Below are positions 1 through 64,000 of a stretch of DNA of 64,000 nucleotides, in pieces. The notes below the pieces were generated by a model, which was not told where the DNA came from, made no database searches, and saw only the letters and a program-made list of their open reading frames with translations. The position numbers and the translations under genes are program-made. Positions within the stretch are counted from its first letter, which is position 1; every line of letters begins with the position of its first letter. The DNA is from Verrucomicrobiota bacterium. GTDB lineage: Bacteria; Verrucomicrobiota; Kiritimatiellia; SS1-B-03-39; UBA6053. Where the stretch lies: the NCBI GenBank assembly GCA_020831625.1, contig JAFIGD010000015.1:1-64000 (forward strand), written 5' to 3'.

Positions 1-487
1 TGAGCGGATAGCCCGGGGTCAGCGACGAAGGAGCGCAGCCCCGGGAAAAAGAGACAAAATTTTACAGGGCCCCGGAGGGGTCCAAGCGAACCGTTCGGTG
101 TCACATTTGCCCTGAACCATTCGCGTGCACCCCATCCGGGGCGCGTAATTTTTTATCGAAGCTATCCCAAGGCTGCGGTCGTGCCTCCCTTGCCTTGGGC
201 TATGCGCTTTGCCCCCATCCGGGGGCGTAAGGACAGAAAATTGTGGATGGATCATCTCCATCACAACTATTTTTACCTCATATCCTCCCGCAATGCGAAA
301 TGTGTATACTCGTCAGGGCGTTGCCCCTGGCTGACGGGTTGTATCCCGTTGGGATATAAAAAATCCTAAATATAATACGGTGGAGTCAATCAGCCAGGCG
401 GGAAAATGAATTATCCGTGTTTATCCGTGTGAATCCGTGGTTTAAAATTCTTTCTTCCCAATAAATCGACAGTCCCTTCACCCGGGT
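1..487. repeat. Gene-free, repeat-rich left edge
   Basis: No convincing gene is seen. The stretch holds short GC-rich inverted repeats: a CCCGGGG / CCCCGGG pair at about 13-44, and two related hairpin words near 128-139 and 211-223 in which runs of C and G flank ATC. A doubled phrase of the type TTATCCGTG lies at about 413-440. Short reading frames on both strands have composition like the decayed dispersed repeats common in Verrucomicrobiota and Planctomycetota. I read it as noncoding repeat remains downstream of the minus-strand BNR gene. Confidence 0.4.
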
Positions 488-1852
488 TTATTCCCTGGGC
501 AATGGAATTTCGATCAGAGAGACCCGGGTGCGGTCTGAATTCATGCGGGTTCCGATCAGGCGGTCGTAGCGGAGCACGCCCAGTTGGCTGGGGGTGCTGA
601 TTCCGGGGAGAACGCGTTGTGGATTCGCGGTTTGGGGGTGCAGATCCGGAGTGGACCAGACACCCCAGGAGGCGGTGAGCAGCACATCGCCATTTGGCCG
701 TTGAAATCCGCGGTTGGCGGGCAGTTCTTTGACGAGTTGCCATTCGGTGTCGTTCCAGACGAACCAGCCGGAATGCTGGCTTTGCCCCATTTTAACAGCG
801 GGGCGGCTGTTTCTGTCCGCGACGACTTTCATGATGGACCCGCTTTTCAGGTCCCGCACCACATCCGCCTGGTTCGCCGCCCCCTCGTCTCCCTGCAGGG
901 GGAGTCCGGGAATGGGATCGCCATTGGCTTTGTGCCAGATTTTGCCTTTGTCGTCGGAGTAGGCATAGACCAGCCGCACGGTTTCACCGTCTCCGATATG
1001 GCCGGACGCCGCGAAGTGCATGCGGCCGTGAATGTCGAAATTCACATGCGCCTGATAAGGCTGATAGGAAAAGTCGGTGTCCGGCCGTCCGGAGTTTGCC
1101 CAGTAGAAAATGGGATAATAACGGGCGATTTGATCGGGTTGTTCATGAGGAATATCTCCGCCGATGGCATGCCATGTCTCCGTGTCCGACTCGTAACGAT
1201 ACAAACCGAATCCGATGACGCCCCGGCGGCTGCCCAGTCGTTGATAGCTGTGGGGATTGATCGTCCGCACCCTGGAGGTGTAGAACAACTGTCCATCCGG
1301 GGCGTTCAGAAAACGTCCGTAGGTCCAGGAGCGGCCGGGCAGGCGGTGGGGGGAGTCTATTCTGCCGCGGAATTCAAAACCGCTTGACACATTCCCCGGC
1401 CTTCGGGACCGCCAATAGAGGATGGCGGCGTCTTTTTTGTCGTCATAGCGTTCGGGGTAGGGATAATTTCCGTGACGCGAATGCCGGGCGCCGAACTGAT
1501 GCATGTCCCCGGTGATGTGGATGTATCCTTTCTCGTCGAGACCCAGAGAAAATCCGTTGTGGGGGTCCGGAAAGGCGGTGTAATCGTCTTCGGGGTCCAG
1601 ATAAACGGACGTGACGGCTCCGTCCGGATTGACCTGGGTCACCAGGGGGCGGTCCTGCTCATCGGGAATGACAAAAAAGGTGAATCCCCGGGTGTGCGCC
1701 ACCGGGGTATACACATCGCTGATTTGATGCCCGGGTTTGATCGGCATGGAAAAAAGAGTTTTCGGACCTGAGGCCTCATCCGCGCGGATGGCTGAGAGCG
1801 CGCAGAAAGCGAGCAGGGCCGGCAGTTTTATTGTTGGGGTGAGTTTTTTCAC
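488..1852 (-). CDS. Exported BNR-repeat (BNR_4-like) beta-propeller protein
   Basis: The 454-residue product starts at a GTG (1850-1852) preceded by GGAG at a spacing of 6. This start gives a clean signal peptide: VKKL, then a hydrophobic core ending near CALSAIRA. An upstream ATG would bury the signal and has no Shine-Dalgarno. The mature part has repeated Asp/Gly-rich blades such as DPEDDYTAF, GYIHITGDMHQFG and QLFYTSRVR, as in the BNR_4 family of sialidase-like propellers, which also resembles the fold of ulvan lyases PL24/PL25. The substrate cannot be told; a periplasmic or secreted polysaccharide lyase or glycan-binding role fits the sugar cluster. It is transcribed divergently from the GHL6-like gene at 2021 and has its own promoter at 1911-1939. 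Confidence 0.75.
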   Translation of the reverse strand: MKKLTPTIKLPALLAFCALSAIRADEASGPKTLFSMPIKPGHQISDVYTPVAHTRGFTFFVIPDEQDRPLVTQVNPDGAVTSVYLDPEDDYTAFPDPHNGFSLGLDEKGYIHITGDMHQFGARHSRHGNYPYPERYDDKKDAAILYWRSRRPGNVSSGFEFRGRIDSPHRLPGRSWTYGRFLNAPDGQLFYTSRVRTINPHSYQRLGSRRGVIGFGLYRYESDTETWHAIGGDIPHEQPDQIARYYPIFYWANSGRPDTDFSYQPYQAHVNFDIHGRMHFAASGHIGDGETVRLVYAYSDDKGKIWHKANGDPIPGLPLQGDEGAANQADVVRDLKSGSIMKVVADRNSRPAVKMGQSQHSGWFVWNDTEWQLVKELPANRGFQRPNGDVLLTASWGVWSTPDLHPQTANPQRVLPGISTPSQLGVLRYDRLIGTRMNSDRTRVSLIEIPLPRE

Positions 1853-1910
1853 GTGATTCTCCAGGGTGGCGGGCGGTTGTGACTGTGTCGGGATATTAAA
1901 ACCAGTCCCG

Positions 1911-1939
1911 GCTATACTCTTCCCGGCGTTTGTGTGCAA
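1911..1939 (-). promoter_or_regulatory. Promoter of the BNR gene with a palindrome at its -35
   Basis: On the minus strand a TTGCAC box (1934-1939) is separated by 17 nt from TATAGC (1911-1916). This gives a leader of about 50 nt before the GTG at 1852. The perfect palindrome TGCAATTGCA (1935-1944) overlaps the -35 box and could be an operator. The neighbouring AT-rich block up to 1980 probably serves the divergent gene at 2021. Confidence 0.5.
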
Positions 1940-2020
1940 TTGCAAAACAATAAAAATAATTTTTTAAAAAAATATTGAGATTATGGACCGTCCGGATACA
2001 GGGAATGACAAGGACGCGCT

Positions 2021-4045
2021 ATGCATAAACTTTCATTCCGGCAGATTCACCTCGATTTCCATACCTCAGAGCACATTGAGGGCATTGGATGCGATTTTGA
2101 CAAAACCCGCTATCAAAAGACCCTGTCAGAGGCGCGGGTCGATTCTGTCACCACGTTTGCGACCTGTCATCACGGCTGGGCCTATTATCCCAGCCGGGTG
2201 GGGCCCGTGCATCCTCATTTAAAATTTGATTTGTTGCGCGCCCAGTATGATGCCTGCAAGGAAATCGGGATTAAGGTTCCTGTCTATTTAACCGCGGGGG
2301 TCAACAACAGGGCGGCGACCGCGCATCCGGAATGGCGGCAGTCCGGTCCGGACGGCAAACTGACCGGCTGGGCGGCCTCCAATATCGAGGCCGGATTTTT
2401 CTATATGTGTTTCAACACCGGTTACCTGGATTTCCTTTGTGACCAGCTTCGGGAGGTGGTTTCTTTATTTCCAGACAATGACGGGATATTTCTGGACATC
2501 ATCTCCCAGCCGGAATGTGTCTGCCATGCCTGTATTTCCTCCATGCATAAGCGGGGGCTTGATCCGCTGCTCCGGGAGGACCGTCAGACTCATTCCCGTT
2601 ATGTTCTGGAAAAATATTATCGGGAGACCACCGCTGCGGTTCGGAGCATTCGCCCGGACACGCCGGTTTTTCACAACAGCGGCCACATCACCCGGGGGGA
2701 CCGGAAAATTCTCGAGTTTTTCAGTCATTTGGAACTGGAATCGCTCCCGACCGGAGGCTGGGGGTACGATCATTTTCCCATTTCCGCAAAATACTGCGCC
2801 AATCTCCCGCACGATGTGTTGGGCATGACCGGAAAATTCCACACCACCTGGGGAGAATTCGGGGGGATTAAGCACCCCAACGCGTTGCGCTACGAATGTG
2901 CGCAAATGCTTGCCGTGGGCGCGAAATGCAGCGTGGGCGACCAGTTGCATCCCCGGGGGATGCTTGACCCCACCACCTACCGGGTGATCGGAGAGGCCTA
3001 CCGCGAGGTTGAGGTCAAGGAACCCTGGTGCAAAGATGTCCGGCAGGTTTCCGATATCGGGGTGATCAGTTGCGGGGCTGTCAATCCCGGTTCGTCCCGG
3101 GATCCCGCCGCCGACATCGGGGCGGGGCGTATTTTGCTGGAGGGGCAGTTTCTGTTTGATGTGCTTGACGCCGAAACCGATTTCCGCGGACGAAAGGCGC
3201 TGTTGCTGCCGGATGAGGTGCGGGTGGATGACGCGCTGAAAGCCCGCATCGACGACTTCCTGGCGGAGGGCGGGAAACTGATTCTTTCCGGAAGCAGCGG
3301 ACTCAATTCGAATCAGGACGGTTTCCTCTGGGACATCGGCGCGGAATACAGGGGTGTCAGCCCTTTTCAGCCGGATTATGTGCTTCCCGAAGAGGGCTTC
3401 CGGCCCGATTTTGTCCAGTCCCCGGTGGTGATGTATCTTCCCTCTCAGCGGATTCGTGTCACCGGCGGTTGTTCGCTGGGCGATATTTACGAACCGTATT
3501 TCAACCGAAGCTACAGACATTTCTCCTCCCACCAGCACGCGCCGAACCGTCCTGAACCCGGCGGGTATGCCGCCGGGGTGATGACCGGCAGCATCCTGTA
3601 TTTTGCCCACCCCGTTTTCAGCAATTACCGGGCCTACGGGGCGGTGGTGTACCGTCAGTTCATCACGCTGGCTCTGCGCCGGTTTTTAGAGGGTCGGGAA
3701 ACCGTGCGCAGCAACCTTCCCTCCACCGCCCGTCTGCATCTGAACCGTCAGGATTCAGAAAACCGCCACGTGCTGCACCTGCTGTACGCCAACACAATTT
3801 TACGGGGGGGCACGACCCGAATGGAGGGCGGGAATATCCGCAGCACTCAGGCGATTGAAGTGGTGGAGGAGCTTATGCCTCTTCGAAACACCACACTTGA
3901 CGTCAGACTCCCCGTGTCCATTCGCCGCGTCAGTCTGGAGCCCGAAGGTGTGGATATTCCCTTCGACACGGTGCCCGGTGGCATATCGTTCAGGGTTGAG
4001 TCCTTCACCTGCCATCAAATGATTTCACTGGAGCATGGGTTGTAA
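2021..4045 (+). CDS. GHL6-like glycoside hydrolase with beta-galactosidase trimerisation-type domain
   Basis: A 674-residue cytoplasmic-looking protein with no signal peptide; AAGGA lies 6 nt before the ATG. Residues about 1-340 look like a TIM barrel of the hypothetical glycosyl hydrolase 6 / alpha-amylase-like group: an HLDFHT start, a DGIFLDI strand with acidic residues near 154 and 159, then a Cys-x-Cys-x-x-Cys cluster at C166, C168 and C171. The middle (about 350-560) resembles the beta-galactosidase trimerisation domain (a flavodoxin-like fold with a LILSGSSG stretch). The substrate is unknown; the neighbouring GH31 and sulfatase suggest a plant or algal glycan. It lies 20 nt before the GH31 gene and is probably co-transcribed. 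A second full-length paralogue at 52647-54668 lacks the cysteine cluster. Confidence 0.7.
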   Translation: MHKLSFRQIHLDFHTSEHIEGIGCDFDKTRYQKTLSEARVDSVTTFATCHHGWAYYPSRVGPVHPHLKFDLLRAQYDACKEIGIKVPVYLTAGVNNRAATAHPEWRQSGPDGKLTGWAASNIEAGFFYMCFNTGYLDFLCDQLREVVSLFPDNDGIFLDIISQPECVCHACISSMHKRGLDPLLREDRQTHSRYVLEKYYRETTAAVRSIRPDTPVFHNSGHITRGDRKILEFFSHLELESLPTGGWGYDHFPISAKYCANLPHDVLGMTGKFHTTWGEFGGIKHPNALRYECAQMLAVGAKCSVGDQLHPRGMLDPTTYRVIGEAYREVEVKEPWCKDVRQVSDIGVISCGAVNPGSSRDPAADIGAGRILLEGQFLFDVLDAETDFRGRKALLLPDEVRVDDALKARIDDFLAEGGKLILSGSSGLNSNQDGFLWDIGAEYRGVSPFQPDYVLPEEGFRPDFVQSPVVMYLPSQRIRVTGGCSLGDIYEPYFNRSYRHFSSHQHAPNRPEPGGYAAGVMTGSILYFAHPVFSNYRAYGAVVYRQFITLALRRFLEGRETVRSNLPSTARLHLNRQDSENRHVLHLLYANTILRGGTTRMEGGNIRSTQAIEVVEELMPLRNTTLDVRLPVSIRRVSLEPEGVDIPFDTVPGGISFRVESFTCHQMISLEHGL

Positions 4046-4065
4046 ATTCAAAAGGTATGATAAAA

Positions 4066-6345
4066 ATGAACATTGAAAAAAGACTGAGCACATCTGATTT
4101 TTTGGGATTTAATGAAAGTGCTTCCGATCAGAAAACGCTGTGGATGGCAGAATCGCTGAAGGCGGTTCAGGGGTGCGCGTCCGGGGGGGTGGACCTGGAC
4201 ATTGTGTTCGGGTGTCCGCAAGCGCATGAATTGAACCGTGCGGGTTCCGATTCCCCGGCGAAGCGGGTGGAACGGTTCCGCTTTGAGGTGTTGGAAGGGG
4301 GCGCCGCGCGTTTCCGCCGCCTGGGGGTGGAAGTGGAGGCGGACGCGGAAAGTCCGATGTTTGCGGGGCCTTTGCCGGCCGTTCAGCCTTTGGCGTGGCG
4401 CGAAGAGGGGGAATGGATGGAGGTTCAGTCGCGGGGATCTTCGCGGCTTCGCATCCGAACCCGGCGAACCCCTCCGCCAGCGTGGAGTGACTTGATTCCG
4501 CCGGGAACGTCCAAACTTGAAATGAAATTCTCCCCGGACGGGGAGCATTGGGTTTCCCTTTCGGCGTATGATCAGTTTTTGCCGCATTTGGTGGATACCG
4601 TCGGTCTGGGCTTTTTGGAGATCGACGGCGAGGTGACCCGGAGTTATTTCGCGCTTCATGCGGGGAACACGGAAAAATTCTGCGGGACCGGTGAGCGCTT
4701 CGCCCGCATGAATCTTGCGGGGCAGACGATGCATCTGGTCAATCAGGACGCTTTGGGGGTGAACAGCCGGCGGGCGTATAAAAACATCCCTTTTTACATG
4801 AGCAGCTCCGGATACGGATTGTTTGTGCACAGTTCGGCGGCAATGACCTTCTCGCTCGCGCATCATTCCACCCGGTCCGCCGCCACGATGGTGGAGGGGG
4901 ACGGGATGGACGTGTTTCTGTTTTCGGGAACGCCTGAAAAAATTCTGAGTGAGTATCGGAGGGTGACCGGGAAGCCTCCCGGGCTGCCGAGATGGACCTA
5001 CGGGATCTGGATGGCGCGGATGACGTATTTTTCCGCGGAGGAGATCCGGGAGGTGGGGGACCGACTAAGGCGTGAGAACTTTCCCGCGGATGTTATTCAT
5101 ATTGACACCGGCTGGTTCCGGAAAGACTGGAAGTGTGAGTGGGCGTTTTCGGAGGAGCGGTTTCCCGACCCGGCCGCATTTGCCCGGGAAATGTTGGACC
5201 GGGGATTCCGGATGTCGCTTTGGCAAACGCCCAAGATTTCGAAAGGCACCCTTCGGTACGACGAGGCGGTGGAAAAGGGGTATTTGGCTCCGGTGCGTGA
5301 GCGGAAGGGGGCGGACTCCAATTTTTCGGGAGGGCGGGATCAAAGCGGCTGCATTGATTTTTCCAATCCGGAGGCGGTTGTGTGGTATCAGGGGCTGTTG
5401 AAAGAGTTGTTGGATATGGGGTACGCGGCGATCAAAACCGATTTCGGCGAGGAAATCGGCGAAAACGCGGATTACCGGGGGCTCCCGTATTCGCTGCTTC
5501 GAAACCGGTATGCGCTGCTGTATCAACAGGCGGCGTTTGAGATCACCCGTCAGGTGAAGGGGCAGGGGATTATTTGGGCGAGATCGGCCTGGGCGGGGGC
5601 GCAGCAGTATCCGGTGCACTGGGCGGGAGATGCGGCCGCGACCTGGGACGGCATGGCGGGGTGTCTGAGGGGCGGGCTTCATTTGGGCATGTCCGGATTC
5701 GCGTATTGGAGTCACGATGTTCCGGGATTTCACGGTATACCGGATTTTATGAATTCCGGTCCGGAGGATGATCTGTATGTGCGCTGGACCCAGTTCGGGG
5801 TGTTCAGTTCGCACCTTCGATATCACGGCACCTCGCCGAGGGAACCGTGGTTTTGGTCCGCTGACACCCAGGATCTTGTCCGGAGGTGGTGGCGGTTGCG
5901 GTACGCGCTGATTCCTTACATTGAGCGGGAATGCCGGGCGGCGGTCGAATCCGGCCGTCCCTTCCTCTCCTCCCTGCTGCTGGCGCATCCGGAGGATCCG
6001 ACCTGCTGGGAGATTGACGATCAGTTTTACGCGGGTCGGGACCTCCTTGTGGCGCCGGTGATGAATCCGGAGGGCTGTCGGGATGTGTATTTACCGGAAG
6101 GAGAATGGATTGATTTCTGGTCGGGAGAGGCACGGGAGGGCGGCTGCTGGCTGTTGAAGCAGACATATCCGCTGGACACCTGTCCGGTGTATGTCCGCAA
6201 GGGCGCGGTTCTCCCGGTGTATCCCCACGCGGTTGCGCACACGGGTGAGATGGTGGATGCGGAGATCCGTGAACACCTCATCACCGGAGATGAATTGTCA
6301 TCATCCCCGGCGGAGTGTCTGGGATTTAAGACAGATGCTGTCTGA
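4066..6345 (+). CDS. GH31 alpha-xylosidase-type glycosidase (YicI-like)
   Basis: A 759-residue enzyme without signal peptide, predicted to release alpha-linked xylose (or glucose) from xyloglucan-type oligosaccharides in the cytoplasm. The order is the N-terminal beta-sandwich, then the GH31 barrel. The nucleophile region is IKTDFGEEI (Asp about 459) and the acid/base region is HWAGDAAATWDG (Asp about 522), matching YicI Asp416 and Asp482. The C-terminal beta domains follow (APVMNPEG, YVRKGAVLP). An ATG also occurs at 4057, but AAAGG is only 1 nt from it and 10 nt from the ATG at 4066, so 4066 is preferred. The last 20 nt overlap the convergent esterase gene. Confidence 0.88.
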   Translation: MNIEKRLSTSDFLGFNESASDQKTLWMAESLKAVQGCASGGVDLDIVFGCPQAHELNRAGSDSPAKRVERFRFEVLEGGAARFRRLGVEVEADAESPMFAGPLPAVQPLAWREEGEWMEVQSRGSSRLRIRTRRTPPPAWSDLIPPGTSKLEMKFSPDGEHWVSLSAYDQFLPHLVDTVGLGFLEIDGEVTRSYFALHAGNTEKFCGTGERFARMNLAGQTMHLVNQDALGVNSRRAYKNIPFYMSSSGYGLFVHSSAAMTFSLAHHSTRSAATMVEGDGMDVFLFSGTPEKILSEYRRVTGKPPGLPRWTYGIWMARMTYFSAEEIREVGDRLRRENFPADVIHIDTGWFRKDWKCEWAFSEERFPDPAAFAREMLDRGFRMSLWQTPKISKGTLRYDEAVEKGYLAPVRERKGADSNFSGGRDQSGCIDFSNPEAVVWYQGLLKELLDMGYAAIKTDFGEEIGENADYRGLPYSLLRNRYALLYQQAAFEITRQVKGQGIIWARSAWAGAQQYPVHWAGDAAATWDGMAGCLRGGLHLGMSGFAYWSHDVPGFHGIPDFMNSGPEDDLYVRWTQFGVFSSHLRYHGTSPREPWFWSADTQDLVRRWWRLRYALIPYIERECRAAVESGRPFLSSLLLAHPEDPTCWEIDDQFYAGRDLLVAPVMNPEGCRDVYLPEGEWIDFWSGEAREGGCWLLKQTYPLDTCPVYVRKGAVLPVYPHAVAHTGEMVDAEIREHLITGDELSSSPAECLGFKTDAV

Positions 6346-7372
6346 GCGCATTTGCGAGATTTATGCCCATTTCCTGATGGCCGTAGTCGGAGGGGTGAAT
6401 CAGGTCGGGCGTCAATTGATCGGCCCGGGTGAGCAGACTTCTGCCTTCGAGCAGATGAAGGCAGGGATGCTGAAACGACACGTGCAGTTCACGCAGGATT
6501 TGATCGAACGCCTCCTGTGCCTGCTGGACCTCGTCGGTGACGGCCGCGATGCCTGTTGAATTTCCGTTCAGAAAAATCGTGGTGAGAAACACGGGTTTTT
6601 CCGGGTGGGCGCTGATCAGGGTCCGGATAAAATGCGCCGCCAGTTTTCGGAATTCATGCGGAGAGGTGCCCCGCCGCATATTGACGCCCAGTTCCAGAAA
6701 GGCCGCGTCCCATGAGGTTTCCGCCGCGAAAGAGTCCGCCAACGCCGGCTCCAGGCGGCAGGAGCCGGAAATCCCTTTGTTCAGAACGTCCCAGCCCAGA
6801 CGGCGTCCGGCAATATAGATATACGACAAATGGTGAAGATTCGGCGTGGCGCCGTTGGTGATGGAGGATCCGTAACACAACAGCCGCCGGGCGGGTTTTT
6901 CGGAGGGCAGAGGGGGACGCACGGAGTCGCCATAGGCCTGGACCCCGTGAAAAACAGCGGTGAACCGGCCGATTAAAATCCGCCAAACCCGGTGATGAAA
7001 ATAGGACGTGTCCCGCGCTTCGGGGGCCAGGGTTAAAAAACGATTGGCGACCTCGCCGCCGATATCGCTTAAAACCAGGTGATTGATTTTTCCGGATTCC
7101 AATGCATGAACCGAGTGAAGAAATCCTCCTTTGAAGACGGTGACCTGCAAAGGCCCGTTCTGCCCGCTCGGGATGGCGGAGAGGTCCACCCGTACAGAAT
7201 CCGATTCACTGACAAAGCGGATTTCACACCCGGCGGATTCCTCGGACACGATTCGTCCCAACGGACTCAGCGAAGACTGTATGGCCGCGGGGAAGCGGCG
7301 CAGGACAAGGCCGCCTGACGGGTGTGGAACGGTCTCGGCCGTATTATGGAATTCAATCGGGTGGGGGGGCAT
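6326..7372 (-). CDS. SGNH/GDSL-type esterase
   Basis: A 348-residue two-domain protein: an N-terminal beta-sandwich (about 1-150) and a C-terminal SGNH hydrolase domain. Block I is YGSSITNGA with the nucleophile Ser; block III is a LGVNM segment; block V is HPSDYGHQ with the catalytic Asp and His. Such proteins commonly remove acetyl groups from polysaccharides, so a deacetylase acting on imported oligosaccharides is likely but the substrate is inferred. No signal peptide is seen. Its start overlaps the end of the upstream sulfatase gene by 20 nt, so the two are co-transcribed, and its end overlaps the convergent GH31 gene by 20 nt. Confidence 0.78.
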   Translation of the reverse strand: MPPHPIEFHNTAETVPHPSGGLVLRRFPAAIQSSLSPLGRIVSEESAGCEIRFVSESDSVRVDLSAIPSGQNGPLQVTVFKGGFLHSVHALESGKINHLVLSDIGGEVANRFLTLAPEARDTSYFHHRVWRILIGRFTAVFHGVQAYGDSVRPPLPSEKPARRLLCYGSSITNGATPNLHHLSYIYIAGRRLGWDVLNKGISGSCRLEPALADSFAAETSWDAAFLELGVNMRRGTSPHEFRKLAAHFIRTLISAHPEKPVFLTTIFLNGNSTGIAAVTDEVQQAQEAFDQILRELHVSFQHPCLHLLEGRSLLTRADQLTPDLIHPSDYGHQEMGINLANALRQHLS

Positions 7373-8828
7373 AGGGTGTTTCCGAACGATTTAAATGATC
7401 TTTTAAAACACGTTGTTTTTGTGCGGGCGTTTCGGCGCCCGGCCGGGCCCAGAAGGCGGAGCCCCACGGGGATTCGGGATCATCCCATTCCGCCGCCGTC
7501 ATGCGCAATGCTTCAGACATTTCACGAACGATGTCCGCACAGGCCGGATCCCGGCTGCGGTCGTGAAGTTCGTGGGGATCCTCCTCCAGATTGAACAACT
7601 GGTGTTCGGGCGGATTTCCGGGGGTGCGGTAGTCAATCCATTTCCACTGGTTGGCCCGCAACCCTCTCAGCAAATCACAGTAGGCGAAAAACAGCGGATT
7701 CCGCCCCGGGGTCTGTGCATTCCGCAGAATCGGGAGCAGACTGCGTGACTCGACGCTGTCCGGAACGGCGGTGTCGGTAAGGTCACACAGGGTGGGGAAC
7801 ATGTCCATCAGGTAGCAGGGCTGATCCCGTTGCTGGGAAGACGGAATTCCGGGGCCCCGCATGATCAACGGGATGCGCACGCTGTGGTCATACAGGTTCT
7901 GTTTTCCCATCAGACCGTGCCGGCCCACAGCCAGTCCGTGGTCGGCGGTGTAGACGACGATGGTGTTCTCCCATTCGCCCTGCTCTTCCAGAGCCCTGCG
8001 AATGTCTCCAATGCGGTCATCCATGTGGGTGATCATGGCGTAGTAATCGGCCAGATGTTCTTTGATCGATTTCGGAGTGCGCGGGTAGGGGGCCAGTTTT
8101 TCGTCCCGAATGTCGATGGTCCCGGTGGGCACGGGCTCCTCGGGCATGAAATTGGGAGGCAGCTCCAGAGCATCTTCGTCATAAAGATCCCGGTAGTGCC
8201 GGGGCATGGTCCGGGGGTCGTGGGGGGACAGAAACGCCACATAGGCGAAAAAGGGTTCCGACGGATCGTGGTGTTGTATAAACTCAATCGCGGCATCGGC
8301 AATGCAATCCGTGGAATGTTTGCCCGGTTGAAGATGGTCCGCCTGAATCCAGGCGAGCTTCTTGGATGTCCATGCATCCACGCAACGGGGGAGGCGGGTG
8401 TCATAGGCACCGGACGGGTCAAAATGATAGGCCGGCATGTTCCAGTGATCGGTCATGCCGCCAAAGAAAATTTCGGCGCCGGCGGAGAAGCTCCGGTGAA
8501 AGGAATCGCGTCCGTTGTGCCATTTCCCGGCTCCGAACGTGCAATACCCCCCGCCGCGCAGGGTTTCTCCGAGAAGGGAGAAGCTGCCGGGAATGGGGTC
8601 TCCGGTTCCGCCAATATGAAAGAATGTCCGGCCGGTGTGGAGCATGGCCCGGCTGGGGGAGCAGAGGGCGGCGGTGTTTCCGGAGGGCAGATGCGCATGG
8701 GTGAAGAGGGTTCCCTCTTTCGCCAGCCGGTCCAAATTCGGGGTGATGACCTGTGAATCGCCCATGACCCCCAGGGCGTCGAACCGGTGGTCATCCGCTA
8801 TCAAAAATAAAATATTCGGCCGCTTCAT
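7353..8828 (-). CDS. Type I sulfatase, cytoplasmic-looking
   Basis: A 491-residue arylsulfatase-family hydrolase. The N-terminus MKRPNILFLIADDH carries the first metal-binding aspartates (12-13) with no signal peptide in front. The formylglycine motif is CSPSR at Cys56, followed by TGR. Later metal and active-site motifs are present: LSPHDPR and TADHG. The residues needed for catalysis appear complete, given a formylglycine-generating enzyme elsewhere. AAAGGA lies about 9 nt before the ATG. It heads a two-gene unit with the SGNH esterase and is divergent from the GH43 gene. The sulfated substrate is unknown. It also provides an internal yardstick for the broken sulfatase at 12781. Confidence 0.88.
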   Translation of the reverse strand: MKRPNILFLIADDHRFDALGVMGDSQVITPNLDRLAKEGTLFTHAHLPSGNTAALCSPSRAMLHTGRTFFHIGGTGDPIPGSFSLLGETLRGGGYCTFGAGKWHNGRDSFHRSFSAGAEIFFGGMTDHWNMPAYHFDPSGAYDTRLPRCVDAWTSKKLAWIQADHLQPGKHSTDCIADAAIEFIQHHDPSEPFFAYVAFLSPHDPRTMPRHYRDLYDEDALELPPNFMPEEPVPTGTIDIRDEKLAPYPRTPKSIKEHLADYYAMITHMDDRIGDIRRALEEQGEWENTIVVYTADHGLAVGRHGLMGKQNLYDHSVRIPLIMRGPGIPSSQQRDQPCYLMDMFPTLCDLTDTAVPDSVESRSLLPILRNAQTPGRNPLFFAYCDLLRGLRANQWKWIDYRTPGNPPEHQLFNLEEDPHELHDRSRDPACADIVREMSEALRMTAAEWDDPESPWGSAFWARPGAETPAQKQRVLKDHLNRSETPYAPPPD

Positions 8829-8858
8829 GCTGTGATTTCCTTTATCATGATTTTATCG

Positions 8859-8891
8859 TTGAATGTATTAAAATTAAATATTATTATTCAA
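8859..8891. promoter_or_regulatory. Near-symmetric divergent promoter pair (sulfatase / GH43)
   Basis: On the plus strand TTGAAT (8859-8864) and TATTAT (8882-8887) are 17 nt apart and serve the GH43 gene at 8955. On the minus strand another TTGAAT (8886-8891) is followed by TAATAC or TACATT at 15-18 nt and serves the sulfatase. The two -35 boxes form inverted ends of one 33-nt AT-rich block, so polymerases would overlap and both genes may be controlled together. Confidence 0.5.
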
Positions 8892-8954
8892 TGCATATCT
8901 GTTAATCAAACTCTTTCTGCCGTATTTTCAGGCGGGCAACGTGAAGGATGTGTT

Positions 8955-10562
8955 ATGGAGAAACCAGTTGACAAGCACCCCCCGGTTGATGCCGCGCCTC
9001 CGCCGCGATCCGGAGATGGCGGTGCCGCGCGTCAGGCGCGCGTGTATCAGAATCCGGTTCAGCCCGGCTTCTTTCCTGATCCGTCTGTTCTCCGGACCGG
9101 GGATGATTTCTATATGGTCAACTCGACCTTTCAGTATTTCCCCGCGGTGATTATTTCCCATTCCCGGGATCTGGTGCACTGGCGTCCCGTCGGACATGTG
9201 GTCACGGATCCGTCGGCGTTGAACCTGCTTTCGGTGGGAGACTCCTGCGGGGTTTGGGCCCCGGATATTTCCTTTCATGAGGGGACGTATTATGTATTTT
9301 TTCCGTTCGCCAGCCGCAGCGGGGACCGGTTCACCTGCGTGAATTATGTGTGTGCCGCACCTTCGCCGGAAGGCCCCTGGACCCGGCCCGTGCCGCTCGG
9401 GGAGGGCGGAATTGATCCCTCTCATTTTGTGGAGGAGGGACGGCACTACATGCTGACATCCCCGGGAGCCACCCTCACCCCGCTCTCGGAGGACTGCACC
9501 CGGACCGTCGGAGATCCGGTCACCCTTTGGCCCGGAAGCACCACCCGGGCCCCGGAGGGCCCGCACATGTTGAAACGAAACGGGTATTATTATCTGATTC
9601 TGGCCGAAGGCGGCACCGGTATGGGACACCGGATCACCGCCGCGCGGTCCCCCTCGCTTTATGGACCCTATGAGGCCTGTCCCCACAATCCGATTCTGAT
9701 GCAGACCGATCCGGAGGCGGCGATTCAGAAGACCGGGCACGGGAAATGGATCCAGACGGCCGCCGGTGAATGGTGGGTGACCTATCTGTGCGGGCGCCCC
9801 TGCGGGCGGGGGCGCTGCACCCTGGGACGGGAAACCGCGCTCGACCCGCTTACATGGGGGGAGAACGGATGGCCGGTCATCAACGGCGGAAACGGCCCGA
9901 GTGAGGCGCAGAGCTGTCCGAATCTGCCGGAACATGTGTTTGATGCGGTTCCCGAAGACCGTTTCACGGGCTCAACCCCCGGCCCGAAATGGCAATTCAT
10001 CCGCAATCCCGATCCCCGGGGGTGGTCATTAAAGGAGCGGCCGGGGTATTTGCGTCTGTATACGGACGGAGCGGATTTTCAACAGCTCGACCGCCCGGTC
10101 AACGCGCTGCTGCAACGGGAGACCGCGCACCGGTATCAGGCGGAAACCACCATCGAGTTTCATCCGGAGTGCCCGGAGGAGGGCGGGGCGGGGCTGACCT
10201 GTTATTACGGGTGGAGGAATCACATTCGCTTCGGAGTGACCGGCGGGCCGGGACGGCGTCTCCGGTTGATTGAGAACCGGGCGGGAGAGGTGAGCATGAT
10301 TTCGGACATCCCGTTGGCCGGAACCGGGCCTGTCCACTTGAAAGTGGAGGTGGATGGATTCAGCCGACGGTTTTTCTGCCGGGCGGAAAAGCCGGAGTAT
10401 CTTGCGGGAGAAATTGCGGATGCGGGATTCCTGAGCGACGAGGGGGTTGTTGGCGAGTATGGATTTACGGGCACGATGGTGGGGCTCTATGCTTCGGGCG
10501 CGGATCCCGGACACCGCCGGGCCGCGGATTTTTCGTGTTTCAGATCCATTGACAATTTTTGA
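8955..10562 (+). CDS. GH43 family beta-xylosidase/arabinofuranosidase with C-terminal beta-sandwich
   Basis: A 535-residue glycosidase. The ATG at 8955 has AAGGA 6 nt upstream; the in-frame region upstream to 8832 is AT-rich promoter DNA. The five-bladed propeller fills about residues 25-330 with all three acidic residues: base Asp in FFPDPS, pKa-modulating Asp in GGIDPSH, acid Glu in APEGPHM. Residues about 340-535 form the beta-sandwich usual in GH43 beta-xylosidases of the GH43_C2 type. There is no signal peptide, so action on imported xylo- or arabino-oligosaccharides is inferred. The next GH43 gene begins 13 nt downstream, forming an operon. Confidence 0.85.
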   Translation: MEKPVDKHPPVDAAPPPRSGDGGAARQARVYQNPVQPGFFPDPSVLRTGDDFYMVNSTFQYFPAVIISHSRDLVHWRPVGHVVTDPSALNLLSVGDSCGVWAPDISFHEGTYYVFFPFASRSGDRFTCVNYVCAAPSPEGPWTRPVPLGEGGIDPSHFVEEGRHYMLTSPGATLTPLSEDCTRTVGDPVTLWPGSTTRAPEGPHMLKRNGYYYLILAEGGTGMGHRITAARSPSLYGPYEACPHNPILMQTDPEAAIQKTGHGKWIQTAAGEWWVTYLCGRPCGRGRCTLGRETALDPLTWGENGWPVINGGNGPSEAQSCPNLPEHVFDAVPEDRFTGSTPGPKWQFIRNPDPRGWSLKERPGYLRLYTDGADFQQLDRPVNALLQRETAHRYQAETTIEFHPECPEEGGAGLTCYYGWRNHIRFGVTGGPGRRLRLIENRAGEVSMISDIPLAGTGPVHLKVEVDGFSRRFFCRAEKPEYLAGEIADAGFLSDEGVVGEYGFTGTMVGLYASGADPGHRRAADFSCFRSIDNF

Positions 10563-10574
10563 ATCAGTTTTTTT

Positions 10575-11804
10575 ATGAACCCTATATTACCCCTTGATCA
10601 GTATATTCCCGATGTCGAGGCCCGGGTATGGCAAGACGGACGTCTTTATCTGTATGGGTCCCGGGATCGGTGCGGTTCATCCGAATATTGTAGTAAATCC
10701 TATCGGGTGTTTTCAACCGCGGATCTGTCGGAATGGACGGACCACGGCCCGTCATTCCATGCAAAAACGGCCCATTCGGACACCGTTCTTTACGCTCCGG
10801 ACTGCATCTGTGTGGACGGGCGTTATGTTCTCGCCTATTGCGGCGCGGATAAGAGTGAAGGACTTGCGTTCAGCCGCAGCCCTTGCGGGCCGTTTGACAA
10901 ATCCGTTCCGGTGCCGCCGGCGGATGGCGACGGTATCGACCCCGCGCTTTTACTGGACGATGACGGAGAGATGTATTATTTCTGGGGGCAAATCCGCCTG
11001 CGCGCCGCCCGTTTGCGGCCCGACCTGTCGGGGCTTGACGCGGCCACAGTGAGGAGGGATCTCCTCACCGAAGCGGACCATGGCTTTCATGAGGGGGCCT
11101 CGATCCGTAAGCGAAAGGGGCTGTATTACCTTGTTTATGCGGACATCAGCCGCGGCAGGCCCACCTGCCTGGCGTACGCGGTCAGCCGCAGTCCGTTGGG
11201 CCCCTACGAAAAACGGGGGATCATCATTGATAACATCGGCTGCGATCCGGAGACGTGGAACAACCACGGCAGCATCGCTGAATTCAAAGGGCAGTGGTAT
11301 GTGTTTTATCACCGGTCGTCACAGGGCGGGCGCTATAACCGGCGGGTCTGCGTGGAGCCGATTTTTTTTGACGGAAACGGTGATATCGCGGAAGTTGAAA
11401 TGACCACCCAGGGCGCCGGCGGCCCGATGGATCCTCTGCAACCGATGCCGGCATGCCGGGCTTGTCAACTGACCGGAAATATTCGGGTGGATGTCACCGA
11501 TTCGGGCGAACATGTGTTGGCCGGAATGCGGGACGGTGACGGAGCGGTCTTCCGGTATTTTCATTTTTCAGGCGAACGGCTTTGGTTTGAAGCGGAATGG
11601 TGTAATCCCCCGGAAGCCGGTTGGATGGAACTCTATCTTGACAGACCCGGCGGACCCTTTCTGGGATTTTGTTCGCAGAAGACGGACTGGAGAATTCCCG
11701 ATTGTGAAACGCCCGCCGGTGTGCGCGCGCTGTGTGTGGTTTATCGCGGAACACCGGCGCCGGAAAACTGCGGGCTGCTGGGTTTCACGTTTGGAGGGAA
11801 ATAA
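10575..11804 (+). CDS. GH43 family glycosidase with C-terminal CBM6-like domain
   Basis: A 409-residue protein. The propeller (about 1-290) has base Asp in IPDVEAR, second Asp in GDGIDPALL and acid Glu in FHEGASI, so the catalytic triad is complete. Residues about 295-409 form a beta-sandwich resembling carbohydrate-binding module family 6, a usual partner of GH43 xylosidases and arabinofuranosidases. No Shine-Dalgarno is visible before the ATG, so translation may depend on coupling to the upstream GH43 gene, 13 nt away. No signal peptide. The exact linkage hydrolysed cannot be read from sequence. Confidence 0.82.
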   Translation: MNPILPLDQYIPDVEARVWQDGRLYLYGSRDRCGSSEYCSKSYRVFSTADLSEWTDHGPSFHAKTAHSDTVLYAPDCICVDGRYVLAYCGADKSEGLAFSRSPCGPFDKSVPVPPADGDGIDPALLLDDDGEMYYFWGQIRLRAARLRPDLSGLDAATVRRDLLTEADHGFHEGASIRKRKGLYYLVYADISRGRPTCLAYAVSRSPLGPYEKRGIIIDNIGCDPETWNNHGSIAEFKGQWYVFYHRSSQGGRYNRRVCVEPIFFDGNGDIAEVEMTTQGAGGPMDPLQPMPACRACQLTGNIRVDVTDSGEHVLAGMRDGDGAVFRYFHFSGERLWFEAEWCNPPEAGWMELYLDRPGGPFLGFCSQKTDWRIPDCETPAGVRALCVVYRGTPAPENCGLLGFTFGGK

Positions 11805-11844
11805 ATGCGCTTATCTCCAGAAAATAAAGCCGCCAGAGTAAAAG

Positions 11845-11895
11845 AAATAAATATTTATTTTCCTTTGACATTTCAGGATGGAGTTTGTTTAATGT
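11845..11895 (+). promoter_or_regulatory. Promoter with upstream 16-bp palindrome
   Basis: A perfect AT-only palindrome (11845-11860, half site AAATAAAT) lies 4 nt before TTGACA (11865-11870). TAATGT (11890-11895) follows after 19 nt, slightly long but usable. The leader to the ATG at 11958 would be about 55 nt. The palindrome could be an operator or an UP element. Confidence 0.4.
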
Positions 11896-11957
11896 CAGCC
11901 TAGGACAATGCAGCTTGTCTGTGGAAAAATTGAAACCCAATACAACAGAGAGAGACC

Positions 11958-12698
11958 ATGAGAATCCCAACAAAAAATCAGTTAAGACTTGCCGTACTCT
12001 TTCCGGTATTTTTTGCCACCACACAGGCGGGCGTTATCACCTGGGGCATCGCAACGAACGCCAGCAACATCAACGATCTCGATATCATCACCGGCGGTTC
12101 CGTCCTCTACGCCATGAACGGCACGGCTGTTGAGGATCCACCCGGCACATTGACCGTCAACGGCATTACGTTCAATTCGACCGATTTTGTCACCCTGCCC
12201 GCGGGGGTTACCTTTTCGCCCGCATCCGGTACGGCCCGGGACAGCGGTGTGAACAATTTACCCTTGTCGCCTTCGACGGGAAGCACGACTTATGACAACC
12301 TGCTGAGGTCGTTCACAGACCCACGTGTATCTACCTCAAGCGGAGGCGATGGCAAAAGCGGCACCATGACCTTCGGCAACCTGACGCAAGGGCAGGCCTA
12401 TCAGATTCAGATATGGTATAATGATCAAAGAAGTTTTGGCGTAGACCGCGTGATGACCTATGGGGATGGCCTTGGCAACAACGTGAACCTGGCCGCAGAC
12501 AGCGGAAATTACGGACAGTTTGCGATTGGCACATTCACCGCCAGCGGAACCTCACAGAACCTTTTCATGGCAACCAGCGGCTTTGCCAATGTGCATTACA
12601 ACGCGATTATGGTGTAGGTGATTCCGGAGCCGTCCACCTTGATCATGGTCGGTCTGGCGCTGGGCGCGGCTGCCCTGTTGCGCCGCCGCAAGTCCTGA
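11958..12698 (+). pseudogene. PEP-CTERM exported protein interrupted by an amber codon before its anchor
   Basis: The open frame runs 219 residues from 11958 to a TAG at 12615-12617. It has a signal peptide ending near TTQAGV and a Gly/Thr/Ser-rich body typical of PEP-CTERM surface proteins. Directly after the TAG the same frame continues for 26 codons to TGA at 12698 and spells a complete sorting signal: VIPEPST, a hydrophobic run, then RRRKS. Two intact examples at 41004 and 42451 end the same way. As written the product is released without its exosortase recognition tail. A point nonsense mutation is the simplest reading; readthrough, an amber suppressor or a sequence error are alternatives. 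The start follows a GAGAGA purine run. Confidence 0.8.
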
Positions 12699-12780
12699 CC
12701 GCCCCGGAGACCGGGCGCACTGGCCGCCGGATGACGGACTTTTCCCGGAGAGGGCGTGTGCACCGTGAAAAGAGAAACAT

Positions 12781-15352
12781 ATGAATCCCGCATCGAATGC
12801 ATTCCGCTTCAACACCCTCACCTCTCTCTTTGCCGTTTCATTGCGCATGGGGACAGTTTGCGCCAGCACCGATACCCAAACGGCTTGGAACACGGGTTCC
12901 AAGCCGAATTTTATTTTTATTCTGAGCGACGACCAAGCCCCGGACACGGTGGGCGCCTGGGGCAATCCGGAGGTCAAAACCCCAAACCTTGACCGGCTTT
13001 CCGCGCAGGGCGTGAACTTCATGAAGGCCTACAATCCCGGCTCGTGGTCCCCCGCCGTTTGCATACCCAGCCGCACGATGTTTAACAGCGGCCTGCAGGT
13101 CTGGAGGTCGCAAGCGGCAGACCGGCAGAATGCGTTGGATATCTTCAAATTCTGGCCCCACGTGATGCGCGATGCCGGCTACGCGACCTACATGACGGGC
13201 AAGTGGCATCTTCAAGTGCCGGTCAGGGACGCGTACGAACATGTGCGCAACCCCAGGCCGGGCATGCCCTCGGTGCTTCCCGGTTCGCATCCGGACGCCT
13301 ACAATCGTCCGATCGAAGGGGTTGAAGATACCTGGGACCCCGCGGACCCGGGCCGGGGCGGTTTCTGGAGCGGCGGTAAGCATTGGTCTGAAGTTCTCGC
13401 CGACGACGCCGAAATTTTTCTCCAGCAGGCGTCGGAACGCGATGAGCCCTTTTTCATGTATCTCTCGTTCAGAACACTCCGTGCGCGCGCCTTTCATCAT
13501 CGCCGGACCCGGCATGGAGGCGGGCCGCCGCATTGAAGAGCGGATTTACATTCAGGACGCCGTGCCCACGGTCATGGACCTGGCCGGGGCGGAGATTCCC
13601 GCCCACGTGGACTTTAAAAGTCTGGTTCCCCTGATCCATAACGAAACGGCTCCGCATTATCCGGCAATCTATGGAGCCTACCGTCATGTGCAGCGCATGG
13701 TCATCGAGGACGACTGGAAGTTGATCGTTTATCCGAACGTGCCGATCGTTCGACTTTTCGACCTCGCAAACGACCCGCATGAGATGAACGACCTCGCCGG
13801 TGATGAAGGCCGGGAAGAGAGGATCCTCGATTTATTCAGCCGCCTGCAGACACTGCAGGCCGAGTTGGAGGACCCGCTAAACTTGAGCGGGTTCCCTCTG
13901 GATTTCTTTACCAACAGACCGCCAGAGGTTGAGGCCGGACCGGATCAGTCCGCCATCATTTCCGTTGAGGCTTCATGGTTTCCCTTAGGTGTTGAGGGGC
14001 TTGCCGGATGGTATGACGCCGGGGATGCCTACACGATCACCGCCGATGTCGGCGCCGTGAGTCAATGGGCGGACAAGAGCGGAAACGGGCTGGATTTGAG
14101 CCAGATGAATGCGGGCAGGCAGCCCGAAACCGGCACGGCGGAGATCAACGGAATCAATGCGTTGCGGTTTAACAGCCACACAATGCATACGGCCGGGAAC
14201 CCTTTCGGAGAGACGGTCGAGGATGCCTTTGTCATTGCCGTGCACAAAGTGGACGCTCTTGAAAACGGCACATTTTTCACGCTGACGGGTGGTTTGGGGC
14301 CGAATAATGTCAATCGCTGGCAGGGCCATGCGCCATGGAGCACCGGTGCTGTCTTTTTTGATACGGGAGGCATAAATGCCCCCTATCGTCTCACCACCTC
14401 CTATGGGGCGGGTGCGGGAGAGGATGTGATGGTCGGTTTCTACGGCAGCGCCACCGACAACGTGCAACAAATTTACAAAAACGGTGTGCTCCTGATTGAA
14501 GACAACAGCGGTCATTCGGTTTCCACGCTCGGCAGTATTTTCGTCGGCAGCGACGGCGGGGTCATGTTTCAAAACACCTCCGTCGGCGAGTTCATCATCG
14601 TCAACGGCACCGTCCGCGCTGATGACCGCACAAAACTCGAAGGCTATCTGGCCCACAAATGGGGGCTGGTCGGCGATCTCCCCGCCGCCCACCCTTACCG
14701 GGAATCGGCGCCCGGCGGCGGCAGGGCGCGGGTGAAGCTGGCGGGCACGGTCAGCGACCCCGACGGAAATCCGCTGACGACGGCCTGGAGCCAACAATCC
14801 GGCCCCGGCACGGTTTACTTTACCGACCCCTCGGCCATCGAAACCACCGCTTTTTTCCGCGTGGCCGGCACCTATGTTCTCCGCCTCACCGCGAATGACG
14901 GATTCCACACCGCCTTCGACGAACTCACCATCACCATTACCGGGGAAAGCTTCGTGGACGAGAACAACAATGGAATCCCCGACGAATGGGAACTGGACAA
15001 CTTCGGAGACCTCCTTGGCGAAAATGACACCCACCACGAAAGCGGAGCGGCCTATTATTTCCTCTATCTTTCCGGCTGGGAAGCCGGCGACCCGGTGGAC
15101 GATGCCGGCCGCATCGGGATTTTGCGTGAGTTCAACAGGTCAAACCCGGTGGTGGCCTGGGAATTCGTGGACGGCATTGAATTGGGCATTCATGTGAAGG
15201 TTTGGATCTCCACGGACCTTCTTGGCTGGGAACTCTTGCCGTCCGACCATTTCACACACACCAGCGAATCCAGTAATGGAAAAACCCGGCACGAACTGGA
15301 GGTCACACATGACTATGGCGCAAAATATTTCCTGCGACTCCAGAAACCTTAA
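12781..15352 (+). pseudogene. Secreted sulfatase with LamG and PKD-like domains, broken by an internal deletion and frameshift
   Basis: The first frame (12781-13536) encodes a signal peptide, sulfatase metal residues in LSDDQ and a formylglycine motif CIPSR at Cys94, up to FFMYLSF. At about 13470 the homology jumps into another frame at EHSVRAPFI, read through to 15352. Compared with the intact sulfatase at 7353, about 115 residues are missing, including the HDPR and ADHG active-site motifs, so the enzyme cannot work. The second part has the sulfatase end, a PKD-like strand (VEAGPDQ), a LamG-type domain (WYDA to KWGL), the rest of the PKD-like domain (LAGTVSDPDG), a Ca-binding ENNNGIPDEWE segment and a C-terminal beta domain ending RLQKP. 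It lies 82 nt after the other broken gene. Confidence 0.85.
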
Positions 15353-15372
15353 AAAGGCCTAAAAAAGAGGAT

Positions 15373-15626
15373 CGGAGCGACAGGATTGACGGGCTTCGCC
15401 CTCCCGCCACTTCGGGCGGGCCTACTCCGCTTCGCTCCGTTTCAAACCTGCTTCGCAGGTTCGAACCCTGTCGCGACGTTAGAGGAAGAAAAAGATGGTC
15501 GGAGCGACAGGATTGACGGGCTTCGCCCTCCCGCCACTTCGGGCGGGCCTACTCCGCTTCGCTCCGTTTCAAACCTGCTTCGCAGGTTCGAACCCTGTCG
15601 CGACGTTAGAGGAAGAAAAAGATGGT
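15373..15626. repeat. Two 127-bp tandem repeats each starting with the tRNA-Pro 3' end
   Basis: Units 15373-15499 and 15500-15626 are near-identical, and the phase continues into the tRNA at 15627. Each begins with the last nucleotides of the tRNA (CGGAGCGACAGGATT on the plus strand) and contains several small GC hairpins with CTTCG-type loops plus a second T-arm-like inverted word (GGTTCGAACC). On the tRNA strand the units lie immediately downstream of the tRNA and are separated by a T-rich stretch. Confidence 0.85.
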
Positions 15627-15699
15627 CGGAGCGACAGGATTCGAACCTGCGACCCCTTGCCCCCCAGGCAAGTGCTCTACCAGGCTGAGCCACGCTCCG
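15623..15699 (-). tRNA. tRNA-Pro (anticodon GGG)
   Basis: A 77-nt cloverleaf read on the minus strand: acceptor CGGAGCG pairs with CGCTCCG; D-arm GCTC/GAGC; anticodon stem CTTGC/GCAAG with loop CTGGGGG, anticodon GGG; T-arm GCAGG TTCGAAT CCTGT; discriminator A and encoded CCA. It lies 67 nt downstream of lysA on the same strand. The 127-bp repeats begin at its 3' end. Confidence 0.95.
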
Positions 15700-15766
15700 A
15701 CCGAGGACCTGTGTGAATATGGATCTGTTTCTGAATTGCAATCGAAAAGACGTTTAAATTTCGAGG

Positions 15767-17026
15767 TCAGACTTCGAGGGCCCAGATGTCGTCGAGGGAC
15801 TGGCGTTTGCGGATAAGCTCCGCCTGGCCCTTGGCGGTGAGGAGGACTTCGGGACTGGCGGGAAAGGAATTATAGTTGCGGGTGCTCATGGAGGAGCAGT
15901 AGGCGCCAACGCCTTCGATAACCGCATAGTCGCCGATTTCGGCGAGGAGCACATCGCGCGGGGCGAGGGCTTCGGGATCGCCGGGGGCGGGGGTGAGGAT
16001 GTCGCCGGACTCGCAGCAGTGGCCGACGAGAATGACCTCGGCTTCGGGGCGTTCGGGTCCGTCGGTCCGGGGAATCACCACGAGGGGATGCTGCGCACCG
16101 TAGAGCGAGGGGCGGAGAACATCGGTCATGCCGGTGTCGAGGCGGTAGAAGAGGTATCCGTCCTCTCCGGTGTCGATGACATCCTGAATGCGGCTGATGA
16201 TGGAGGCGGAATTGGCGACGAGGTAGGTGCCGGGTTCGATTTCGAGCTTCAGTTGGCGGCCGGTTTCGGCTGCGAAGGCTTCGAACGCGGCTTTGACGGG
16301 GGCTCCGACCTCCTGGAGGTTGGTTGATTTTTCGGTGCTCATGCGGGCGACTTTGAAGCCGCCGCCCATGTCGAGGGTGTGGACATCGGGGAAGCGGCGG
16401 ACCTGTTTGAGGCTGAGGAGGGCGACGCGCTGCCAGACGGCGGGGTCGCTGCCGCTGCCGATGTGGGTGTGGATGCGGACGCAGGTGAGATTGTGTTTTT
16501 CCAGGAGATCGCTGGCCTGATCGGCGTATTCGTGCCAGATGCCGAAGGAGCTGGCGGGGCCGCCGACGTTGGTGCGGTTGGTGCCGCCGGAGCCGAGGCC
16601 GGGGTTGAAGCGGAGGCCGATTTCGATGCCGGGGCGGGCTTCGCCGGCGACCCGGATCTGGTTGAGGCTGGTGGCGTTGAAGAGAACCCCCATGTCGAGG
16701 AGTTCGCCGAGGTTTTCGGGAAGTTCCTGCGCGCTGAGGGATATGTGCGCTGCGGGAATCCCTGCGGCAAGGGCGCGGGCAACCTCGTGACCGGAGCTGG
16801 CGTCGATGTGGAGCCCCATCTCACTGAAAATTTTAAGAATCCGCCGGTTGGGGCTGGCTTTCATGGCGTAGCGGACGGTGAGTCCGTAGGCGTTGGGAAA
16901 GTCCAGCGCCTCGGCGGCGCGCTGCCGGAGGGTTTGTTCGTCGTAGACGTAGAGGGGCGTGCCGTGGGCGGCGGCGAGATCGCGGGTTTGCTCCGCGGAC
17001 AAAAAGCGGGTGGTTTCAAGGTGCAT
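15767..17026 (-). CDS. lysA: Diaminopimelate decarboxylase
   Basis: A 419-residue PLP enzyme of fold type III catalysing meso-diaminopimelate to L-lysine, the last step of lysine synthesis. The PLP lysine lies in YAMKASP, the phosphate-binding glycine motif is DMGGGF, and the family signature is the CESGD motif, which supplies the active-site Cys across the dimer. The reading frame stays open far upstream, but homology begins at MHLETTRF, so the ATG at 17024-17026 is used; no Shine-Dalgarno is visible. It is transcribed away from the HAD gene at 17081, with a 54-nt intergenic region. Length and motifs are normal for the family, though some relatives decarboxylate other substrates such as carboxynorspermidine. 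Confidence 0.85.
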   Translation of the reverse strand: MHLETTRFLSAEQTRDLAAAHGTPLYVYDEQTLRQRAAEALDFPNAYGLTVRYAMKASPNRRILKIFSEMGLHIDASSGHEVARALAAGIPAAHISLSAQELPENLGELLDMGVLFNATSLNQIRVAGEARPGIEIGLRFNPGLGSGGTNRTNVGGPASSFGIWHEYADQASDLLEKHNLTCVRIHTHIGSGSDPAVWQRVALLSLKQVRRFPDVHTLDMGGGFKVARMSTEKSTNLQEVGAPVKAAFEAFAAETGRQLKLEIEPGTYLVANSASIISRIQDVIDTGEDGYLFYRLDTGMTDVLRPSLYGAQHPLVVIPRTDGPERPEAEVILVGHCCESGDILTPAPGDPEALAPRDVLLAEIGDYAVIEGVGAYCSSMSTRNYNSFPASPEVLLTAKGQAELIRKRQSLDDIWALEV

Positions 17027-17080
17027 TGCGCCGTAGTTAAAGTATAGATGGACTTCCTGCAACCTTTGGCGGAGGATTTG

Positions 17081-17773
17081 ATGCAAAAAAAATCGAAATT
17101 GAATGATCAGAGCGGCGCATACAAGGCGGTGCTGTTTGACATGGACGGCACGCTGATTGACACGGAGCGGATTGGCGCGGCCTCCTGGGATCATGCCGGC
17201 GCGGAAATGGGGCTGACGGTACCGGAGGTGGTGAAGCGGCGCATGGTGGGGCGGACGCTGCCGGATATTCACGCGATTGTGCGGGAGGGGATGCCGGAGG
17301 TGGATTCGGACCGTTTGCTGGCGCGGGCGAATCATCATTATCACCGTTTGGTGACGGAGGCCCCTCCGCCGGTGAAGGCGGGGGCGCGGGAGCTGTTGGA
17401 GTGGCTGAGGGCGCGGGGGGTGCCGATGGCGGTCGCGACCTCCAGCCGCCGGGTTCAGGCGGAAGACAAGCTGGGGCGGACGGGGCTGCGGAATTTTTTC
17501 GAGGTGATCGTGGGCGGGGACGAGATTTCCCGGGGCAAACCGGATCCGGAGATCTTTTTGGTGGCGGCGGAGCGGTTGGGGGTTGAGGCGCGGGGATGTG
17601 TGGTGTTTGAGGATTCGGGACCGGGGATCGAGGCGGCGGAACGGTCGGGGGGGCTGGCGGTGTTTGTGCCGGAGATGCATCCGCCGGATCCGGCGCAGGC
17701 GCTGTTCGCGCACCGGATTTTGAAGGATCTGCATGAAGCGGTGCCATTATTGGAGGCGGTTTTGGAGCTTTAA
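17081..17773 (+). CDS. HAD-superfamily phosphatase / beta-phosphoglucomutase-like
   Basis: A 230-residue HAD hydrolase. Motif I is FDMDGTLIDTE with nucleophile and acid/base aspartates, motif II is the ATSS threonine/serine, the lysine is in RGKPDPE, and motif IV is VFEDSGPGI. The helical cap sits between motifs I and II, as in subfamily I enzymes such as beta-phosphoglucomutase, phosphoglycolate phosphatase and sugar phosphatases; which substrate it uses is unclear. The ATG at 17081 has GGAGG 5 nt upstream, making it better than the ATG at 17048. A 0.55-kb repeat-rich gap follows. Confidence 0.83.
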   Translation: MQKKSKLNDQSGAYKAVLFDMDGTLIDTERIGAASWDHAGAEMGLTVPEVVKRRMVGRTLPDIHAIVREGMPEVDSDRLLARANHHYHRLVTEAPPPVKAGARELLEWLRARGVPMAVATSSRRVQAEDKLGRTGLRNFFEVIVGGDEISRGKPDPEIFLVAAERLGVEARGCVVFEDSGPGIEAAERSGGLAVFVPEMHPPDPAQALFAHRILKDLHEAVPLLEAVLEL

Positions 17774-18322
17774 ATGCGGTGAGGCAGGGTGGGGGGAGAC
17801 CACGGATGGAAGACCACGGATGCTGTGAGGCAAAGGAGTGACCAGTGATGAATGACGAGTGACGAATAGGGAGAGACCACGGATAGAAGACCACGGGTGT
17901 CGTTTCTTAATCTTAATCTTAATCGTAATCTTAATCGTAATCGATTCCGATCCCGATTTCGAGCTGAAGAATATGGTGAACGTCTCGCAGGGCGCGGTAG
18001 AACCCCCGCGAATAGCCTTGCCGTCCGGCGAATGGGAATGGAGGGGTAAACCAACGGATTGCTTCGCCGGACAACGGATGCAGGGAGTGACGAGTGACGA
18101 ATGGGGGAGGGTGTGACGGGAGCGCCAATCGCCGTATTGGCGGGGCGGAGGGGGGCGGAGGGGGGGCGGAGGGGGGCGGAGAAAGAATGGATGCTGTGAG
18201 GCAGAGGGGAGGAAGATCATGCTTTGGGTTAACCATAAACTGGATGGCCGTGGCTATCCGCTTTACTTGAAGTGGGCAGTCTTTAGATTGTGGCTTTTCG
18301 TTAAGAACAAGGACCACAATTT
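17774..18322. repeat. Repeat mosaic between the HAD and beta-helix genes
   Basis: No gene is seen. The stretch is a patchwork of short reiterated words: GACCACGGAT phrases near 17800-17825 and 17875-17897; TGACGAGTGACGAAT phrases at 17846-17868 and 18085-18103; a six-base repeat (CTTAAT/CGTAAT, then CGATTC-like units) at 17906-17959; a hairpin CGCCAAT/ATTGGCG at 18123-18142; and G-rich GGGGGGCGGA units at 18140-18181 that could form a G-quadruplex. Three copies of ATGCNGTGAGGCA lie near 17774, 17820 and 18190. The promoter of the beta-helix gene is probably in the last 100 nt. Confidence 0.7.
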
Positions 18323-20104
18323 ATGCAGAAAATCCGTTTATCCGTTGAGTTGAGTGCAGAGGAAATTCAGGCCCGTCTGGACGCCGCAAATCCCGGGGAC
18401 TGTTTTGTTTTCGAGCCCGGGGTGTATCGGGGTTGCTTTCAGGTGACGCGTTCGGGGACGGCGGAGGCTCCGATTTGTCTGGAGGCGGAACTTCCGGGTC
18501 AAACCGTGTTCACGGGGACCGATTTAATAAAGGACTGGGCACCGGACGCGGAGCGGGCGGGGGTCTGGGTGGCGGAGTGCGATCTGTCCGCGATTCCGCC
18601 GGAAACAAAGTTCGGGCCGCTGCTCGGTCGGCGGGAACAGGTGTTTGTGGACGGGATTCCCCTGCGGCAGGTGCTACATGCGGATCAGATGAAACCCGGC
18701 TGTTTCCGGGTGGAGGACGGCAGGGTGTATTTCTCTCCGGATGTGTTCACGGGCGAGGAGCGGGGCGGGGAGCTGGAGGTGGACGCCGGGGCGATTACCG
18801 GCGGCGGCCGGAAAACGCTGGACCGGTCTTCGCCGGAAAACTGCTGGCCGTTTCTGACGCGTCCGTTTGATCCGGCGGCGCACCGCATTGAGGTGACGAC
18901 CCGGGGAGGCGTGTTCACCACCGGGGTGCCGAATGACCGGGAGAGTGTTTCGCACCTTCAGATCCGGGGACTGGTGTTCCGGGGTTCCGGCGACGCGCCG
19001 CAGCAGTGCATGGCCCGTTTTTGCGGTCAGCATTTGCGGATTGAGAATTGTCTGTTTGAATACGGCGCGGCGCGCGGGTTTGATCTGCGTTGCGACCATT
19101 CGGTGATGCGGGGATGTGTCACCCGGCTGAACGGTCAGATGGGCTTTTCGGGATACGGGGATCACAATCTGCTGGAGGATTGCGCGCTGCTTTACAACAA
19201 TACCCGTCATTCGGATTTTGTGTGTTTTGAGCAGGGCGGTTCCAAAATTGTTCGCGCGGGGCACTGGCGGGTGCGGCGGGTGCGCTGTGTGGGGAACGAC
19301 GGGCCGGGGATCTGGTTTGATATCGACAACCATGATATTGTGATCGAGCAGTGCTGGTGCGAGGGCAACAGCGGTCCGGGCATCATGTATGAGATTTCCC
19401 GGGATGCGGACATCCGGAACAATGTGTGTCTGAACAACGGACACGCGTATCAGAAAGACGTGCGGTTCAACAGTATTCACAATTCGGTGGGGCATGTGGA
19501 ACCGGTCTATGGTCAGGGGATTCTGGTGCAGATGTCGCGGAATGTGCGGGTTTACAACAACACCTGTGTCGGGAACCGCCGTTGCGGCGTTGAGTTGCGG
19601 CATCATCCTTATCAGCAGGCCGGAAATCCGGGCCATTCGAAGGAGACCTACCGGATGCGGGACAACGAGGTGTTTAACAATGTGCTGGCGGACAACAGTT
19701 GGAACAATCTGATGGTGAGTCAGACACCCGCGAATCCGGTCAAAGCCGGCGAGGTCCTGAACAACAGGCACGATTATAATCTGTATCACACCAGTGCGGC
19801 GCTGACACAGCACGAGGGCTGTCTGAGCGCGTATTGCCGGTGGGGCAAGACCCAGCACGCGGGGTCGATGTCGCTGGAGGAGTGGCGGGCAATGACCCAT
19901 CAGGACATGCATTCGATCCAGTGGGACCCGTTTTTCAAGGCGCCTGCGGAAAAGGATTTCAGGGTGGAGCCTGTGTCCCCGGTGGTCGGCCGGGGGAAAC
20001 CCGTGGAGGGTCTGGAGGTGGATTACGCCGGAAATCCCCGCCCGGACCGTCCGGCAATCGGCGCGTTTGAAGCCTGCGACGGATTTATTGATACGCATTT
20101 CTAA
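18323..20104 (+). CDS. Right-handed parallel beta-helix protein
   Basis: A 593-residue protein starting at ATG with AAGGA 8 nt upstream and no signal peptide. Residues about 1-200 lay out a fibronectin/lyase-like entry (FEPGVYRG, then LEAELPGQ). From about 210 to 460 there are stacked coils with repeated patterns of the type IENCLF, MRGCV, LLEDCAL, IRNNVCLNN and VYNNTCVGN, the mark of PbH1 repeats. The C-terminal end (DYAGNPRPDRPAIGAFE) is a common closing strand of such proteins. This fold is shared by polysaccharide lyases and glycosidases acting on pectin, alginate and carrageenan. No catalytic residue can be assigned safely, so the function is open. Confidence 0.75.
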   Translation: MQKIRLSVELSAEEIQARLDAANPGDCFVFEPGVYRGCFQVTRSGTAEAPICLEAELPGQTVFTGTDLIKDWAPDAERAGVWVAECDLSAIPPETKFGPLLGRREQVFVDGIPLRQVLHADQMKPGCFRVEDGRVYFSPDVFTGEERGGELEVDAGAITGGGRKTLDRSSPENCWPFLTRPFDPAAHRIEVTTRGGVFTTGVPNDRESVSHLQIRGLVFRGSGDAPQQCMARFCGQHLRIENCLFEYGAARGFDLRCDHSVMRGCVTRLNGQMGFSGYGDHNLLEDCALLYNNTRHSDFVCFEQGGSKIVRAGHWRVRRVRCVGNDGPGIWFDIDNHDIVIEQCWCEGNSGPGIMYEISRDADIRNNVCLNNGHAYQKDVRFNSIHNSVGHVEPVYGQGILVQMSRNVRVYNNTCVGNRRCGVELRHHPYQQAGNPGHSKETYRMRDNEVFNNVLADNSWNNLMVSQTPANPVKAGEVLNNRHDYNLYHTSAALTQHEGCLSAYCRWGKTQHAGSMSLEEWRAMTHQDMHSIQWDPFFKAPAEKDFRVEPVSPVVGRGKPVEGLEVDYAGNPRPDRPAIGAFEACDGFIDTHF

Positions 20105-20151
20105 TTAAAATCTATTTTGCTTTTTCTACGCTCCGGGGGTAGTCTTTTGAA

Positions 20152-21747
20152 ATGAATACATCTCCCCTGTTTTTTTCCCGCCGTCGTTTTCTGAGTCTGG
20201 GCGCGGGTGCCGCCGCCTATGGCATGTTGCCGTTCCGCGCTTCCGCCGAGGAACTCGGCTATGACAAGGTTTCGGTAATACACACCACGGATTTGCACGG
20301 CAATATTCTGCCGACCTCCACCTATGACGGAGTGGGGAATGTGGGCGGGCTGGCGCGGTGTGCGACCCGGATTAAGCAGTGGCGGATGAAAAATCCGCAT
20401 TCGATGCTGGTGGATATCGGCGATTTGTATCAGGGCACCCAGGCGGGGTACGCCACGCGCGGGAATTTAATGACCCGCTGCCTGAATCATTTGGATTTTG
20501 ACGCCTGGATTCTGGGAAATCATGAGTTTGACTGGGGAATTGACGCGGTGCATCAGGCGGTGGAGGATTCCCGGATGCCGGTGCTGGCGGGAAACACGGT
20601 GTTTGATGAAGCGGAGTCCTGGAACCCGGATCATCGCGACAAGGCGAAGGTGTTTCCCTACATTTTGAAAGAGGTGAACGGATACCGGATCGCGTTTATC
20701 GGGCTGACCACGCCCGGAATGGCCAACTGGTTTCAGCCGGAGATGATCCGCGGATTCAGCGCCGTGGATCCGGTGCCGGTGTTGCGCAAAACGATTGACG
20801 AACTGAAGGCGCACCGTCCGGACGCGCTGATTCTGGGGACGCACATGGGCATTCGTCCCTGGTCCACGGAGGATGACGCCGCCAACCGCCTGTTCGGGCT
20901 GACGGAGGCTTGTCCGGAAATTGACGCGATCATCGGCGGGCACACGCACCGGGATCAGCCCAATGAGCGGGTGAACGATGTGCTGTACACCCAGGCGAGT
21001 TATTTCGGGATTCATCTGGGGCGGCTGGATCTGGTGTTCGACCGGACCACGCGGAAGCTGGAATATCTGCAGCCGCTGACGGCGTACATGGACGGCTCGG
21101 TGGCGGTGGATCCGGAGGTGGTGTCGCTGGTGCGGGACGATTTGGAGGAGGCCGACGCCTACATGACCGACACGGTCGGTGAATTCGCGGAGCCGTTGGG
21201 GATCACCAATTCCCCCGGGCATCCGAGTGAACTGGAGCGGCTGATCGGGTCCTCGATTTATGAAGGGCTGAAACAGCGGGATATCGAGGTGGACGCGGTT
21301 CTGCACGGACTGTTGTTCGCGGACTATGAGATTCCCGCCGGCGAAAAAACGGTGCGGGACATGTGGGGGATTATTCCGTTCGAGAATTATCTGGTGACGG
21401 CGGAGGTCACCCGGGAGCAGTTGCACACGATTTTGATGGAGGTTTTCGGAAATGTCCGGCAGTTGCGTTCGGTCATGGGCCTGGAGGTGGAGATCAGCGG
21501 AAGAGGTCAGGCGATGGCCATCGAGGATATCCGCCTCAGAGGCGGAGAACCCCTGCCGGACCGGAAAATCCGAATCGCCCTGAATTCCTATGACGCCTCG
21601 TCAGGCGGGGGGCGTTTTCCGATTTTGCGGGAGATCTTAATGGAGGCGGAATCCAACCGTCAGCTTCATTTCCTGCAGTCGCGCGCGCTCTTGATCGAGT
21701 ATGTTCAAAAGCACTCGCCGGTGAAAGTGGCGGACTTTCCGGTTTAA
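20152..21747 (+). CDS. Tat-exported 5'-nucleotidase / metallophosphoesterase
   Basis: A 531-residue protein with a twin-arginine signal (SRRRFLSLGAGAAA). The metallophosphoesterase domain (about 40-310) has the dimetal motifs TTDLHGN, DIGDLYQGT, GNHEFDWG and GGHTHRD in canonical order. Residues about 340-510 form the 5'-nucleotidase C-terminal domain (DMWGIIPFENYL, NSYDASSGGG). It probably hydrolyses nucleoside monophosphates or related phosphate esters in the periplasm, as UshA-family enzymes do, giving phosphate and nucleosides. No Shine-Dalgarno is visible. The next gene on the same strand is purA, 124 nt downstream, so it may have a separate promoter. Confidence 0.88.
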   Translation: MNTSPLFFSRRRFLSLGAGAAAYGMLPFRASAEELGYDKVSVIHTTDLHGNILPTSTYDGVGNVGGLARCATRIKQWRMKNPHSMLVDIGDLYQGTQAGYATRGNLMTRCLNHLDFDAWILGNHEFDWGIDAVHQAVEDSRMPVLAGNTVFDEAESWNPDHRDKAKVFPYILKEVNGYRIAFIGLTTPGMANWFQPEMIRGFSAVDPVPVLRKTIDELKAHRPDALILGTHMGIRPWSTEDDAANRLFGLTEACPEIDAIIGGHTHRDQPNERVNDVLYTQASYFGIHLGRLDLVFDRTTRKLEYLQPLTAYMDGSVAVDPEVVSLVRDDLEEADAYMTDTVGEFAEPLGITNSPGHPSELERLIGSSIYEGLKQRDIEVDAVLHGLLFADYEIPAGEKTVRDMWGIIPFENYLVTAEVTREQLHTILMEVFGNVRQLRSVMGLEVEISGRGQAMAIEDIRLRGGEPLPDRKIRIALNSYDASSGGGRFPILREILMEAESNRQLHFLQSRALLIEYVQKHSPVKVADFPV

Positions 21748-21871
21748 GCCTTTTTCATCTTTCTGATTGATCAATCCCGCTGGATTGTTTACGGGGTGTT
21801 TATTCCAGATCAGGGTCGGGCGAGTGAGTCCGGCCCTGTTGAGTGTAGACACAACGAAAGGCAAATACCTG

Positions 21872-23173
21872 ATGGCAACCCGAGTGTTGATTGGCGGACA
21901 ATGGGGCGATGAAGGCAAAGGAAAAATTGTGGATGTTCTGACCGAACAGGCCACGTGGATCGCCCGCTTTCAGGGCGGAAACAATGCCGGGCACACGGTG
22001 AAGGTCGGTGACCAGAAGTTTGTGCTGCACCTGATTCCCAGCGGGATCCTCCGGGAGGGCAAAACCTGCATTCTGGGCAACGGCTGTGTGATTGATCCGA
22101 GCGGATTTTTGAAAGAACTGGATGAAGTCCGCGCGGGCGGAATCAATACGGAGGGGCGTTTGTGGATTTCGGACCGGGCGCAGCTGGCGCTGCCGTATCA
22201 CCGGGCGCTGGACGGGGCGCGGGAGACGCGCGACTGCGGGAAGACGGTAAAAATCGGCACCACCCGCCGGGGAATCGGTCCGGCGTACGCGGATAAAATG
22301 ACGCGGATGGGGCTGCGGGCCGGGGATATGCTGGAGGATGATTTTGAAGAGCGGCTGCGTCACAATATTGAGGAACACAACCGGACGCTGGTGTTTCAGG
22401 GGCATGATCCTTTGGGCATGGAGGCCACGGTTGCGGAGGTTTTGGGGGCCGCGGAGCGGATGATTCCGATGATCACGGACACGACGCTGCTGTTGAATCA
22501 GGCGGTGTTGAAGGGCGAGGAGGTTCTGTTTGAGGGCGCGCAGGGAACAATGCTGGACATTGACCACGGGTCCTATCCGTTTGTGACCTCAAGCAACACC
22601 ACCTCCGGCGGGGCGGCGACGGGCACCGGGGTGCCGCCGAACCGGATCCGGGACGTGATCGGGGTGGTGAAGGCGTACACGACCCGGGTGGGCGAGGGGC
22701 CGTTTCCGACCGAACTGTTTGACGATGACGGCATGAACATGGCCAAAGTCGGGGATGAATTCGGCGCGACCACCGGCCGTCCCCGGCGCTGCGGGTGGTT
22801 CGACGCGGTGGTGGCCCGGTATGCGGTGATGGTGAACGGCGTGAACTGGTGGGCGCTGACCAAGCTGGATGTGCTGGACGCGTTCAAGACCATCAAAATC
22901 TGTGTGGCCTATGACATGGACGGTCAGCGGATTGAATATCTGCCCGCCCACATCCGCCGGTTCGCGGCCTGCAGGCCGGTTTACGAGGAAATGCCGGGCT
23001 GGAACACGCCCACAACGCATATCCGGACCTGGGAGGCGCTTCCGGAGGCCTGTCGGAACTATATCCGGCGGATCGAGGAGTTGACCTGCGCGCCGGCCGG
23101 GTTTGTCTCGGTGGGGCCGAAGCGGGACGAAACCATTCTCACCCCGAATGCTCCCGCGGATTTGAAGGGCTGA
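21872..23173 (+). CDS. purA: Adenylosuccinate synthetase
   Basis: A 433-residue enzyme joining IMP and aspartate with GTP to adenylosuccinate, the committed step of AMP synthesis. The N-terminus MATRVLIGGQWGDEGKGK is the family signature including the P-loop; GIGPAYADK is the second signature; a GTP-binding TKLDVLD is near the end. The frame is open from 21767, but homology starts at MATRV, so the ATG at 21872 is chosen; AAAGG lies about 10 nt before it. It opens a tight run purA-uppS-cdsA-mazG of gaps of 6 nt or less, so these are probably one transcript. Confidence 0.95.
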   Translation: MATRVLIGGQWGDEGKGKIVDVLTEQATWIARFQGGNNAGHTVKVGDQKFVLHLIPSGILREGKTCILGNGCVIDPSGFLKELDEVRAGGINTEGRLWISDRAQLALPYHRALDGARETRDCGKTVKIGTTRRGIGPAYADKMTRMGLRAGDMLEDDFEERLRHNIEEHNRTLVFQGHDPLGMEATVAEVLGAAERMIPMITDTTLLLNQAVLKGEEVLFEGAQGTMLDIDHGSYPFVTSSNTTSGGAATGTGVPPNRIRDVIGVVKAYTTRVGEGPFPTELFDDDGMNMAKVGDEFGATTGRPRRCGWFDAVVARYAVMVNGVNWWALTKLDVLDAFKTIKICVAYDMDGQRIEYLPAHIRRFAACRPVYEEMPGWNTPTTHIRTWEALPEACRNYIRRIEELTCAPAGFVSVGPKRDETILTPNAPADLKG

Positions 23174-23179
23174 ACCACG

Positions 23180-23914
23180 ATGACTGACGGTCCCGCCAAC
23201 GTTCCCCAAAAGGTCCCGCATCATGTGGCCATCATTATGGATGGGAACGGCCGCTGGGCGCAGCAGCGGGGGTTGTCGCGTCTGAAAGGGCATGAGCAGG
23301 GGGCGGAGTCGGTGCGGGCGGTCATGAAAGGGGCCCGCAATCACGGCGTGCGGATTTTGACGCTGTATGCGTTCAGTGTCGAGAACTGGTCCCGTCCGGC
23401 GGCGGAGGTGAACGGGTTGATGAACCTGTTGCCCCGCTTTCTTCGCAAGCACGAGCACCTGCTTCATGAAAACGGCACCCGTTTGCGTGCCATCGGCCGG
23501 CTGAATGATTTGCCGGCCAACACCCGCAAGGATTTATTCCGGGTGATGGCCGACACTGAGGCGTATACCGAGCGGCAACTGGTGCTGGCCCTGAGTTACG
23601 GCGGGCGTGCGGAGTTGACGGACGCGGTGCGGGCCCTGGCTCGGAAAGTGAAGGCCGGAGAACTGGATCCGGAAGCGATTGAACCGGAAACGTTTGCCGG
23701 TGAACTGTATGCGCCGGATCTGCCGGACCCCGATTTCATGATCCGCACCAGCGGGGAGCAGCGGATCAGCAATTTTCTGCTTTGGCAGCTTTCGTATGCG
23801 GAGTTGTATTTCGCGCCGGAACTGTGGCCGGATTTCCGGGAGGAGCAGTTTGCAGAGGCGATGCGGGTGTATGCGGGCCGTCAGCGGCGTTTCGGAGGGG
23901 TGGCGTCATGCTGA
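23180..23914 (+). CDS. uppS: Isoprenyl transferase (undecaprenyl diphosphate synthase)
   Basis: A 244-residue cis-prenyltransferase that extends farnesyl diphosphate with isopentenyl diphosphate to the C55 carrier for peptidoglycan and O-antigen. The key Asp is in IMDGNGRWA, followed by GHEQGAE; the substrate-binding RTSGEQRISNF and LSYAELYF signature is intact near the end. A GAAGGG run lies 9 nt before the ATG. It begins 6 nt after purA and overlaps the start of cdsA by 7 nt, a common gene pair for lipid carrier and phospholipid synthesis. Confidence 0.95.
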   Translation: MTDGPANVPQKVPHHVAIIMDGNGRWAQQRGLSRLKGHEQGAESVRAVMKGARNHGVRILTLYAFSVENWSRPAAEVNGLMNLLPRFLRKHEHLLHENGTRLRAIGRLNDLPANTRKDLFRVMADTEAYTERQLVLALSYGGRAELTDAVRALARKVKAGELDPEAIEPETFAGELYAPDLPDPDFMIRTSGEQRISNFLLWQLSYAELYFAPELWPDFREEQFAEAMRVYAGRQRRFGGVASC

Positions 23915-24765
23915 AATACCGTTTGATCAGCGGATTCAGCTTTATGGGGCTGGTGGCGGCGATGGCGGTCTGGGCGCCGACCTGGGTGATCGGCCTGTTT
24001 ATTCTGGTGCTCTGTTCGCTGGCGATTCTGGAGACGGTGAGTCTGCTGACTGCGGCGGGCTATCCCTCGCTGAAATGGACGTCGCTGTCGGTGGGCCTGT
24101 TGTGGATGCTCGCGGCCTGGTTCGCGGCGTCGGGAAACGGGGCGGTGCGTTCGTTGAATTGGATTATGCCGGGGCTGTCCGCCTGGGCGATTTTTCTGGG
24201 CTGTCTTTTCCGGTCGGATCAGAGCCAAACCCTGCCAAAGCTCACGGGTAGTTTCTGCACGGTGGCGTATGTGCCGGGGCTGATGCAGTTTTTGCTTTTG
24301 CTGTTGTTTTTGGGCAAGGGTTCCGTGCATCAGGACGGACGCATGTTGCTCTTTTACGGGATTCTGGTGATTAAATTCACGGATATCGGGGCGTATTTCA
24401 CGGGCTGCGCGATTGGGAAGCACAAACTGATTCCCAAAATCAGCCCGGCGAAAACCTGGGAGGGTGCTGTCGGCGGCGTTTTGGTGTCGGTGCTTGTCAG
24501 CCTCATCACGCTGAGTGTTTTCCGGTTTTCGGTAAGCGGGGTAACGTTCCGGCTGGTTGACGGGGTCCTCCTGGGGGTGTTGCTGGCGGTTGCCGGGATT
24601 CTGGGGGATCTGGTGGAGTCGATGCTGAAACGCGGGGCGGACATCAAAGACAGCGGGCACTGGATCAAGGGCATGGGCGGTCTGCTGGATGTTTTGGACA
24701 GTCTGTTGTTTGCGTTTCCGGTGTTGTACCTCTATGTCTTGTGGATGCAACACCGGGGATTTTAA
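23908..24765 (+). CDS. cdsA: Phosphatidate cytidylyltransferase
   Basis: A 285-residue integral membrane enzyme making CDP-diacylglycerol from phosphatidate and CTP. It has about eight hydrophobic segments. The diagnostic C-terminal motif is present: a Lys-Arg followed by KDSGH, GMGGLLDVLDS, matching the S-x-x-K-R-x4-KD-x8-GHGG-x2-DR-x-D pattern with Val in place of the usual Arg. The metal-binding ITDIGAYF-like region and SPAKTWEG are also seen. The ATG at 23908 overlaps the end of uppS, giving translational coupling; the upstream in-frame extension is uppS sequence. It is followed by mazG after 3 nt. Confidence 0.93.
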   Translation: MLKYRLISGFSFMGLVAAMAVWAPTWVIGLFILVLCSLAILETVSLLTAAGYPSLKWTSLSVGLLWMLAAWFAASGNGAVRSLNWIMPGLSAWAIFLGCLFRSDQSQTLPKLTGSFCTVAYVPGLMQFLLLLLFLGKGSVHQDGRMLLFYGILVIKFTDIGAYFTGCAIGKHKLIPKISPAKTWEGAVGGVLVSVLVSLITLSVFRFSVSGVTFRLVDGVLLGVLLAVAGILGDLVESMLKRGADIKDSGHWIKGMGGLLDVLDSLLFAFPVLYLYVLWMQHRGF

Positions 24766-24768
24766 ACT

Positions 24769-25560
24769 ATGAGCGAACAACTGAACCGCCTGCTGGAGAT
24801 TATGGAGACCCTGCGCTCGGAGACCGGGTGCCCCTGGGACCGGGAGCAAACGCTGGAGACGCTGCGGCCGTATGCGGTGGAGGAGGTGTACGAGGTGCTC
24901 GACGCGATTGACCGGGGGGATGTGGCGGACCATTGCGAGGAGCTGGGGGATTTGCTGCTGCAGGTGGTGTTTCAGGCGCAGCTCCGGAAAGAGGCGGGGG
25001 AATTCACCTTTGAGGATGTGGCGCGCTCTATCTCGGACAAGCTGGTGCGGCGTCATCCGCATGTGTTCGGGGATGTGGATGTGGCGGATTCGGCGGAGGT
25101 GCTGAAAAACTGGAATCAGATCAAGGAGCAGGAAAAATCAGGACGCACGGTTCCGCCGCCCTCGGGAATGGACCGAATTTCCAAATCGCTTCCGGCGCTG
25201 CTCAAAGCGCATGATCTGCAGAAAGAGGCGGCAAAATTGGGATTTGACTGGCCGGAGATCGGTCCGGTGCTGGACAAGGTCGAGGAGGAGATCGCGGAAT
25301 TGCGGACGGCGCTGGATGCGGGGGACACCGCGCACGCGGTGGAGGAATACGGGGATATTCTGTTTGCGATGGCGAATGTGGGGCGTCATTTGCGCGTCAG
25401 CGGCGAGCAGGCGCTGCAGGACAGCTGCACGAAATTCCGGCGGCGCTTCCGGGGGGTGGAGGAACGGGCGGAGGCTTCGGGCAAGCCCATGTCGGAGCAC
25501 ACGCTGGCGGAGCTGGATGACTATTGGAACGAAGTCAAGCGTCGGGAGCGCGATGCGTAA
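24769..25560 (+). CDS. mazG: Nucleoside triphosphate pyrophosphohydrolase MazG
   Basis: A 263-residue all-alpha NTP pyrophosphohydrolase that turns noncanonical and ordinary NTPs into NMPs, a housecleaning and stringent-response role. Two MazG repeats are seen: the N-terminal one has CPWDREQT, the EEVYEVLDA and EELGDLLLQVVF metal-binding helices and KLVRRHPHVFG; the second has EEEIAEL and EEYGDILFAMANV. Length matches the E. coli type (263 residues). It starts 3 nt after cdsA and its last 8 nt overlap the next gene, so it is inside the operon. Confidence 0.93.
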   Translation: MSEQLNRLLEIMETLRSETGCPWDREQTLETLRPYAVEEVYEVLDAIDRGDVADHCEELGDLLLQVVFQAQLRKEAGEFTFEDVARSISDKLVRRHPHVFGDVDVADSAEVLKNWNQIKEQEKSGRTVPPPSGMDRISKSLPALLKAHDLQKEAAKLGFDWPEIGPVLDKVEEEIAELRTALDAGDTAHAVEEYGDILFAMANVGRHLRVSGEQALQDSCTKFRRRFRGVEERAEASGKPMSEHTLAELDDYWNEVKRRERDA

Positions 25561-26956
25561 GCGGGCGGGTCGTCTGTTGCCGGCGCTGTTGTTGACGGGG
25601 TTGAGTCTGTTTTATCTTTTTCGACCGACCGGGGAACATGCGCCGCTGATGAACGCGGTTTCCCCGTCCGCGGAATGGGTGTCGTTTCATGAATCTCCGG
25701 GGAAGCGCTATGATGAGCTTCTGGCCTTGCCCTGGGTGGAGCATCTGCTGGAGATGACGGATACGAAAGCGGACAGCGGCACCCGCTTTTGGATTCGGGA
25801 ATTGTTTCCGAAGGAGGTGTTGCTGGCGCGGGAAGGCGGGATGGGCGTTGATTACACGCCGGGCTGGGTTCTGGTGAGCCGGATATCCGGGCGGCAGACC
25901 CGATTGCGGCTGATGTTGGATTTTTTCGGCCTGGACGGATATGAGCGGGTGGGAAAGCATAACGGGAACATTCTTTGGACCCGGTTTGAGGAGGGCGAGA
26001 CTCCGATGACGGTGACTCTTGCCAACGGCAAACTGATTTTTGTGGTGCATGAAGATCCGCAGGCGATCCGGGACGTATTGGAACGCCTGGAAGGCCGGCG
26101 GCACCGCTTTTTGCAGTTCCGCAGTCTGCCGGAAGCCCTGCTGCCCGGTCCAGAGCCGTCGGACCGGGGGTTCTGGCTCGGGAACATGGACTGGCCGGAG
26201 ATGTTCGGCGTTGTGACGGATTTTTCCGATGCGGTCACCCCAACGCTCCGGGCGCTTGGCCCCGGGGTTGACAAGCTGACGGACACGGCTGACGAGGACG
26301 CAAACCGTTTCGCGGCCCGCCTTGGCGGTCCCTCCACGCTGGCGATGCTGCGTCTTCCGTTCATACAGGAGCGGGGGAAAGGGAGCACTCATTTTCTCCT
26401 GATTGGCGGACGGTTTCGAAGTCCCCTGGCAATCGTCAATTTGCCGACGGCGGTATTGATCGAGCCGTCGGAAACTGAAATACAGGCCCGCGAAATTGCC
26501 GGAGAGTGGATAAGTTCCTTTGCCCAACGGACCGGGGTGAACTGGTCCTCCGTCGATACCCGGGACGGACGGGTTTTTCTTCCGGAAGACCGGATGGTCC
26601 GGCGTTTTATGGATTCCGCGCACCGGCCGTTTGCCGGGTGGCGGGAAGGGAAGATGCTGTTGAGCTCCAGTGAAAGCACTTTGGGACGTTTGGAGGCGCG
26701 TTTGGGGGAGCCGGCTGCGGATTTTGAGTTGCGGGATGTTCCCTGGTTGGATGGGGAGACCTTTCTGTGGGCCAGCGGGGCCGGAATGGCCGAGGATCTT
26801 GGTGGACTGGGGTCGGTTTTGGGGCTTTTGCGCTGGCAGGGCGTTGACGCGACCGGGGTAAGGCGTCTGCTCGAAGGTCTGTCCCGATTCGAACTGTGGG
26901 GGCGGAAATTTGGAGAAGAAGCGGTTTTTCAACTTCGGTTTGATTCGCAGGAATGA
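25553..26956 (+). CDS. Membrane-anchored protein of unknown function
   Basis: A 467-residue product with an N-terminal membrane segment (MRKRAGRL, then a Leu-rich run to YLFRP) and a large outside domain. The ATG at 25553 overlaps the end of mazG; earlier in-frame sequence is mazG in another frame. The body has scattered patterns such as PGWVLVSRISG, LIGGRFRSPLAIV and a late GETFLWASGAGMAEDLGG, which look like repeated beta-alpha units seen in DUF3352-like or Verrucomicrobial hypothetical proteins, but I do not recognise the family with certainty. Translational coupling to mazG suggests co-expression; nothing points to a catalytic site. Confidence 0.7.
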   Translation: MRKRAGRLLPALLLTGLSLFYLFRPTGEHAPLMNAVSPSAEWVSFHESPGKRYDELLALPWVEHLLEMTDTKADSGTRFWIRELFPKEVLLAREGGMGVDYTPGWVLVSRISGRQTRLRLMLDFFGLDGYERVGKHNGNILWTRFEEGETPMTVTLANGKLIFVVHEDPQAIRDVLERLEGRRHRFLQFRSLPEALLPGPEPSDRGFWLGNMDWPEMFGVVTDFSDAVTPTLRALGPGVDKLTDTADEDANRFAARLGGPSTLAMLRLPFIQERGKGSTHFLLIGGRFRSPLAIVNLPTAVLIEPSETEIQAREIAGEWISSFAQRTGVNWSSVDTRDGRVFLPEDRMVRRFMDSAHRPFAGWREGKMLLSSSESTLGRLEARLGEPAADFELRDVPWLDGETFLWASGAGMAEDLGGLGSVLGLLRWQGVDATGVRRLLEGLSRFELWGRKFGEEAVFQLRFDSQE

Positions 26957-27065
26957 CGTTTTCTCATATCTGCAACTTTACAAAAGCCGGAATTTAGGCG
27001 AAATTAGATAAATTCTCGGTCGAGTTAAGTCTGGCCTGATTTCTGCTATTCAATGACCAAACACC

Positions 27066-27533
27066 ATGTCCTTCATCTTACGCTACATTGAAAGTTTGTT
27101 TACCGGGTGGACCCTCTCCACCGGCGGGGTCGTCTCCGTGTTTTTGGGGATTTTTATTATATCCAGTTGGAGCATCGCTTTTGTGGGGGCGTTCTGTCAG
27201 GTGCGGAGAACGCCCATGTATGTGGCGATGTTGGCGGTGGGCATGGGAATGTTGATGTCGTTATTGACTGCGGGGCTGGTGCATGGTCACCTGCCGGAAA
27301 TCGCCAATGAATTTACCCCCTGGGGACTGTTGATCACCTCGTTTGTGCTGACCTCGTTTGTGTTTTCAATTCCGCTGGTCCAAGCTCTCTGGCACACGAG
27401 TTATTTTCAGGGCTTCTGCTGTGTCGCCGGGGGGTATTTTTTGATTATCTGTGTGATGCTTGCGGTTCAGATGAGCGCCCAGCCTGTAAAAAGCCTGCCG
27501 GCACGGCCCACCATTCCGATTTTCCGGAATTGA
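27066..27533 (+). CDS. Small four-helix membrane protein, unknown
   Basis: A 155-residue protein with four hydrophobic segments (near residues 19-42, 51-71, 83-105 and 115-136) and a short polar C-terminal tail. No cofactor or transport motif is seen, and I do not recognise the family. The gene is alone on its strand, 109 nt after the previous gene and convergent with the M23 peptidase gene whose end is 8 nt away. There is no Shine-Dalgarno before the ATG. Confidence 0.6.
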   Translation: MSFILRYIESLFTGWTLSTGGVVSVFLGIFIISSWSIAFVGAFCQVRRTPMYVAMLAVGMGMLMSLLTAGLVHGHLPEIANEFTPWGLLITSFVLTSFVFSIPLVQALWHTSYFQGFCCVAGGYFLIICVMLAVQMSAQPVKSLPARPTIPIFRN

Positions 27534-27540
27534 GGTTCGC

Positions 27541-28689
27541 TTAACGTCCCGCGCGGTAGGTGAGGATTTCGAGATGTTCACTGCCGGCGGGCGTGAGTTG
27601 CCAGGTGTTCCCGCTCCGCTGGATTTGCCTTCTGCCGTTTCGGCCGAGAACGGTGGTGTCGACATCCAGTACCTGCGGACGGCTGCGGGTGACATGTTGC
27701 CCTTCCTCCGCAGTGGCGGCGCGGCCGCGGAGCGGGGTTCCGGCTTCACAGAGTTCGAGCACCATGATGCCGCCTGAGAATGAAGGCCCCTCCCAGAGGG
27801 TCGGATGGCGGCGGAAGTAGTCGAGCTGTCCGGTGGCGTGCAGCGCAAGGGTGAAGGCGGTTTGGGTTTCTTCAATGGCTTCGGCGATGCTGAAACGGGT
27901 GTTGTCGGTTTCCGGATCGAGCTTCAGCAGAAGCAGCATGGGATTGAGGCCGTTCAGATTGTGGCCGTGGTAGGTTCCATGATTTGGGGTGCGCTGTTTG
28001 GCGCGGTACCAGGCGTGGAAATGTTGGTTCAGGATCATGCCGACTTCAAAATGAAGATGGGCCCGTTGCGGGGGAATGCTGAAAGACGAGGTGTGCCCCA
28101 TGATGCCGATGACATCCCCGCGTTGAACCGCCTGTCCGGCACGGAGTTCGCGGGGCACGCTGGTGAGGTGGGCGTAGAGCGTGTAGTACGTTCCGAAATC
28201 CTCCTCCTCATGAGTGAGAACGATATAAACGCCGTAGGTCGAATTGCCGGCGATGCGGTTGATGTAGGCGATTTGACCGTCGGAGACCGCGAAAATCTCA
28301 TCGAGGGCGTGTCCGCGGCGGTCGCGGCGGGTGGGGCCGATATCGACGCCTTCATGAAAGACGGCGCGGCCGGCGTTGTTGGTGCGGGTGGAGCCGTAGT
28401 GGGCGGATATGACACGCCCCGAGGCGGTGGGCATATAGACGGACGGGTCTTCCAAATTCTGGAGCGCTGTCTGCGGGGTGGGAAAGGTGATCAGGAGTCC
28501 CCGCTCGGGTTCGGGCACGGGCAGGATGAGTTCCGGCAGGGGGACGGGTTGAGCTGCGGATTCTGATTCGGAGGCCGGGGGGGCGACGGGCCGGCGGTGA
28601 TGACGGGACAGCGCGATCAGGAGAATGCCGGGGACAAGAATGAGCGCGGCCCGTGCGCCGCGTATGCGGTTGAGTCGTGAAATTCGCAT
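27541..28689 (-). CDS. M23 family metallopeptidase (LytM-type)
   Basis: A 382-residue protein with one N-terminal membrane segment or signal (ALILVPGILLIAL) and a Pro-rich linker to about residue 80. The M23 domain has the zinc ligands FHEGVDIG, YAHL and HLHFEVG in canonical spacing, so it should be an active endopeptidase cutting peptidoglycan cross-links. About 130 residues follow with no recognised domain. The N-terminal anchor suggests periplasmic action at the envelope. The gene lies 3 nt downstream of pdxH on the same strand, a likely operon without obvious functional link. Confidence 0.88.
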   Translation of the reverse strand: MRISRLNRIRGARAALILVPGILLIALSRHHRRPVAPPASESESAAQPVPLPELILPVPEPERGLLITFPTPQTALQNLEDPSVYMPTASGRVISAHYGSTRTNNAGRAVFHEGVDIGPTRRDRRGHALDEIFAVSDGQIAYINRIAGNSTYGVYIVLTHEEEDFGTYYTLYAHLTSVPRELRAGQAVQRGDVIGIMGHTSSFSIPPQRAHLHFEVGMILNQHFHAWYRAKQRTPNHGTYHGHNLNGLNPMLLLLKLDPETDNTRFSIAEAIEETQTAFTLALHATGQLDYFRRHPTLWEGPSFSGGIMVLELCEAGTPLRGRAATAEEGQHVTRSRPQVLDVDTTVLGRNGRRQIQRSGNTWQLTPAGSEHLEILTYRAGR

Positions 28690-28692
28690 GGC

Positions 28693-29343
28693 TCAGGGAT
28701 AAAGGCGGGTGATGGACCAGGCGCCTTCGGGGGTGGCGGAGTAAACGAATCGGTCATGCAGGCGGTAAGCGCGGCCCTGCCAGAATTCGAAGGTTTCCGG
28801 GCGCACGCGGTATCCGCCCCAGAAGTCGGGGCAGGGGATGTCCTTGCCGTCGAATTCTTTTTGCACCTTCGTGTAGCGCTCTTCGAAGGTGGCGCGGTCG
28901 GGCAGGATCTCACTTTGACGGGAGGCCCAGGCCCCGAGTTGACTGCCGCGGGGGCGGGTGGCGAAGTAGGCCTCGGACTCGGCGCGGGTGGCGCGCTCGA
29001 CGGAGCCGGTCATGCGGATTTGCCGCTGCAGGAGATGATAATGAATCAGCAGCGAGGTGCGGGGATGCGCGTCGAGTTCGCGGGCTTTACGGCTGGTGTA
29101 GTTGGTGTAAAAGAGAATGCCGTTTTCCGGACTGTGGTGTTTCAGGAGCACCATGCGCTGACTGGGGGTGCCGTCTTCGCCCACGGAACAGACGGACATG
29201 GCGTTGGGCTCCGGCAGGCGGGCGCGGCGGGCTTTTTGAATCCAAAGCCCCAATTGAATGTAGGGGTCGGTGTCCAGGTCTTCGGGGTTAAGAGGGCGGC
29301 TCACGCAGCCCGCAGCATGTATCCAGGCGGTAATTCCAAACAT
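28693..29343 (-). CDS. pdxH: Pyridoxamine 5'-phosphate oxidase
   Basis: A 216-residue FMN enzyme that oxidises pyridoxine or pyridoxamine 5'-phosphate to PLP. Recognisable stretches are PNAMSVCSVGEDGTPSQR, the FMN-binding RMVLLKH, FYTNYTSRKARE, SRQSEIL and the C-terminal substrate signature WGGYRVRPETFEFWQG with RLHDRF. Length and motif order are normal. The promoter at 29348-29377 puts transcription start at or next to the ATG. It is the first gene of a unit with the M23 peptidase. Confidence 0.95.
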   Translation of the reverse strand: MFGITAWIHAAGCVSRPLNPEDLDTDPYIQLGLWIQKARRARLPEPNAMSVCSVGEDGTPSQRMVLLKHHSPENGILFYTNYTSRKARELDAHPRTSLLIHYHLLQRQIRMTGSVERATRAESEAYFATRPRGSQLGAWASRQSEILPDRATFEERYTKVQKEFDGKDIPCPDFWGGYRVRPETFEFWQGRAYRLHDRFVYSATPEGAWSITRLYP

Positions 29344-29347
29344 GAGG

Positions 29348-29377
29348 TCTATATGACGCGCTTTCCGGAATTTTCAA
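29348..29377 (-). promoter_or_regulatory. pdxH promoter, probably leaderless
   Basis: TTGAAA (29372-29377) and TATAGA (29348-29353) are 18 nt apart on the minus strand. Only 4 nt (CCTC) separate the -10 box from the ATG at 29343, so the transcript should begin at about the first base of the start codon. Confidence 0.55.
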
Positions 29378-29555
29378 TGGAGATCCGGGACTCTTTGGCT
29401 TTTTGACGGGATCAGATGACGTAAGGTTCCGTGTTTTTGACAGGATGACGGGATTATCTGGATTTTGTTTTGTCCTGGTGGGGTGCCGGGGTGATGGGGG
29501 GATTGAATTTCACAACACAACACAACACCAAACAAGGCCCATTACAACAAGCCTA

Positions 29556-30371
29556 TCAGGCGCTTAGTCTGCGCAGCCAGTCGAGCAGCCATTGGCCCCA
29601 GGGGTGGTTGGCGGCGAGGCCGAAACCGTGTCCGCCCTCGGGGACGAGATGGAATTCGGTGTTCACGCCGTGTTGTGTGAGGGTCTGCGTCAGAAGGTGG
29701 CTGTTGGCGGGAACGACGGCGGCGTCGTCTTGGGCGTGCAGCAAAAACGCGGGCGGGGCGTGGGGGCCGGCGAGGGTCTCGAGGGAGAGGGTGCGTGCCA
29801 CGTCCGGGTCGGCGGGTTTTCCCAGGAGATTGTCCCGGGATCCGAAGTGGGAGAAGGGTTGGACAAAAGAGACCACGGGATAGAGCAGGATCTGAAAATC
29901 GGGTTTGGCGGACACGGTGTCGAGGCTGTCGCCGATGTTGGTTTCGGGATGTTCCGGATGCATGGCCAGCAAGCCGGCCAAATGTCCGCCGGCGGAAAAG
30001 CCCATGACACCGACCCGGGCCGGATCAAGGCCGTGTTCGGCCGCGAGGCTCCGGCAAATGCGCAGGCCGCGTTGGGCGTCCAAAAGCGGAACGGGCCAGC
30101 GCTGGGGGCTGTGACGGTATTCCAGGACCGCCGCCGCGATCCCGTGGGCGCAAAGGAGTTGTGCGGGGCGGTGACCCTCTTTGGCGCTGCTGACAAGTCC
30201 GTAGCCGCCGCCGGGAAGAATGAGCACGGTCTGACCGGTGCGGTGTTCCTCACTGGGCAGATACCAGGTCAGGTTCGGGAACTTCTGATCGTCGGGACCG
30301 GCGTGGGGGCGGGCGTTTTCGGGCCAGACGGGCATGGAGCGGGGCAGATTGACAGAGGGATGGGCTTGCAT
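29556..30371 (-). CDS. Alpha/beta hydrolase, acetyl-xylan-esterase-like
   Basis: A 271-residue serine hydrolase without signal peptide. The oxyanion region LILPGGGYG, the nucleophile elbow GFSAGGH, a late Asp in HAQDDAAV and His in EGGHGFG make a full triad. This arrangement matches the small esterases annotated near xylan genes (BD-FAE / XynB-like esterase group). Deacetylation of imported xylo-oligosaccharides would fit the GH43 and GH3 enzymes in the window, but this is inference. It starts 1 nt after the methyltransferase gene ends, so both are in one transcript. The 212-nt gap up to pdxH contains a dispersed-repeat phrase. Confidence 0.8.
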   Translation of the reverse strand: MQAHPSVNLPRSMPVWPENARPHAGPDDQKFPNLTWYLPSEEHRTGQTVLILPGGGYGLVSSAKEGHRPAQLLCAHGIAAAVLEYRHSPQRWPVPLLDAQRGLRICRSLAAEHGLDPARVGVMGFSAGGHLAGLLAMHPEHPETNIGDSLDTVSAKPDFQILLYPVVSFVQPFSHFGSRDNLLGKPADPDVARTLSLETLAGPHAPPAFLLHAQDDAAVVPANSHLLTQTLTQHGVNTEFHLVPEGGHGFGLAANHPWGQWLLDWLRRLSA

Positions 30372-30372
30372 A

Positions 30373-31365
30373 TCATTGCGTGGCGCGGACGAGGGTGTAG
30401 GGGGTGCCGGAAACGGCTTCCGGGGGGGCGGAGGTAAAGCCTGCGGCGCGGAGGACGGCGTCCAGGTCTCCGGTGCTGTGTACGCGCGATGCGGGACGCA
30501 TGAGCATCATGTTGAGCTGAAAGAGGGCGGAATACACGGGCTGTGTCCGGTCGTTGGTGACCATGAGATCAACCACGCAGAGGGTTCCGGAGGGTTTAAG
30601 CGCGGCTTTCATGCGTTGAAACAGTGCGGGGAGCGCGTCATCGGGTTCCTGATGCAGGGCGCCGCAATAGAGGACGAGGTCCTGATCGGCGGGGAGGTCG
30701 GCGGTGTGGTAATCGCCGCCCAGAAAGGTGAGGCGTTCGAGGACGGGATTTCCGGCATGAATGTCGGCGGCGGCCTGAACGACGGGCGGAAGGTCGAGCA
30801 CGGTGGCGGTGAGGGTGGGATCGCGTTCGAGGAGTTTGACGCTGAAGGTGCCGGGCCCGCCGCCGACATCGAGGATCCGGCTGCGGGGGGCGGGGATCAG
30901 GGCGGGCAGGAGGCCGCGGGCCATAATGCCGGCGCGGCTGTGCATGCCCTCCACGAAGCGGCGGGTCCGTGCGGGATCGCCGCCGAGATGGGGGTTGGCG
31001 GGCAGGACCGGCCTGCCGGACTGAATGCATTCCGGCAGTTTCGCCCATAATTGAAACAAATCGGCGTTAAAGGCCAGGGCTCCGAGGAGGCAATCCGGCG
31101 ACGCGGGATCCAGCAGCGGTTTCAGGGCGTCGGGAATCGCGTATTGTCCGTCGGTTTTGATCAGGACCCCGAGACCGCAGAGGCCGTCCAGCAGGGCCTC
31201 GTTGTGCTGTGGCGCGGTGTTCAGCCGGTTGCTGAGCGCCTCCGCCGCGGCGGGGGCTTCCGCCAGGATCGGGAAAACGCCCAGAGCAACGGCAGCATTC
31301 AGGGCGGCCGATTCCCAGTAGCGCGAGGCGAGTTCGGTAAGGTCGGGGGGGGCTTTCATGGACAT
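30373..31365 (-). CDS. SAM-dependent methyltransferase, class I O-methyltransferase type
   Basis: A 330-residue protein. Residues about 10-90 form the winged-helix dimerisation domain of plant-type and bacterial O-methyltransferases. The Rossmann domain follows with SAM motif I ILDVGGGPGTFS, an acidic LDLPPV after the second strand, and GGDYHTADLP. The catalytic-helper region around YCGALHQ replaces the usual His-Asp pattern by His alone. The acceptor substrate is unknown; relatives modify small secondary metabolites, quinones or isoprenoid compounds. Start could be at 31365 or 6 nt later. Divergent from oxyR; hairpin element copy 1 lies between them. Confidence 0.75.
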   Translation of the reverse strand: MSMKAPPDLTELASRYWESAALNAAVALGVFPILAEAPAAAEALSNRLNTAPQHNEALLDGLCGLGVLIKTDGQYAIPDALKPLLDPASPDCLLGALAFNADLFQLWAKLPECIQSGRPVLPANPHLGGDPARTRRFVEGMHSRAGIMARGLLPALIPAPRSRILDVGGGPGTFSVKLLERDPTLTATVLDLPPVVQAAADIHAGNPVLERLTFLGGDYHTADLPADQDLVLYCGALHQEPDDALPALFQRMKAALKPSGTLCVVDLMVTNDRTQPVYSALFQLNMMLMRPASRVHSTGDLDAVLRAAGFTSAPPEAVSGTPYTLVRATQ

Positions 31366-31416
31366 CGTATAATTTTTAGCGATGCATTTTGCAATTCCTT
31401 ATCACGTTCACTTGTT

Positions 31417-31578
31417 CCTGAATCCGTGAGATCTTTGCTGTGAATCCGCACAATCTCATGGGCTGCAAGCGATTTCCGGGAACACTCCACAGACCGCATG
31501 GGTATGCCTCGGTTCCCGGCAATCTCTTTCGCCACACGATCTTGCACGCCTTCTTTGCAAATATCTCACGGATTCAGG
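31417..31578. mobile_element. 162-bp hairpin MITE-like element, copy 1
   Basis: The element is an inverted repeat almost end to end: two 67-nt arms around a 28-nt centre. Its outer 16 nt (CCTGAATCCGTGAGAT) are perfectly inverted at both ends. It differs from copy 2 (35662-35823) at five positions. Flanks TTGTT (31412-31416) and TTGCT (31579-31583) look like a 5-bp target duplication with one change. Two mismatches in the inner stem are absent from copy 2. It encodes no transposase. Confidence 0.85.
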
Positions 31579-31616
31579 TTGCTTTGCCTCTCATTCGTCA
31601 TATAGATTCAGTCTAT
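31579..31616 (+). promoter_or_regulatory. oxyR promoter with overlapping OxyR-type box
   Basis: TTGCTT (31579-31584) and TATAGA (31601-31606) are 16 nt apart; transcription would start within 1-2 nt of the ATG at 31615. ATAG-N7-CTAT (31602-31616) matches the OxyR half-site pattern and covers the -10 box and the first two bases of the start codon. This arrangement suggests autorepression. The -35 box begins right at the edge of the hairpin element. Confidence 0.65.
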
Positions 31617-32496
31617 GGAACTACATCAATTACGTTATTTTGTCTCGGTTGCCGAAACCGGCTCCTTCAGTCGCGGAGCCGAGCGTTGCGGTATTACGCA
31701 ACCTTCTCTGAGTCAGCAGATTCTCAAACTCGAAAGTGAGTTGGGGCAGCGGTTGTTCGACCGTCTGGGCCGCACGGTTCAGATGACACCGTCCGGGCGA
31801 ATCCTTTTGCCGCGCGCACAGCGCATTCTTGCGGAAGTCAATTCCGCCAGCAACGCGGTCCAGCAGGATGTGGTGCAGGGCAAGGGAACGCTGACGATCG
31901 GCGCGATTCCGACGATCGCACCGTTTCTGTTACCGGAGGCCTTGAGCGAGTTGCGCAAGCGTTTCCCGGAGGCTGGCCTGCACATTACCGAGGACACCAC
32001 GGACCGTCTGGTTCAGAAGCTGGTCCGGGCGGAAATTGACTGCGCAATTATGAGTCCTCCGGTGGAGGAGGAGCATCTGGTGTCCGAATCGCTGTTTGTT
32101 GAAGAACTTTTCGCGATTCTGCCGCCCAAGCATCCGCTGGCGCAGAGCGGCGATTTGAAGTTGAACATGCTTCAGGGCCAGGATGCGATTGTGTTGCAGC
32201 CGATGCATTGCCTGAGCGCGCAAATTGACGCCTTCTGCAAAGCGGAGGGCATCGCCCGCAATGTCACGTGTTCCACCAGCCAGTTAACGACGCTTTATAA
32301 TCTGGTGGCTCTGGGCATGGGACTGAGTCTGGTTCCGGAAATGTTTGTGAAACGTGGCCCGAGCGGTCCATGCGTGATCAAGAATTTCAGCGGCAAGGCT
32401 CCGACCCGGGAAATTTCGGTGTATTGGCACGCCGGACGGGTGCGAAATCCGCTGGGCGAATTTTTGGCCGATATCATTCGGGCGAAGAACAAGTAG
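31615..32496 (+). CDS. oxyR: Peroxide-sensing LysR-type regulator OxyR
   Basis: A 293-residue LysR-family regulator. The N-terminal winged helix-turn-helix is MELHQLRYFVSVAETGSFS with the recognition helix TQPSLSQQI. The effector domain keeps both redox cysteines, Cys199 and Cys208, in HCLSAQIDAFC, the same numbering as in E. coli OxyR, so a peroxide-driven disulphide switch is likely. Known OxyR proteins activate catalase, peroxiredoxin and iron-protection genes; none of these is next to it. The gene heads the oxyR-dciA-pepT-like-tauE series and is divergent from the methyltransferase. Confidence 0.9.
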   Translation: MELHQLRYFVSVAETGSFSRGAERCGITQPSLSQQILKLESELGQRLFDRLGRTVQMTPSGRILLPRAQRILAEVNSASNAVQQDVVQGKGTLTIGAIPTIAPFLLPEALSELRKRFPEAGLHITEDTTDRLVQKLVRAEIDCAIMSPPVEEEHLVSESLFVEELFAILPPKHPLAQSGDLKLNMLQGQDAIVLQPMHCLSAQIDAFCKAEGIARNVTCSTSQLTTLYNLVALGMGLSLVPEMFVKRGPSGPCVIKNFSGKAPTREISVYWHAGRVRNPLGEFLADIIRAKNK

Positions 32497-32511
32497 TTCC
32501 CGGACGAGGCT

Positions 32512-32898
32512 ATGAACACGCCCGACCCCGGATGGCAGCAGCTTCAGCGTGAGCGCTATCATCTGGCCAGGGATTATCAGTTCAAGCCCCCGCCCCGTAT
32601 CAGCCGTCTGGATGCGTTGATGCCGGAGGTGATGAAGGGCATGGGGCTTGAAAGTGAATCCCGGCTGGCGGAATTGTCGCCGCTTTGGGAGGATCTGGTG
32701 GGGAAAGCCAACGCCAAGCATTCACGGCCGGGGCGTTGGGAAGAGGGGCGGCTGACCATTTATGTTGACCACAACGTCTGGCTGGCGGAGATGCAGCGGT
32801 TCGGCAGCAAAACGATTTTAAAACGCATTCAGGAACGCTTCGGCGCGGAGTCGGCGCGGGAACTGCGATTCACCATTGATCCGGGAGAAGAAACATGA
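32512..32898 (+). CDS. dciA: DciA-type replicative helicase loader (DUF721)
   Basis: A 128-residue protein with the DUF721 pattern: LSPLWEDLVG, then KHSRPGRWEEGRLTIYVD, NVWLAEMQRF and LRFTIDPG. The N-terminal 40 residues are basic and unstructured-looking. In bacteria lacking DnaC or DnaI, DciA interacts with DnaB and helps load it at origins. It lies 15 nt after oxyR, and its stop overlaps the ATG of the next gene by 4 nt, so it is in the middle of an operon. Confidence 0.85.
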   Translation: MNTPDPGWQQLQRERYHLARDYQFKPPPRISRLDALMPEVMKGMGLESESRLAELSPLWEDLVGKANAKHSRPGRWEEGRLTIYVDHNVWLAEMQRFGSKTILKRIQERFGAESARELRFTIDPGEET

Positions 32899-34073
32899 CG
32901 GAACCTTTACATGAAGCGCGCGCGGTGGAGCATTTGACGGACCTGCTGGCGGTGCCCGGCGCAAGCGGACGGGAGCGCACGGTGGCCGACTTGCTGAAAA
33001 AACGGCTGCTTGCCGCAGGGTGTGAAGAGAGCTGGATTCTGGAGGATGACGCGCACACGCGGATTCCGGGTGATTTTGAGATGGGCAATCTGATTGTGAA
33101 ACTTCCCGGAACGGTGCCGGGAGAGCGGCTGATGTTTTCCGGGCATATGGACACGGTGCCGCTGTGCCGGGGCGCGGTGCCGAAACGGGAGGGGGACCGG
33201 ATTGTTCCGGAGGGGGACACCGCCCTGGGCGCGGACAACCGGACCGCCTGTGCGGCGATATTGGTTCTGGCCGAAACGCTGCTGCGCGAAAAGCTGCCGC
33301 ATCCGCCGCTGACGCTGATTTTTTCCGTGGGCGAGGAAATCGGACTCTGGGGCGCCAAAGAGGTGAATCCCGCTGATTTGGGATATCCGGTGATGGGGTT
33401 TAACATTGATTCCGGTGATCCGGCGCGGGTGATTGTGGGCGCGATCGGCGCGCACCGCTGGGAGGTGAAGATCCGGGGAGTTTCGGCGCACGCGGGCGTG
33501 CATCCGGAGCACGGGGTTTCGGCGGCGCTGATTGCGGCGCGGGCGGTCGCCTGGATTGCGGAGAAGGGATACTTCGGACTGATCCAAAAAGACGGACGCT
33601 CCGGGACCAGCAACATCGGGGTGATCGAAGGGGGCGAAGCGACAAACCAGGTGACGGACAAGGTGCTGATCAAGGGGGAGTCGCGCAGTCATGATTCGGC
33701 GTTTTTAGAGGAAATCACCGGAACGATTCAAAAGACCTTTGAAGAGGCGGCGGCTTCGGTGGTGAGCAGCAAGGGGAAATCCGGGTCCGTTGAATTTATC
33801 TGCCACAAAGATTATCATGCGTTCCGGATTTCCGAGGAGGAGCCGGCGGTGGCGCGGACGGTGAGCGCGTTGAAGGCTCTGGGCCTTGAGGCGATTCCTG
33901 AAGTGACCAACGGCGGTCTGGATGCGAATTTTTACAACGTGAAAGGCATTCCGACGGTGACGCTCGGGGCCGGTCAGCACAATCCACACACCGTGGACGA
34001 GTACGCGGATGTGCCGGAGTATCTGACCGCGTGCCGGCTGTTGCTGCGGATTGTCGCGGACGCGGCGGAATGA
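32895..34073 (+). CDS. M20 family metallopeptidase, peptidase T-like
   Basis: A 392-residue zinc exopeptidase. Metal-ligand motifs are SGHMDTVP, ALGADNRTA (bridging Asp), the catalytic VGEEIGLWGA, NIDSGD and a late HNPHTVDE His. A dimerisation/lid domain sits at about 180-300. Family members such as PepT remove the N-terminal residue of tripeptides; peptide recycling in the cytoplasm is expected, but exact specificity cannot be read. ATGA overlaps join it to both dciA upstream and the TauE/SafE gene downstream. Confidence 0.87.
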   Translation: MTEPLHEARAVEHLTDLLAVPGASGRERTVADLLKKRLLAAGCEESWILEDDAHTRIPGDFEMGNLIVKLPGTVPGERLMFSGHMDTVPLCRGAVPKREGDRIVPEGDTALGADNRTACAAILVLAETLLREKLPHPPLTLIFSVGEEIGLWGAKEVNPADLGYPVMGFNIDSGDPARVIVGAIGAHRWEVKIRGVSAHAGVHPEHGVSAALIAARAVAWIAEKGYFGLIQKDGRSGTSNIGVIEGGEATNQVTDKVLIKGESRSHDSAFLEEITGTIQKTFEEAAASVVSSKGKSGSVEFICHKDYHAFRISEEEPAVARTVSALKALGLEAIPEVTNGGLDANFYNVKGIPTVTLGAGQHNPHTVDEYADVPEYLTACRLLLRIVADAAE

Positions 34074-34813
34074 CTCCGCTGCTCGCCGGGAACGGGATCA
34101 CGCTGTTCACCGGGTTCGCCAAAACCGGGGTGCCGGGCGTGGGGATTCTGGCGGCGGTTCTGCTGGCCAACGCGGTGCCCGACAGCCGTCAATCGGTCGG
34201 GATTCTTTTGCCGCTGCTGATCTTCGCGGATTTTTTCGCGGTGGGCACGTACCGGAAGCATACGCAGTGGAAGGTGATTGTGAAACTTCTGCCGCCGACC
34301 CTGATCGGGGTGCTGATCGGCGGGGTGGCACTGGACCGTCTGCAGAACGTCCGGTTTGATTGGGTGATGGGCGGTCTGGTGTTGTTTCAGCTTTTCCTGG
34401 ATGTGCTGCGGCAGCGGCTCCGCCTCGAACATATCCCGCATCATATGGCTTATGCCTGGTTTTTCGGGGTGCTGGGAGGGGTGACCACCACCCTGGGCAA
34501 CATGGCGGGGCCGGTGATGACGCTGTACATGCTGAGCATCGGGCTGGACAAGCACAAGTTCATGGGAAGCATGGCGTGGTTTTTTCTGATCATCAACGGG
34601 GTGAAAGTTCCCATTTTTGTGTGGCAGGGGATGATCACCGCCGAATCCCTGCAGACCAGTCTTTCTTTTGCTCCCGGGGTGGTGATCGGAGCGCTGCTGG
34701 GACGACGGATTTTCCGTCATATTCCCCAGGGGCCGTTCAAACGGATCGTTCAGGTGCTGGCGGCGCTGGCGGCGTTCCGTTTGTTGGGCTGGACGGAGTT
34801 TCTCTTCGGCTGA
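34070..34813 (+). CDS. TauE/SafE family membrane exporter
   Basis: A 247-residue polytopic membrane protein, about seven to eight helices. The two duplicated family patterns are GFAKTGVPGVG near residue 15 and GVLGGVTTTLGNMAGPVM near 140. The ATG at 34070 overlaps the stop of the peptidase gene (ATGA); further upstream in-frame sequence is that gene in another frame. TauE/SafE proteins are proposed to move sulfite, sulfoacetate or other anions across the inner membrane. A link to sulfate or sulfite released by the sulfatases is possible but not shown by gene order. Confidence 0.85.
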   Translation: MTPLLAGNGITLFTGFAKTGVPGVGILAAVLLANAVPDSRQSVGILLPLLIFADFFAVGTYRKHTQWKVIVKLLPPTLIGVLIGGVALDRLQNVRFDWVMGGLVLFQLFLDVLRQRLRLEHIPHHMAYAWFFGVLGGVTTTLGNMAGPVMTLYMLSIGLDKHKFMGSMAWFFLIINGVKVPIFVWQGMITAESLQTSLSFAPGVVIGALLGRRIFRHIPQGPFKRIVQVLAALAAFRLLGWTEFLFG

Positions 34814-34948
34814 ACCGCCTCCATTTTTTGACCGGACAACAGGATAACAGGATCAAAATGGCGTAACAGAGGTGCTTTACGGGCTTGCCCCGTGGAGCGC
34901 AAACATCTCATCGAACGAACAGGGATCCTTCAAATTGAGGTCCGATGC

Positions 34949-34985
34949 TTGACATGCCTGCAATGAATGCATAAAATGCAGGCAT
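34949..34985 (+). promoter_or_regulatory. vapBC promoter with overlapping operator palindrome
   Basis: TTGACA (34949-34954) and TAAAAT (34972-34977) are 17 nt apart. The inverted repeat ATGCCTGCA / TGCAGGCAT (34954-34962 and 34977-34985) fills the spacer and extends past the -10 box to 1 nt before the ATG at 34987. Transcription would start 2-3 nt before the start codon. The layout fits autorepression by a VapB-VapC complex. Confidence 0.7.
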
Positions 34986-34986
34986 C

Positions 34987-35244
34987 ATGAAATCAACAAA
35001 AGCAATTCAATACACAATTCGGGGGGTCTCTGAGCAAACAGACCGCCTGGTTCGGGAAAAGGCGGCGCTGTATGGCGGCAGTTTGAACGAAACCGCATTG
35101 AAACTTCTGGAAGAGGGCGTGGGGTTGAAAGAGGAGCGGGTGTACCATGATTTGGACGCTTACGCGGGAACCTGGGTTGCGGACCCCGCCTGTGACGAGG
35201 TGCTGGAGTGCATGCGCCGCGTGGATGAGGAGCTTTGGAAATGA
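34987..35244 (+). CDS. vapB: VapB/FitA-like antitoxin
   Basis: An 85-residue protein. The first 45 residues look like a ribbon-helix-helix DNA-binding domain (QYTIRGVSEQTDRLVREKA, then SLNETALKLLEEG). The acidic C-terminal tail with ADPACDEVLE and DEELWK would wrap the toxin. It should neutralise VapC and repress the module through the palindrome at 34954-34985. Its stop overlaps the toxin ATG by 3 nt, the usual antitoxin-first order. Confidence 0.78.
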   Translation: MKSTKAIQYTIRGVSEQTDRLVREKAALYGGSLNETALKLLEEGVGLKEERVYHDLDAYAGTWVADPACDEVLECMRRVDEELWK

Positions 35245-35624
35245 GAATGGCCCTGGACACCAATCGGTACCGGGATTTCTGTGAGGGAGAGCCGGAAGCC
35301 GTGTCCAACGTGCGACGGGCGGAACGGGTTTTCTTGCCTTTGCCGGTCTTGGGTGAGCTTCGGGCGGGATTCGCCTGTGGAACGATGGCCCGCAAAAACG
35401 AGGCGGTTCTGAACCGTTTTCTCAACGAGAGCCGTGTGCGTGTGTTGTGCATGGATGAGGCCAGCTGTTTTTGGTACGCCAGGCTGTTCAAACAGCTCCG
35501 GGAGCAGGGAACCCCCATTCCCACGAACGACCTCTGGATTGCCGCGCTGGTGGAGCAGCACAATCTTTACCTGTACACAAGGGACCGTCACTTCAAGCAT
35601 CTTCCCCAGTTGCCGCTGTTGTAG
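35241..35624 (+). CDS. vapC: VapC-type PIN-domain toxin
   Basis: A 127-residue PIN nuclease. Acidic residues expected to bind Mg are all present: Asp in ALDTNRY, Glu in VLGELRAGF, Asp in TNDLWIAA and Asp in YTRDRHF. Family members cut tRNA or rRNA when free of antitoxin. The ATG at 35241 overlaps the vapB stop. The N-terminus MRMALDTN is typical and an alternative upstream in-frame codon lacks support. Hairpin element copy 2 begins 37 nt after its stop. Confidence 0.85.
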   Translation: MRMALDTNRYRDFCEGEPEAVSNVRRAERVFLPLPVLGELRAGFACGTMARKNEAVLNRFLNESRVRVLCMDEASCFWYARLFKQLREQGTPIPTNDLWIAALVEQHNLYLYTRDRHFKHLPQLPLL

Positions 35625-35661
35625 GCGGTACAACTGGGATTTTCAGTGCCGTTTTATTAAA

Positions 35662-35823
35662 CCTGAATCCGTGAGATCTTTGCTGTGAATCCGCACAATC
35701 TCATGGGCTGCAAGAGATTGCCGGGAACACTCAACAGACCGCACGGGTATGCCTCGGTTCCCGGCAATCTCTTTCGCCGCACGATCTTGCACGCCTTCTT
35801 TGCAAATATCTCACGGATTCAGG
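35662..35823. mobile_element. 162-bp hairpin MITE-like element, copy 2
   Basis: Same 67-nt arms and length as copy 1 and in the same orientation; inner stems 35712-35728 and 35757-35773 are perfectly complementary (AAGAGATTGCCGGGAAC and its complement). TTAAA on both sides (35657-35661 and 35824-35828) is a perfect 5-bp target duplication. The right end provides the stop codon of the minus-strand gene ending at 35819. Confidence 0.88.
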
Positions 35824-36232
35824 TTAAAAAGCTCCGGGATGGAGACTCGGAAGGGTCGGGGTCGATTTTGGGAATTTGAATGGGCTCACCGGTGGGGGAG
35901 AGGGTGAACTCGAGCTGTTCACTGAGTTTGTTTTTTCGGGCGATGACTTCAACGGCCCAGTGGAGGGTGATGAGGTGACCCTGAAAGGAGTGGGGAGCTT
36001 CCGGAAGGGTGAATTCGAAGGCGCGTTCACCCTGGCGTCCGGGCGATTCCCAGGTCAGGGTTTCCACAATGCTTCGGTTGGTGACGCTTTCTCCGGAGGT
36101 GTGCCAGAGAAGCTGAACGGTCAGGTGCTTTTCTTCCTTTTCGAGATTCCAGTTCACGGCGCCGCGCAGGGGCTCGCCGGGAAAGTAACGGGTGAGGTTC
36201 TGGTGAAAGGTGAGGGTGAGGGTGTTCATCAT
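35819..36232 (-). CDS. Arrestin-like beta-sandwich protein, 3' end inside hairpin element
   Basis: A 137-residue protein whose opening (LTRYFPGEPLRGAV, then a W-rich strand, LLWHTSGES) resembles arrestin/Spo0M-type sandwich proteins. No enzyme motif is seen. The stop TGA (35819-35821) is made by the end of the inserted hairpin element, so the last residues FLT cross the junction and the native C-terminus may have been lost or altered. Its start overlaps the stop of the DUF3592 gene upstream, and the two are surely translated together. Function unknown; a partner of the membrane protein is likely. Confidence 0.65.
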   Translation of the reverse strand: MMNTLTLTFHQNLTRYFPGEPLRGAVNWNLEKEEKHLTVQLLWHTSGESVTNRSIVETLTWESPGRQGERAFEFTLPEAPHSFQGHLITLHWAVEVIARKNKLSEQLEFTLSPTGEPIQIPKIDPDPSESPSRSFLT

Positions 36233-37443
36233 CAGGAGGCGCTCCGGGGCGGGACGACCAGTGGGAAGGTTTGTTTCAGATCGGGCCAGAAGCGGATGGG
36301 GCCGTGAAGGCGGATGCGCCAGAGGATCTGATTGTTGGGCGCTTTGAAGGAGTGGGGCAGATCGGGGGGCAGGTCAACGGTCAGGGTATTCTCCGACATT
36401 CGGCTCGGGGAATCATTCCGGAGAAGTTCCCGCTGATAAAACAGGCTTTCGCGCACATGGGTGGAGCTGTTTTTGCCGGACCCGGTGGTGTATTCGATGC
36501 GTTCGAGGCCCTCCAGGGTGAGATTGTAATGCTCGAGGCGGCCGGGGGAACCTTGAAATTCCCAGTCGAGGGTGAAGGTGTCGCCGGGACGCGGCAGGGT
36601 CGGCGAGAGGAGCAGAAGCAGACGGGGATTGAACGCGGCGAGGAGGGAGTAGAAGAAGGCGAGGACCGCCCCGATGCCGATGAGAACAAAGGGGATCAGG
36701 AAGATCATCAGGAAGACTTCCGGAGAATTATTCTGCCAGCCTTTCCAGGCCTGAAAGATAAAAACGGAGATGATGCCGTTCCAAAACAGGGCAAACACCA
36801 GCACGCCGAACACCTTGGCCCATGGCGAGTGTTCGGGTTTGAGGAGGATATTGCCCCGTGAGTCCGCTTTGGGGAGCGGGGGAAGAAAGGAACGGGTGTC
36901 CGAACTGCCGCCGGGTCGATTGGCGCGGACACCGCCGACAGCGACGGCGAGACCGGCGATGACGAATACGGCCCCGAAACCGAGGAGAGCGAGATAGAGT
37001 CCTTGGAAATCGCGGTTGATCACCGCTTCTGCGGGGTTGTCGGGGTTGACATAGGCTTCAAACCGGTGTCCCCGTGGAAACGCGCGGACGACCCGGGCTT
37101 TGCTTTCGCGTCCGCTGGAGGAGCCCATGGAAAAATCGTACCGGTCTGAGGTGTATTCCTGTCCCTCCCATGTGTAGGAATATGAAATTTGGATGCTGTA
37201 GGTGGTGCTGTCGGATCCACGGTGGGTGCGGACCTCGCTGGAAAGCACGGTGGCGGAGGCGGCGGGCCAGGTTTGCGCCCGCTGCACCTGAAGCATGGGG
37301 CGAACACCGAGGAAATATCCGACGGCCAGGCCGGGGAGGATAAAAAACAGGCCGAAGACCACCATGGCTTTCTTTCCCAGTTGATTGGACTGAGGACGGC
37401 GGTGGGAGGCGCGGGGATGACGGGTGCCAAACGAAACGTTCAT
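36232..37443 (-). CDS. DUF3592-type membrane protein
   Basis: A 403-residue protein. After a short basic N-terminus there is a membrane segment (about 27-48). A DUF3592-like domain follows with PAASATVLSSEV, SYSYTWEGQEYTSDRY and a VNPDNPAEAVI strand, then a second membrane helix, a Gly/Pro linker and two more helices near 210-265. The C-terminal 130 residues are beta-rich and look like an arrestin-type sandwich similar to the next gene. The ATG at 37443 is preferred to an upstream TTG in the -10 region. Role unknown; the pair may form an envelope complex. Confidence 0.65.
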   Translation of the reverse strand: MNVSFGTRHPRASHRRPQSNQLGKKAMVVFGLFFILPGLAVGYFLGVRPMLQVQRAQTWPAASATVLSSEVRTHRGSDSTTYSIQISYSYTWEGQEYTSDRYDFSMGSSSGRESKARVVRAFPRGHRFEAYVNPDNPAEAVINRDFQGLYLALLGFGAVFVIAGLAVAVGGVRANRPGGSSDTRSFLPPLPKADSRGNILLKPEHSPWAKVFGVLVFALFWNGIISVFIFQAWKGWQNNSPEVFLMIFLIPFVLIGIGAVLAFFYSLLAAFNPRLLLLLSPTLPRPGDTFTLDWEFQGSPGRLEHYNLTLEGLERIEYTTGSGKNSSTHVRESLFYQRELLRNDSPSRMSENTLTVDLPPDLPHSFKAPNNQILWRIRLHGPIRFWPDLKQTFPLVVPPRSAS

Positions 37444-37454
37444 GGTGTGAACTG

Positions 37455-37483
37455 TAAACAATTTCAGGGGGCGGGGAAGTCAA
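37455..37483 (-). promoter_or_regulatory. Promoter of the DUF3592 gene
   Basis: TTGACT (37478-37483) and TGTTTA (37455-37460) are 17 nt apart, 11 nt before the ATG at 37443. The leader would be about 4-5 nt, without a Shine-Dalgarno. Confidence 0.4.
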
Positions 37484-37567
37484 ATCTTGGATGTTTTTTG
37501 GGGTATGGGCATGGCTGCGCGGAACGGGGCGAGCCCGTTCCTTGCGGGCTGTTATTTTATGCCGATC

Positions 37568-37627
37568 GTGGAATGAGATGATTGTGCTTCCCCGGCAAGC
37601 CGGGAAAGCGCTGTGGAATGAGATGAT
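37568..37627. repeat. Short direct repeat and hairpin in the 37444-37752 gap
   Basis: The 309-nt gap between the DUF3592 and GH3 genes holds no gene. GTGGAATGAGATGAT occurs at 37568-37582 and 37613-37627. A GGAACGGG / CCCGTTCC hairpin lies just before, near 37518-37540. The GH3 promoter occupies the right end. Confidence 0.6.
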
Positions 37628-37686
37628 CATGCTCCACGGGTAAGCCTAAAGAGCGATAAGACCGGCAGGTGTCGGCCCGTTTGCTC

Positions 37687-37715
37687 TTGAATACAGACGT
37701 GCGGATTTGTATAAG
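37687..37715 (+). promoter_or_regulatory. Promoter of the GH3 gene
   Basis: TTGAAT (37687-37692) and TATAAG (37710-37715) are 17 nt apart, placing the start of transcription about 30 nt before the ATG at 37753. Confidence 0.55.
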
Positions 37716-37752
37716 CTAAACGTCCTTTTCACCTATATACCCGGAATTCTGT

Positions 37753-39876
37753 ATGACCCATCCTTATCAAGACCCGACCCAGCCGATTGAAGCCCGTATT
37801 GATGATTTGCTTGCCCGCATGACGCCTTTGGAAAAGATGCGGCAGTTGCATTATCAGAGTCCGGCGATCGGGCATCTGGGGGTTCCGGCCTACAACTGGT
37901 GGAACGAGTGTCTGCACGGGGTGGCGCGCAACGGCAAGGCCACGGTGTTTCCGCAGGCGATCAATCTGGCGGCGACCTTTGATTCGGATCTGGTGCAGAC
38001 GGTGTTCCGCACCATTGCGCACGAGGCGCGGGCGAAGTATGCCCAGTCGGTCCTGGCGAATCAGCGCGGGCAGTACCGCGGGTTGACGTTCTGGACGCCG
38101 AATATCAATATTTTCCGGGATCCGCGCTGGGGCCGGGGGCAGGAAACCTACGGCGAGGATCCGTATCTGATGAGCCGCATGGGGCTGGCGGTGGTGAGGG
38201 GTCTTCAGGGGGATGATCCGGAAAAGCTGCTGACGGCGGCCTGCGCCAAGCATTTCGCGGTGCATTCGGGGCCGGAGGAACTGCGGCACGAGTTTGACGC
38301 GCGGCCGACGGAGCAGGATTTCCGCGAAACCTATCTGCCGGCGTTTCAGGCGCTGGTCGAGGCGGGCGTGGAGACGGTGATGGGCGCGTACAACCGGGTG
38401 TACGGGGAGCCGGCCTGCGGCAGCGAGCTGCTGCTGGAGAAAATTCTGAGGCAGGAATGGGGCTTTGAGGGGCATGTGGTGTCCGACTGCTGGGCGCTGC
38501 GGGATTTCCATACGCACCACAAGGTCACCAAGACCTCGGCGGAATCAGCGGCCCTGGCGCTGAAAAACGGCTGTGACCTGAACTGCGGCTGTGTGTATGA
38601 AGAACTTCCGGCGGCCTACCAGGAGGGCATGATCACGGATGAGGATCTGGACCGTTCTCTGCGGCGTCTGTTGCGGACCCGCTTCCGCCTGGGCATGTTT
38701 GACGAAACGCCGGAAGGGCTCAAAAAGATGGCCGCCTGCACGAAGGTGGCTGGCGAGGAAAACGGGGAATTGGCGCTTCATGCGGCCCGGCAGTCGATTG
38801 TGCTCTTGAAAAACAAGGGCGGGCTGCTCCCGTTGTCTGTTGAGAGCAAAAATTACTATGTCTGCGGAACCTTCGCGACCAGTCTGGATGTGTTGCTGGG
38901 GAATTATTACGGGATGAACGACCGGCTGACGACGATTCTGGAAGGGATAACGGGGCAGGTGGATCAGGGCACGAATATCGAATACGCGCCGGCATTTTTG
39001 CCGGACCGCGCGAAGCCGAACAAGGTGGAGTGGGGGATTGGTCCGGCGCGGGACCGGGACGCGGTGATCGCGGTGGTGGGCCTGGATCCGTTCATGGAGG
39101 GCGAAGAGGGCGACGCGATTCTGTCGGACTACGCCGGGGACCGGCGGAGTGTGGAACTGCCCCGGACGCAGCGGGAGTATATCGAAAAAGTGGTGAAGGA
39201 CGGCAATTCGCCGATTGTGCTGGTGGTGTGCGGTGGTTCGGCGGTGAGTCTGGGGGATTTGGCGGAGAACGTGGACGCGATTCTGTGGGTGGGGTATCCG
39301 GGTCAGGCCGGTGGAACGGCCGCCGGAGAGGTGCTGTTCGGCAAAGTGAATCCCGCGGGCCGCCTGCCGTTCACGGTTCCCGCCGGGGATGCCCAGCTTC
39401 CGGACTACGCCGACTACAGCATGGCGGGGCGCACCTACCGTTTCCTGAAAGATGCTCCTGAATTTCCGTTCGGTTTCGGTCTGAGTTACGCCTCGTTTGC
39501 GTATGAAGACCTGAAGCTTTCCTCTGAAACGGTCACCGCCGGAGAGGATGTGGATCTGGAGGTCACGGTGCGGAACACGTCGGCCGTGGACGGCGAGGAG
39601 GTGGTGCAGGTGTACGTGCGGGACGTGGAGGCGAGCGTGCGCACACCGGTTTGCCAGTTGGTGGATTTTGCCCGGGTGTCCCTCGCGGCAGGTGAGGAAA
39701 AGACCCTGCCTTTGAAGGTTCCGGCCCAGTGGCTGCGCATTACCTGCGGGGATGGCACACAGCTGTTCGAGGCGGGAACCTTTGAGGTGTTTGTCGGCGG
39801 CAGCTCTCCCGGGGAGCGGTCTGTGGACCTGGGGGCCGCCCAGCCTCTGACCGCCAAATTCGACGTGGTGCTTTAA
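37753..39876 (+). CDS. GH3 beta-xylosidase/beta-glucosidase
   Basis: A 707-residue enzyme without signal peptide. The N-terminal barrel begins at DDLLARMTPLEKMRQL; substrate-binding NECLHGVAR and KHFAVHSGPE are followed by the nucleophile Asp in HVVSDCWAL. The Cys after it and the LHGV stretch are typical of xylosidase-type GH3. The alpha/beta sandwich (about 350-560, with VVCGGSAVSL) and a fibronectin III-like C-terminal domain (GEEVVQVYVRD) complete the usual architecture. It probably cuts xylobiose or short beta-xylosides taken into the cell. Its stop overlaps the ATG of the next gene by one base. Confidence 0.88.
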   Translation: MTHPYQDPTQPIEARIDDLLARMTPLEKMRQLHYQSPAIGHLGVPAYNWWNECLHGVARNGKATVFPQAINLAATFDSDLVQTVFRTIAHEARAKYAQSVLANQRGQYRGLTFWTPNINIFRDPRWGRGQETYGEDPYLMSRMGLAVVRGLQGDDPEKLLTAACAKHFAVHSGPEELRHEFDARPTEQDFRETYLPAFQALVEAGVETVMGAYNRVYGEPACGSELLLEKILRQEWGFEGHVVSDCWALRDFHTHHKVTKTSAESAALALKNGCDLNCGCVYEELPAAYQEGMITDEDLDRSLRRLLRTRFRLGMFDETPEGLKKMAACTKVAGEENGELALHAARQSIVLLKNKGGLLPLSVESKNYYVCGTFATSLDVLLGNYYGMNDRLTTILEGITGQVDQGTNIEYAPAFLPDRAKPNKVEWGIGPARDRDAVIAVVGLDPFMEGEEGDAILSDYAGDRRSVELPRTQREYIEKVVKDGNSPIVLVVCGGSAVSLGDLAENVDAILWVGYPGQAGGTAAGEVLFGKVNPAGRLPFTVPAGDAQLPDYADYSMAGRTYRFLKDAPEFPFGFGLSYASFAYEDLKLSSETVTAGEDVDLEVTVRNTSAVDGEEVVQVYVRDVEASVRTPVCQLVDFARVSLAAGEEKTLPLKVPAQWLRITCGDGTQLFEAGTFEVFVGGSSPGERSVDLGAAQPLTAKFDVVL

Positions 39877-40919
39877 TGCCCTCCGCCGCGCCCCGCCTGG
39901 ACCATCCGCTCCTGCCCTTGCTGCGGACCCTGGGCCGCGAGGCGCGGGCGGTGGTGCTGCGGGTGCTGCGGGAGGTTCCGGTGGAGGAGCGCGCCTCGGA
40001 GGGCGGGCATTGCGGATCGGATGTGATCTATGCGATTGACCGCGAGGTGGAGGAGGCCTTGCTGCGGCGGCTGGCGTCGGATGCGGAGGCACTCGGCGGC
40101 ATTGTGCTGATCGCGGAGGGGATTGGCGAGGATGAACTGACCGTACATCCGTCGCATTTCCGGGAGGCGGATTGCCGGTGGCGACTGCTGGTGGATCCGA
40201 TTGACGGAACGCGGCCGATCATGATGGACAAGCGGTCGGCCTGGTTTTTGGCGGGGGCGGCACCGAACCGGGGGGCGGAGACCCGCCTGAAAGATATCGA
40301 GTGCGCGGTGATGGCCGAGTTGCCGACCACGCGGGCAGCGGTGGCGGATGATTTCGCGGCGGTGCGCGGGCGGGGTGTGACCGCCGAACGGGTGGAGCTG
40401 GTGCGGGAGGGGCTTGAACCGAAAATGTGGGAGCCCAAGCCGTGGGCGGGCGATTCAATCCGGGGCGGATTTGTGCAGATGGTCCGCTTTTGTCCGCCGG
40501 GACGTGATTTGCTGGCGGAACTGGAGGAGACGCTGATTGCCCGCCTGTTTCCGGATGCGAAACCCGGTGAGATTCTGAGCTTTGAGGATCAGTATCCCAG
40601 CACCGGCGGTCAGTTGGTTGAACTCATGTGCGGGCGGGACCGGTTCAATGCGGATTTGCGCGGAACGCTCTACCGCTCGGCGCGGTTCGCGGACCGGCGC
40701 ATCGGGCATGTGTGCCATCCCTACGATTTGGCGGGAGCGCTGGTGGCGCAGGAGGCGGGAGTGCTGCTGACCACCGCCGCCGGCTCCGAGTTTGACGGAC
40801 CGTTCGACACCCGTTCGGCGATGGACTGGATCGGGTATCCGAACCCGGCGATCCGCGAAGAGGTGGAGTCAACGCTTTTGGCGTTGGTGAAAGAGCGGTT
40901 TGCTGAGAGTGACGAGTGA
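39876..40919 (+). CDS. Inositol-monophosphatase-like phosphatase
   Basis: A 347-residue protein related to the FIG/IMPase superfamily of Mg-dependent sugar and inositol phosphatases. The central signature DPIDGTRPIM is present, an acidic metal-binding IAEGIG region precedes it, and a late HVCHPYDLAGAL replaces the usual WDxAAG, so it is an unusual member and its substrate is uncertain. The ATG shares a base with the GH3 stop, so the genes are co-expressed. The last codons (SDE, stop) fall in the start of a 14-nt tandem repeat that may have changed the native end. Confidence 0.68.
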   Translation: MPSAAPRLDHPLLPLLRTLGREARAVVLRVLREVPVEERASEGGHCGSDVIYAIDREVEEALLRRLASDAEALGGIVLIAEGIGEDELTVHPSHFREADCRWRLLVDPIDGTRPIMMDKRSAWFLAGAAPNRGAETRLKDIECAVMAELPTTRAAVADDFAAVRGRGVTAERVELVREGLEPKMWEPKPWAGDSIRGGFVQMVRFCPPGRDLLAELEETLIARLFPDAKPGEILSFEDQYPSTGGQLVELMCGRDRFNADLRGTLYRSARFADRRIGHVCHPYDLAGALVAQEAGVLLTTAAGSEFDGPFDTRSAMDWIGYPNPAIREEVESTLLALVKERFAESDE

Positions 40920-40967
40920 CGAGTGACGAATGACGAGTGACGAATGACGAGTGACGAATGACGAGTG
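40908..40967. repeat. Tandem TGACGAGTGACGAA-type repeat array
   Basis: About four copies of a 14-nt unit made of TGACGAG and TGACGAA halves. The first copy supplies the stop of the phosphatase gene. Related short arrays occur at 17846-17868, 18085-18103 and 42352-42385. Confidence 0.85.
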
Positions 40968-41003
40968 TTCGGAGTGTCATCATCTCATCAGCTCTTTGCC
41001 CCC

Positions 41004-42020
41004 TTACTTTCTCCGGCGGAAGAACAGCAGCGATCCCAGGGCGATTGCCACCAGTGCGAGGGTGCCGGGTTCGGGGATGACGCTGAAGTGCAGGCTGTCC
41101 GCACTCACGACAAATTGACCGCTCAAGCCGCTGTCATATGTGATTCCCGTGGCGGTAAAGTCAGAGGCGTTGAAATTGGTTGACGTGAAGTTGGCCAACG
41201 TCCAGCTCCCCATAGTGCCTGCGTTGAAGCCGGAGAAATCAAATGCGAAGGTGGAGCCGGTTCCTTTGTTTAACCCGGCCCCGATTGTCCAGGCTGTGTC
41301 GTCCTCCAGTTCGAACCGCACGGTGCCCTCATTCCAGATGAAATTACTGCCGACCAACGGCGCGCCGCCTTGCGCATGAACTGTTCCGGCGTTGAGGGTG
41401 AAATTTCCTGCGGCTCTGGCAATTGTGTTTCCGGTGATTTCAAGCAACCCTGATTCTGATTTGATCAGGCTGATGCTTGGGTCACCTCCAAGGATCCCCA
41501 CTTCATTCATTCTCGTAATTCCTGAACCGGTAATCGTATATGTGGGATTTCCGTCATTCCTGAAAAGCGTGCCCACATTCAAAATACCACTGCTGTCATT
41601 CCGGATCGTGGTTCCCCCGCCGCCGATCCGCAGCCCTGAAGTGAAAGTGACGTTGTTTGACCCCGCTGACGAAGTGACGTTGACTCCCGTTGTTGCGGGC
41701 CTGACTCTGTTGCTGAAAGCGTAATTTCCAGTGAGGTTTTGAAAAATGATCTGTCCTCCGGAAACAATGTCTGTGCTGCCGGACAGGGTTCCCTGTCCTT
41801 CAAAAATGCGTTGTTGCGTGCCGCTTGTCACATAGAGAATATTCGTGTTGGTGGCACTGTCCCACCAAACAGTATTTCCGGCGGTGGTGTTCCATGCACC
41901 GTTCCCCCCGTTTCCGCTGTATGTTGCCGACCCTGCGGGCGGGTTCCAGAAAAGCTGTGCGCTTGTGATAGATCCGAGGAAGACTCCGGCAAGAATCAGG
42001 ATGGTTTTTTTTGTATTCAT
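41004..42020 (-). CDS. PEP-CTERM exported surface protein (autotransporter-repeat-like)
   Basis: A 338-residue exported protein. A signal peptide (MNTKKTILIL, ending near TSAQ) is followed by a Gly/Thr/Asn-rich beta body with repeats of the kind IIFQNLTGNY, GLRIGGGGTT and LNAGTVHAQGG, like autotransporter-associated beta strands. The C-terminus is a complete PEP-CTERM signal: VIPEPGTLAL, a hydrophobic run, RRRK. Such proteins are cut by an exosortase and sent to the outer surface or to extracellular polymer. The last 80 or so bases and the region after the stop closely match the other PEP-CTERM gene at 42451. No Shine-Dalgarno is seen; a CACAT-A-ATGTG palindrome lies at 42028-42038. Confidence 0.9.
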   Translation of the reverse strand: MNTKKTILILAGVFLGSITSAQLFWNPPAGSATYSGNGGNGAWNTTAGNTVWWDSATNTNILYVTSGTQQRIFEGQGTLSGSTDIVSGGQIIFQNLTGNYAFSNRVRPATTGVNVTSSAGSNNVTFTSGLRIGGGGTTIRNDSSGILNVGTLFRNDGNPTYTITGSGITRMNEVGILGGDPSISLIKSESGLLEITGNTIARAAGNFTLNAGTVHAQGGAPLVGSNFIWNEGTVRFELEDDTAWTIGAGLNKGTGSTFAFDFSGFNAGTMGSWTLANFTSTNFNASDFTATGITYDSGLSGQFVVSADSLHFSVIPEPGTLALVAIALGSLLFFRRRK

Positions 42021-42304
42021 TTTATATCACATTATGTGGGGGTATTGGTTCTGCCTAAAGAGGCTATTAGGTGATATTATCCCTTAACTATTTTGGAAAG
42101 CGACGTTTTGAGTGTGCATTTTTAAGAAAAATCCTGTCATATTTGCGTAACATCAGGGCCGGAAGGTCGAACCGTGGATCTGAAAGGATGGCCAGCTTGA
42201 CGTCAACGTCTCAGGGAAGAGGGAGAAGATGGTCATGAAGGTACTGTTGATCCGAATCGCTGGAAGTAGGAATGAAATGAAGAAAAGGATCATGGCAAAT
42301 TGGG

Positions 42305-42343
42305 TTAAAAAACAACCCGCCTCCGCAGAACGGAGACGGGTTG
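42305..42343 (-). terminator. Intrinsic terminator of the PEP-CTERM gene at 42451
   Basis: On the minus strand a GC-rich stem CAACCCG-CTCCG / CGGAG-CGGGTTG (42313-42343, one mismatched pair, about 5-nt loop) is followed by six T (42307-42312). It lies about 110 nt after the stop. Confidence 0.8.
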
Positions 42344-42351
42344 CCCCACAA

Positions 42352-42385
42352 ATGAGTGACGAATGACGAGTGACGAATGACGAGT
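42352..42385. repeat. Second TGACGAATGACGAG tandem array
   Basis: Two and a half copies of the same 14-nt unit as at 40908-40967, in the same position relative to the PEP-CTERM 3' end. Confidence 0.8.
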
Positions 42386-42450
42386 TTTCGGAATGCGGAG
42401 TGCGGTTACTCTTGCCCAACACCCCATCATCTCACCATCTCTTTACCCCG

Positions 42451-43149
42451 TTACTTTCTACGGCGGAAGAGCAGCAGCGAGCCCAGGGCGATGCCCACGA
42501 GGGCGAGGGTGCCGGGCTCGGGGATGGCGGTGAGGGCGATATTGTCGATGTTGGTGCGGTGCGATGTACTCCAGTTTTGAACTCCACCACTGTAGGTTAG
42601 CCGCACGATTGCCTCTTCTGCCCCACTTAAAAGCGTGCCAAAGTTTATCGTATGAATTACCCAGGATCCCTGAGCAATGGATTGAGAATCTCCAAAATCT
42701 ATGAAATTGTCACCTCCATCGATGGAGTAGCTCGCCTGATAAGCATTTACTCCATTCGAATCAATCCGATTAATCGCAAATGACATCTCCACGGGCAAGG
42801 TGATTTCTGTGGCATCAAAACTGATACTTGTGGTGGCACCGTTGGAGCGTAAACCTCTGCTGAAACTGAACGCATTTCCCGCAACGGCGGGATCATTCAC
42901 GAGATCGTTTTCAGTGGTTCCTTCTGCAAGGACACCAAATGTGTTTGAACTTCCCGTATCCGCCAGCACCATGCTCAATTCTGCGGTGGGCTGCGCACCT
43001 GCGTTTGGATCAAAGGTGAAAGGGGTGTTTACGAGGGGACTTGTTATAGCTTCTTCATTAAAATCCCAAAATGCCAGCAAAGCGCCCGCATGCAGGGTCG
43101 ATCCTAGAATGGCTGAGGCTACCAAAAGGGTTATTTTTTTCGCGTTCAT
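42451..43149 (-). CDS. PEP-CTERM exported protein
   Basis: A 232-residue exported protein with signal peptide (MNAKKITLLV, ending near LHAGA) and a jelly-roll-like body beginning LLAFWDFNEE, with LSYSI-type strands and NIDNIAL before the C-terminal signal AIPEPGTLAL, a hydrophobic run and RRRK. This body type is a frequent partner of PEP-CTERM in Verrucomicrobiota and is probably a carbohydrate-binding or structural surface protein. AAGGA lies 9 nt before the ATG. Terminator at 42305-42343. No exosortase gene is in the window. Confidence 0.88.
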   Translation of the reverse strand: MNAKKITLLVASAILGSTLHAGALLAFWDFNEEAITSPLVNTPFTFDPNAGAQPTAELSMVLADTGSSNTFGVLAEGTTENDLVNDPAVAGNAFSFSRGLRSNGATTSISFDATEITLPVEMSFAINRIDSNGVNAYQASYSIDGGDNFIDFGDSQSIAQGSWVIHTINFGTLLSGAEEAIVRLTYSGGVQNWSTSHRTNIDNIALTAIPEPGTLALVGIALGSLLLFRRRK

Positions 43150-43277
43150 CGTGTTTTTCCTTCAATTGTGGAGTTTTGACGTTCAGATGTTCACTGTAAG
43201 GCAAAAGACCTGCGATTCATCTTTGTCGATACTACCGGAATCAAGGCGGTCTGAAAATGCATGGATCCACAAAAGGA

Positions 43278-43293
43278 GTGCATATATGCGCAA
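43278..43293 (+). promoter_or_regulatory. Candidate operator upstream of a GH43 gene
   Basis: GTGCATATATGCGCAA contains the palindrome GCATATATGC (43280-43289). Its word CATATATGCGCAA matches CATATTTGCGCAA on the minus strand near 45376-45390, in front of the XylR-like regulator, at 12 of 13 positions. Confidence 0.35.
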
Positions 43294-43327
43294 GTGGAGA
43301 GGTTGGAGGGTAGAGGTCGGAGGGTAG
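43286..43327 (+). CDS. Possible 13-residue leader peptide
   Basis: A very short frame (MRKWRGWRVEVGG) starts at an ATG with a strong AAAAGGAG 7 nt upstream and ends 44 nt before the GH43 gene. Its sequence is low in complexity, and it may be only a fortuitous frame or the remains of an upstream gene end. The palindrome GCATATATGC covers its start codon. Confidence 0.2.
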   Translation: MRKWRGWRVEVGG

Positions 43328-43371
43328 CTTCCGGCTTGTGGTAAGAATGAAGTCCTGATAGTTGAGGCTGT

Positions 43372-44190
43372 ATGAACTTTTTGAGACCCCTGATTGACGA
43401 AGCCGGGATGTCCGATCCGCACGCGCTGGTGCGGGGGGACACGGTGTATCTGTTCACCGGACACGATGTGGGCTTCGGCGTGCCGGACTGGGTGATGCCG
43501 GACTGGCGCATCTACCACTCCACCGATTTGCAGACCTGGGATCACGTGGGCACCATCCGTCCAGACGACTGCTATCTCGGCGGGGGCTGCGCCTCCTGCT
43601 GGGCCGGGGACATTGTGGAGCGCGGCGGGGTGTTTTTCTGGTATTTCTCCCATCCCCAAAAAGGCACGGGGGTGATGCGCGCGGAGCGTCCGGAGGGTCC
43701 TTATACGGATGCGCTGGGGCATGCGCTGGTGGCGTCCTTTGATCCCACAATTTTCATCGAGGATGACGGAACGCCCTATCTCATTTACGGTCACGGCGAT
43801 TACAAAATCGCGCGGTTGAAGGACAACATGATCGAGCTGGCGGAGGAACCGCGCCTTTTGCCGCTGGACCGGCGCGGGGTGTTCCCGGTGATGGACAAGA
43901 ATTCGCTGCACAAGCACAACGGGATTTATTATCTAAGCTGTTCCGGATATTACGCCACCTCCGACAAGCTGTACGGTCCCTACGTGCACCGGGGTCTGGT
44001 GGGAGAGGGCATGGGCTTGGACACGCCCTATGCGCACGGCGATTTCTTTGTGTGGAAAGGGGACTGGTATCATGTGTGGTGCAAATACCGTGACCGCGAT
44101 CACGACCGCATCCGCGACTGCTTCCTCGCGCCGGTGGTCTACGATGCCTCGGGGGCAATGAGAGATCTCTTCAACGTGACTCCGGTCTGA
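43372..44190 (+). CDS. GH43-like glycosidase with an altered acid site
   Basis: A 272-residue single-domain five-bladed propeller. The base Asp is in MSDPHAL and the second Asp in SFDPTIF. Where GH43 enzymes have Glu before an HK-NG-YYLS stretch, this protein reads MDKNSLHKHNGIYYLS, so Asp seems to stand in for the general acid. It may be slow, use a different residue, or have another role. No signal peptide. GAGG lies 4 nt before the ATG. It converges on the XylR-like gene, with stop codons 3 nt apart, and may be one of its targets. Confidence 0.72.
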   Translation: MNFLRPLIDEAGMSDPHALVRGDTVYLFTGHDVGFGVPDWVMPDWRIYHSTDLQTWDHVGTIRPDDCYLGGGCASCWAGDIVERGGVFFWYFSHPQKGTGVMRAERPEGPYTDALGHALVASFDPTIFIEDDGTPYLIYGHGDYKIARLKDNMIELAEEPRLLPLDRRGVFPVMDKNSLHKHNGIYYLSCSGYYATSDKLYGPYVHRGLVGEGMGLDTPYAHGDFFVWKGDWYHVWCKYRDRDHDRIRDCFLAPVVYDASGAMRDLFNVTPV

Positions 44191-44192
44191 AC

Positions 44193-45314
44193 TTATTGTG
44201 TTCTCGCCCGGTATTCGCTGGGGGTTTCGCGGGTTTCCCGTTTGAAGATCAGGCTCAGCATCCGGGGTTCGGAGAGGCCGACGAGGTAGGCGATTTCCTT
44301 GATGCTGAGATCGGTTTGACTGAGCAGGTTGGAGGCCTTGCGGATACGGGCCTGTGTCAACAGGGTGCCGAGGCTGCTGCCGGTGACTTTATTGAAACGG
44401 TATTCGAGGGTGCGCCGGGGAATGCCGAGTGCGCGGACCACGTCGCCGACTTCCCGGAACTGCTCGGTTTTCTCGCAGATCAGGGTGAGGGCTTTTTTCA
44501 CAACCGGATCCTTGTAAGCCAGCATATCGGTGGATTGGCGGGTGATGATGCCCCGTGGACGGATGCGGACGGGCTCGTCGGGCGGGTGGGAGCCGCGGGC
44601 CCACTGTATGGCGGTCTCCGCGGCGGCGTATCCGATTTGCCGGCCCGACAGGGCGATGCTGGAGAGAGGTACAGGGCAAAGGGCCCGATCCAGGGTGTCG
44701 TTGTCCACACCGAGAATGGCGAACCGGGAGGGAATATCCTTGGCAGGATCCTCCAGGCTTTCAATGAGCCAGCGGGCGTGAAGGTCGGAGCAGGCGAGGA
44801 TCCCGACCGGAGAGGGGAGCTTTCTCAAAATTTTCACTGCCTCCGGAACCATGATCTGGTTGGTCAAATCCAGAACGCGGGTTTCGATGCCGCTGTTTTC
44901 GGTGATTTCCAGAAAGCCCTGCCGGCGTTCTTTTGAAAAATGACATCCTTCGGCATGCAAAAAGGCCAGGGACGGACAGCCTTTGGACAGGAGATAACGG
45001 GCCCCCATGCGGCCGATTTCGGGGTCATCGTTGATAACCCGGGGCGCCTCCAGATCGAATCGGTTGGAGGTGACGACCACTTTCGGCGTGAGCGTGCGAA
45101 GCACCTTAATGAATTTCGGATTGGATTCAAACGCGATCAGCGCGTCCAGTGAAGCTCCCTGAGAACCGAGTTCCGGGACAAAGCCGGAGGTTGAGAGCAG
45201 CTGCAACTGAATATCCCGGTTGGCATTGCAGAAACTGCGGATGCCGAGGAGAATATCCCGGGCCAGGTCAAGATTCGCCGGCACCACCACGCCGAGGGTT
45301 CGTTTATCCTTCAT
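44193..45314 (-). CDS. XylR-type AraC-family regulator with LacI-like sensor domain
   Basis: A 373-residue regulator. Residues about 8-265 form a periplasmic-binding-protein-like ligand domain of the LacI/GalR kind (LGVVVPANLDLARDIL, YLLSKGCPSLAFLH, ILACSDLHA, FAILGVDND). The C-terminal 100 residues are the AraC DNA-binding domain with two helix-turn-helix motifs (VVRALGIPRRTLEYRF and IKEIAYLVGLSEPRMLSLIFKRE). This order is that of xylose regulator XylR, so a pentose ligand is likely. A perfect TATAAT at 45321-45326 is 6 nt before the ATG, suggesting a leaderless message. Adjacent to a GH43 gene. Confidence 0.85.
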   Translation of the reverse strand: MKDKRTLGVVVPANLDLARDILLGIRSFCNANRDIQLQLLSTSGFVPELGSQGASLDALIAFESNPKFIKVLRTLTPKVVVTSNRFDLEAPRVINDDPEIGRMGARYLLSKGCPSLAFLHAEGCHFSKERRQGFLEITENSGIETRVLDLTNQIMVPEAVKILRKLPSPVGILACSDLHARWLIESLEDPAKDIPSRFAILGVDNDTLDRALCPVPLSSIALSGRQIGYAAAETAIQWARGSHPPDEPVRIRPRGIITRQSTDMLAYKDPVVKKALTLICEKTEQFREVGDVVRALGIPRRTLEYRFNKVTGSSLGTLLTQARIRKASNLLSQTDLSIKEIAYLVGLSEPRMLSLIFKRETRETPSEYRARTQ

Positions 45315-45320
45315 GTTTTC

Positions 45321-45439
45321 ATTATATTTCGTCAGCGGGGAAAGGGAAGCGCTGAATGCGGAAACGTGTGGTCAGTTTGCGCAAATATGTATGCGTTTAA
45401 AATGATCTATTCTTAACGGCGTATGAAAAGATGCGTATG
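45321..45439. promoter_or_regulatory. Regulatory region between the XylR-like and Verru_Chthon genes
   Basis: TATAAT for the minus-strand regulator is at 45321-45326. A palindrome TTTGCGCAAA lies at 45376-45385, within the minus-strand word CATATTTGCGCAA. GCGTATG is repeated directly at 45419-45425 and 45433-45439, a 14-nt period typical of AraC-family sites, and ends 9 nt before the ATG at 45448. Confidence 0.4.
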
Positions 45440-45447
45440 TTGTTTGT

Positions 45448-48400
45448 ATGAAGTTCAATGACGATAAACATGGAAGCGCGCTTTTGGTTACTCTGCTGGT
45501 GGTCAGCCTGCTGTTGGTGATGACGTTGTCACTGGTGGCGGTGGTGCGCATGGATCTCCGGGAGGTCACCCAATACCAGCAGCTTTATCAGGCACGGGCC
45601 AACGCGCGTTTGGGGGCGGAACTGGCGGTGGCGCGTCTGCAGGAGCTGACCGGGGCGGACACGCGGGTGACGTTTGCGGCGGAGTCGGATGCTTCGCTGG
45701 ATCCGTCGGTGCTGCGCCACATGAGTCGGCGGACGCAGCATTGGACGGGCGTGCGGGATGCGGCCTTGTTGAATCCATCGGAATCCGGTCTGAACCCGGG
45801 CCGGGGTGAATTGCTGGGGTGGCTGGTTTCGGGTGAACGGCTTCCCTCCGGCAGTTCTGTACCCGCGGAGGGAGCTTTTGATCCGCTGACGGGCCGGAGT
45901 CCCTTGACGACGCAGGCCTGGGCGGGTGCCCGTCTTCCGGGAAGCGGTTTTGCCAAGGTTGTGGGGGCGGGGAGTGTGCTGGAGGATTCCGCTTCCGGGC
46001 ATCCGGATTTTGTGGCGGTGCCTAAAGTCGGTGTCGGAGACAACGGCTTTTACGGGTGGTGGGCCGCGGATGAAGGCGTGAAAGCCCGGGTTAATCTGGG
46101 GGACCGGTTTTTATTGGACGGAGATGCGTCCACGGATGCCCTGCGGCATGTGACGGTTCCCCGCGCGGGCTCGGAGCTTTTTCTTCCGGGGTATACTCCC
46201 GGATCGGAGGCCCAACAGGAGGAAATGGACAAGGTGGTGTCGGCGAGATCCCTGAATCATCTCTCCTTTGCCCCGGTCTCCACGCCGAATTACTCGGCAT
46301 CCAGAGAATTATTTCATGATGTGTCTCTTGTTTCATCCGGGCTTGCCGCAAACGTGAGGTATGGCGGACTTCAAAGGGATTTGACTGCTGTTTTTCAGGA
46401 GGCTTCCGGGAATGGCGGGCAGCCGGGCGGGCAGCAGTGGGAGAGGTTGTTGGACTATCAGTCTCTGCAAATGAACCGGGCGATTCATCTGCCCCGCAAC
46501 GCGGGGGGGATTCGTCCGGATCAGAACCGAAGTGAACTGCGGGCCCGGATGTTTCCGCATTTGACCCATGCTTCCATTGGAGATGATTTCGGAGGGCCCT
46601 CCTGGAACCATTTGGTGACCTGGGTGAACACCCGTGAGTTGAATCCGACGTTTGAGGTCAGGCAAAACAGAATCGACAATCAAGGGTTATGGCCTGTCGT
46701 CGCCAAGCTGGAACTCAGCCGCTATATTACCTTCGACCGAAAAGTGAGTCCGACGAGGCTGTACTACATCATCGTACCGAAAATTGTCCTTTGGAATCCC
46801 TATAATGTGCCGTTGCGGTTTCCGGGAAACACCATGCATATGCGGTGGCTGGACGGTATTGAGTCCTTCCCCAACGACACGCTGGACCTGGTGGTCAGCC
46901 GGGAGGATGAATTTTATTATCTGACCGGACTTAAGTTGCCGCTGATCGGAGACAACGACGGAAGAAATCACGTCGCGGGAACCGCTCTGTGGAACGCCGC
47001 ATACAGTTTTGATTTTATTCTGGAGGGCGGGGAGATTCCGCCTGGAGCGGCCAAAGTGTTCACCATGACCCGGACGCACCGTTATACGACCGGACTGACC
47101 ACGCTGGAAGACTCCTGGAACGCGGCCGGTAACAACCTCAAGGACGGGGTGCTGTTGAATGTAATCGACCGAAGCCGGTTAAATGTGCCGGTGCTTTCCA
47201 GCACCCCCTCTCCGGGGAATTACGGCGTGTACTTGGAGGTGGATTTAAACGAGTTTATTCAAAAAACCGCTGGAAATAAACCCACAAGCTGGCCCGACAG
47301 TCTGATTCATGAGGATTTGAAGGCCAATGGACTGAACGGATTCACGCTGGAAGCTTCCGGGGGCGGGGAGAGTTCCCGGGTGCGATTTACAACGGATGGC
47401 GACAGCGACCGGTTTGTTTTTGAGCTTGCCGGAACACAAAACCGGCTCAGCACAAATGTGAAATTTCATCTTCGCGGCGGGCAGGCCCGGAATGCGGACA
47501 TTATGATGCGCGGGATGCAATTCGTGGCCGCGACATTTGATTATGACCCGGAGGATTATCTTTTCACGCCGGGCAGTGATGAAATTCCCGATGACCTGCC
47601 GGTGTTGTTTCATTTCGCATTCGGGCTGCGGCTGCCGTACAATTTTTCGCTGGAGCGGCCCGGGGTTGAGCCGAACCGGATTGCGCCGGCTCCGCTGTTT
47701 GCGAGCGGGAATCCTCTCACCGGTAAATTCAATGTTTCGAAAATTGACCGGGGGAACGGGTATCAGGGGGTGAACAGCTATGTGGCCATGATTCTTCAGA
47801 AAAGTGACGATCTTCAGTTCACCACTCATGACGGAAAAAGCTACGCCTATATCGGGTATTCAGATCATCCGGCAGAAATCAGCGGATCCTTTGATGAACC
47901 GTATCCGCGAATGATTTTAAGTGAAATTCCGGGGACCGCTTTGGCGCTTGAGGGCTTTGAGGAGATCACCTCCCCCGCATCTTTGCAGCATGCAAACCTT
48001 CGATCCTTCAACAATGAGTTACGCAACACGCATGAGGCCGATCTGTTTTTCCGCTGGAATTTTCACGGAGGCAATCTGGGTCCGTCGCATCCCATCGGTA
48101 ATTCCATGGCGGATCCGTATATCGCACCCGACACCGTGCACCGCTGGGGATGGCAGGGATTTGAATATCCGGACAATAATGCCATTGGCGGAGGACTGAA
48201 AGCTTCGCATTATGATTTTTCCTATCTGCTGAATCAGGTGCTGTGGGATGATTTTGTATTCACCGGCTGGGCGAATTCACGTCTGCTTTGGCGTTCTCCG
48301 GCCTGGAATACAGACCGGTCACGCATTGAACGGGATTTTGACACCTCGGCCGCGGAGATGCGGACGCTGGGGGCCTTTAATGTCAATTCGACCTCCGTCA

Positions 48401-49197
48401 GGGCGTGGGCGAGTCTGCTCAGGGCGTTTGAGGGGCTGGATGTGGGCGGAGAGGACGGCGGGGATGAGCGCTCACCGCTCAGTCGTTTTAACGATCGGTA
48501 TGGCGATCCTTTTGATCCCGCCACAACCAACCGGGCTTCGGAATTCGGGTTCGCCCGGGAGAATAATTTCACCGGCTACCGCCGTCTGACGCGCCGGGAA
48601 ATTTATGATGAGGATACCGGCACGGGGCTGGCGGCGGAGATTGTCAGACAGGTCAAGGCCAGAGGTCCGTTCTTGTCTCTGGGAGATTTTGTCAACCGGG
48701 CCCTGCTTCCGCCGGGAAATGATCCGGACGGGCACCGGCTTTCGGGAGCGGTTCAACGGGCGATAGATGACAGCGGCATTAACGCGGCGCAGCATCAGAA
48801 CAGTCTGGACAGCCGGTCCCACATTTCCATTGCGGATTTGGGGGATCCGTCCCGCTGGCCCTCGGACCGCTTTTATTTGGATCACAAATTCGGCGCGGCC
48901 ACCCGGGGGGCTCCGGGATATTTCACCCAGGCGGATTTGCTCAGCCGGATTGGCCCGGTGCTTCGCGTCCGCTCCGACACGTTTTTAATTCGTTCGTACG
49001 GCGAGGTGACCGATGGAAACGGCAACCCGCTTTCCAAAGCCTGGTGTGAAGTCGTGGTTCAGCGGGAGCCGGAATACCTCGATGCGCTGGACGAGCCGGA
49101 TGTGTTGCCTGTGGATCTTGAACAACCGGTCAACCGGCTTTTGGGGCGCCGATATACGGTCGTTGCATTTCGGTGGCTGGGAGAGGATGAACTTTAA
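45448..49197 (+). CDS. Verru_Chthon cassette protein A-like giant pseudopilin protein
   Basis: A 1249-residue protein. The N-terminus (MKFNDDKHG, then SALLVTLLVVSL and a long hydrophobic helix ending VVRMDLREV) is a type IV pilin or PilX-like class III signal with a cleavage Gly at position 9. The rest is a large exported domain with no catalytic motif that I recognise; ARLGAELAVARLQELTGADT and a C-terminal segment with LGDFVNRALLPPG are typical of the Verru_Chthon cassette protein A family. Those proteins normally sit in four-gene cassettes with other pilin-like proteins, but none is next to it here. A role in a type II/IV-like assembly is inferred. Confidence 0.7.
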   Translation: MKFNDDKHGSALLVTLLVVSLLLVMTLSLVAVVRMDLREVTQYQQLYQARANARLGAELAVARLQELTGADTRVTFAAESDASLDPSVLRHMSRRTQHWTGVRDAALLNPSESGLNPGRGELLGWLVSGERLPSGSSVPAEGAFDPLTGRSPLTTQAWAGARLPGSGFAKVVGAGSVLEDSASGHPDFVAVPKVGVGDNGFYGWWAADEGVKARVNLGDRFLLDGDASTDALRHVTVPRAGSELFLPGYTPGSEAQQEEMDKVVSARSLNHLSFAPVSTPNYSASRELFHDVSLVSSGLAANVRYGGLQRDLTAVFQEASGNGGQPGGQQWERLLDYQSLQMNRAIHLPRNAGGIRPDQNRSELRARMFPHLTHASIGDDFGGPSWNHLVTWVNTRELNPTFEVRQNRIDNQGLWPVVAKLELSRYITFDRKVSPTRLYYIIVPKIVLWNPYNVPLRFPGNTMHMRWLDGIESFPNDTLDLVVSREDEFYYLTGLKLPLIGDNDGRNHVAGTALWNAAYSFDFILEGGEIPPGAAKVFTMTRTHRYTTGLTTLEDSWNAAGNNLKDGVLLNVIDRSRLNVPVLSSTPSPGNYGVYLEVDLNEFIQKTAGNKPTSWPDSLIHEDLKANGLNGFTLEASGGGESSRVRFTTDGDSDRFVFELAGTQNRLSTNVKFHLRGGQARNADIMMRGMQFVAATFDYDPEDYLFTPGSDEIPDDLPVLFHFAFGLRLPYNFSLERPGVEPNRIAPAPLFASGNPLTGKFNVSKIDRGNGYQGVNSYVAMILQKSDDLQFTTHDGKSYAYIGYSDHPAEISGSFDEPYPRMILSEIPGTALALEGFEEITSPASLQHANLRSFNNELRNTHEADLFFRWNFHGGNLGPSHPIGNSMADPYIAPDTVHRWGWQGFEYPDNNAIGGGLKASHYDFSYLLNQVLWDDFVFTGWANSRLLWRSPAWNTDRSRIERDFDTSAAEMRTLGAFNVNSTSVRAWASLLRAFEGLDVGGEDGGDERSPLSRFNDRYGDPFDPATTNRASEFGFARENNFTGYRRLTRREIYDEDTGTGLAAEIVRQVKARGPFLSLGDFVNRALLPPGNDPDGHRLSGAVQRAIDDSGINAAQHQNSLDSRSHISIADLGDPSRWPSDRFYLDHKFGAATRGAPGYFTQADLLSRIGPVLRVRSDTFLIRSYGEVTDGNGNPLSKAWCEVVVQREPEYLDALDEPDVLPVDLEQPVNRLLGRRYTVVAFRWLGEDEL

Positions 49198-49215
49198 CGC
49201 GGAGACAGTGTAGAA

Positions 49216-50001
49216 ATGAAACAACAGAAGCGATTTTCCAAACTGAAATGTATTTCCCCGTGTTTGGGGGTGTTCATTGGGGCCCTGGCTCCCCGGCTTC
49301 CTGCGCAGCAGGCCGAATCCGCCGGGGCGCAGAGGGTTGAAGCGGAGGAGCAGGTCCGCTTTGTGAATCTTTTCATCTACGCCTGGCCATATGAGGGCTC
49401 TGTGAATGCGGACACGGTGATTCATCAGGTGGCGCCTGTCTACTTCCAGAGCTTGGAATCGGAGGAACGGGTCGCGGTTCGGAGACAGCGATCCACCGGA
49501 CCGTATGCATATCCCGTGCTTGGTGAATATGTGGAATTGTATGAGCGCACTCAGGGGGTTCATCCGGAAACGGGAGAACCGGAGTGGATCAGAACGCCCC
49601 GAATCCGGGCGCGGATCCCGGAGGGGTGGGAGAATTTGCTTCTGGTGGTTTTCCCGGACAGCCGGGAAAACGGACTGTATCGAACCTTTCCCATGGATGC
49701 CTCCTCCGCCCGCACCCCAAAAGGAATGGTCCGGTTGCTGAACGGAACTCCGGATGTGCTTGGGGTTCAGGCCGGTGAGGATGTGATGGTGATTCAGCCT
49801 TCGGAATCGGTTTTGTTCAAACCTCAGCTCCCGCCGGGCGGGTCCAGATTTCCGGTCCGCATGATGCGCCGTCAGGGGGATGAATGGCAGCTGATCTACA
49901 GTTCGAATCAGCGGCTGGAGCCGGAAAAAGCCAATTTGATGGTGATTTATCCCTCCGGCGGGCGAAGGGTTCAGGTGATGAATTTCGGGGGGATTCCTTA
50001 A
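49216..50001 (+). CDS. Exported protein of unknown function
   Basis: A 261-residue protein with a signal peptide ending near RLPAQQA. The mature part is beta-rich; I see EEQVRFVNLFIYAWPYEG, TFPMDASSAR and a C-terminal NLMVIYPSGGRR stretch, but no known catalytic motif. It lies 18 nt after the Verru_Chthon-like gene on the same strand, so it is probably translated from the same message and may be an accessory protein of that envelope structure. No Shine-Dalgarno is visible. Confidence 0.62.
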   Translation: MKQQKRFSKLKCISPCLGVFIGALAPRLPAQQAESAGAQRVEAEEQVRFVNLFIYAWPYEGSVNADTVIHQVAPVYFQSLESEERVAVRRQRSTGPYAYPVLGEYVELYERTQGVHPETGEPEWIRTPRIRARIPEGWENLLLVVFPDSRENGLYRTFPMDASSARTPKGMVRLLNGTPDVLGVQAGEDVMVIQPSESVLFKPQLPPGGSRFPVRMMRRQGDEWQLIYSSNQRLEPEKANLMVIYPSGGRRVQVMNFGGIP

Positions 50002-50033
50002 GCGGAGATTTTAGCGGGCATTGACTCTTTTAT

Positions 50034-51188
50034 ATGAACCGGTATGGGGAAGGAATGAATTCTTCAGATTTGTCGTTGTCCTGTTCGTATGAGTCTTTGG
50101 CGGAGGGGTGGTTTCGGCGGTGTGGACGCAGCGGGCTGATGCTGCCGGCGGTGAGTCTGGGGTGTTGGCAGAATTTCGGGGAGCGGGCGTCGGCTTCGGC
50201 GCCGAGCCGGGACGAGGCGGAACATCATGCGCGCTGCCGCGGGATGCTGTGCACGGCGTTCACCCTGGGGGTCACACACTTTGATTTGGCGAACAATTAC
50301 GGGCCGCCGCCGGGGGCGGCCGAGTCGAGGGTCGGACGGATTTTGCGTGAGGATTTCGCGGGACTTCGCGACGAATTGGTGATCAGCACCAAGGCGGGAT
50401 ACACGATGTGGCCGGGACCCTACGGGGATTGGGGATCGCGGAAGTATCTGATCGCGTCGTGCGATCAGTCCCTGAAACGCCTGGGACTGGAGTATGTGGA
50501 CATTTTTTATTCGCACCGGCCGGATCCGGAGACGCCGGTGGAAGAGACGATGGGGGCACTGGATCATCTGGTGCGATCCGGCAAAGCACTCTATGCGGGG
50601 CTGTCGAATTACAGTCCGGCGCAGACGCGGGAGGCGCTGCGGGTGTGTGAGGAACGGGGATTTGTGAAACCGGTCATCCACCAACCCAAGTACAATCTCA
50701 TCGATCAGCGAATGGAAACGGAGGGTTTGTTTGAGATGTTGGCGGAGGCCGGAATGGGGAGCATCTGCTTTTCGCCACTGCAGGGCGGTCTGCTGACCGG
50801 AAAATACCTTGACGGCGTGGCGGAGGACAGCCGGAAAGGATTGAAGGGAAATGAGGATCAGGATCCGTGGCTGCATGGGGAGAAGCGGGACCGGCTGGCG
50901 CGGTTGAAGGCGCTGGCGGAGGCGCGGGGGCTGACCTGCACGCAACTGGCGCTTTTGTGGACCCTGCGTCCGGGGCGGTGCACCTCGGCCCTGATCGGCG
51001 CCAGCCGTCCGGATCAGATTGTGGAGGCGTGTTCGTTGCTGAAACGGACTCCGGTGGATGCGATTACAGAATCGAACGATTTCGCGGCCTGGAGCCAAAC
51101 GCTTCGCGAGCAGGCGGCAAAATACACGACCAAGGTTTCGAATTCGTCCGCGGAGATTGTTGAAGGCCTGCGTGAGGAGCGGGGGTGA
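50034..51188 (+). CDS. Aldo/keto reductase (YghZ/GSP69-like)
   Basis: A 384-residue NADP-dependent reductase. All four catalytic residues are visible: Asp in THFDLANNYG, Tyr in NNYGPPPG, Lys in VISTKAGY, and His in FYSHRPDP. The coenzyme-binding pattern SALIGASRPDQI near the end is also present. This subgroup includes L-glyceraldehyde-3-phosphate reductase; a sugar aldehyde substrate would fit the setting. The ATG at 50034 has no Shine-Dalgarno; an in-frame ATG at 50055 lies 6 nt after a -10-like TATGGG and could be the true, leaderless start. The gene ends 3 nt before the stop of the convergent sulfatase. Confidence 0.85.
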   Translation: MNRYGEGMNSSDLSLSCSYESLAEGWFRRCGRSGLMLPAVSLGCWQNFGERASASAPSRDEAEHHARCRGMLCTAFTLGVTHFDLANNYGPPPGAAESRVGRILREDFAGLRDELVISTKAGYTMWPGPYGDWGSRKYLIASCDQSLKRLGLEYVDIFYSHRPDPETPVEETMGALDHLVRSGKALYAGLSNYSPAQTREALRVCEERGFVKPVIHQPKYNLIDQRMETEGLFEMLAEAGMGSICFSPLQGGLLTGKYLDGVAEDSRKGLKGNEDQDPWLHGEKRDRLARLKALAEARGLTCTQLALLWTLRPGRCTSALIGASRPDQIVEACSLLKRTPVDAITESNDFAAWSQTLREQAAKYTTKVSNSSAEIVEGLREERG

Positions 51189-51191
51189 TGG

Positions 51192-52637
51192 TCAACCAAA
51201 CGCTGCCCAGGCGTGCTGGGCGGGCGGGGTGGTGGCGAGGAGGTGTTCGAGGGCGTGTCGGTGGCGCTGCAGGGCTTCGCGCTCGTCGGGGAAGTGGGCG
51301 AGGTTGCGCTGCTCGCGGGGATCGTTGACGAGGTCGAAGAACTCCTCATGGAAACCGGGGTCGACATCGGGCAGGATGTGTCGGACGTATTTGCGGGTTG
51401 CGCTTTGCATGCAGTGCCAATTTTGCGAGGATTCGGAGAAGGCGAATTCGCGGACGGGCGTGTCGTCGGTGAGCGCGGGGCGCAGGGAGCGGCAGGGAAT
51501 GCGGTCGCGGTAGGCGGGCCAGGGTTCGGAGAGGACGGTTTGCGGGTCCAGACCGGCGGTGTCGAGAATGGTGGCGGTGAGGTCGGTGAGTTCAACGGGG
51601 GGCGTATAAACGCGGTGGGCGGGTTGACGCGGGTCGCGGACGAGAGTGGGCACGGTGAGGGACTCGCGATAGTAGGTGGACTTCTGAACGCGGCCGTGAT
51701 CGCCCATCATTTCGCCGTGATCGCTGCTGAAGAGAATGACGGTGTTGTCGAGTTCGCCCTGCTCACGGAGTTCGTCGAGAATGCGTCCGATCTGATCGTC
51801 GACCAGGCGGATGGTTGCGCGGTAGGCGCGGCGGAGCCGCCAAAGCGTTTTTTTGAGGTCGGGTGAGAGTTCCTCTCCCTCCGGTCCGGGGATATAATCA
51901 TCGGTCTCCTCATAGGGCTCGGCATCGAGATACCGTTGCGGAGGGTCAAAGGGCTTGTGGGGAGAGCAAAAGGAGACGTTGAGATAGAAGGGGGTGTCCT
52001 TCGGCCGTTCGCGGAGGGCCTGGATGGCCTTGTCGCCGGTGACGACATCGACGTGGTCGGCCTCGTCGAAGGGCCAGGGCTTGCCGTCGGGTTCGAGGGC
52101 TTCGTCGGCAACATTCCGGTTGTCCCCACAGGCCGCGAGGAAGTCGCGGACGGGTTCCAGGATGCCGCGGGCGTCGAGGTGGGCGCACCAGTCGCAATAA
52201 TTTTTGACGGCGAGCTGTTTGCCGGCGGATTCCCAGAGCCAGTTGAAGCCGAGGGTTTTGATTTTGGGGGCGAGGGCATGGAGGTTGGTGCCCCGGCCGC
52301 GCGGGGTGCCCCAGGGCCAACTTTGCAGGACGTGGAGTTTTCCGGCCATGGCCGTCCAGTAGCCCGCGTTCTGCAGCGCCCGGGGAAAGGTGGGGAGGTC
52401 GAAGTTCAGATCCCCGGCCATGGCGTGGGCTCCGATCTGGTGGCTGTAGCGTCCGGTGAGCAGCGCGCTGCGGGCAGGCATGCAGATGGGGTTGACGGAC
52501 TGGCAGTTGGTGAACACCGTGGCGGATTCCGCGAGAGCTTTCAGGTGCGGGGTGCTGTAGACCGCTTCGGGCATGAAGCCCGCGTGGTCGGGCCGCAACT
52601 GATCCACAAGGAGGAAGAGGATGTTGGGCTTTTTCAT
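51192..52637 (-). CDS. Type I sulfatase with CxPAR active-site motif
   Basis: A 481-residue sulfatase with no signal peptide (MKKPNILFLLVDQLRPDH). The formylglycine motif is CMPAR at Cys52, the Ala variant of the more usual CxPSR; this variant is accepted by formylglycine-generating enzymes. Later metal and active-site motifs are present (SPHKPFDPP, SSDHGEMMGDHG). It should hydrolyse sulfate esters on imported oligosaccharides. It begins 9 nt after the end of the GHL6-like gene on the same strand, so the two form an operon. Length is normal for the family. Confidence 0.88.
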   Translation of the reverse strand: MKKPNILFLLVDQLRPDHAGFMPEAVYSTPHLKALAESATVFTNCQSVNPICMPARSALLTGRYSHQIGAHAMAGDLNFDLPTFPRALQNAGYWTAMAGKLHVLQSWPWGTPRGRGTNLHALAPKIKTLGFNWLWESAGKQLAVKNYCDWCAHLDARGILEPVRDFLAACGDNRNVADEALEPDGKPWPFDEADHVDVVTGDKAIQALRERPKDTPFYLNVSFCSPHKPFDPPQRYLDAEPYEETDDYIPGPEGEELSPDLKKTLWRLRRAYRATIRLVDDQIGRILDELREQGELDNTVILFSSDHGEMMGDHGRVQKSTYYRESLTVPTLVRDPRQPAHRVYTPPVELTDLTATILDTAGLDPQTVLSEPWPAYRDRIPCRSLRPALTDDTPVREFAFSESSQNWHCMQSATRKYVRHILPDVDPGFHEEFFDLVNDPREQRNLAHFPDEREALQRHRHALEHLLATTPPAQHAWAAFG

Positions 52638-52646
52638 GTGGCGGCC

Positions 52647-54668
52647 TCAGGCGAAGTAGTTCGGGACGCGCAGGAGCAGGCGTCCGCTCTGAGCGGGGAG
52701 CGGGAACGCGCCTTCGGCGTCGGGCTGCAGGCGGGTGTTGGTGCCGAAGACGAAGACCTCGGCGGGATTGCCCTCGAGATGAAGGCGCTGACCGGCGAAG
52801 GTGGAGGCCTCGTCGATCACATCGATGTCCAGAGCTTTGCGGACGGGAATATAATGAAGCAGGGTGAGGAGCAGGTCGTTTCCTTTGCGGAGGGGGACTT
52901 GCAGGATGCGTTTGGAGAGGGCTTTGCCGAAGGGTGGCGGTCCGATGAGGGCCTCCATACAGCGGGCCCAGACGGGGGAGATGACCGGATTGCCGGTTTG
53001 GCGGAGATCTTTGAAGATCGGATCTGCGAAGACCACGAAACGCTCGCCGCGGATCACGGCGGGGTGGTCGGGATCGGCGTCGGCCACGGGCGGGGTTTGA
53101 AAATGGGAGGAATACTTCAGATCGCTGCGTTTGAAGTAGGGCAGCACCCTGCGCACGAGGACCTCGGCACCGGCTTTGGGTTTGATGCGGAGTCCCTGCG
53201 AATAGACGACCCGGTCGCTGACCGCGAGTTCGGGATCAAAACTTTCCCCGGCCCGCCAGAAGGTGGGATACAGGGGTTCGTCCCCGTGGACCTCAAGGGG
53301 CAGGAAATCGAGAGCCATGCGGCCCTGAGCGTCGAGCAGGGATTTGTGGGAAATCAACAGCTTCCCGCCCTGCCTGTGGTAGGCCGCGAGTTTTTCGGCG
53401 AGTTCGGGCGTGATAACGGACTGATCCGGAAGGAGAATCAGGGCGTAGCCGCTGAAATCGTCCTGGCTGTCGACGACTGCGCAATCGTAGTGATATTCCT
53501 CGCAGAGCAACACCGCGGCCTCTTCACTGAGGCCTCCGTCGATGCCGGGACTGGAGGGCGTGAGGACGGCGACGCGTCCGGCGGTGAGGACCGCGCCTTC
53601 GTAGAAGGGCTCGGCCGCTTCGCACTGTTCATAGACCTTGCCGATCAGATCATACGCGGCGGCGTCGGGAATGCCGCGCGGGGGGAGTTGATCGCCGATG
53701 GAGTTGCCGCCGCCGAGGGCCTGGGCGCGGAAGCATTCGTATTCGAGGGCTGCCTGCGGTTTGACGCCGCCGAAATCGCCCCACATTTTCTGGAAGCGTC
53801 CGGTCATGCCCAGCCAGGGTTTGCCCCAGTGACTCTGCATGCGGCCCATGCGAGGGAAGTGGAAATACCCCCAGAAGCCGGAGGGGAGGGATTCGATTTC
53901 GAAGTGGGTCTGGTGCTCGGCGCGGGCGCGGGGGCCGATGTTCGGGTGCAGGTTGCCGTCGTTCTGGGCGTTGTAGAAGACGGTGGCGCGGGGCTGACGG
54001 CTGTGAATAAGGCCGGTGAAGCGTTTACTGAAGGCTGCCTGGGCGAGGCCCTGGAAGACGGCGAAATTCGCGGGGGTGTTTTCGAGCAGACCGTGTTTGG
54101 CGCGGAAGGCGCGGGAGGCGTCGCTCCAGCCGCCGCGGGGATGAAAGAAAAGAATGTCGATGAAAAACCCGTCGACGGCATCGCCGTAGCGGTCGAGCAG
54201 TTCGATCAGGTGCGCCTCGAAAAAGTCCTGATATTCGGGGTCGAGGAAATTGTTGAATTTCCACATGGCGTGGTGGCCGGGTTTGCCGTCGGGACCGACG
54301 GTGTCTTCGGCGAAGCGGCCGTCGACGGTCATTTGCCGCCATTCGGGATGGTTTTGGGCGGCGTGTTCCTCCCAGACGACGGTGGTGTAAATGGGGGCCC
54401 GGATGTTGAGGCGGTGCAGGGCTTCGATTTGTTCCCCGAGCAGGTCGCGGTCACCGATGCCGGGGTGGGATTGTCCGGTCCGGGTGGGGTAGTAGCACAT
54501 GCCGTGATGGCATTTGGCGAAGACGGTGACGCTGTTGACACGGGCCCGCTGAAAGGTTTCCGCAAAGGCGGCGGCGTCGAAATCCCGGCCGACATCCGGA
54601 ATAAAGGGGGAGGTGTGAAAATCGAGGTGGACCTGGCGCTGGTGGGTGAGGAGGGGATGTGTGTTCAT
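52647..54668 (-). CDS. GHL6-like glycoside hydrolase, second paralogue
   Basis: A 673-residue protein, homologous end to end to the protein at 2021 (opening VHLDFHTSPF, then VTVFAKCHHGM, HPEWRQ, LESLPSGFWGY, LGMTGRFQKMWGDFGG, GDQLPPRG). The barrel occupies about 1-340 with DGFFIDI acidic residues; a flavodoxin-like beta-galactosidase-trimerisation segment follows (LLISHKSLLDAQG). The Cys cluster of the first paralogue is replaced here by FFHPRGGW. No signal peptide. It is the first gene of a unit with the sulfatase, which suggests action on a sulfated glycan. Substrate unknown. Confidence 0.72.
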   Translation of the reverse strand: MNTHPLLTHQRQVHLDFHTSPFIPDVGRDFDAAAFAETFQRARVNSVTVFAKCHHGMCYYPTRTGQSHPGIGDRDLLGEQIEALHRLNIRAPIYTTVVWEEHAAQNHPEWRQMTVDGRFAEDTVGPDGKPGHHAMWKFNNFLDPEYQDFFEAHLIELLDRYGDAVDGFFIDILFFHPRGGWSDASRAFRAKHGLLENTPANFAVFQGLAQAAFSKRFTGLIHSRQPRATVFYNAQNDGNLHPNIGPRARAEHQTHFEIESLPSGFWGYFHFPRMGRMQSHWGKPWLGMTGRFQKMWGDFGGVKPQAALEYECFRAQALGGGNSIGDQLPPRGIPDAAAYDLIGKVYEQCEAAEPFYEGAVLTAGRVAVLTPSSPGIDGGLSEEAAVLLCEEYHYDCAVVDSQDDFSGYALILLPDQSVITPELAEKLAAYHRQGGKLLISHKSLLDAQGRMALDFLPLEVHGDEPLYPTFWRAGESFDPELAVSDRVVYSQGLRIKPKAGAEVLVRRVLPYFKRSDLKYSSHFQTPPVADADPDHPAVIRGERFVVFADPIFKDLRQTGNPVISPVWARCMEALIGPPPFGKALSKRILQVPLRKGNDLLLTLLHYIPVRKALDIDVIDEASTFAGQRLHLEGNPAEVFVFGTNTRLQPDAEGAFPLPAQSGRLLLRVPNYFA

Positions 54669-54863
54669 GAAGTCAACAGGGCGGGATTCGCTTTTTTTTT
54701 AGAGTGAACCCGGAACGTCCGGGAATTTTCAACTCCTTAGTTGGGTTCCGGGGGAATTCAACCCCGGAATCCGTTATCGGTTAACCTCCGAATCCTCTCT
54801 GAATGAGTACCGGTTTGTCTGTGAGTATGTTTCATAAAATAAGGGTTGTTATCGGGAGGAGGA

Positions 54864-56186
54864 ATGAATACGTCATCGAATATGACAATCGCAGAATCCA
54901 GTGAAATGAAACACGGTCTCCTTCAACGTCAGCTGGGCCTTTGGGGGGCGGTGATGATGGGTATGGGCGCGATGGTGGGCACGGGCGTGTTCGTGAGCAT
55001 CGGCGTGGCCGCGGGGATCGCGGGGGCCGCGGTGGTGCCGGCGATTCTGGTGGCGGCGGGGGTGGCCGTCTGCAACGCGCTGAGCAGCGCCCAGCTCGCG
55101 GCCTCCCATCCGGTCAGCGGCGGGACGTATGAGTACGGGTATAAATACCTGACGCCTTCCCTGGGCTTCACGGCGGGCTGGATGTTCCTCTGCGCGAAGT
55201 CGGCCTCGGCGGCGACGGCGGCCCTTGGTTTCGGGGGCTATCTTTTGCATGTGCTGGGGCGGTCGAGCCCGATGGCGGTCACGGTTCTGGGGGCTTCAGT
55301 GTCCATTTTGGTGACCTTGCTGGTGCTCAGCGGTCTCAAGCGCTCCAATCTGGCCAACATCCTGATTGTTTCCGCGACGTTGATCGCGTTGACGATTTTC
55401 GTCGGGTTCGCCGGCTCCGCCGCGATCCGCTCGCCGGACCGTCATTTGTTTCCGCTGTATCCGCGGGACCGGGAATCGTTCCGGGCGTTTTTGCAGGCCT
55501 GTGCGCTGATGTTTGTGGCCTACACCGGTTACGGACGCATCGCCACCATGGGGGAGGAGGTGAAAGAGCCTCGTAAAATTATTCCCAGAGCGATTATCGC
55601 GGTGACGGCGGTTTCGGCGGTGCTGTACATGGCGGTGGGGCTCGCGGCCATCGGTTCGTTCGGCGCGGACGCGCTGGGAGAGGCCACCCGGACGCAGGCC
55701 GCCCCGCTGGAAACCGTCCTGCGCAGCCTGGGGCATCCGGCGGCGGCCGCGCTGGTGGCGCTGGGGGCGATGACGGCGATGCTCGGCGTGTTGCTGAATC
55801 TGATCCTGGGCCTGTCCCGGGTGGCGCTGGCCATGGGGCGCCGGGGGGATTTGCCGACCGTTTTCGCGAAGATTGACACTAAAGGGGCCACGCCGGTTCC
55901 GGCGGTTCTCGGCGTCGGCGTGTTGGTGACCGCTCTGGCGGTGCTCGGGGATGTGCAGCTCACGTGGTCTTTCAGCGCCTTCACGGTGCTGGTTTATTAC
56001 GCGATTACCAACCTCTCGGCGCTGCGGCTGGATCCGGAACATCGTCTGTACCCCCGCTGGATCTCCTATACCGGCATTGTCGCCTGCCTTTTTCTGGCGT
56101 TTTGGGTCGACCCCGCAGTCTGGATCACCGGGCTCGGCCTGATCGCTGCCGGACTGGTTTGGCACAAGATCCGGAAACGGCTCTAA
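54864..56186 (+). CDS. APC-superfamily amino acid permease
   Basis: A 440-residue permease of about 12 transmembrane segments. The first helix has the substrate-binding Gly motif GAMVGTGVFV, and helix 6 carries the FVAYTGYGRIATMGEEVKEPRK consensus typical of basic and neutral amino-acid or polyamine transporters. A GGGAGGAGG run ends 2 nt before the ATG at 54864; the in-frame TTG at 54846 lies too close upstream to be preferred. The gene is alone on its strand. Substrate cannot be told. Confidence 0.85.
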   Translation: MNTSSNMTIAESSEMKHGLLQRQLGLWGAVMMGMGAMVGTGVFVSIGVAAGIAGAAVVPAILVAAGVAVCNALSSAQLAASHPVSGGTYEYGYKYLTPSLGFTAGWMFLCAKSASAATAALGFGGYLLHVLGRSSPMAVTVLGASVSILVTLLVLSGLKRSNLANILIVSATLIALTIFVGFAGSAAIRSPDRHLFPLYPRDRESFRAFLQACALMFVAYTGYGRIATMGEEVKEPRKIIPRAIIAVTAVSAVLYMAVGLAAIGSFGADALGEATRTQAAPLETVLRSLGHPAAAALVALGAMTAMLGVLLNLILGLSRVALAMGRRGDLPTVFAKIDTKGATPVPAVLGVGVLVTALAVLGDVQLTWSFSAFTVLVYYAITNLSALRLDPEHRLYPRWISYTGIVACLFLAFWVDPAVWITGLGLIAAGLVWHKIRKRL

Positions 56187-56193
56187 AGACCGG

Positions 56194-56586
56194 TCACGAT
56201 GCAGAGGGGTGGCACGGAGGTGTAAATTTATCAAACAAACTGCCGATGGCTTCTTTGGTGAAGGGTTTGGGCAGGTGAAAGGTGTTGGGGGTGTTGAGGT
56301 GCAGGCGGGCGGACTCCCGCAGCGGGGCGCCGGAAAAAAAGATCACAGGCAGGCCGGGACGCAGATTGCGGGCCCAGTCACAGAGAGCGTCGCCCTGCAT
56401 GTCGGGCAAGTTCATGTCGGTGAGCATGGCGGTGAGGGGAATGCTCTTGGTTTCAATATGCTTGAGCGCCTCCTGTCCGGTGGCGGCCTCATGGGTTTCG
56501 AAGCCCAGCGAGGAGAGCATCCGCCTCGCGAGTCGGCGGATGGAGGGGTCGTCATCGACAACCAGAATGGTGGCGCTTGAAGGCAT
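56194..56586 (-). CDS. Stand-alone response-regulator receiver domain
   Basis: A 130-residue CheY-like receiver with no output domain. The acidic pair is in ILVVDDDPSI, the phosphoacceptor Asp in LTDMNLPDM, the Thr/Ser in IFFSGAP and the Lys in LPKPF. The ATG at 56584-56586 has GAGG 6 nt upstream and gives the usual short N-terminus. No histidine kinase is nearby. It converges on the permease gene 7 nt away. Single-domain receivers act in phosphorelays or by binding targets; which one is unknown. Confidence 0.88.
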   Translation of the reverse strand: MPSSATILVVDDDPSIRRLARRMLSSLGFETHEAATGQEALKHIETKSIPLTAMLTDMNLPDMQGDALCDWARNLRPGLPVIFFSGAPLRESARLHLNTPNTFHLPKPFTKEAIGSLFDKFTPPCHPSAS

Positions 56587-56753
56587 AGATAACCTCAAGC
56601 ATAATCTGTTCCAAATGTTGCGGTGTTAATGAAATAGGCGGTGACCCTTAAAAAATAACTTTAAAATGTGATGTTTCCAGTCAGAAAGCGAAGCGTGCAC
56701 CACGAAATTGTACTCTCTTTTGCATCGTTTTCACAAAATTGTTATCAGGGCGA

Positions 56754-57668
56754 TCATATTTCCAGCACCCAGCGTTTATTGTACCAGAAGTAGCTCTCGG
56801 GGTGGGTCAGAATGTGGGGGGAGAGGTCGTCGAGGCAGCTTTGGAGGAGGTCGGCCTTGGCGGCTTTTTTGTTCGGGGCGTCGTCAGGAAAGAAGCGGAG
56901 GGGGGCGGGATGCCAGACGTGTTTGCCGTCGGGGGCTCGATAGAGGGCGACGGGCAGAACGGCGGCTCCGGATTTGGCGGCGAGGAGGCCGAGGCCATTG
57001 GCGAGCCGGCAGGGGCGGTTGAGAAAGGTGTGGGTTTCCCCGGCACCCCGGGCGCGGATGTCGATGAGAATGGCGACCACACCGTTGTCGGCCAGAAACG
57101 GAAGCAGTTTGCGGATTAGTTTGGGGTCGTCGCGGTCGAGGACGAGGCCGCCGCTTTGCTGCCGGGCGGTTTGCAGGGCCTGATACGTCAGCGGATTTTT
57201 TTGGGCGCGGGCGATAAAGCACATGGGGGTGCCGCGGCGGCAGACGATGGTGCCGGCAAGGTCCCAGTTGCCGAAGTGGGTAATGACAAGCAGAACTCCT
57301 TTGCCGGATTCGCGCGCCTTTTCCAGTGCGGCCGTCCCCGCCGCGTCGTCAATGTGCTCATGGACCCAGGCGTCATCGAGTTTGTCCGCGTTGAGGATCT
57401 CGCAGAAGTTGTGGCCAAGATTGCGCGCGGCCTGTTTGCGGATGCGCGCCTGTTCCGCCGGCGTGGTTTCGGGCAGCACCTCGGTGATGCGCCGGGCGGT
57501 GGTTGCTTTGCGCCAGCCGAAGGTTTCCTGAAATTGACAGGCCAGAAAGGCGCTGAAACGGCTGGCGGCGGGAAAGGGCAATCCGCGAAGAAGTCCCCGC
57601 ATCAACAGGAAGATTCCGTATTCGATACGGTGACGAATTCGCAGGGGCAGGGGAGGCGTGGCGGACAT
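56754..57668 (-). CDS. LpxL/HtrB-type lipid A or lysophospholipid acyltransferase
   Basis: A 304-residue membrane-associated acyltransferase. The N-terminus has one hydrophobic segment (GIFLLMRGLLRGLPFPAAS). The catalytic HxxxxD motif is THFGNWD, and later motifs include DIRARGAGE and PVALYRAPDG, followed by HPESYFWYNKRW, which closes LpxL-like enzymes. Such enzymes add secondary acyl chains to lipid A precursors; some act on other lipids. The promoter at 57675-57703 puts transcription start at the ATG. Confidence 0.85.
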   Translation of the reverse strand: MSATPPLPLRIRHRIEYGIFLLMRGLLRGLPFPAASRFSAFLACQFQETFGWRKATTARRITEVLPETTPAEQARIRKQAARNLGHNFCEILNADKLDDAWVHEHIDDAAGTAALEKARESGKGVLLVITHFGNWDLAGTIVCRRGTPMCFIARAQKNPLTYQALQTARQQSGGLVLDRDDPKLIRKLLPFLADNGVVAILIDIRARGAGETHTFLNRPCRLANGLGLLAAKSGAAVLPVALYRAPDGKHVWHPAPLRFFPDDAPNKKAAKADLLQSCLDDLSPHILTHPESYFWYNKRWVLEI

Positions 57669-57674
57669 GGGGCC

Positions 57675-57703
57675 GGATTAGCGCACGCCTCCCCGCTTGG
57701 CAA
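57675..57703 (-). promoter_or_regulatory. Promoter of the acyltransferase gene, probably leaderless
   Basis: TTGCCA (57698-57703) and TAATCC (57675-57680) are 17 nt apart, and the -10 box lies 6 nt before the ATG at 57668. No Shine-Dalgarno. Confidence 0.4.
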
Positions 57704-57713
57704 GTGTGGAGGC

Positions 57714-59507
57714 TTACCAGTCGTAGGAAACCGACGCGGCAAAGCGGCGTTCGGCGTAGGTGTCCTGGCCGGCGAAGTCGCGGAAGTCGTCGTCGAGCAG
57801 GTTGGACGCGGTGAGACTCACCTGCAGTTGCGGAATGGTCTCCGGACGGGCGTGAAGCGCCAGCGAGGTCAGGAACTGGGTGTCGCCTCCGCGGGTGCGG
57901 AGGTTGTTGTCCACCTGGTTGCGCACGCTTTGGTTGGCCTCGAGACGGAGTCCGTCCTGAATCTGCCAGTCAAGCTGCAGACCCGCGATTTGCCGGGCGT
58001 AATCGAGCGCGTAGCGGCTGGCGAAGGGCTCGTTGTCGGCATCCTTGTCCAGCAGCGTGAGGGTTCCGGTGATATCCAGATCCTGCGTGACGCGCTGGCG
58101 GAGCAGGAGTTCAGCGCCGAGGGTGGTGACGGTGCCGATGTTTTCGGCCTGCCAGCGGGGGGCGGCCGCGTCGGAGCGGATCCAGTCCACGGTGTCTTTG
58201 GTTTCGTGACGGAACAGGGTGATGGAGGTGAAGGTGTGGGGGGCGGGTTGCCACTGGGCGCCCACTTCAAGACTCCGCTGGGTCTGCACGTCCAGACCGG
58301 CGTTTCCAAGACTGCCCGGCGATTCGTAGTTCAGCTCAGTGTAGCTTGGACGGCGGGCGGACTCGCTGTAGTCGACATAAAACATGAGCGTTTCACCGGG
58401 TGTGAATTCCGCGCGGGCGAGGGGCAGAAACTCATTGTCGAAATCCTCAAGGAATTCGGCCCGGGCGCCGGCAAAAAGGCGCAGGTTGTCCGCCGCGAGA
58501 AAATCGGGCAGGAGAGTGAGGGTGCCGCGGCTGCGGTCAAAATTGCCCAGGTTGCTGCTTTGGATTTCCTCGGTGTCGAAGGAGGCGCGTCCGGTGACGC
58601 CGAAAAATTCATTGACGGGATGGCGGTATCCGGCTTCAACGGCGCGGGTGTTGGTGGTGTGCTCGTTGCGGAACAGTCCGGTGGGAAGATCCAGCCGGTA
58701 ATCGTCTTTGAATTCACGGACCATGACACTGAGTTCAAGCGGCGCTTCGGAGTCGAAGGTCCGGAAGGTGCCGAGAATCAGGGTGTCTTCGGTGGTTTCC
58801 TCGGATTGAAATTCGGGGCTGACGCCGTAATATCCGGTGGTCCCGAAGGTTTTTTCCTGATACCCCAGCCAGACATCGGTTTGACCGAAAGGGCTCAGGT
58901 GTTGCATCTGGGCTCCGACGCGCACGGATTCAACGTCGTTGCCGAGCGAATCCACATTGGGGGCGTCCATAAACCCGGCAAACGCGCCGAGACCGAAGGT
59001 GTTGCCGTGCAGGGTTTCCTGAACGTACTGCAATCCGCCGGTAAGGCTGAAGCCTCCCTCGGAGTCAACGCCGCCGGAAACAACCCGGCGCGCCCGCATG
59101 GGCAGCGGGGTGAGGGCGACGGTGCCGGCGAGATGTCCCTCTCCGCAGGCGGCCTGTCGGGTGCCGGTGCGCACTTCCGGGGCGGCCAGCCACCAGGCGG
59201 GGAAAGGGAAATCACTGTGAAAATGTTCGGTTTGCGGATTGCGGAGGGCGACACCGCCAAAGCTGAGACCGGCGCCGGAAAAGGCAGAGCCGCGGATGCT
59301 GAGGTCGGAGGAGCCGCCGGCGATGCCCTGAGGGATCACCTGAACGCCGGGTTCATACCTTAAATAGGCGGCGAGGCTGGTGTCGAGCCCGCCCGACTGA
59401 CTGATGGAGAGCGGGCTGTCCTGAACGAGCAGCGGGGGAATTGTTTCCTGAGCGAAAACGGAGAGCGCGGCGATGGACAAGAGAGGGAGAAGGTGATGTT
59501 TTTTCAT
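57714..59507 (-). CDS. TonB-dependent outer-membrane receptor
   Basis: A 597-residue outer-membrane protein with signal peptide (MKKHHLLPLLSIAALSVFA). The plug domain (about 25-135) has LRYEPGVQV, SDLSIRGSAFSGAG and the AWWLAAPEVRTG stretch; the rest is an antiparallel barrel ending in a terminal aromatic (SVSYDW), as required for insertion by the Bam complex. It has the general BtuB-like size, but no substrate-specific motif is seen, and no riboswitch lies in the short leader. Energy-dependent uptake of metal-chelates, vitamins or oligosaccharides is possible. Strong promoter at 59538-59565. Confidence 0.88.
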   Translation of the reverse strand: MKKHHLLPLLSIAALSVFAQETIPPLLVQDSPLSISQSGGLDTSLAAYLRYEPGVQVIPQGIAGGSSDLSIRGSAFSGAGLSFGGVALRNPQTEHFHSDFPFPAWWLAAPEVRTGTRQAACGEGHLAGTVALTPLPMRARRVVSGGVDSEGGFSLTGGLQYVQETLHGNTFGLGAFAGFMDAPNVDSLGNDVESVRVGAQMQHLSPFGQTDVWLGYQEKTFGTTGYYGVSPEFQSEETTEDTLILGTFRTFDSEAPLELSVMVREFKDDYRLDLPTGLFRNEHTTNTRAVEAGYRHPVNEFFGVTGRASFDTEEIQSSNLGNFDRSRGTLTLLPDFLAADNLRLFAGARAEFLEDFDNEFLPLARAEFTPGETLMFYVDYSESARRPSYTELNYESPGSLGNAGLDVQTQRSLEVGAQWQPAPHTFTSITLFRHETKDTVDWIRSDAAAPRWQAENIGTVTTLGAELLLRQRVTQDLDITGTLTLLDKDADNEPFASRYALDYARQIAGLQLDWQIQDGLRLEANQSVRNQVDNNLRTRGGDTQFLTSLALHARPETIPQLQVSLTASNLLDDDFRDFAGQDTYAERRFAASVSYDW

Positions 59508-59537
59508 TGTAAACCTAAATATGGGGTTGAGTTTCCA

Positions 59538-59565
59538 ATCATATGGACTAAGGCGGAGGTGTCAA
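59538..59565 (-). promoter_or_regulatory. Promoter of the TonB-dependent receptor
   Basis: TTGACA (59560-59565) and TATGAT (59538-59543) are 16 nt apart, about 30 nt before the ATG at 59507. Confidence 0.6.
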
Positions 59566-59587
59566 TCAACAAACGAAAGCAAAGCGG

Positions 59588-60589
59588 ATGTCACACGAAA
59601 TTAAAGTTTATATTTTGGAAAAATTGCGGGAGGCGGAGAGGGAATGGGTGAGCGGCGAGGTGTTGCGGGCTCCGTTCGGGGTAAGTCGGATGGCGGTGTC
59701 GAAGCAGGTGAGAGCCTTGCGGGAGAAAGGGTACGGCATTGAGGCGGGGACTCGAAAAGGATACCGGCTGGTCTCCGAGGCTCCCGGGCTTTATCCGGAA
59801 TCGGTGTTGCCCCGTTTAAAAGGAACCCGGTTTGCGGACGGGGCGTACAAGGGGCTGGAGATCACGTCCTCCACCAATGACGACGTGCGGGGGATGGCCG
59901 AGGCCGGGGCACCGGAAGGGAGTTTTGTGACCGCTGAAGTGCAAATGGCGGGGCGGGGACGCCGCGGCCGGAGCTGGTTCGGACAGCAGGGCGATTCGCT
60001 GATGGTGTCCCTGCTCTTGCGGCCGCCGCTTTCTCCGGCGAAATGCGGACTGCTGCCATTGCTGGCGGCGGTGGCGGCGCGGGAGGCGCTCACAGAGCTT
60101 GGTGTGGAGGGGGTGGGCATCAAGTGGCCCAATGATCTGATCCTCGACGGAAGAAAACTGGCGGGCATTTTATGTGAAATCAGCAGTGATTTTGACTCCG
60201 TGTCCCACGCGGTGATTGGTCTGGGCATGAATGTGAACACCCGGAAAAAAACGTTTCCGGAGGCGGTGCGGGACCTGGCGTGTTCCCTGAGGACGGTGAC
60301 AGGCCGTGAATGGTCGCGCGCGGATATTCTTGAGCGGTACCTCCGGCAGATGGACGCGTATCTGAACGAGGCCTGGCAGGGTGATTTTTCCCGGGTGTTG
60401 GCTGATTGGCGCGCGGGGTCGGTGACCCTGGGGCGGTCCATCGAGGTGACGATGCCGGACGGGAGCCTTGTCAAAGGTAAGGCTCTGGATGTGGATGTCA
60501 GCGGGGCTCTTGTTTTTCAGTCGTCGGCCGGGGAGATCCGGCATTTGACCGGCGGGGAGGTCAGCCTCGGGTTAAAATCGAAGCGATGA
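59588..60589 (+). CDS. birA: Biotin-protein ligase, bifunctional BirA type
   Basis: A 333-residue protein. The N-terminal winged helix (KVYILEKLREAEREWVSGEVL, RMAVSKQVRALREKGYGI) can bind DNA, so it may repress biotin genes. The ligase domain has the adenylate-binding GRGRRGRSW and KWPNDLIL, plus GLGMNVN, and the C-terminal SH3-like domain ends near LTGGEVSLG. It attaches biotin to acetyl-CoA carboxylase. No Shine-Dalgarno. Its last 29 nt overlap the convergent HTH-EIIA gene. Confidence 0.94.
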   Translation: MSHEIKVYILEKLREAEREWVSGEVLRAPFGVSRMAVSKQVRALREKGYGIEAGTRKGYRLVSEAPGLYPESVLPRLKGTRFADGAYKGLEITSSTNDDVRGMAEAGAPEGSFVTAEVQMAGRGRRGRSWFGQQGDSLMVSLLLRPPLSPAKCGLLPLLAAVAAREALTELGVEGVGIKWPNDLILDGRKLAGILCEISSDFDSVSHAVIGLGMNVNTRKKTFPEAVRDLACSLRTVTGREWSRADILERYLRQMDAYLNEAWQGDFSRVLADWRAGSVTLGRSIEVTMPDGSLVKGKALDVDVSGALVFQSSAGEIRHLTGGEVSLGLKSKR

Positions 60590-61292
60590 TTTCCTCTTCG
60601 GCGGCGAAGAGCAGGTCAAGCATTTCGCCTTTGTTCTGAGCCTCGCTGAGGGCGAGGAGCACATCGGTGCGGTGGCAGATCATGCTGAGGCGCGCGAGCA
60701 GATGGAGGTGGATTTTGTCGTCCTGGGTGCAGAGCAGAAAAAAGTGCTGGGTGAGGCGTCCGTCGGGGCCGCCGAAGAGGGCGGGAGCGGGGGTGCGCCC
60801 GTAGACCACGAAGGTGTCTTCGAACATGTAGGGTTCGTGCTGGGGCGGATGCAGGAGCGCCACGCCGCCGGAGAGGGCGGTGCTGCAGAGGTTTTCGCGC
60901 TCCTCGACCCCGGCCAGCAGGCCCTCTTTGTCCCAGAGCATGCCGGTGGCGTCGGCGAGATCGACCATGTTGCGGATGATTTTCGCGCGGGTTTTGCCCT
61001 GGAGGTCGGGCTCGATGCAGTTGGGGACCATCAATTCCGGAAGCAGGGCGTGCCGTGCGCTGAGGTCATGCTGTTTGGCGGAGGACTGGCGGTGGAAATC
61101 GCCCACTTCGTCGGAGGACATGCCCAGAAGCCGCTGCGAGGCCCAGCGGTCGATCTCTTTCCGCCGGAACCGAAGGCCCATGCCGATTCGTTCGTGGGGA
61201 ATTTCATTCCGTTTAACCAACAGGCGGACAGCATCGGCCTCCAGATGAAGGTACTCGGACAGTTCTTCGATGGAGAAAACCTGATGGGACAT
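60561..61292 (-). CDS. HTH-EIIA(Ntr) fusion, PtsN-like
   Basis: A 243-residue protein. Residues about 5-55 form an excisionase-type MerR-like helix-turn-helix (FSIEELSEYLHLEADAVRLL, FRRKEIDRW). A linker leads to an EIIA domain of the fructose/nitrogen type (about 90-240) with the phospho-His candidate at His148 in GGVALLHPP. In PtsN the motif reads AIPHG, so the site is somewhat different. A phosphotransfer-controlled DNA-binding protein is the natural inference. Its ATG lies 13 nt after the CCA end of tRNA-Thr on the same strand, so it is probably made from the tRNA transcript. Confidence 0.82.
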   Translation of the reverse strand: MSHQVFSIEELSEYLHLEADAVRLLVKRNEIPHERIGMGLRFRRKEIDRWASQRLLGMSSDEVGDFHRQSSAKQHDLSARHALLPELMVPNCIEPDLQGKTRAKIIRNMVDLADATGMLWDKEGLLAGVEERENLCSTALSGGVALLHPPQHEPYMFEDTFVVYGRTPAPALFGGPDGRLTQHFFLLCTQDDKIHLHLLARLSMICHRTDVLLALSEAQNKGEMLDLLFAAEEEIIASILTRG

Positions 61293-61305
61293 GGGAATGA
61301 AAGAA

Positions 61306-61381
61306 TGGAGCCAAAGGCCGGAATCGAACCGGCGACCTATTCATTACGAGTGAATTGCTCTACCAACTGAGCTACTTTGGC
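61306..61381 (-). tRNA. tRNA-Thr (anticodon CGT)
   Basis: A 76-nt cloverleaf on the minus strand: acceptor GCCAAAG/CTTTGGC, D-arm GCTC/GAGC, anticodon stem ATTCA/TGAAT with loop CTCGTAA, anticodon CGT; T-arm GCCGG TTCGATT CCGGC; discriminator T and encoded CCA. The HTH-EIIA gene begins 13 nt downstream. Confidence 0.95.
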
Positions 61382-61503
61382 TTTGGATGTCGTGTTTATA
61401 GTGATTTACAGGCTTGTTTGTCAAGTCCCGGATGAACAGGATTCTGTTGAATTGATTTCAATTTGGGCTTTCTCTTTTCAGCGGGGGCTTTAGGAGAGGC
61501 CCC

Positions 61504-64000
<2,497 letters not shown>

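Follow-up and report, generated by a model that had tools for sequence, protein, structure and literature searches.

A tandem array of divergent RtT-like units behind a tRNA-Pro gene of a Kiritimatiellota bacterium

The repeats of the tyrT locus of Escherichia coli have been recognized for decades, and we know of no explanation of their purpose. Strain K-12 has four units, of which one separates tyrT from tyrV and the other three follow tyrV, and the annotated RttR RNA, 171 nt long, has its end exactly at the CCA of the unit. RtT RNAs are described as being freed from tRNA transcripts, and they have been detected by Northern blotting in Actinobacillus (PMC4986893); the same article relays that release during tRNA processing and modulation of the stringent response were reported for E. 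coli. Furthermore, RtT RNA is cold-induced in Thioalkalivibrio (PMC8092127), and the rtT of Salmonella is listed as a 122-bp VNTR (PMC2658671).

The window analyzed here is a 64,000-nt stretch of contig JAFIGD010000015.1 (assembly GCA_020831625.1) from an uncultured Kiritimatiellota bacterium. It carries a minus-strand tRNA-Pro(GGG) gene followed on its 3' side, with no gap, by two 127-nt units (15369-15622; Table 1). The original prediction had described a tandem of two 127-bp units phased with tRNA-Pro, each with an inverted T-arm-like word, several hairpins and a T-rich tail, and all of these elements were recovered, with the tRNA placed on the minus strand. The array is by far the top-scoring TRF array of the window (period 127, 2.2 copies, 98% matches, score 546), its two copies being 98% identical to each other, and a 26-nt element recurs at spacings of 127 and 127 with the tRNA end itself included, so that the tRNA is in register with the array. 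The inverted word was found as a 22-nt inverted repeat (95% complementary) between the tRNA and the unit. The parts of each unit follow in the same order as in E. coli K-12: an 18-nt T-rich spacer, segment A leading into the inverted T-arm copy, hairpin H1, a 53-nt core (M) and segment B. Two open reading frames of the window, 15386-15688 on the plus strand (SERQDSNLRPLAP) and 15442-15741 on the minus strand (SVAQPGRALAWGARGRRFESCRSD), are the translated tRNA and repeats and are likely to be an annotation trap. Elsewhere in the window, two arrays of one 14-base unit (GAGTGACGAATGAC) lie 1.4 kb apart (40907-40967 and 42354-42385).

Table 1. Components of the tRNA-Pro(GGG) array, in coordinates of the window
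Feature	Position	Strand	Evidence
tRNA-Pro(GGG), CCA encoded at 15623-15625	15623-15699	-	ARAGORN; Rfam tRNA 63.7 bits
Proximal RtT-like unit, 127 nt, spacer through CCA	15496-15622	-	Repeats; RtT 36.5 bits, full length; R1 112.8 bits
Proximal T-rich spacer, without classical terminator hairpin	15605-15622	-	Sequence; promoter/terminator scan
Proximal segment A (GCGACAGG), complementary to B and to the tRNA's own 3' strand	15594-15601	-	Inverted repeats, folding
Proximal H1 hairpin (TTCGAACCTGC-GAA-GCAGGTTTGAA), inverted plus direct T-arm copy	15568-15592	-	Sequence, folding
Proximal core M (ACGGAGCGAAGCGGAGTAGG + hairpin CCCGCC/GGCGGG + GGGCGAAGCCC)	15515-15567	-	Sequence, folding; hairpin covariation in relatives
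Proximal segment B, final 19 nt of the tRNA including CCA (AATCCTGTCGCTCCGACCA)	15496-15514	-	Repeats, sequence
Distal RtT-like unit, 127 nt, 98% identical, ATCC replacing ACCA	15369-15495	-	Repeats; RtT 32.4 bits; R1 105.6 bits
Distal T-rich spacer	15478-15495	-	Sequence
Distal segment A	15467-15474	-	Sequence
Distal H1	15441-15465	-	Sequence
Distal core M	15388-15440	-	Sequence
Distal segment B (AATCCTGTCGCTCCGATCC)	15369-15387	-	Sequence
TCTTTTTTAGGCCTTTTT after the array; identical 18 nt after the orphan unit on contig C7 of the window genome	15351-15368	-	Sequence

The Rfam RtT model (RF00391) aligns with both window units from end to end (model positions 1-130 of 130; E=1e-5 for the proximal and 1.1e-4 for the distal unit). 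These scores lie under the curated gathering cut-off of 45 bits, as do those of all 11 family genomes (0/11 reach it), and part of every RtT score is due to tRNA-derived sequence common to both. All five matches with E≤0.01 in the 11 family genomes are units behind a tRNA. The proximal unit stands directly 3' of the tRNA and ends in its 3' end with CCA, and the distal copy ends in ATCC. The similarity is reciprocal: a model built solely from Kiritimatiellota units (R1) picks out each of the four tyrT/tyrV units of the 2.7-kb E. coli locus, with 32.7, 21.1, 20.1, and 17.3 bits (E of 2.3e-5 to 0.09 in a 116-kb search), the best being individually strong and the other three weak, while the RtT model itself gives these four 133-138 bits. 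It is thus well supported, on the strength of these sequence comparisons, that the window units are of a known kind, in a divergent form and in hosts without annotation at the Rfam cut-off. Because this kinship is well supported but the scores are below the cut-off, we call the units RtT-like and do not treat them as formal Rfam members. The kind was already known; the variant and its hosts are new. The prediction of a "tRNA-associated repeat" with tRNA-like, processable ends was right in that the unit is of the RtT type, and the end of the annotated E. coli RNA at the unit CCA agrees with it.

The family sample comprised 11 genomes, including Kiritimatiellota bacterium B12222 (CP120722.1; G008), UBA6053 (G005) and a PVC MAG (G003). 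In every family array, segment B is the host tRNA's own end, and A and H1 track the T-arm of the same tRNA. Among the 81 CCA-ending tRNA genes of the window genome (G000) and the complete relative G008, a near copy of the gene's own 3' end was found within 300 nt downstream of six, each of these being a unit, and comparison of the ends of other tRNAs with unit-free downstream regions gave matches in 8 of 6075 pairings, so that the copies are not there by chance. In G008 five tRNA genes bear units, namely Pro-GGG, Pro-CGG, Pro-UGG, Ser-GGA, and Thr-UGU, the window genome has them at Pro-GGG only, and G003 has one unit behind Ser-UGA. Comparison of copy number in relatives and a search behind other tRNA genes, both proposed originally, thus gave 2 units at the window array and 1 to 5 at other family arrays, located behind Pro (GGG, CGG, UGG), Ser, and Thr tRNAs. 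The Pro-UGG array of G008 consists of five tandem copies; since this relative is a complete, one-contig genome, the tandem is no assembly artefact in kind, the two units of the window being the number as assembled in a MAG. The genes flanking the window array have no orthologue beside the arrays of the relatives. A Thr-type unit array without an adjoining tRNA gene, possibly another orphan, was noticed in another family contig (L342; G004:C78, about 1480-1700).

Most units share a common fold, composed of an A:B helix of about 8-11 bp, H1, the core hairpins and an unpaired 3' NCCA tail. Across 13 units, 79.8% of the cells of A:B and H1 are paired, compared with 35-50% in slid registers, and their covariation is 0.369 vs 0.145 in shuffled alignments (0/500 shuffles as high), although the A:B complementarity may be due to origin, A resembling an inverted tRNA copy, and not to selection. 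The core hairpin is not derived from the tRNA. In nine variants, all cells (100%) are paired and five of the six pairs differ on both sides, and covariation reaches 0.815 vs 0.193 in shuffles (0/500). The small GC-GNA-GC element is supported as a hairpin because longer hairpins replace it at the same place in two relatives (AGCCGC-GCA-GCGGCT and AACCG-TATAG-CGGTT). Taken singly, a window unit is moderately more stable than its shuffles (z -2.3).

When the tRNA is folded together with the two units, segment A pairs at equilibrium with the tRNA and not with B (expected number of pairs, 7.9 of 8), and the T-stem disappears, so that release of an intact tRNA would depend on co-transcriptional folding. 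Given this calculated fold, either the tRNA folds first or else the unit would interfere with it. The same ensemble, together with the 22-nt inverted repeat, is what would be expected of an anti-tRNA competitor, in which A and the inverted T-arm pair with the T-arm and acceptor of the nascent tRNA and tune its folding or maturation, with B sequestering A. We regard such a role as quite improbable: the calculation ignores the fact that the tRNA folds first in transcription and in three dimensions, and the RtT consensus (AUGAGAACC) is less complementary than a perfect anti-T-arm (AUUCGAACC).

A further alternative is that the units terminate transcription of the tRNA operon or mark its boundary. 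Such a function is suggested by the T-rich spacers and by relatives with an intrinsic terminator behind the tRNA, in which the terminator was duplicated along with the units; moreover, certain terminator-like elements of Enterobacteria resemble rtT and overlap BIMEs (PMC2965389). Against this, a promoter and terminator scan of positions 15200-15900 of the window found nothing, including no terminator-like site, and where terminators exist they precede the unit, which is then not needed for termination, so that we consider this reading improbable. In some relatives the spacer itself forms a strong intrinsic terminator; this would hold back transcription beyond the tRNA and so counts against the units being read together with it. 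Most tRNA genes of the window genome and G008 (L214-L295) have a T run straight after the encoded CCA, often accompanied by a terminator hairpin.

The original prediction also proposed that the units resemble serial integration scars. On this reading, each unit would be the residue of a mobile element whose insertion at the 3' end of the tRNA produced a direct repeat of that end. The 19-nt tRNA 3' end is indeed repeated directly in tandem, and these tRNAs are integration targets. In five genomes (contig C7 of the window genome, G001, G003, G007, and G010), a unit or what remains of one follows a tRNA 3' half whose start lies near the anticodon loop, and in two of them, G001 and G007, a gene for a tyrosine recombinase is the immediate neighbour (PF00589, E=5.8e-16 and 2.9e-18). 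We read these orphans as the right-hand ends of islands that severed the tRNA from its array. However, because the islands cut the tRNA at the anticodon loop, leave half a tRNA and carry the unit with them, the units ride along as passengers of integration and are not its product. Furthermore, the stretch between the repeats holds no decaying element remnants, but a conserved fold (A:B, H1, core hairpin) that recurs at many tRNAs in three bacterial groups, and its 127 nt contain no recombinase or other plausible gene. The scar reading is therefore very improbable. The intact tRNA-Pro(GGG) of G007 is without a unit. Two loci with tyrosine recombinase genes adjoining displaced tRNA-Pro 3' halves were recorded (L301, 6219-7838; L302, 10584-12092), and the island of L302 also carries type I restriction-modification genes and an AbiEii toxin-like gene.

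The core is doubled or tripled within some units and occurs twice in a group II intron region of G007 (Rfam group-II-D1D4 matches); these copies lie in the non-coding part of the intron, inside or beside the D1D4 matches (L298, G007:C95:1-8000, minus strand, 3483-3563 and about 3723-3784). In addition, the nearest relative of a core is often found behind a different tRNA, as in G000 Pro-GGG and G001 Pro-CGG (96%), G010 Pro-GGG and Pro-UGG (97%), and G008 Pro-GGG and G010 Thr (92%). This pattern suggests exchange between arrays. Together with the multiplied cores and the copies in the intron, it would also suit a tRNA-parasitic mobile repeat, whose units or cores move among tRNA genes while A, H1 and B are rewritten for each tRNA, for example by strand switching or gene conversion at the T-arm. 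Such a repeat would explain why every unit bears the end and T-arm of its own tRNA, and the G008 Pro-CGG array, in which segment A and its own B are imperfectly matched (A.A mismatch), looks as if imported. Yet no mobilizing enzyme was found and no insertion event caught, a search of phage and plasmid records for similar DNA gave none, and the mean core identity, which by itself is no proof of movement between tRNAs, fails to separate same-genome from same-tRNA pairs (0.736 vs 0.716). We keep this explanation as a possible one, on the unlikely side.

The core motif was rejected as a diagnostic sequence, its matches across genomes being mostly unrelated palindromic repeats in other phyla. The motif ACGNAGCGNAGCGGAGTARG (both N free) occurs in palindromic intergenic repeats of Gemmataceae, Singulisphaera, Geobacillus/Anoxybacillus, Clostridia, Marithrix, and Sulfuricaulis, at loci spanning many phyla (L101-L179, e.g., L131, L159, L167, and L175), and the GC-GNA-GC mini-hairpin may explain its recurrence. 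R1 matches in Marithrix and an acidobacterial MAG (G294 and G295) were likewise discarded as motif-driven and not behind tRNAs.

The distribution of the units was estimated from sampled genomes with strict filters, and the following counts are lower bounds. Across the phylum, R1 gave matches in 13 of 388 genomes, other families included, mostly behind Ser, Pro, Thr, and Met tRNAs. In a gammaproteobacterial class, the RtT model found matches in 50 of 274 genomes, 18 of them above the cut-off, with the inspected loci mostly behind Ser, Gln, Tyr or other tRNAs. In the phylum to which a deltaproteobacterial MAG belongs, it matched 2 of 297 genomes, each time beside tRNA-Ser, and it matched none of 294 Planctomycetota genomes. 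As judged by these matches, tRNAs of at least six kinds (Ser, Tyr, Gln, Thr, Pro, and Met) are followed by related units in three bacterial groups, each unit matching its host tRNA. Among 5,426 complete E. coli genomes, those with any match have 1 to 9 matching places (median 2), an approximate number since pieces were joined.

We consider it likely that the window units are divergent RtT-type repeats, co-read with tRNA-Pro and freed at the CCAs, in an array resized and kept matched to the tRNA by recombination between tRNA ends. This reading starts from the observed anatomy, a fold with compensatory change in the core, reciprocal similarity to RtT, the match to the host tRNA and differences in copy number. 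In the window organism, the array would be transcribed together with tRNA-Pro, and each unit would form a rod closed by A:B, with B equivalent to the 3' strand of the T-stem and acceptor of the tRNA and the NCCA tail left free. The tRNA 3'-processing machinery would then trim at every encoded CCA, yielding the tRNA as well as unit RNAs no longer than about 127 nt. The simplest cause of the growth and shrinkage of the array, and of its lasting match to the tRNA, would be recombination among the repeated tRNA ends. By analogy with what has been proposed for the E. coli RtT RNA, the product may be a by-product or a weak regulatory small RNA. A more far-reaching view, which we regard as rather unlikely, is that RtT-type units are selfish, tRNA-tagged RNA elements common to several phyla, in which a mobile hairpin core lodges in loops within structured RNAs, such as the T-arm copy behind a tRNA or the non-coding portion of a group II intron, has its ends rewritten to the T-arm and CCA of the host and is excised harmlessly by tRNA enzymes.

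The anatomy of the tyrT repeats is thus found again in Verrucomicrobiota/Kiritimatiellota, in roughly a fifth of the genomes sampled from a gammaproteobacterial class and in a third phylum, and what was a curiosity of a single operon becomes a general phenomenon. The arrays form a comparative data set for choosing among a selfish repeat, a processing by-product and a regulator, and they warn annotators of spurious reading frames and missed RNAs beside tRNA genes.

Among known systems, REP/BIME-type palindromic repeats (GCGNAGC) have the core motif ACGNAGCGNAGCGGAGTARG in common with the units but lack the tRNA end and the A:B closure. They are dispersed, numerous and tRNA-independent, whereas the units sit behind tRNAs or displaced tRNA halves, and the core (≤1 mismatch) occupies only three places in the 4.9-Mb window genome, two in the array and one in an orphan. 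With tRNA-integrated genomic islands (attR fragments) the units share direct repeats of tRNA 3' sequence. Such islands duplicate the tRNA from the anticodon loop and carry integrases, and an attR extends from the recombinase crossover and adjoins an element that encodes a recombinase; the units, in contrast, repeat no more than the final 19 nt, begin at the T-loop and are gene-free. The closest system is RtT RNA (RF00391; RNA RttR). Unlike the E. coli units, which follow tRNA-Tyr, those of the window follow tRNA-Pro in Kiritimatiellota, measure 127 nt (vs a repeat of 178 nt), have GTTCGAAC in place of ATGAGAAC in the T-loop part of A and score under the Rfam cut-off. Both have the order of spacer, inverted T-arm, T-arm hairpin, multi-hairpin core (GNA or GNNA loops) and tRNA 3' end with CCA, both stand in tandem right behind a tRNA with a varying copy number, and the models built from each recognize the other.
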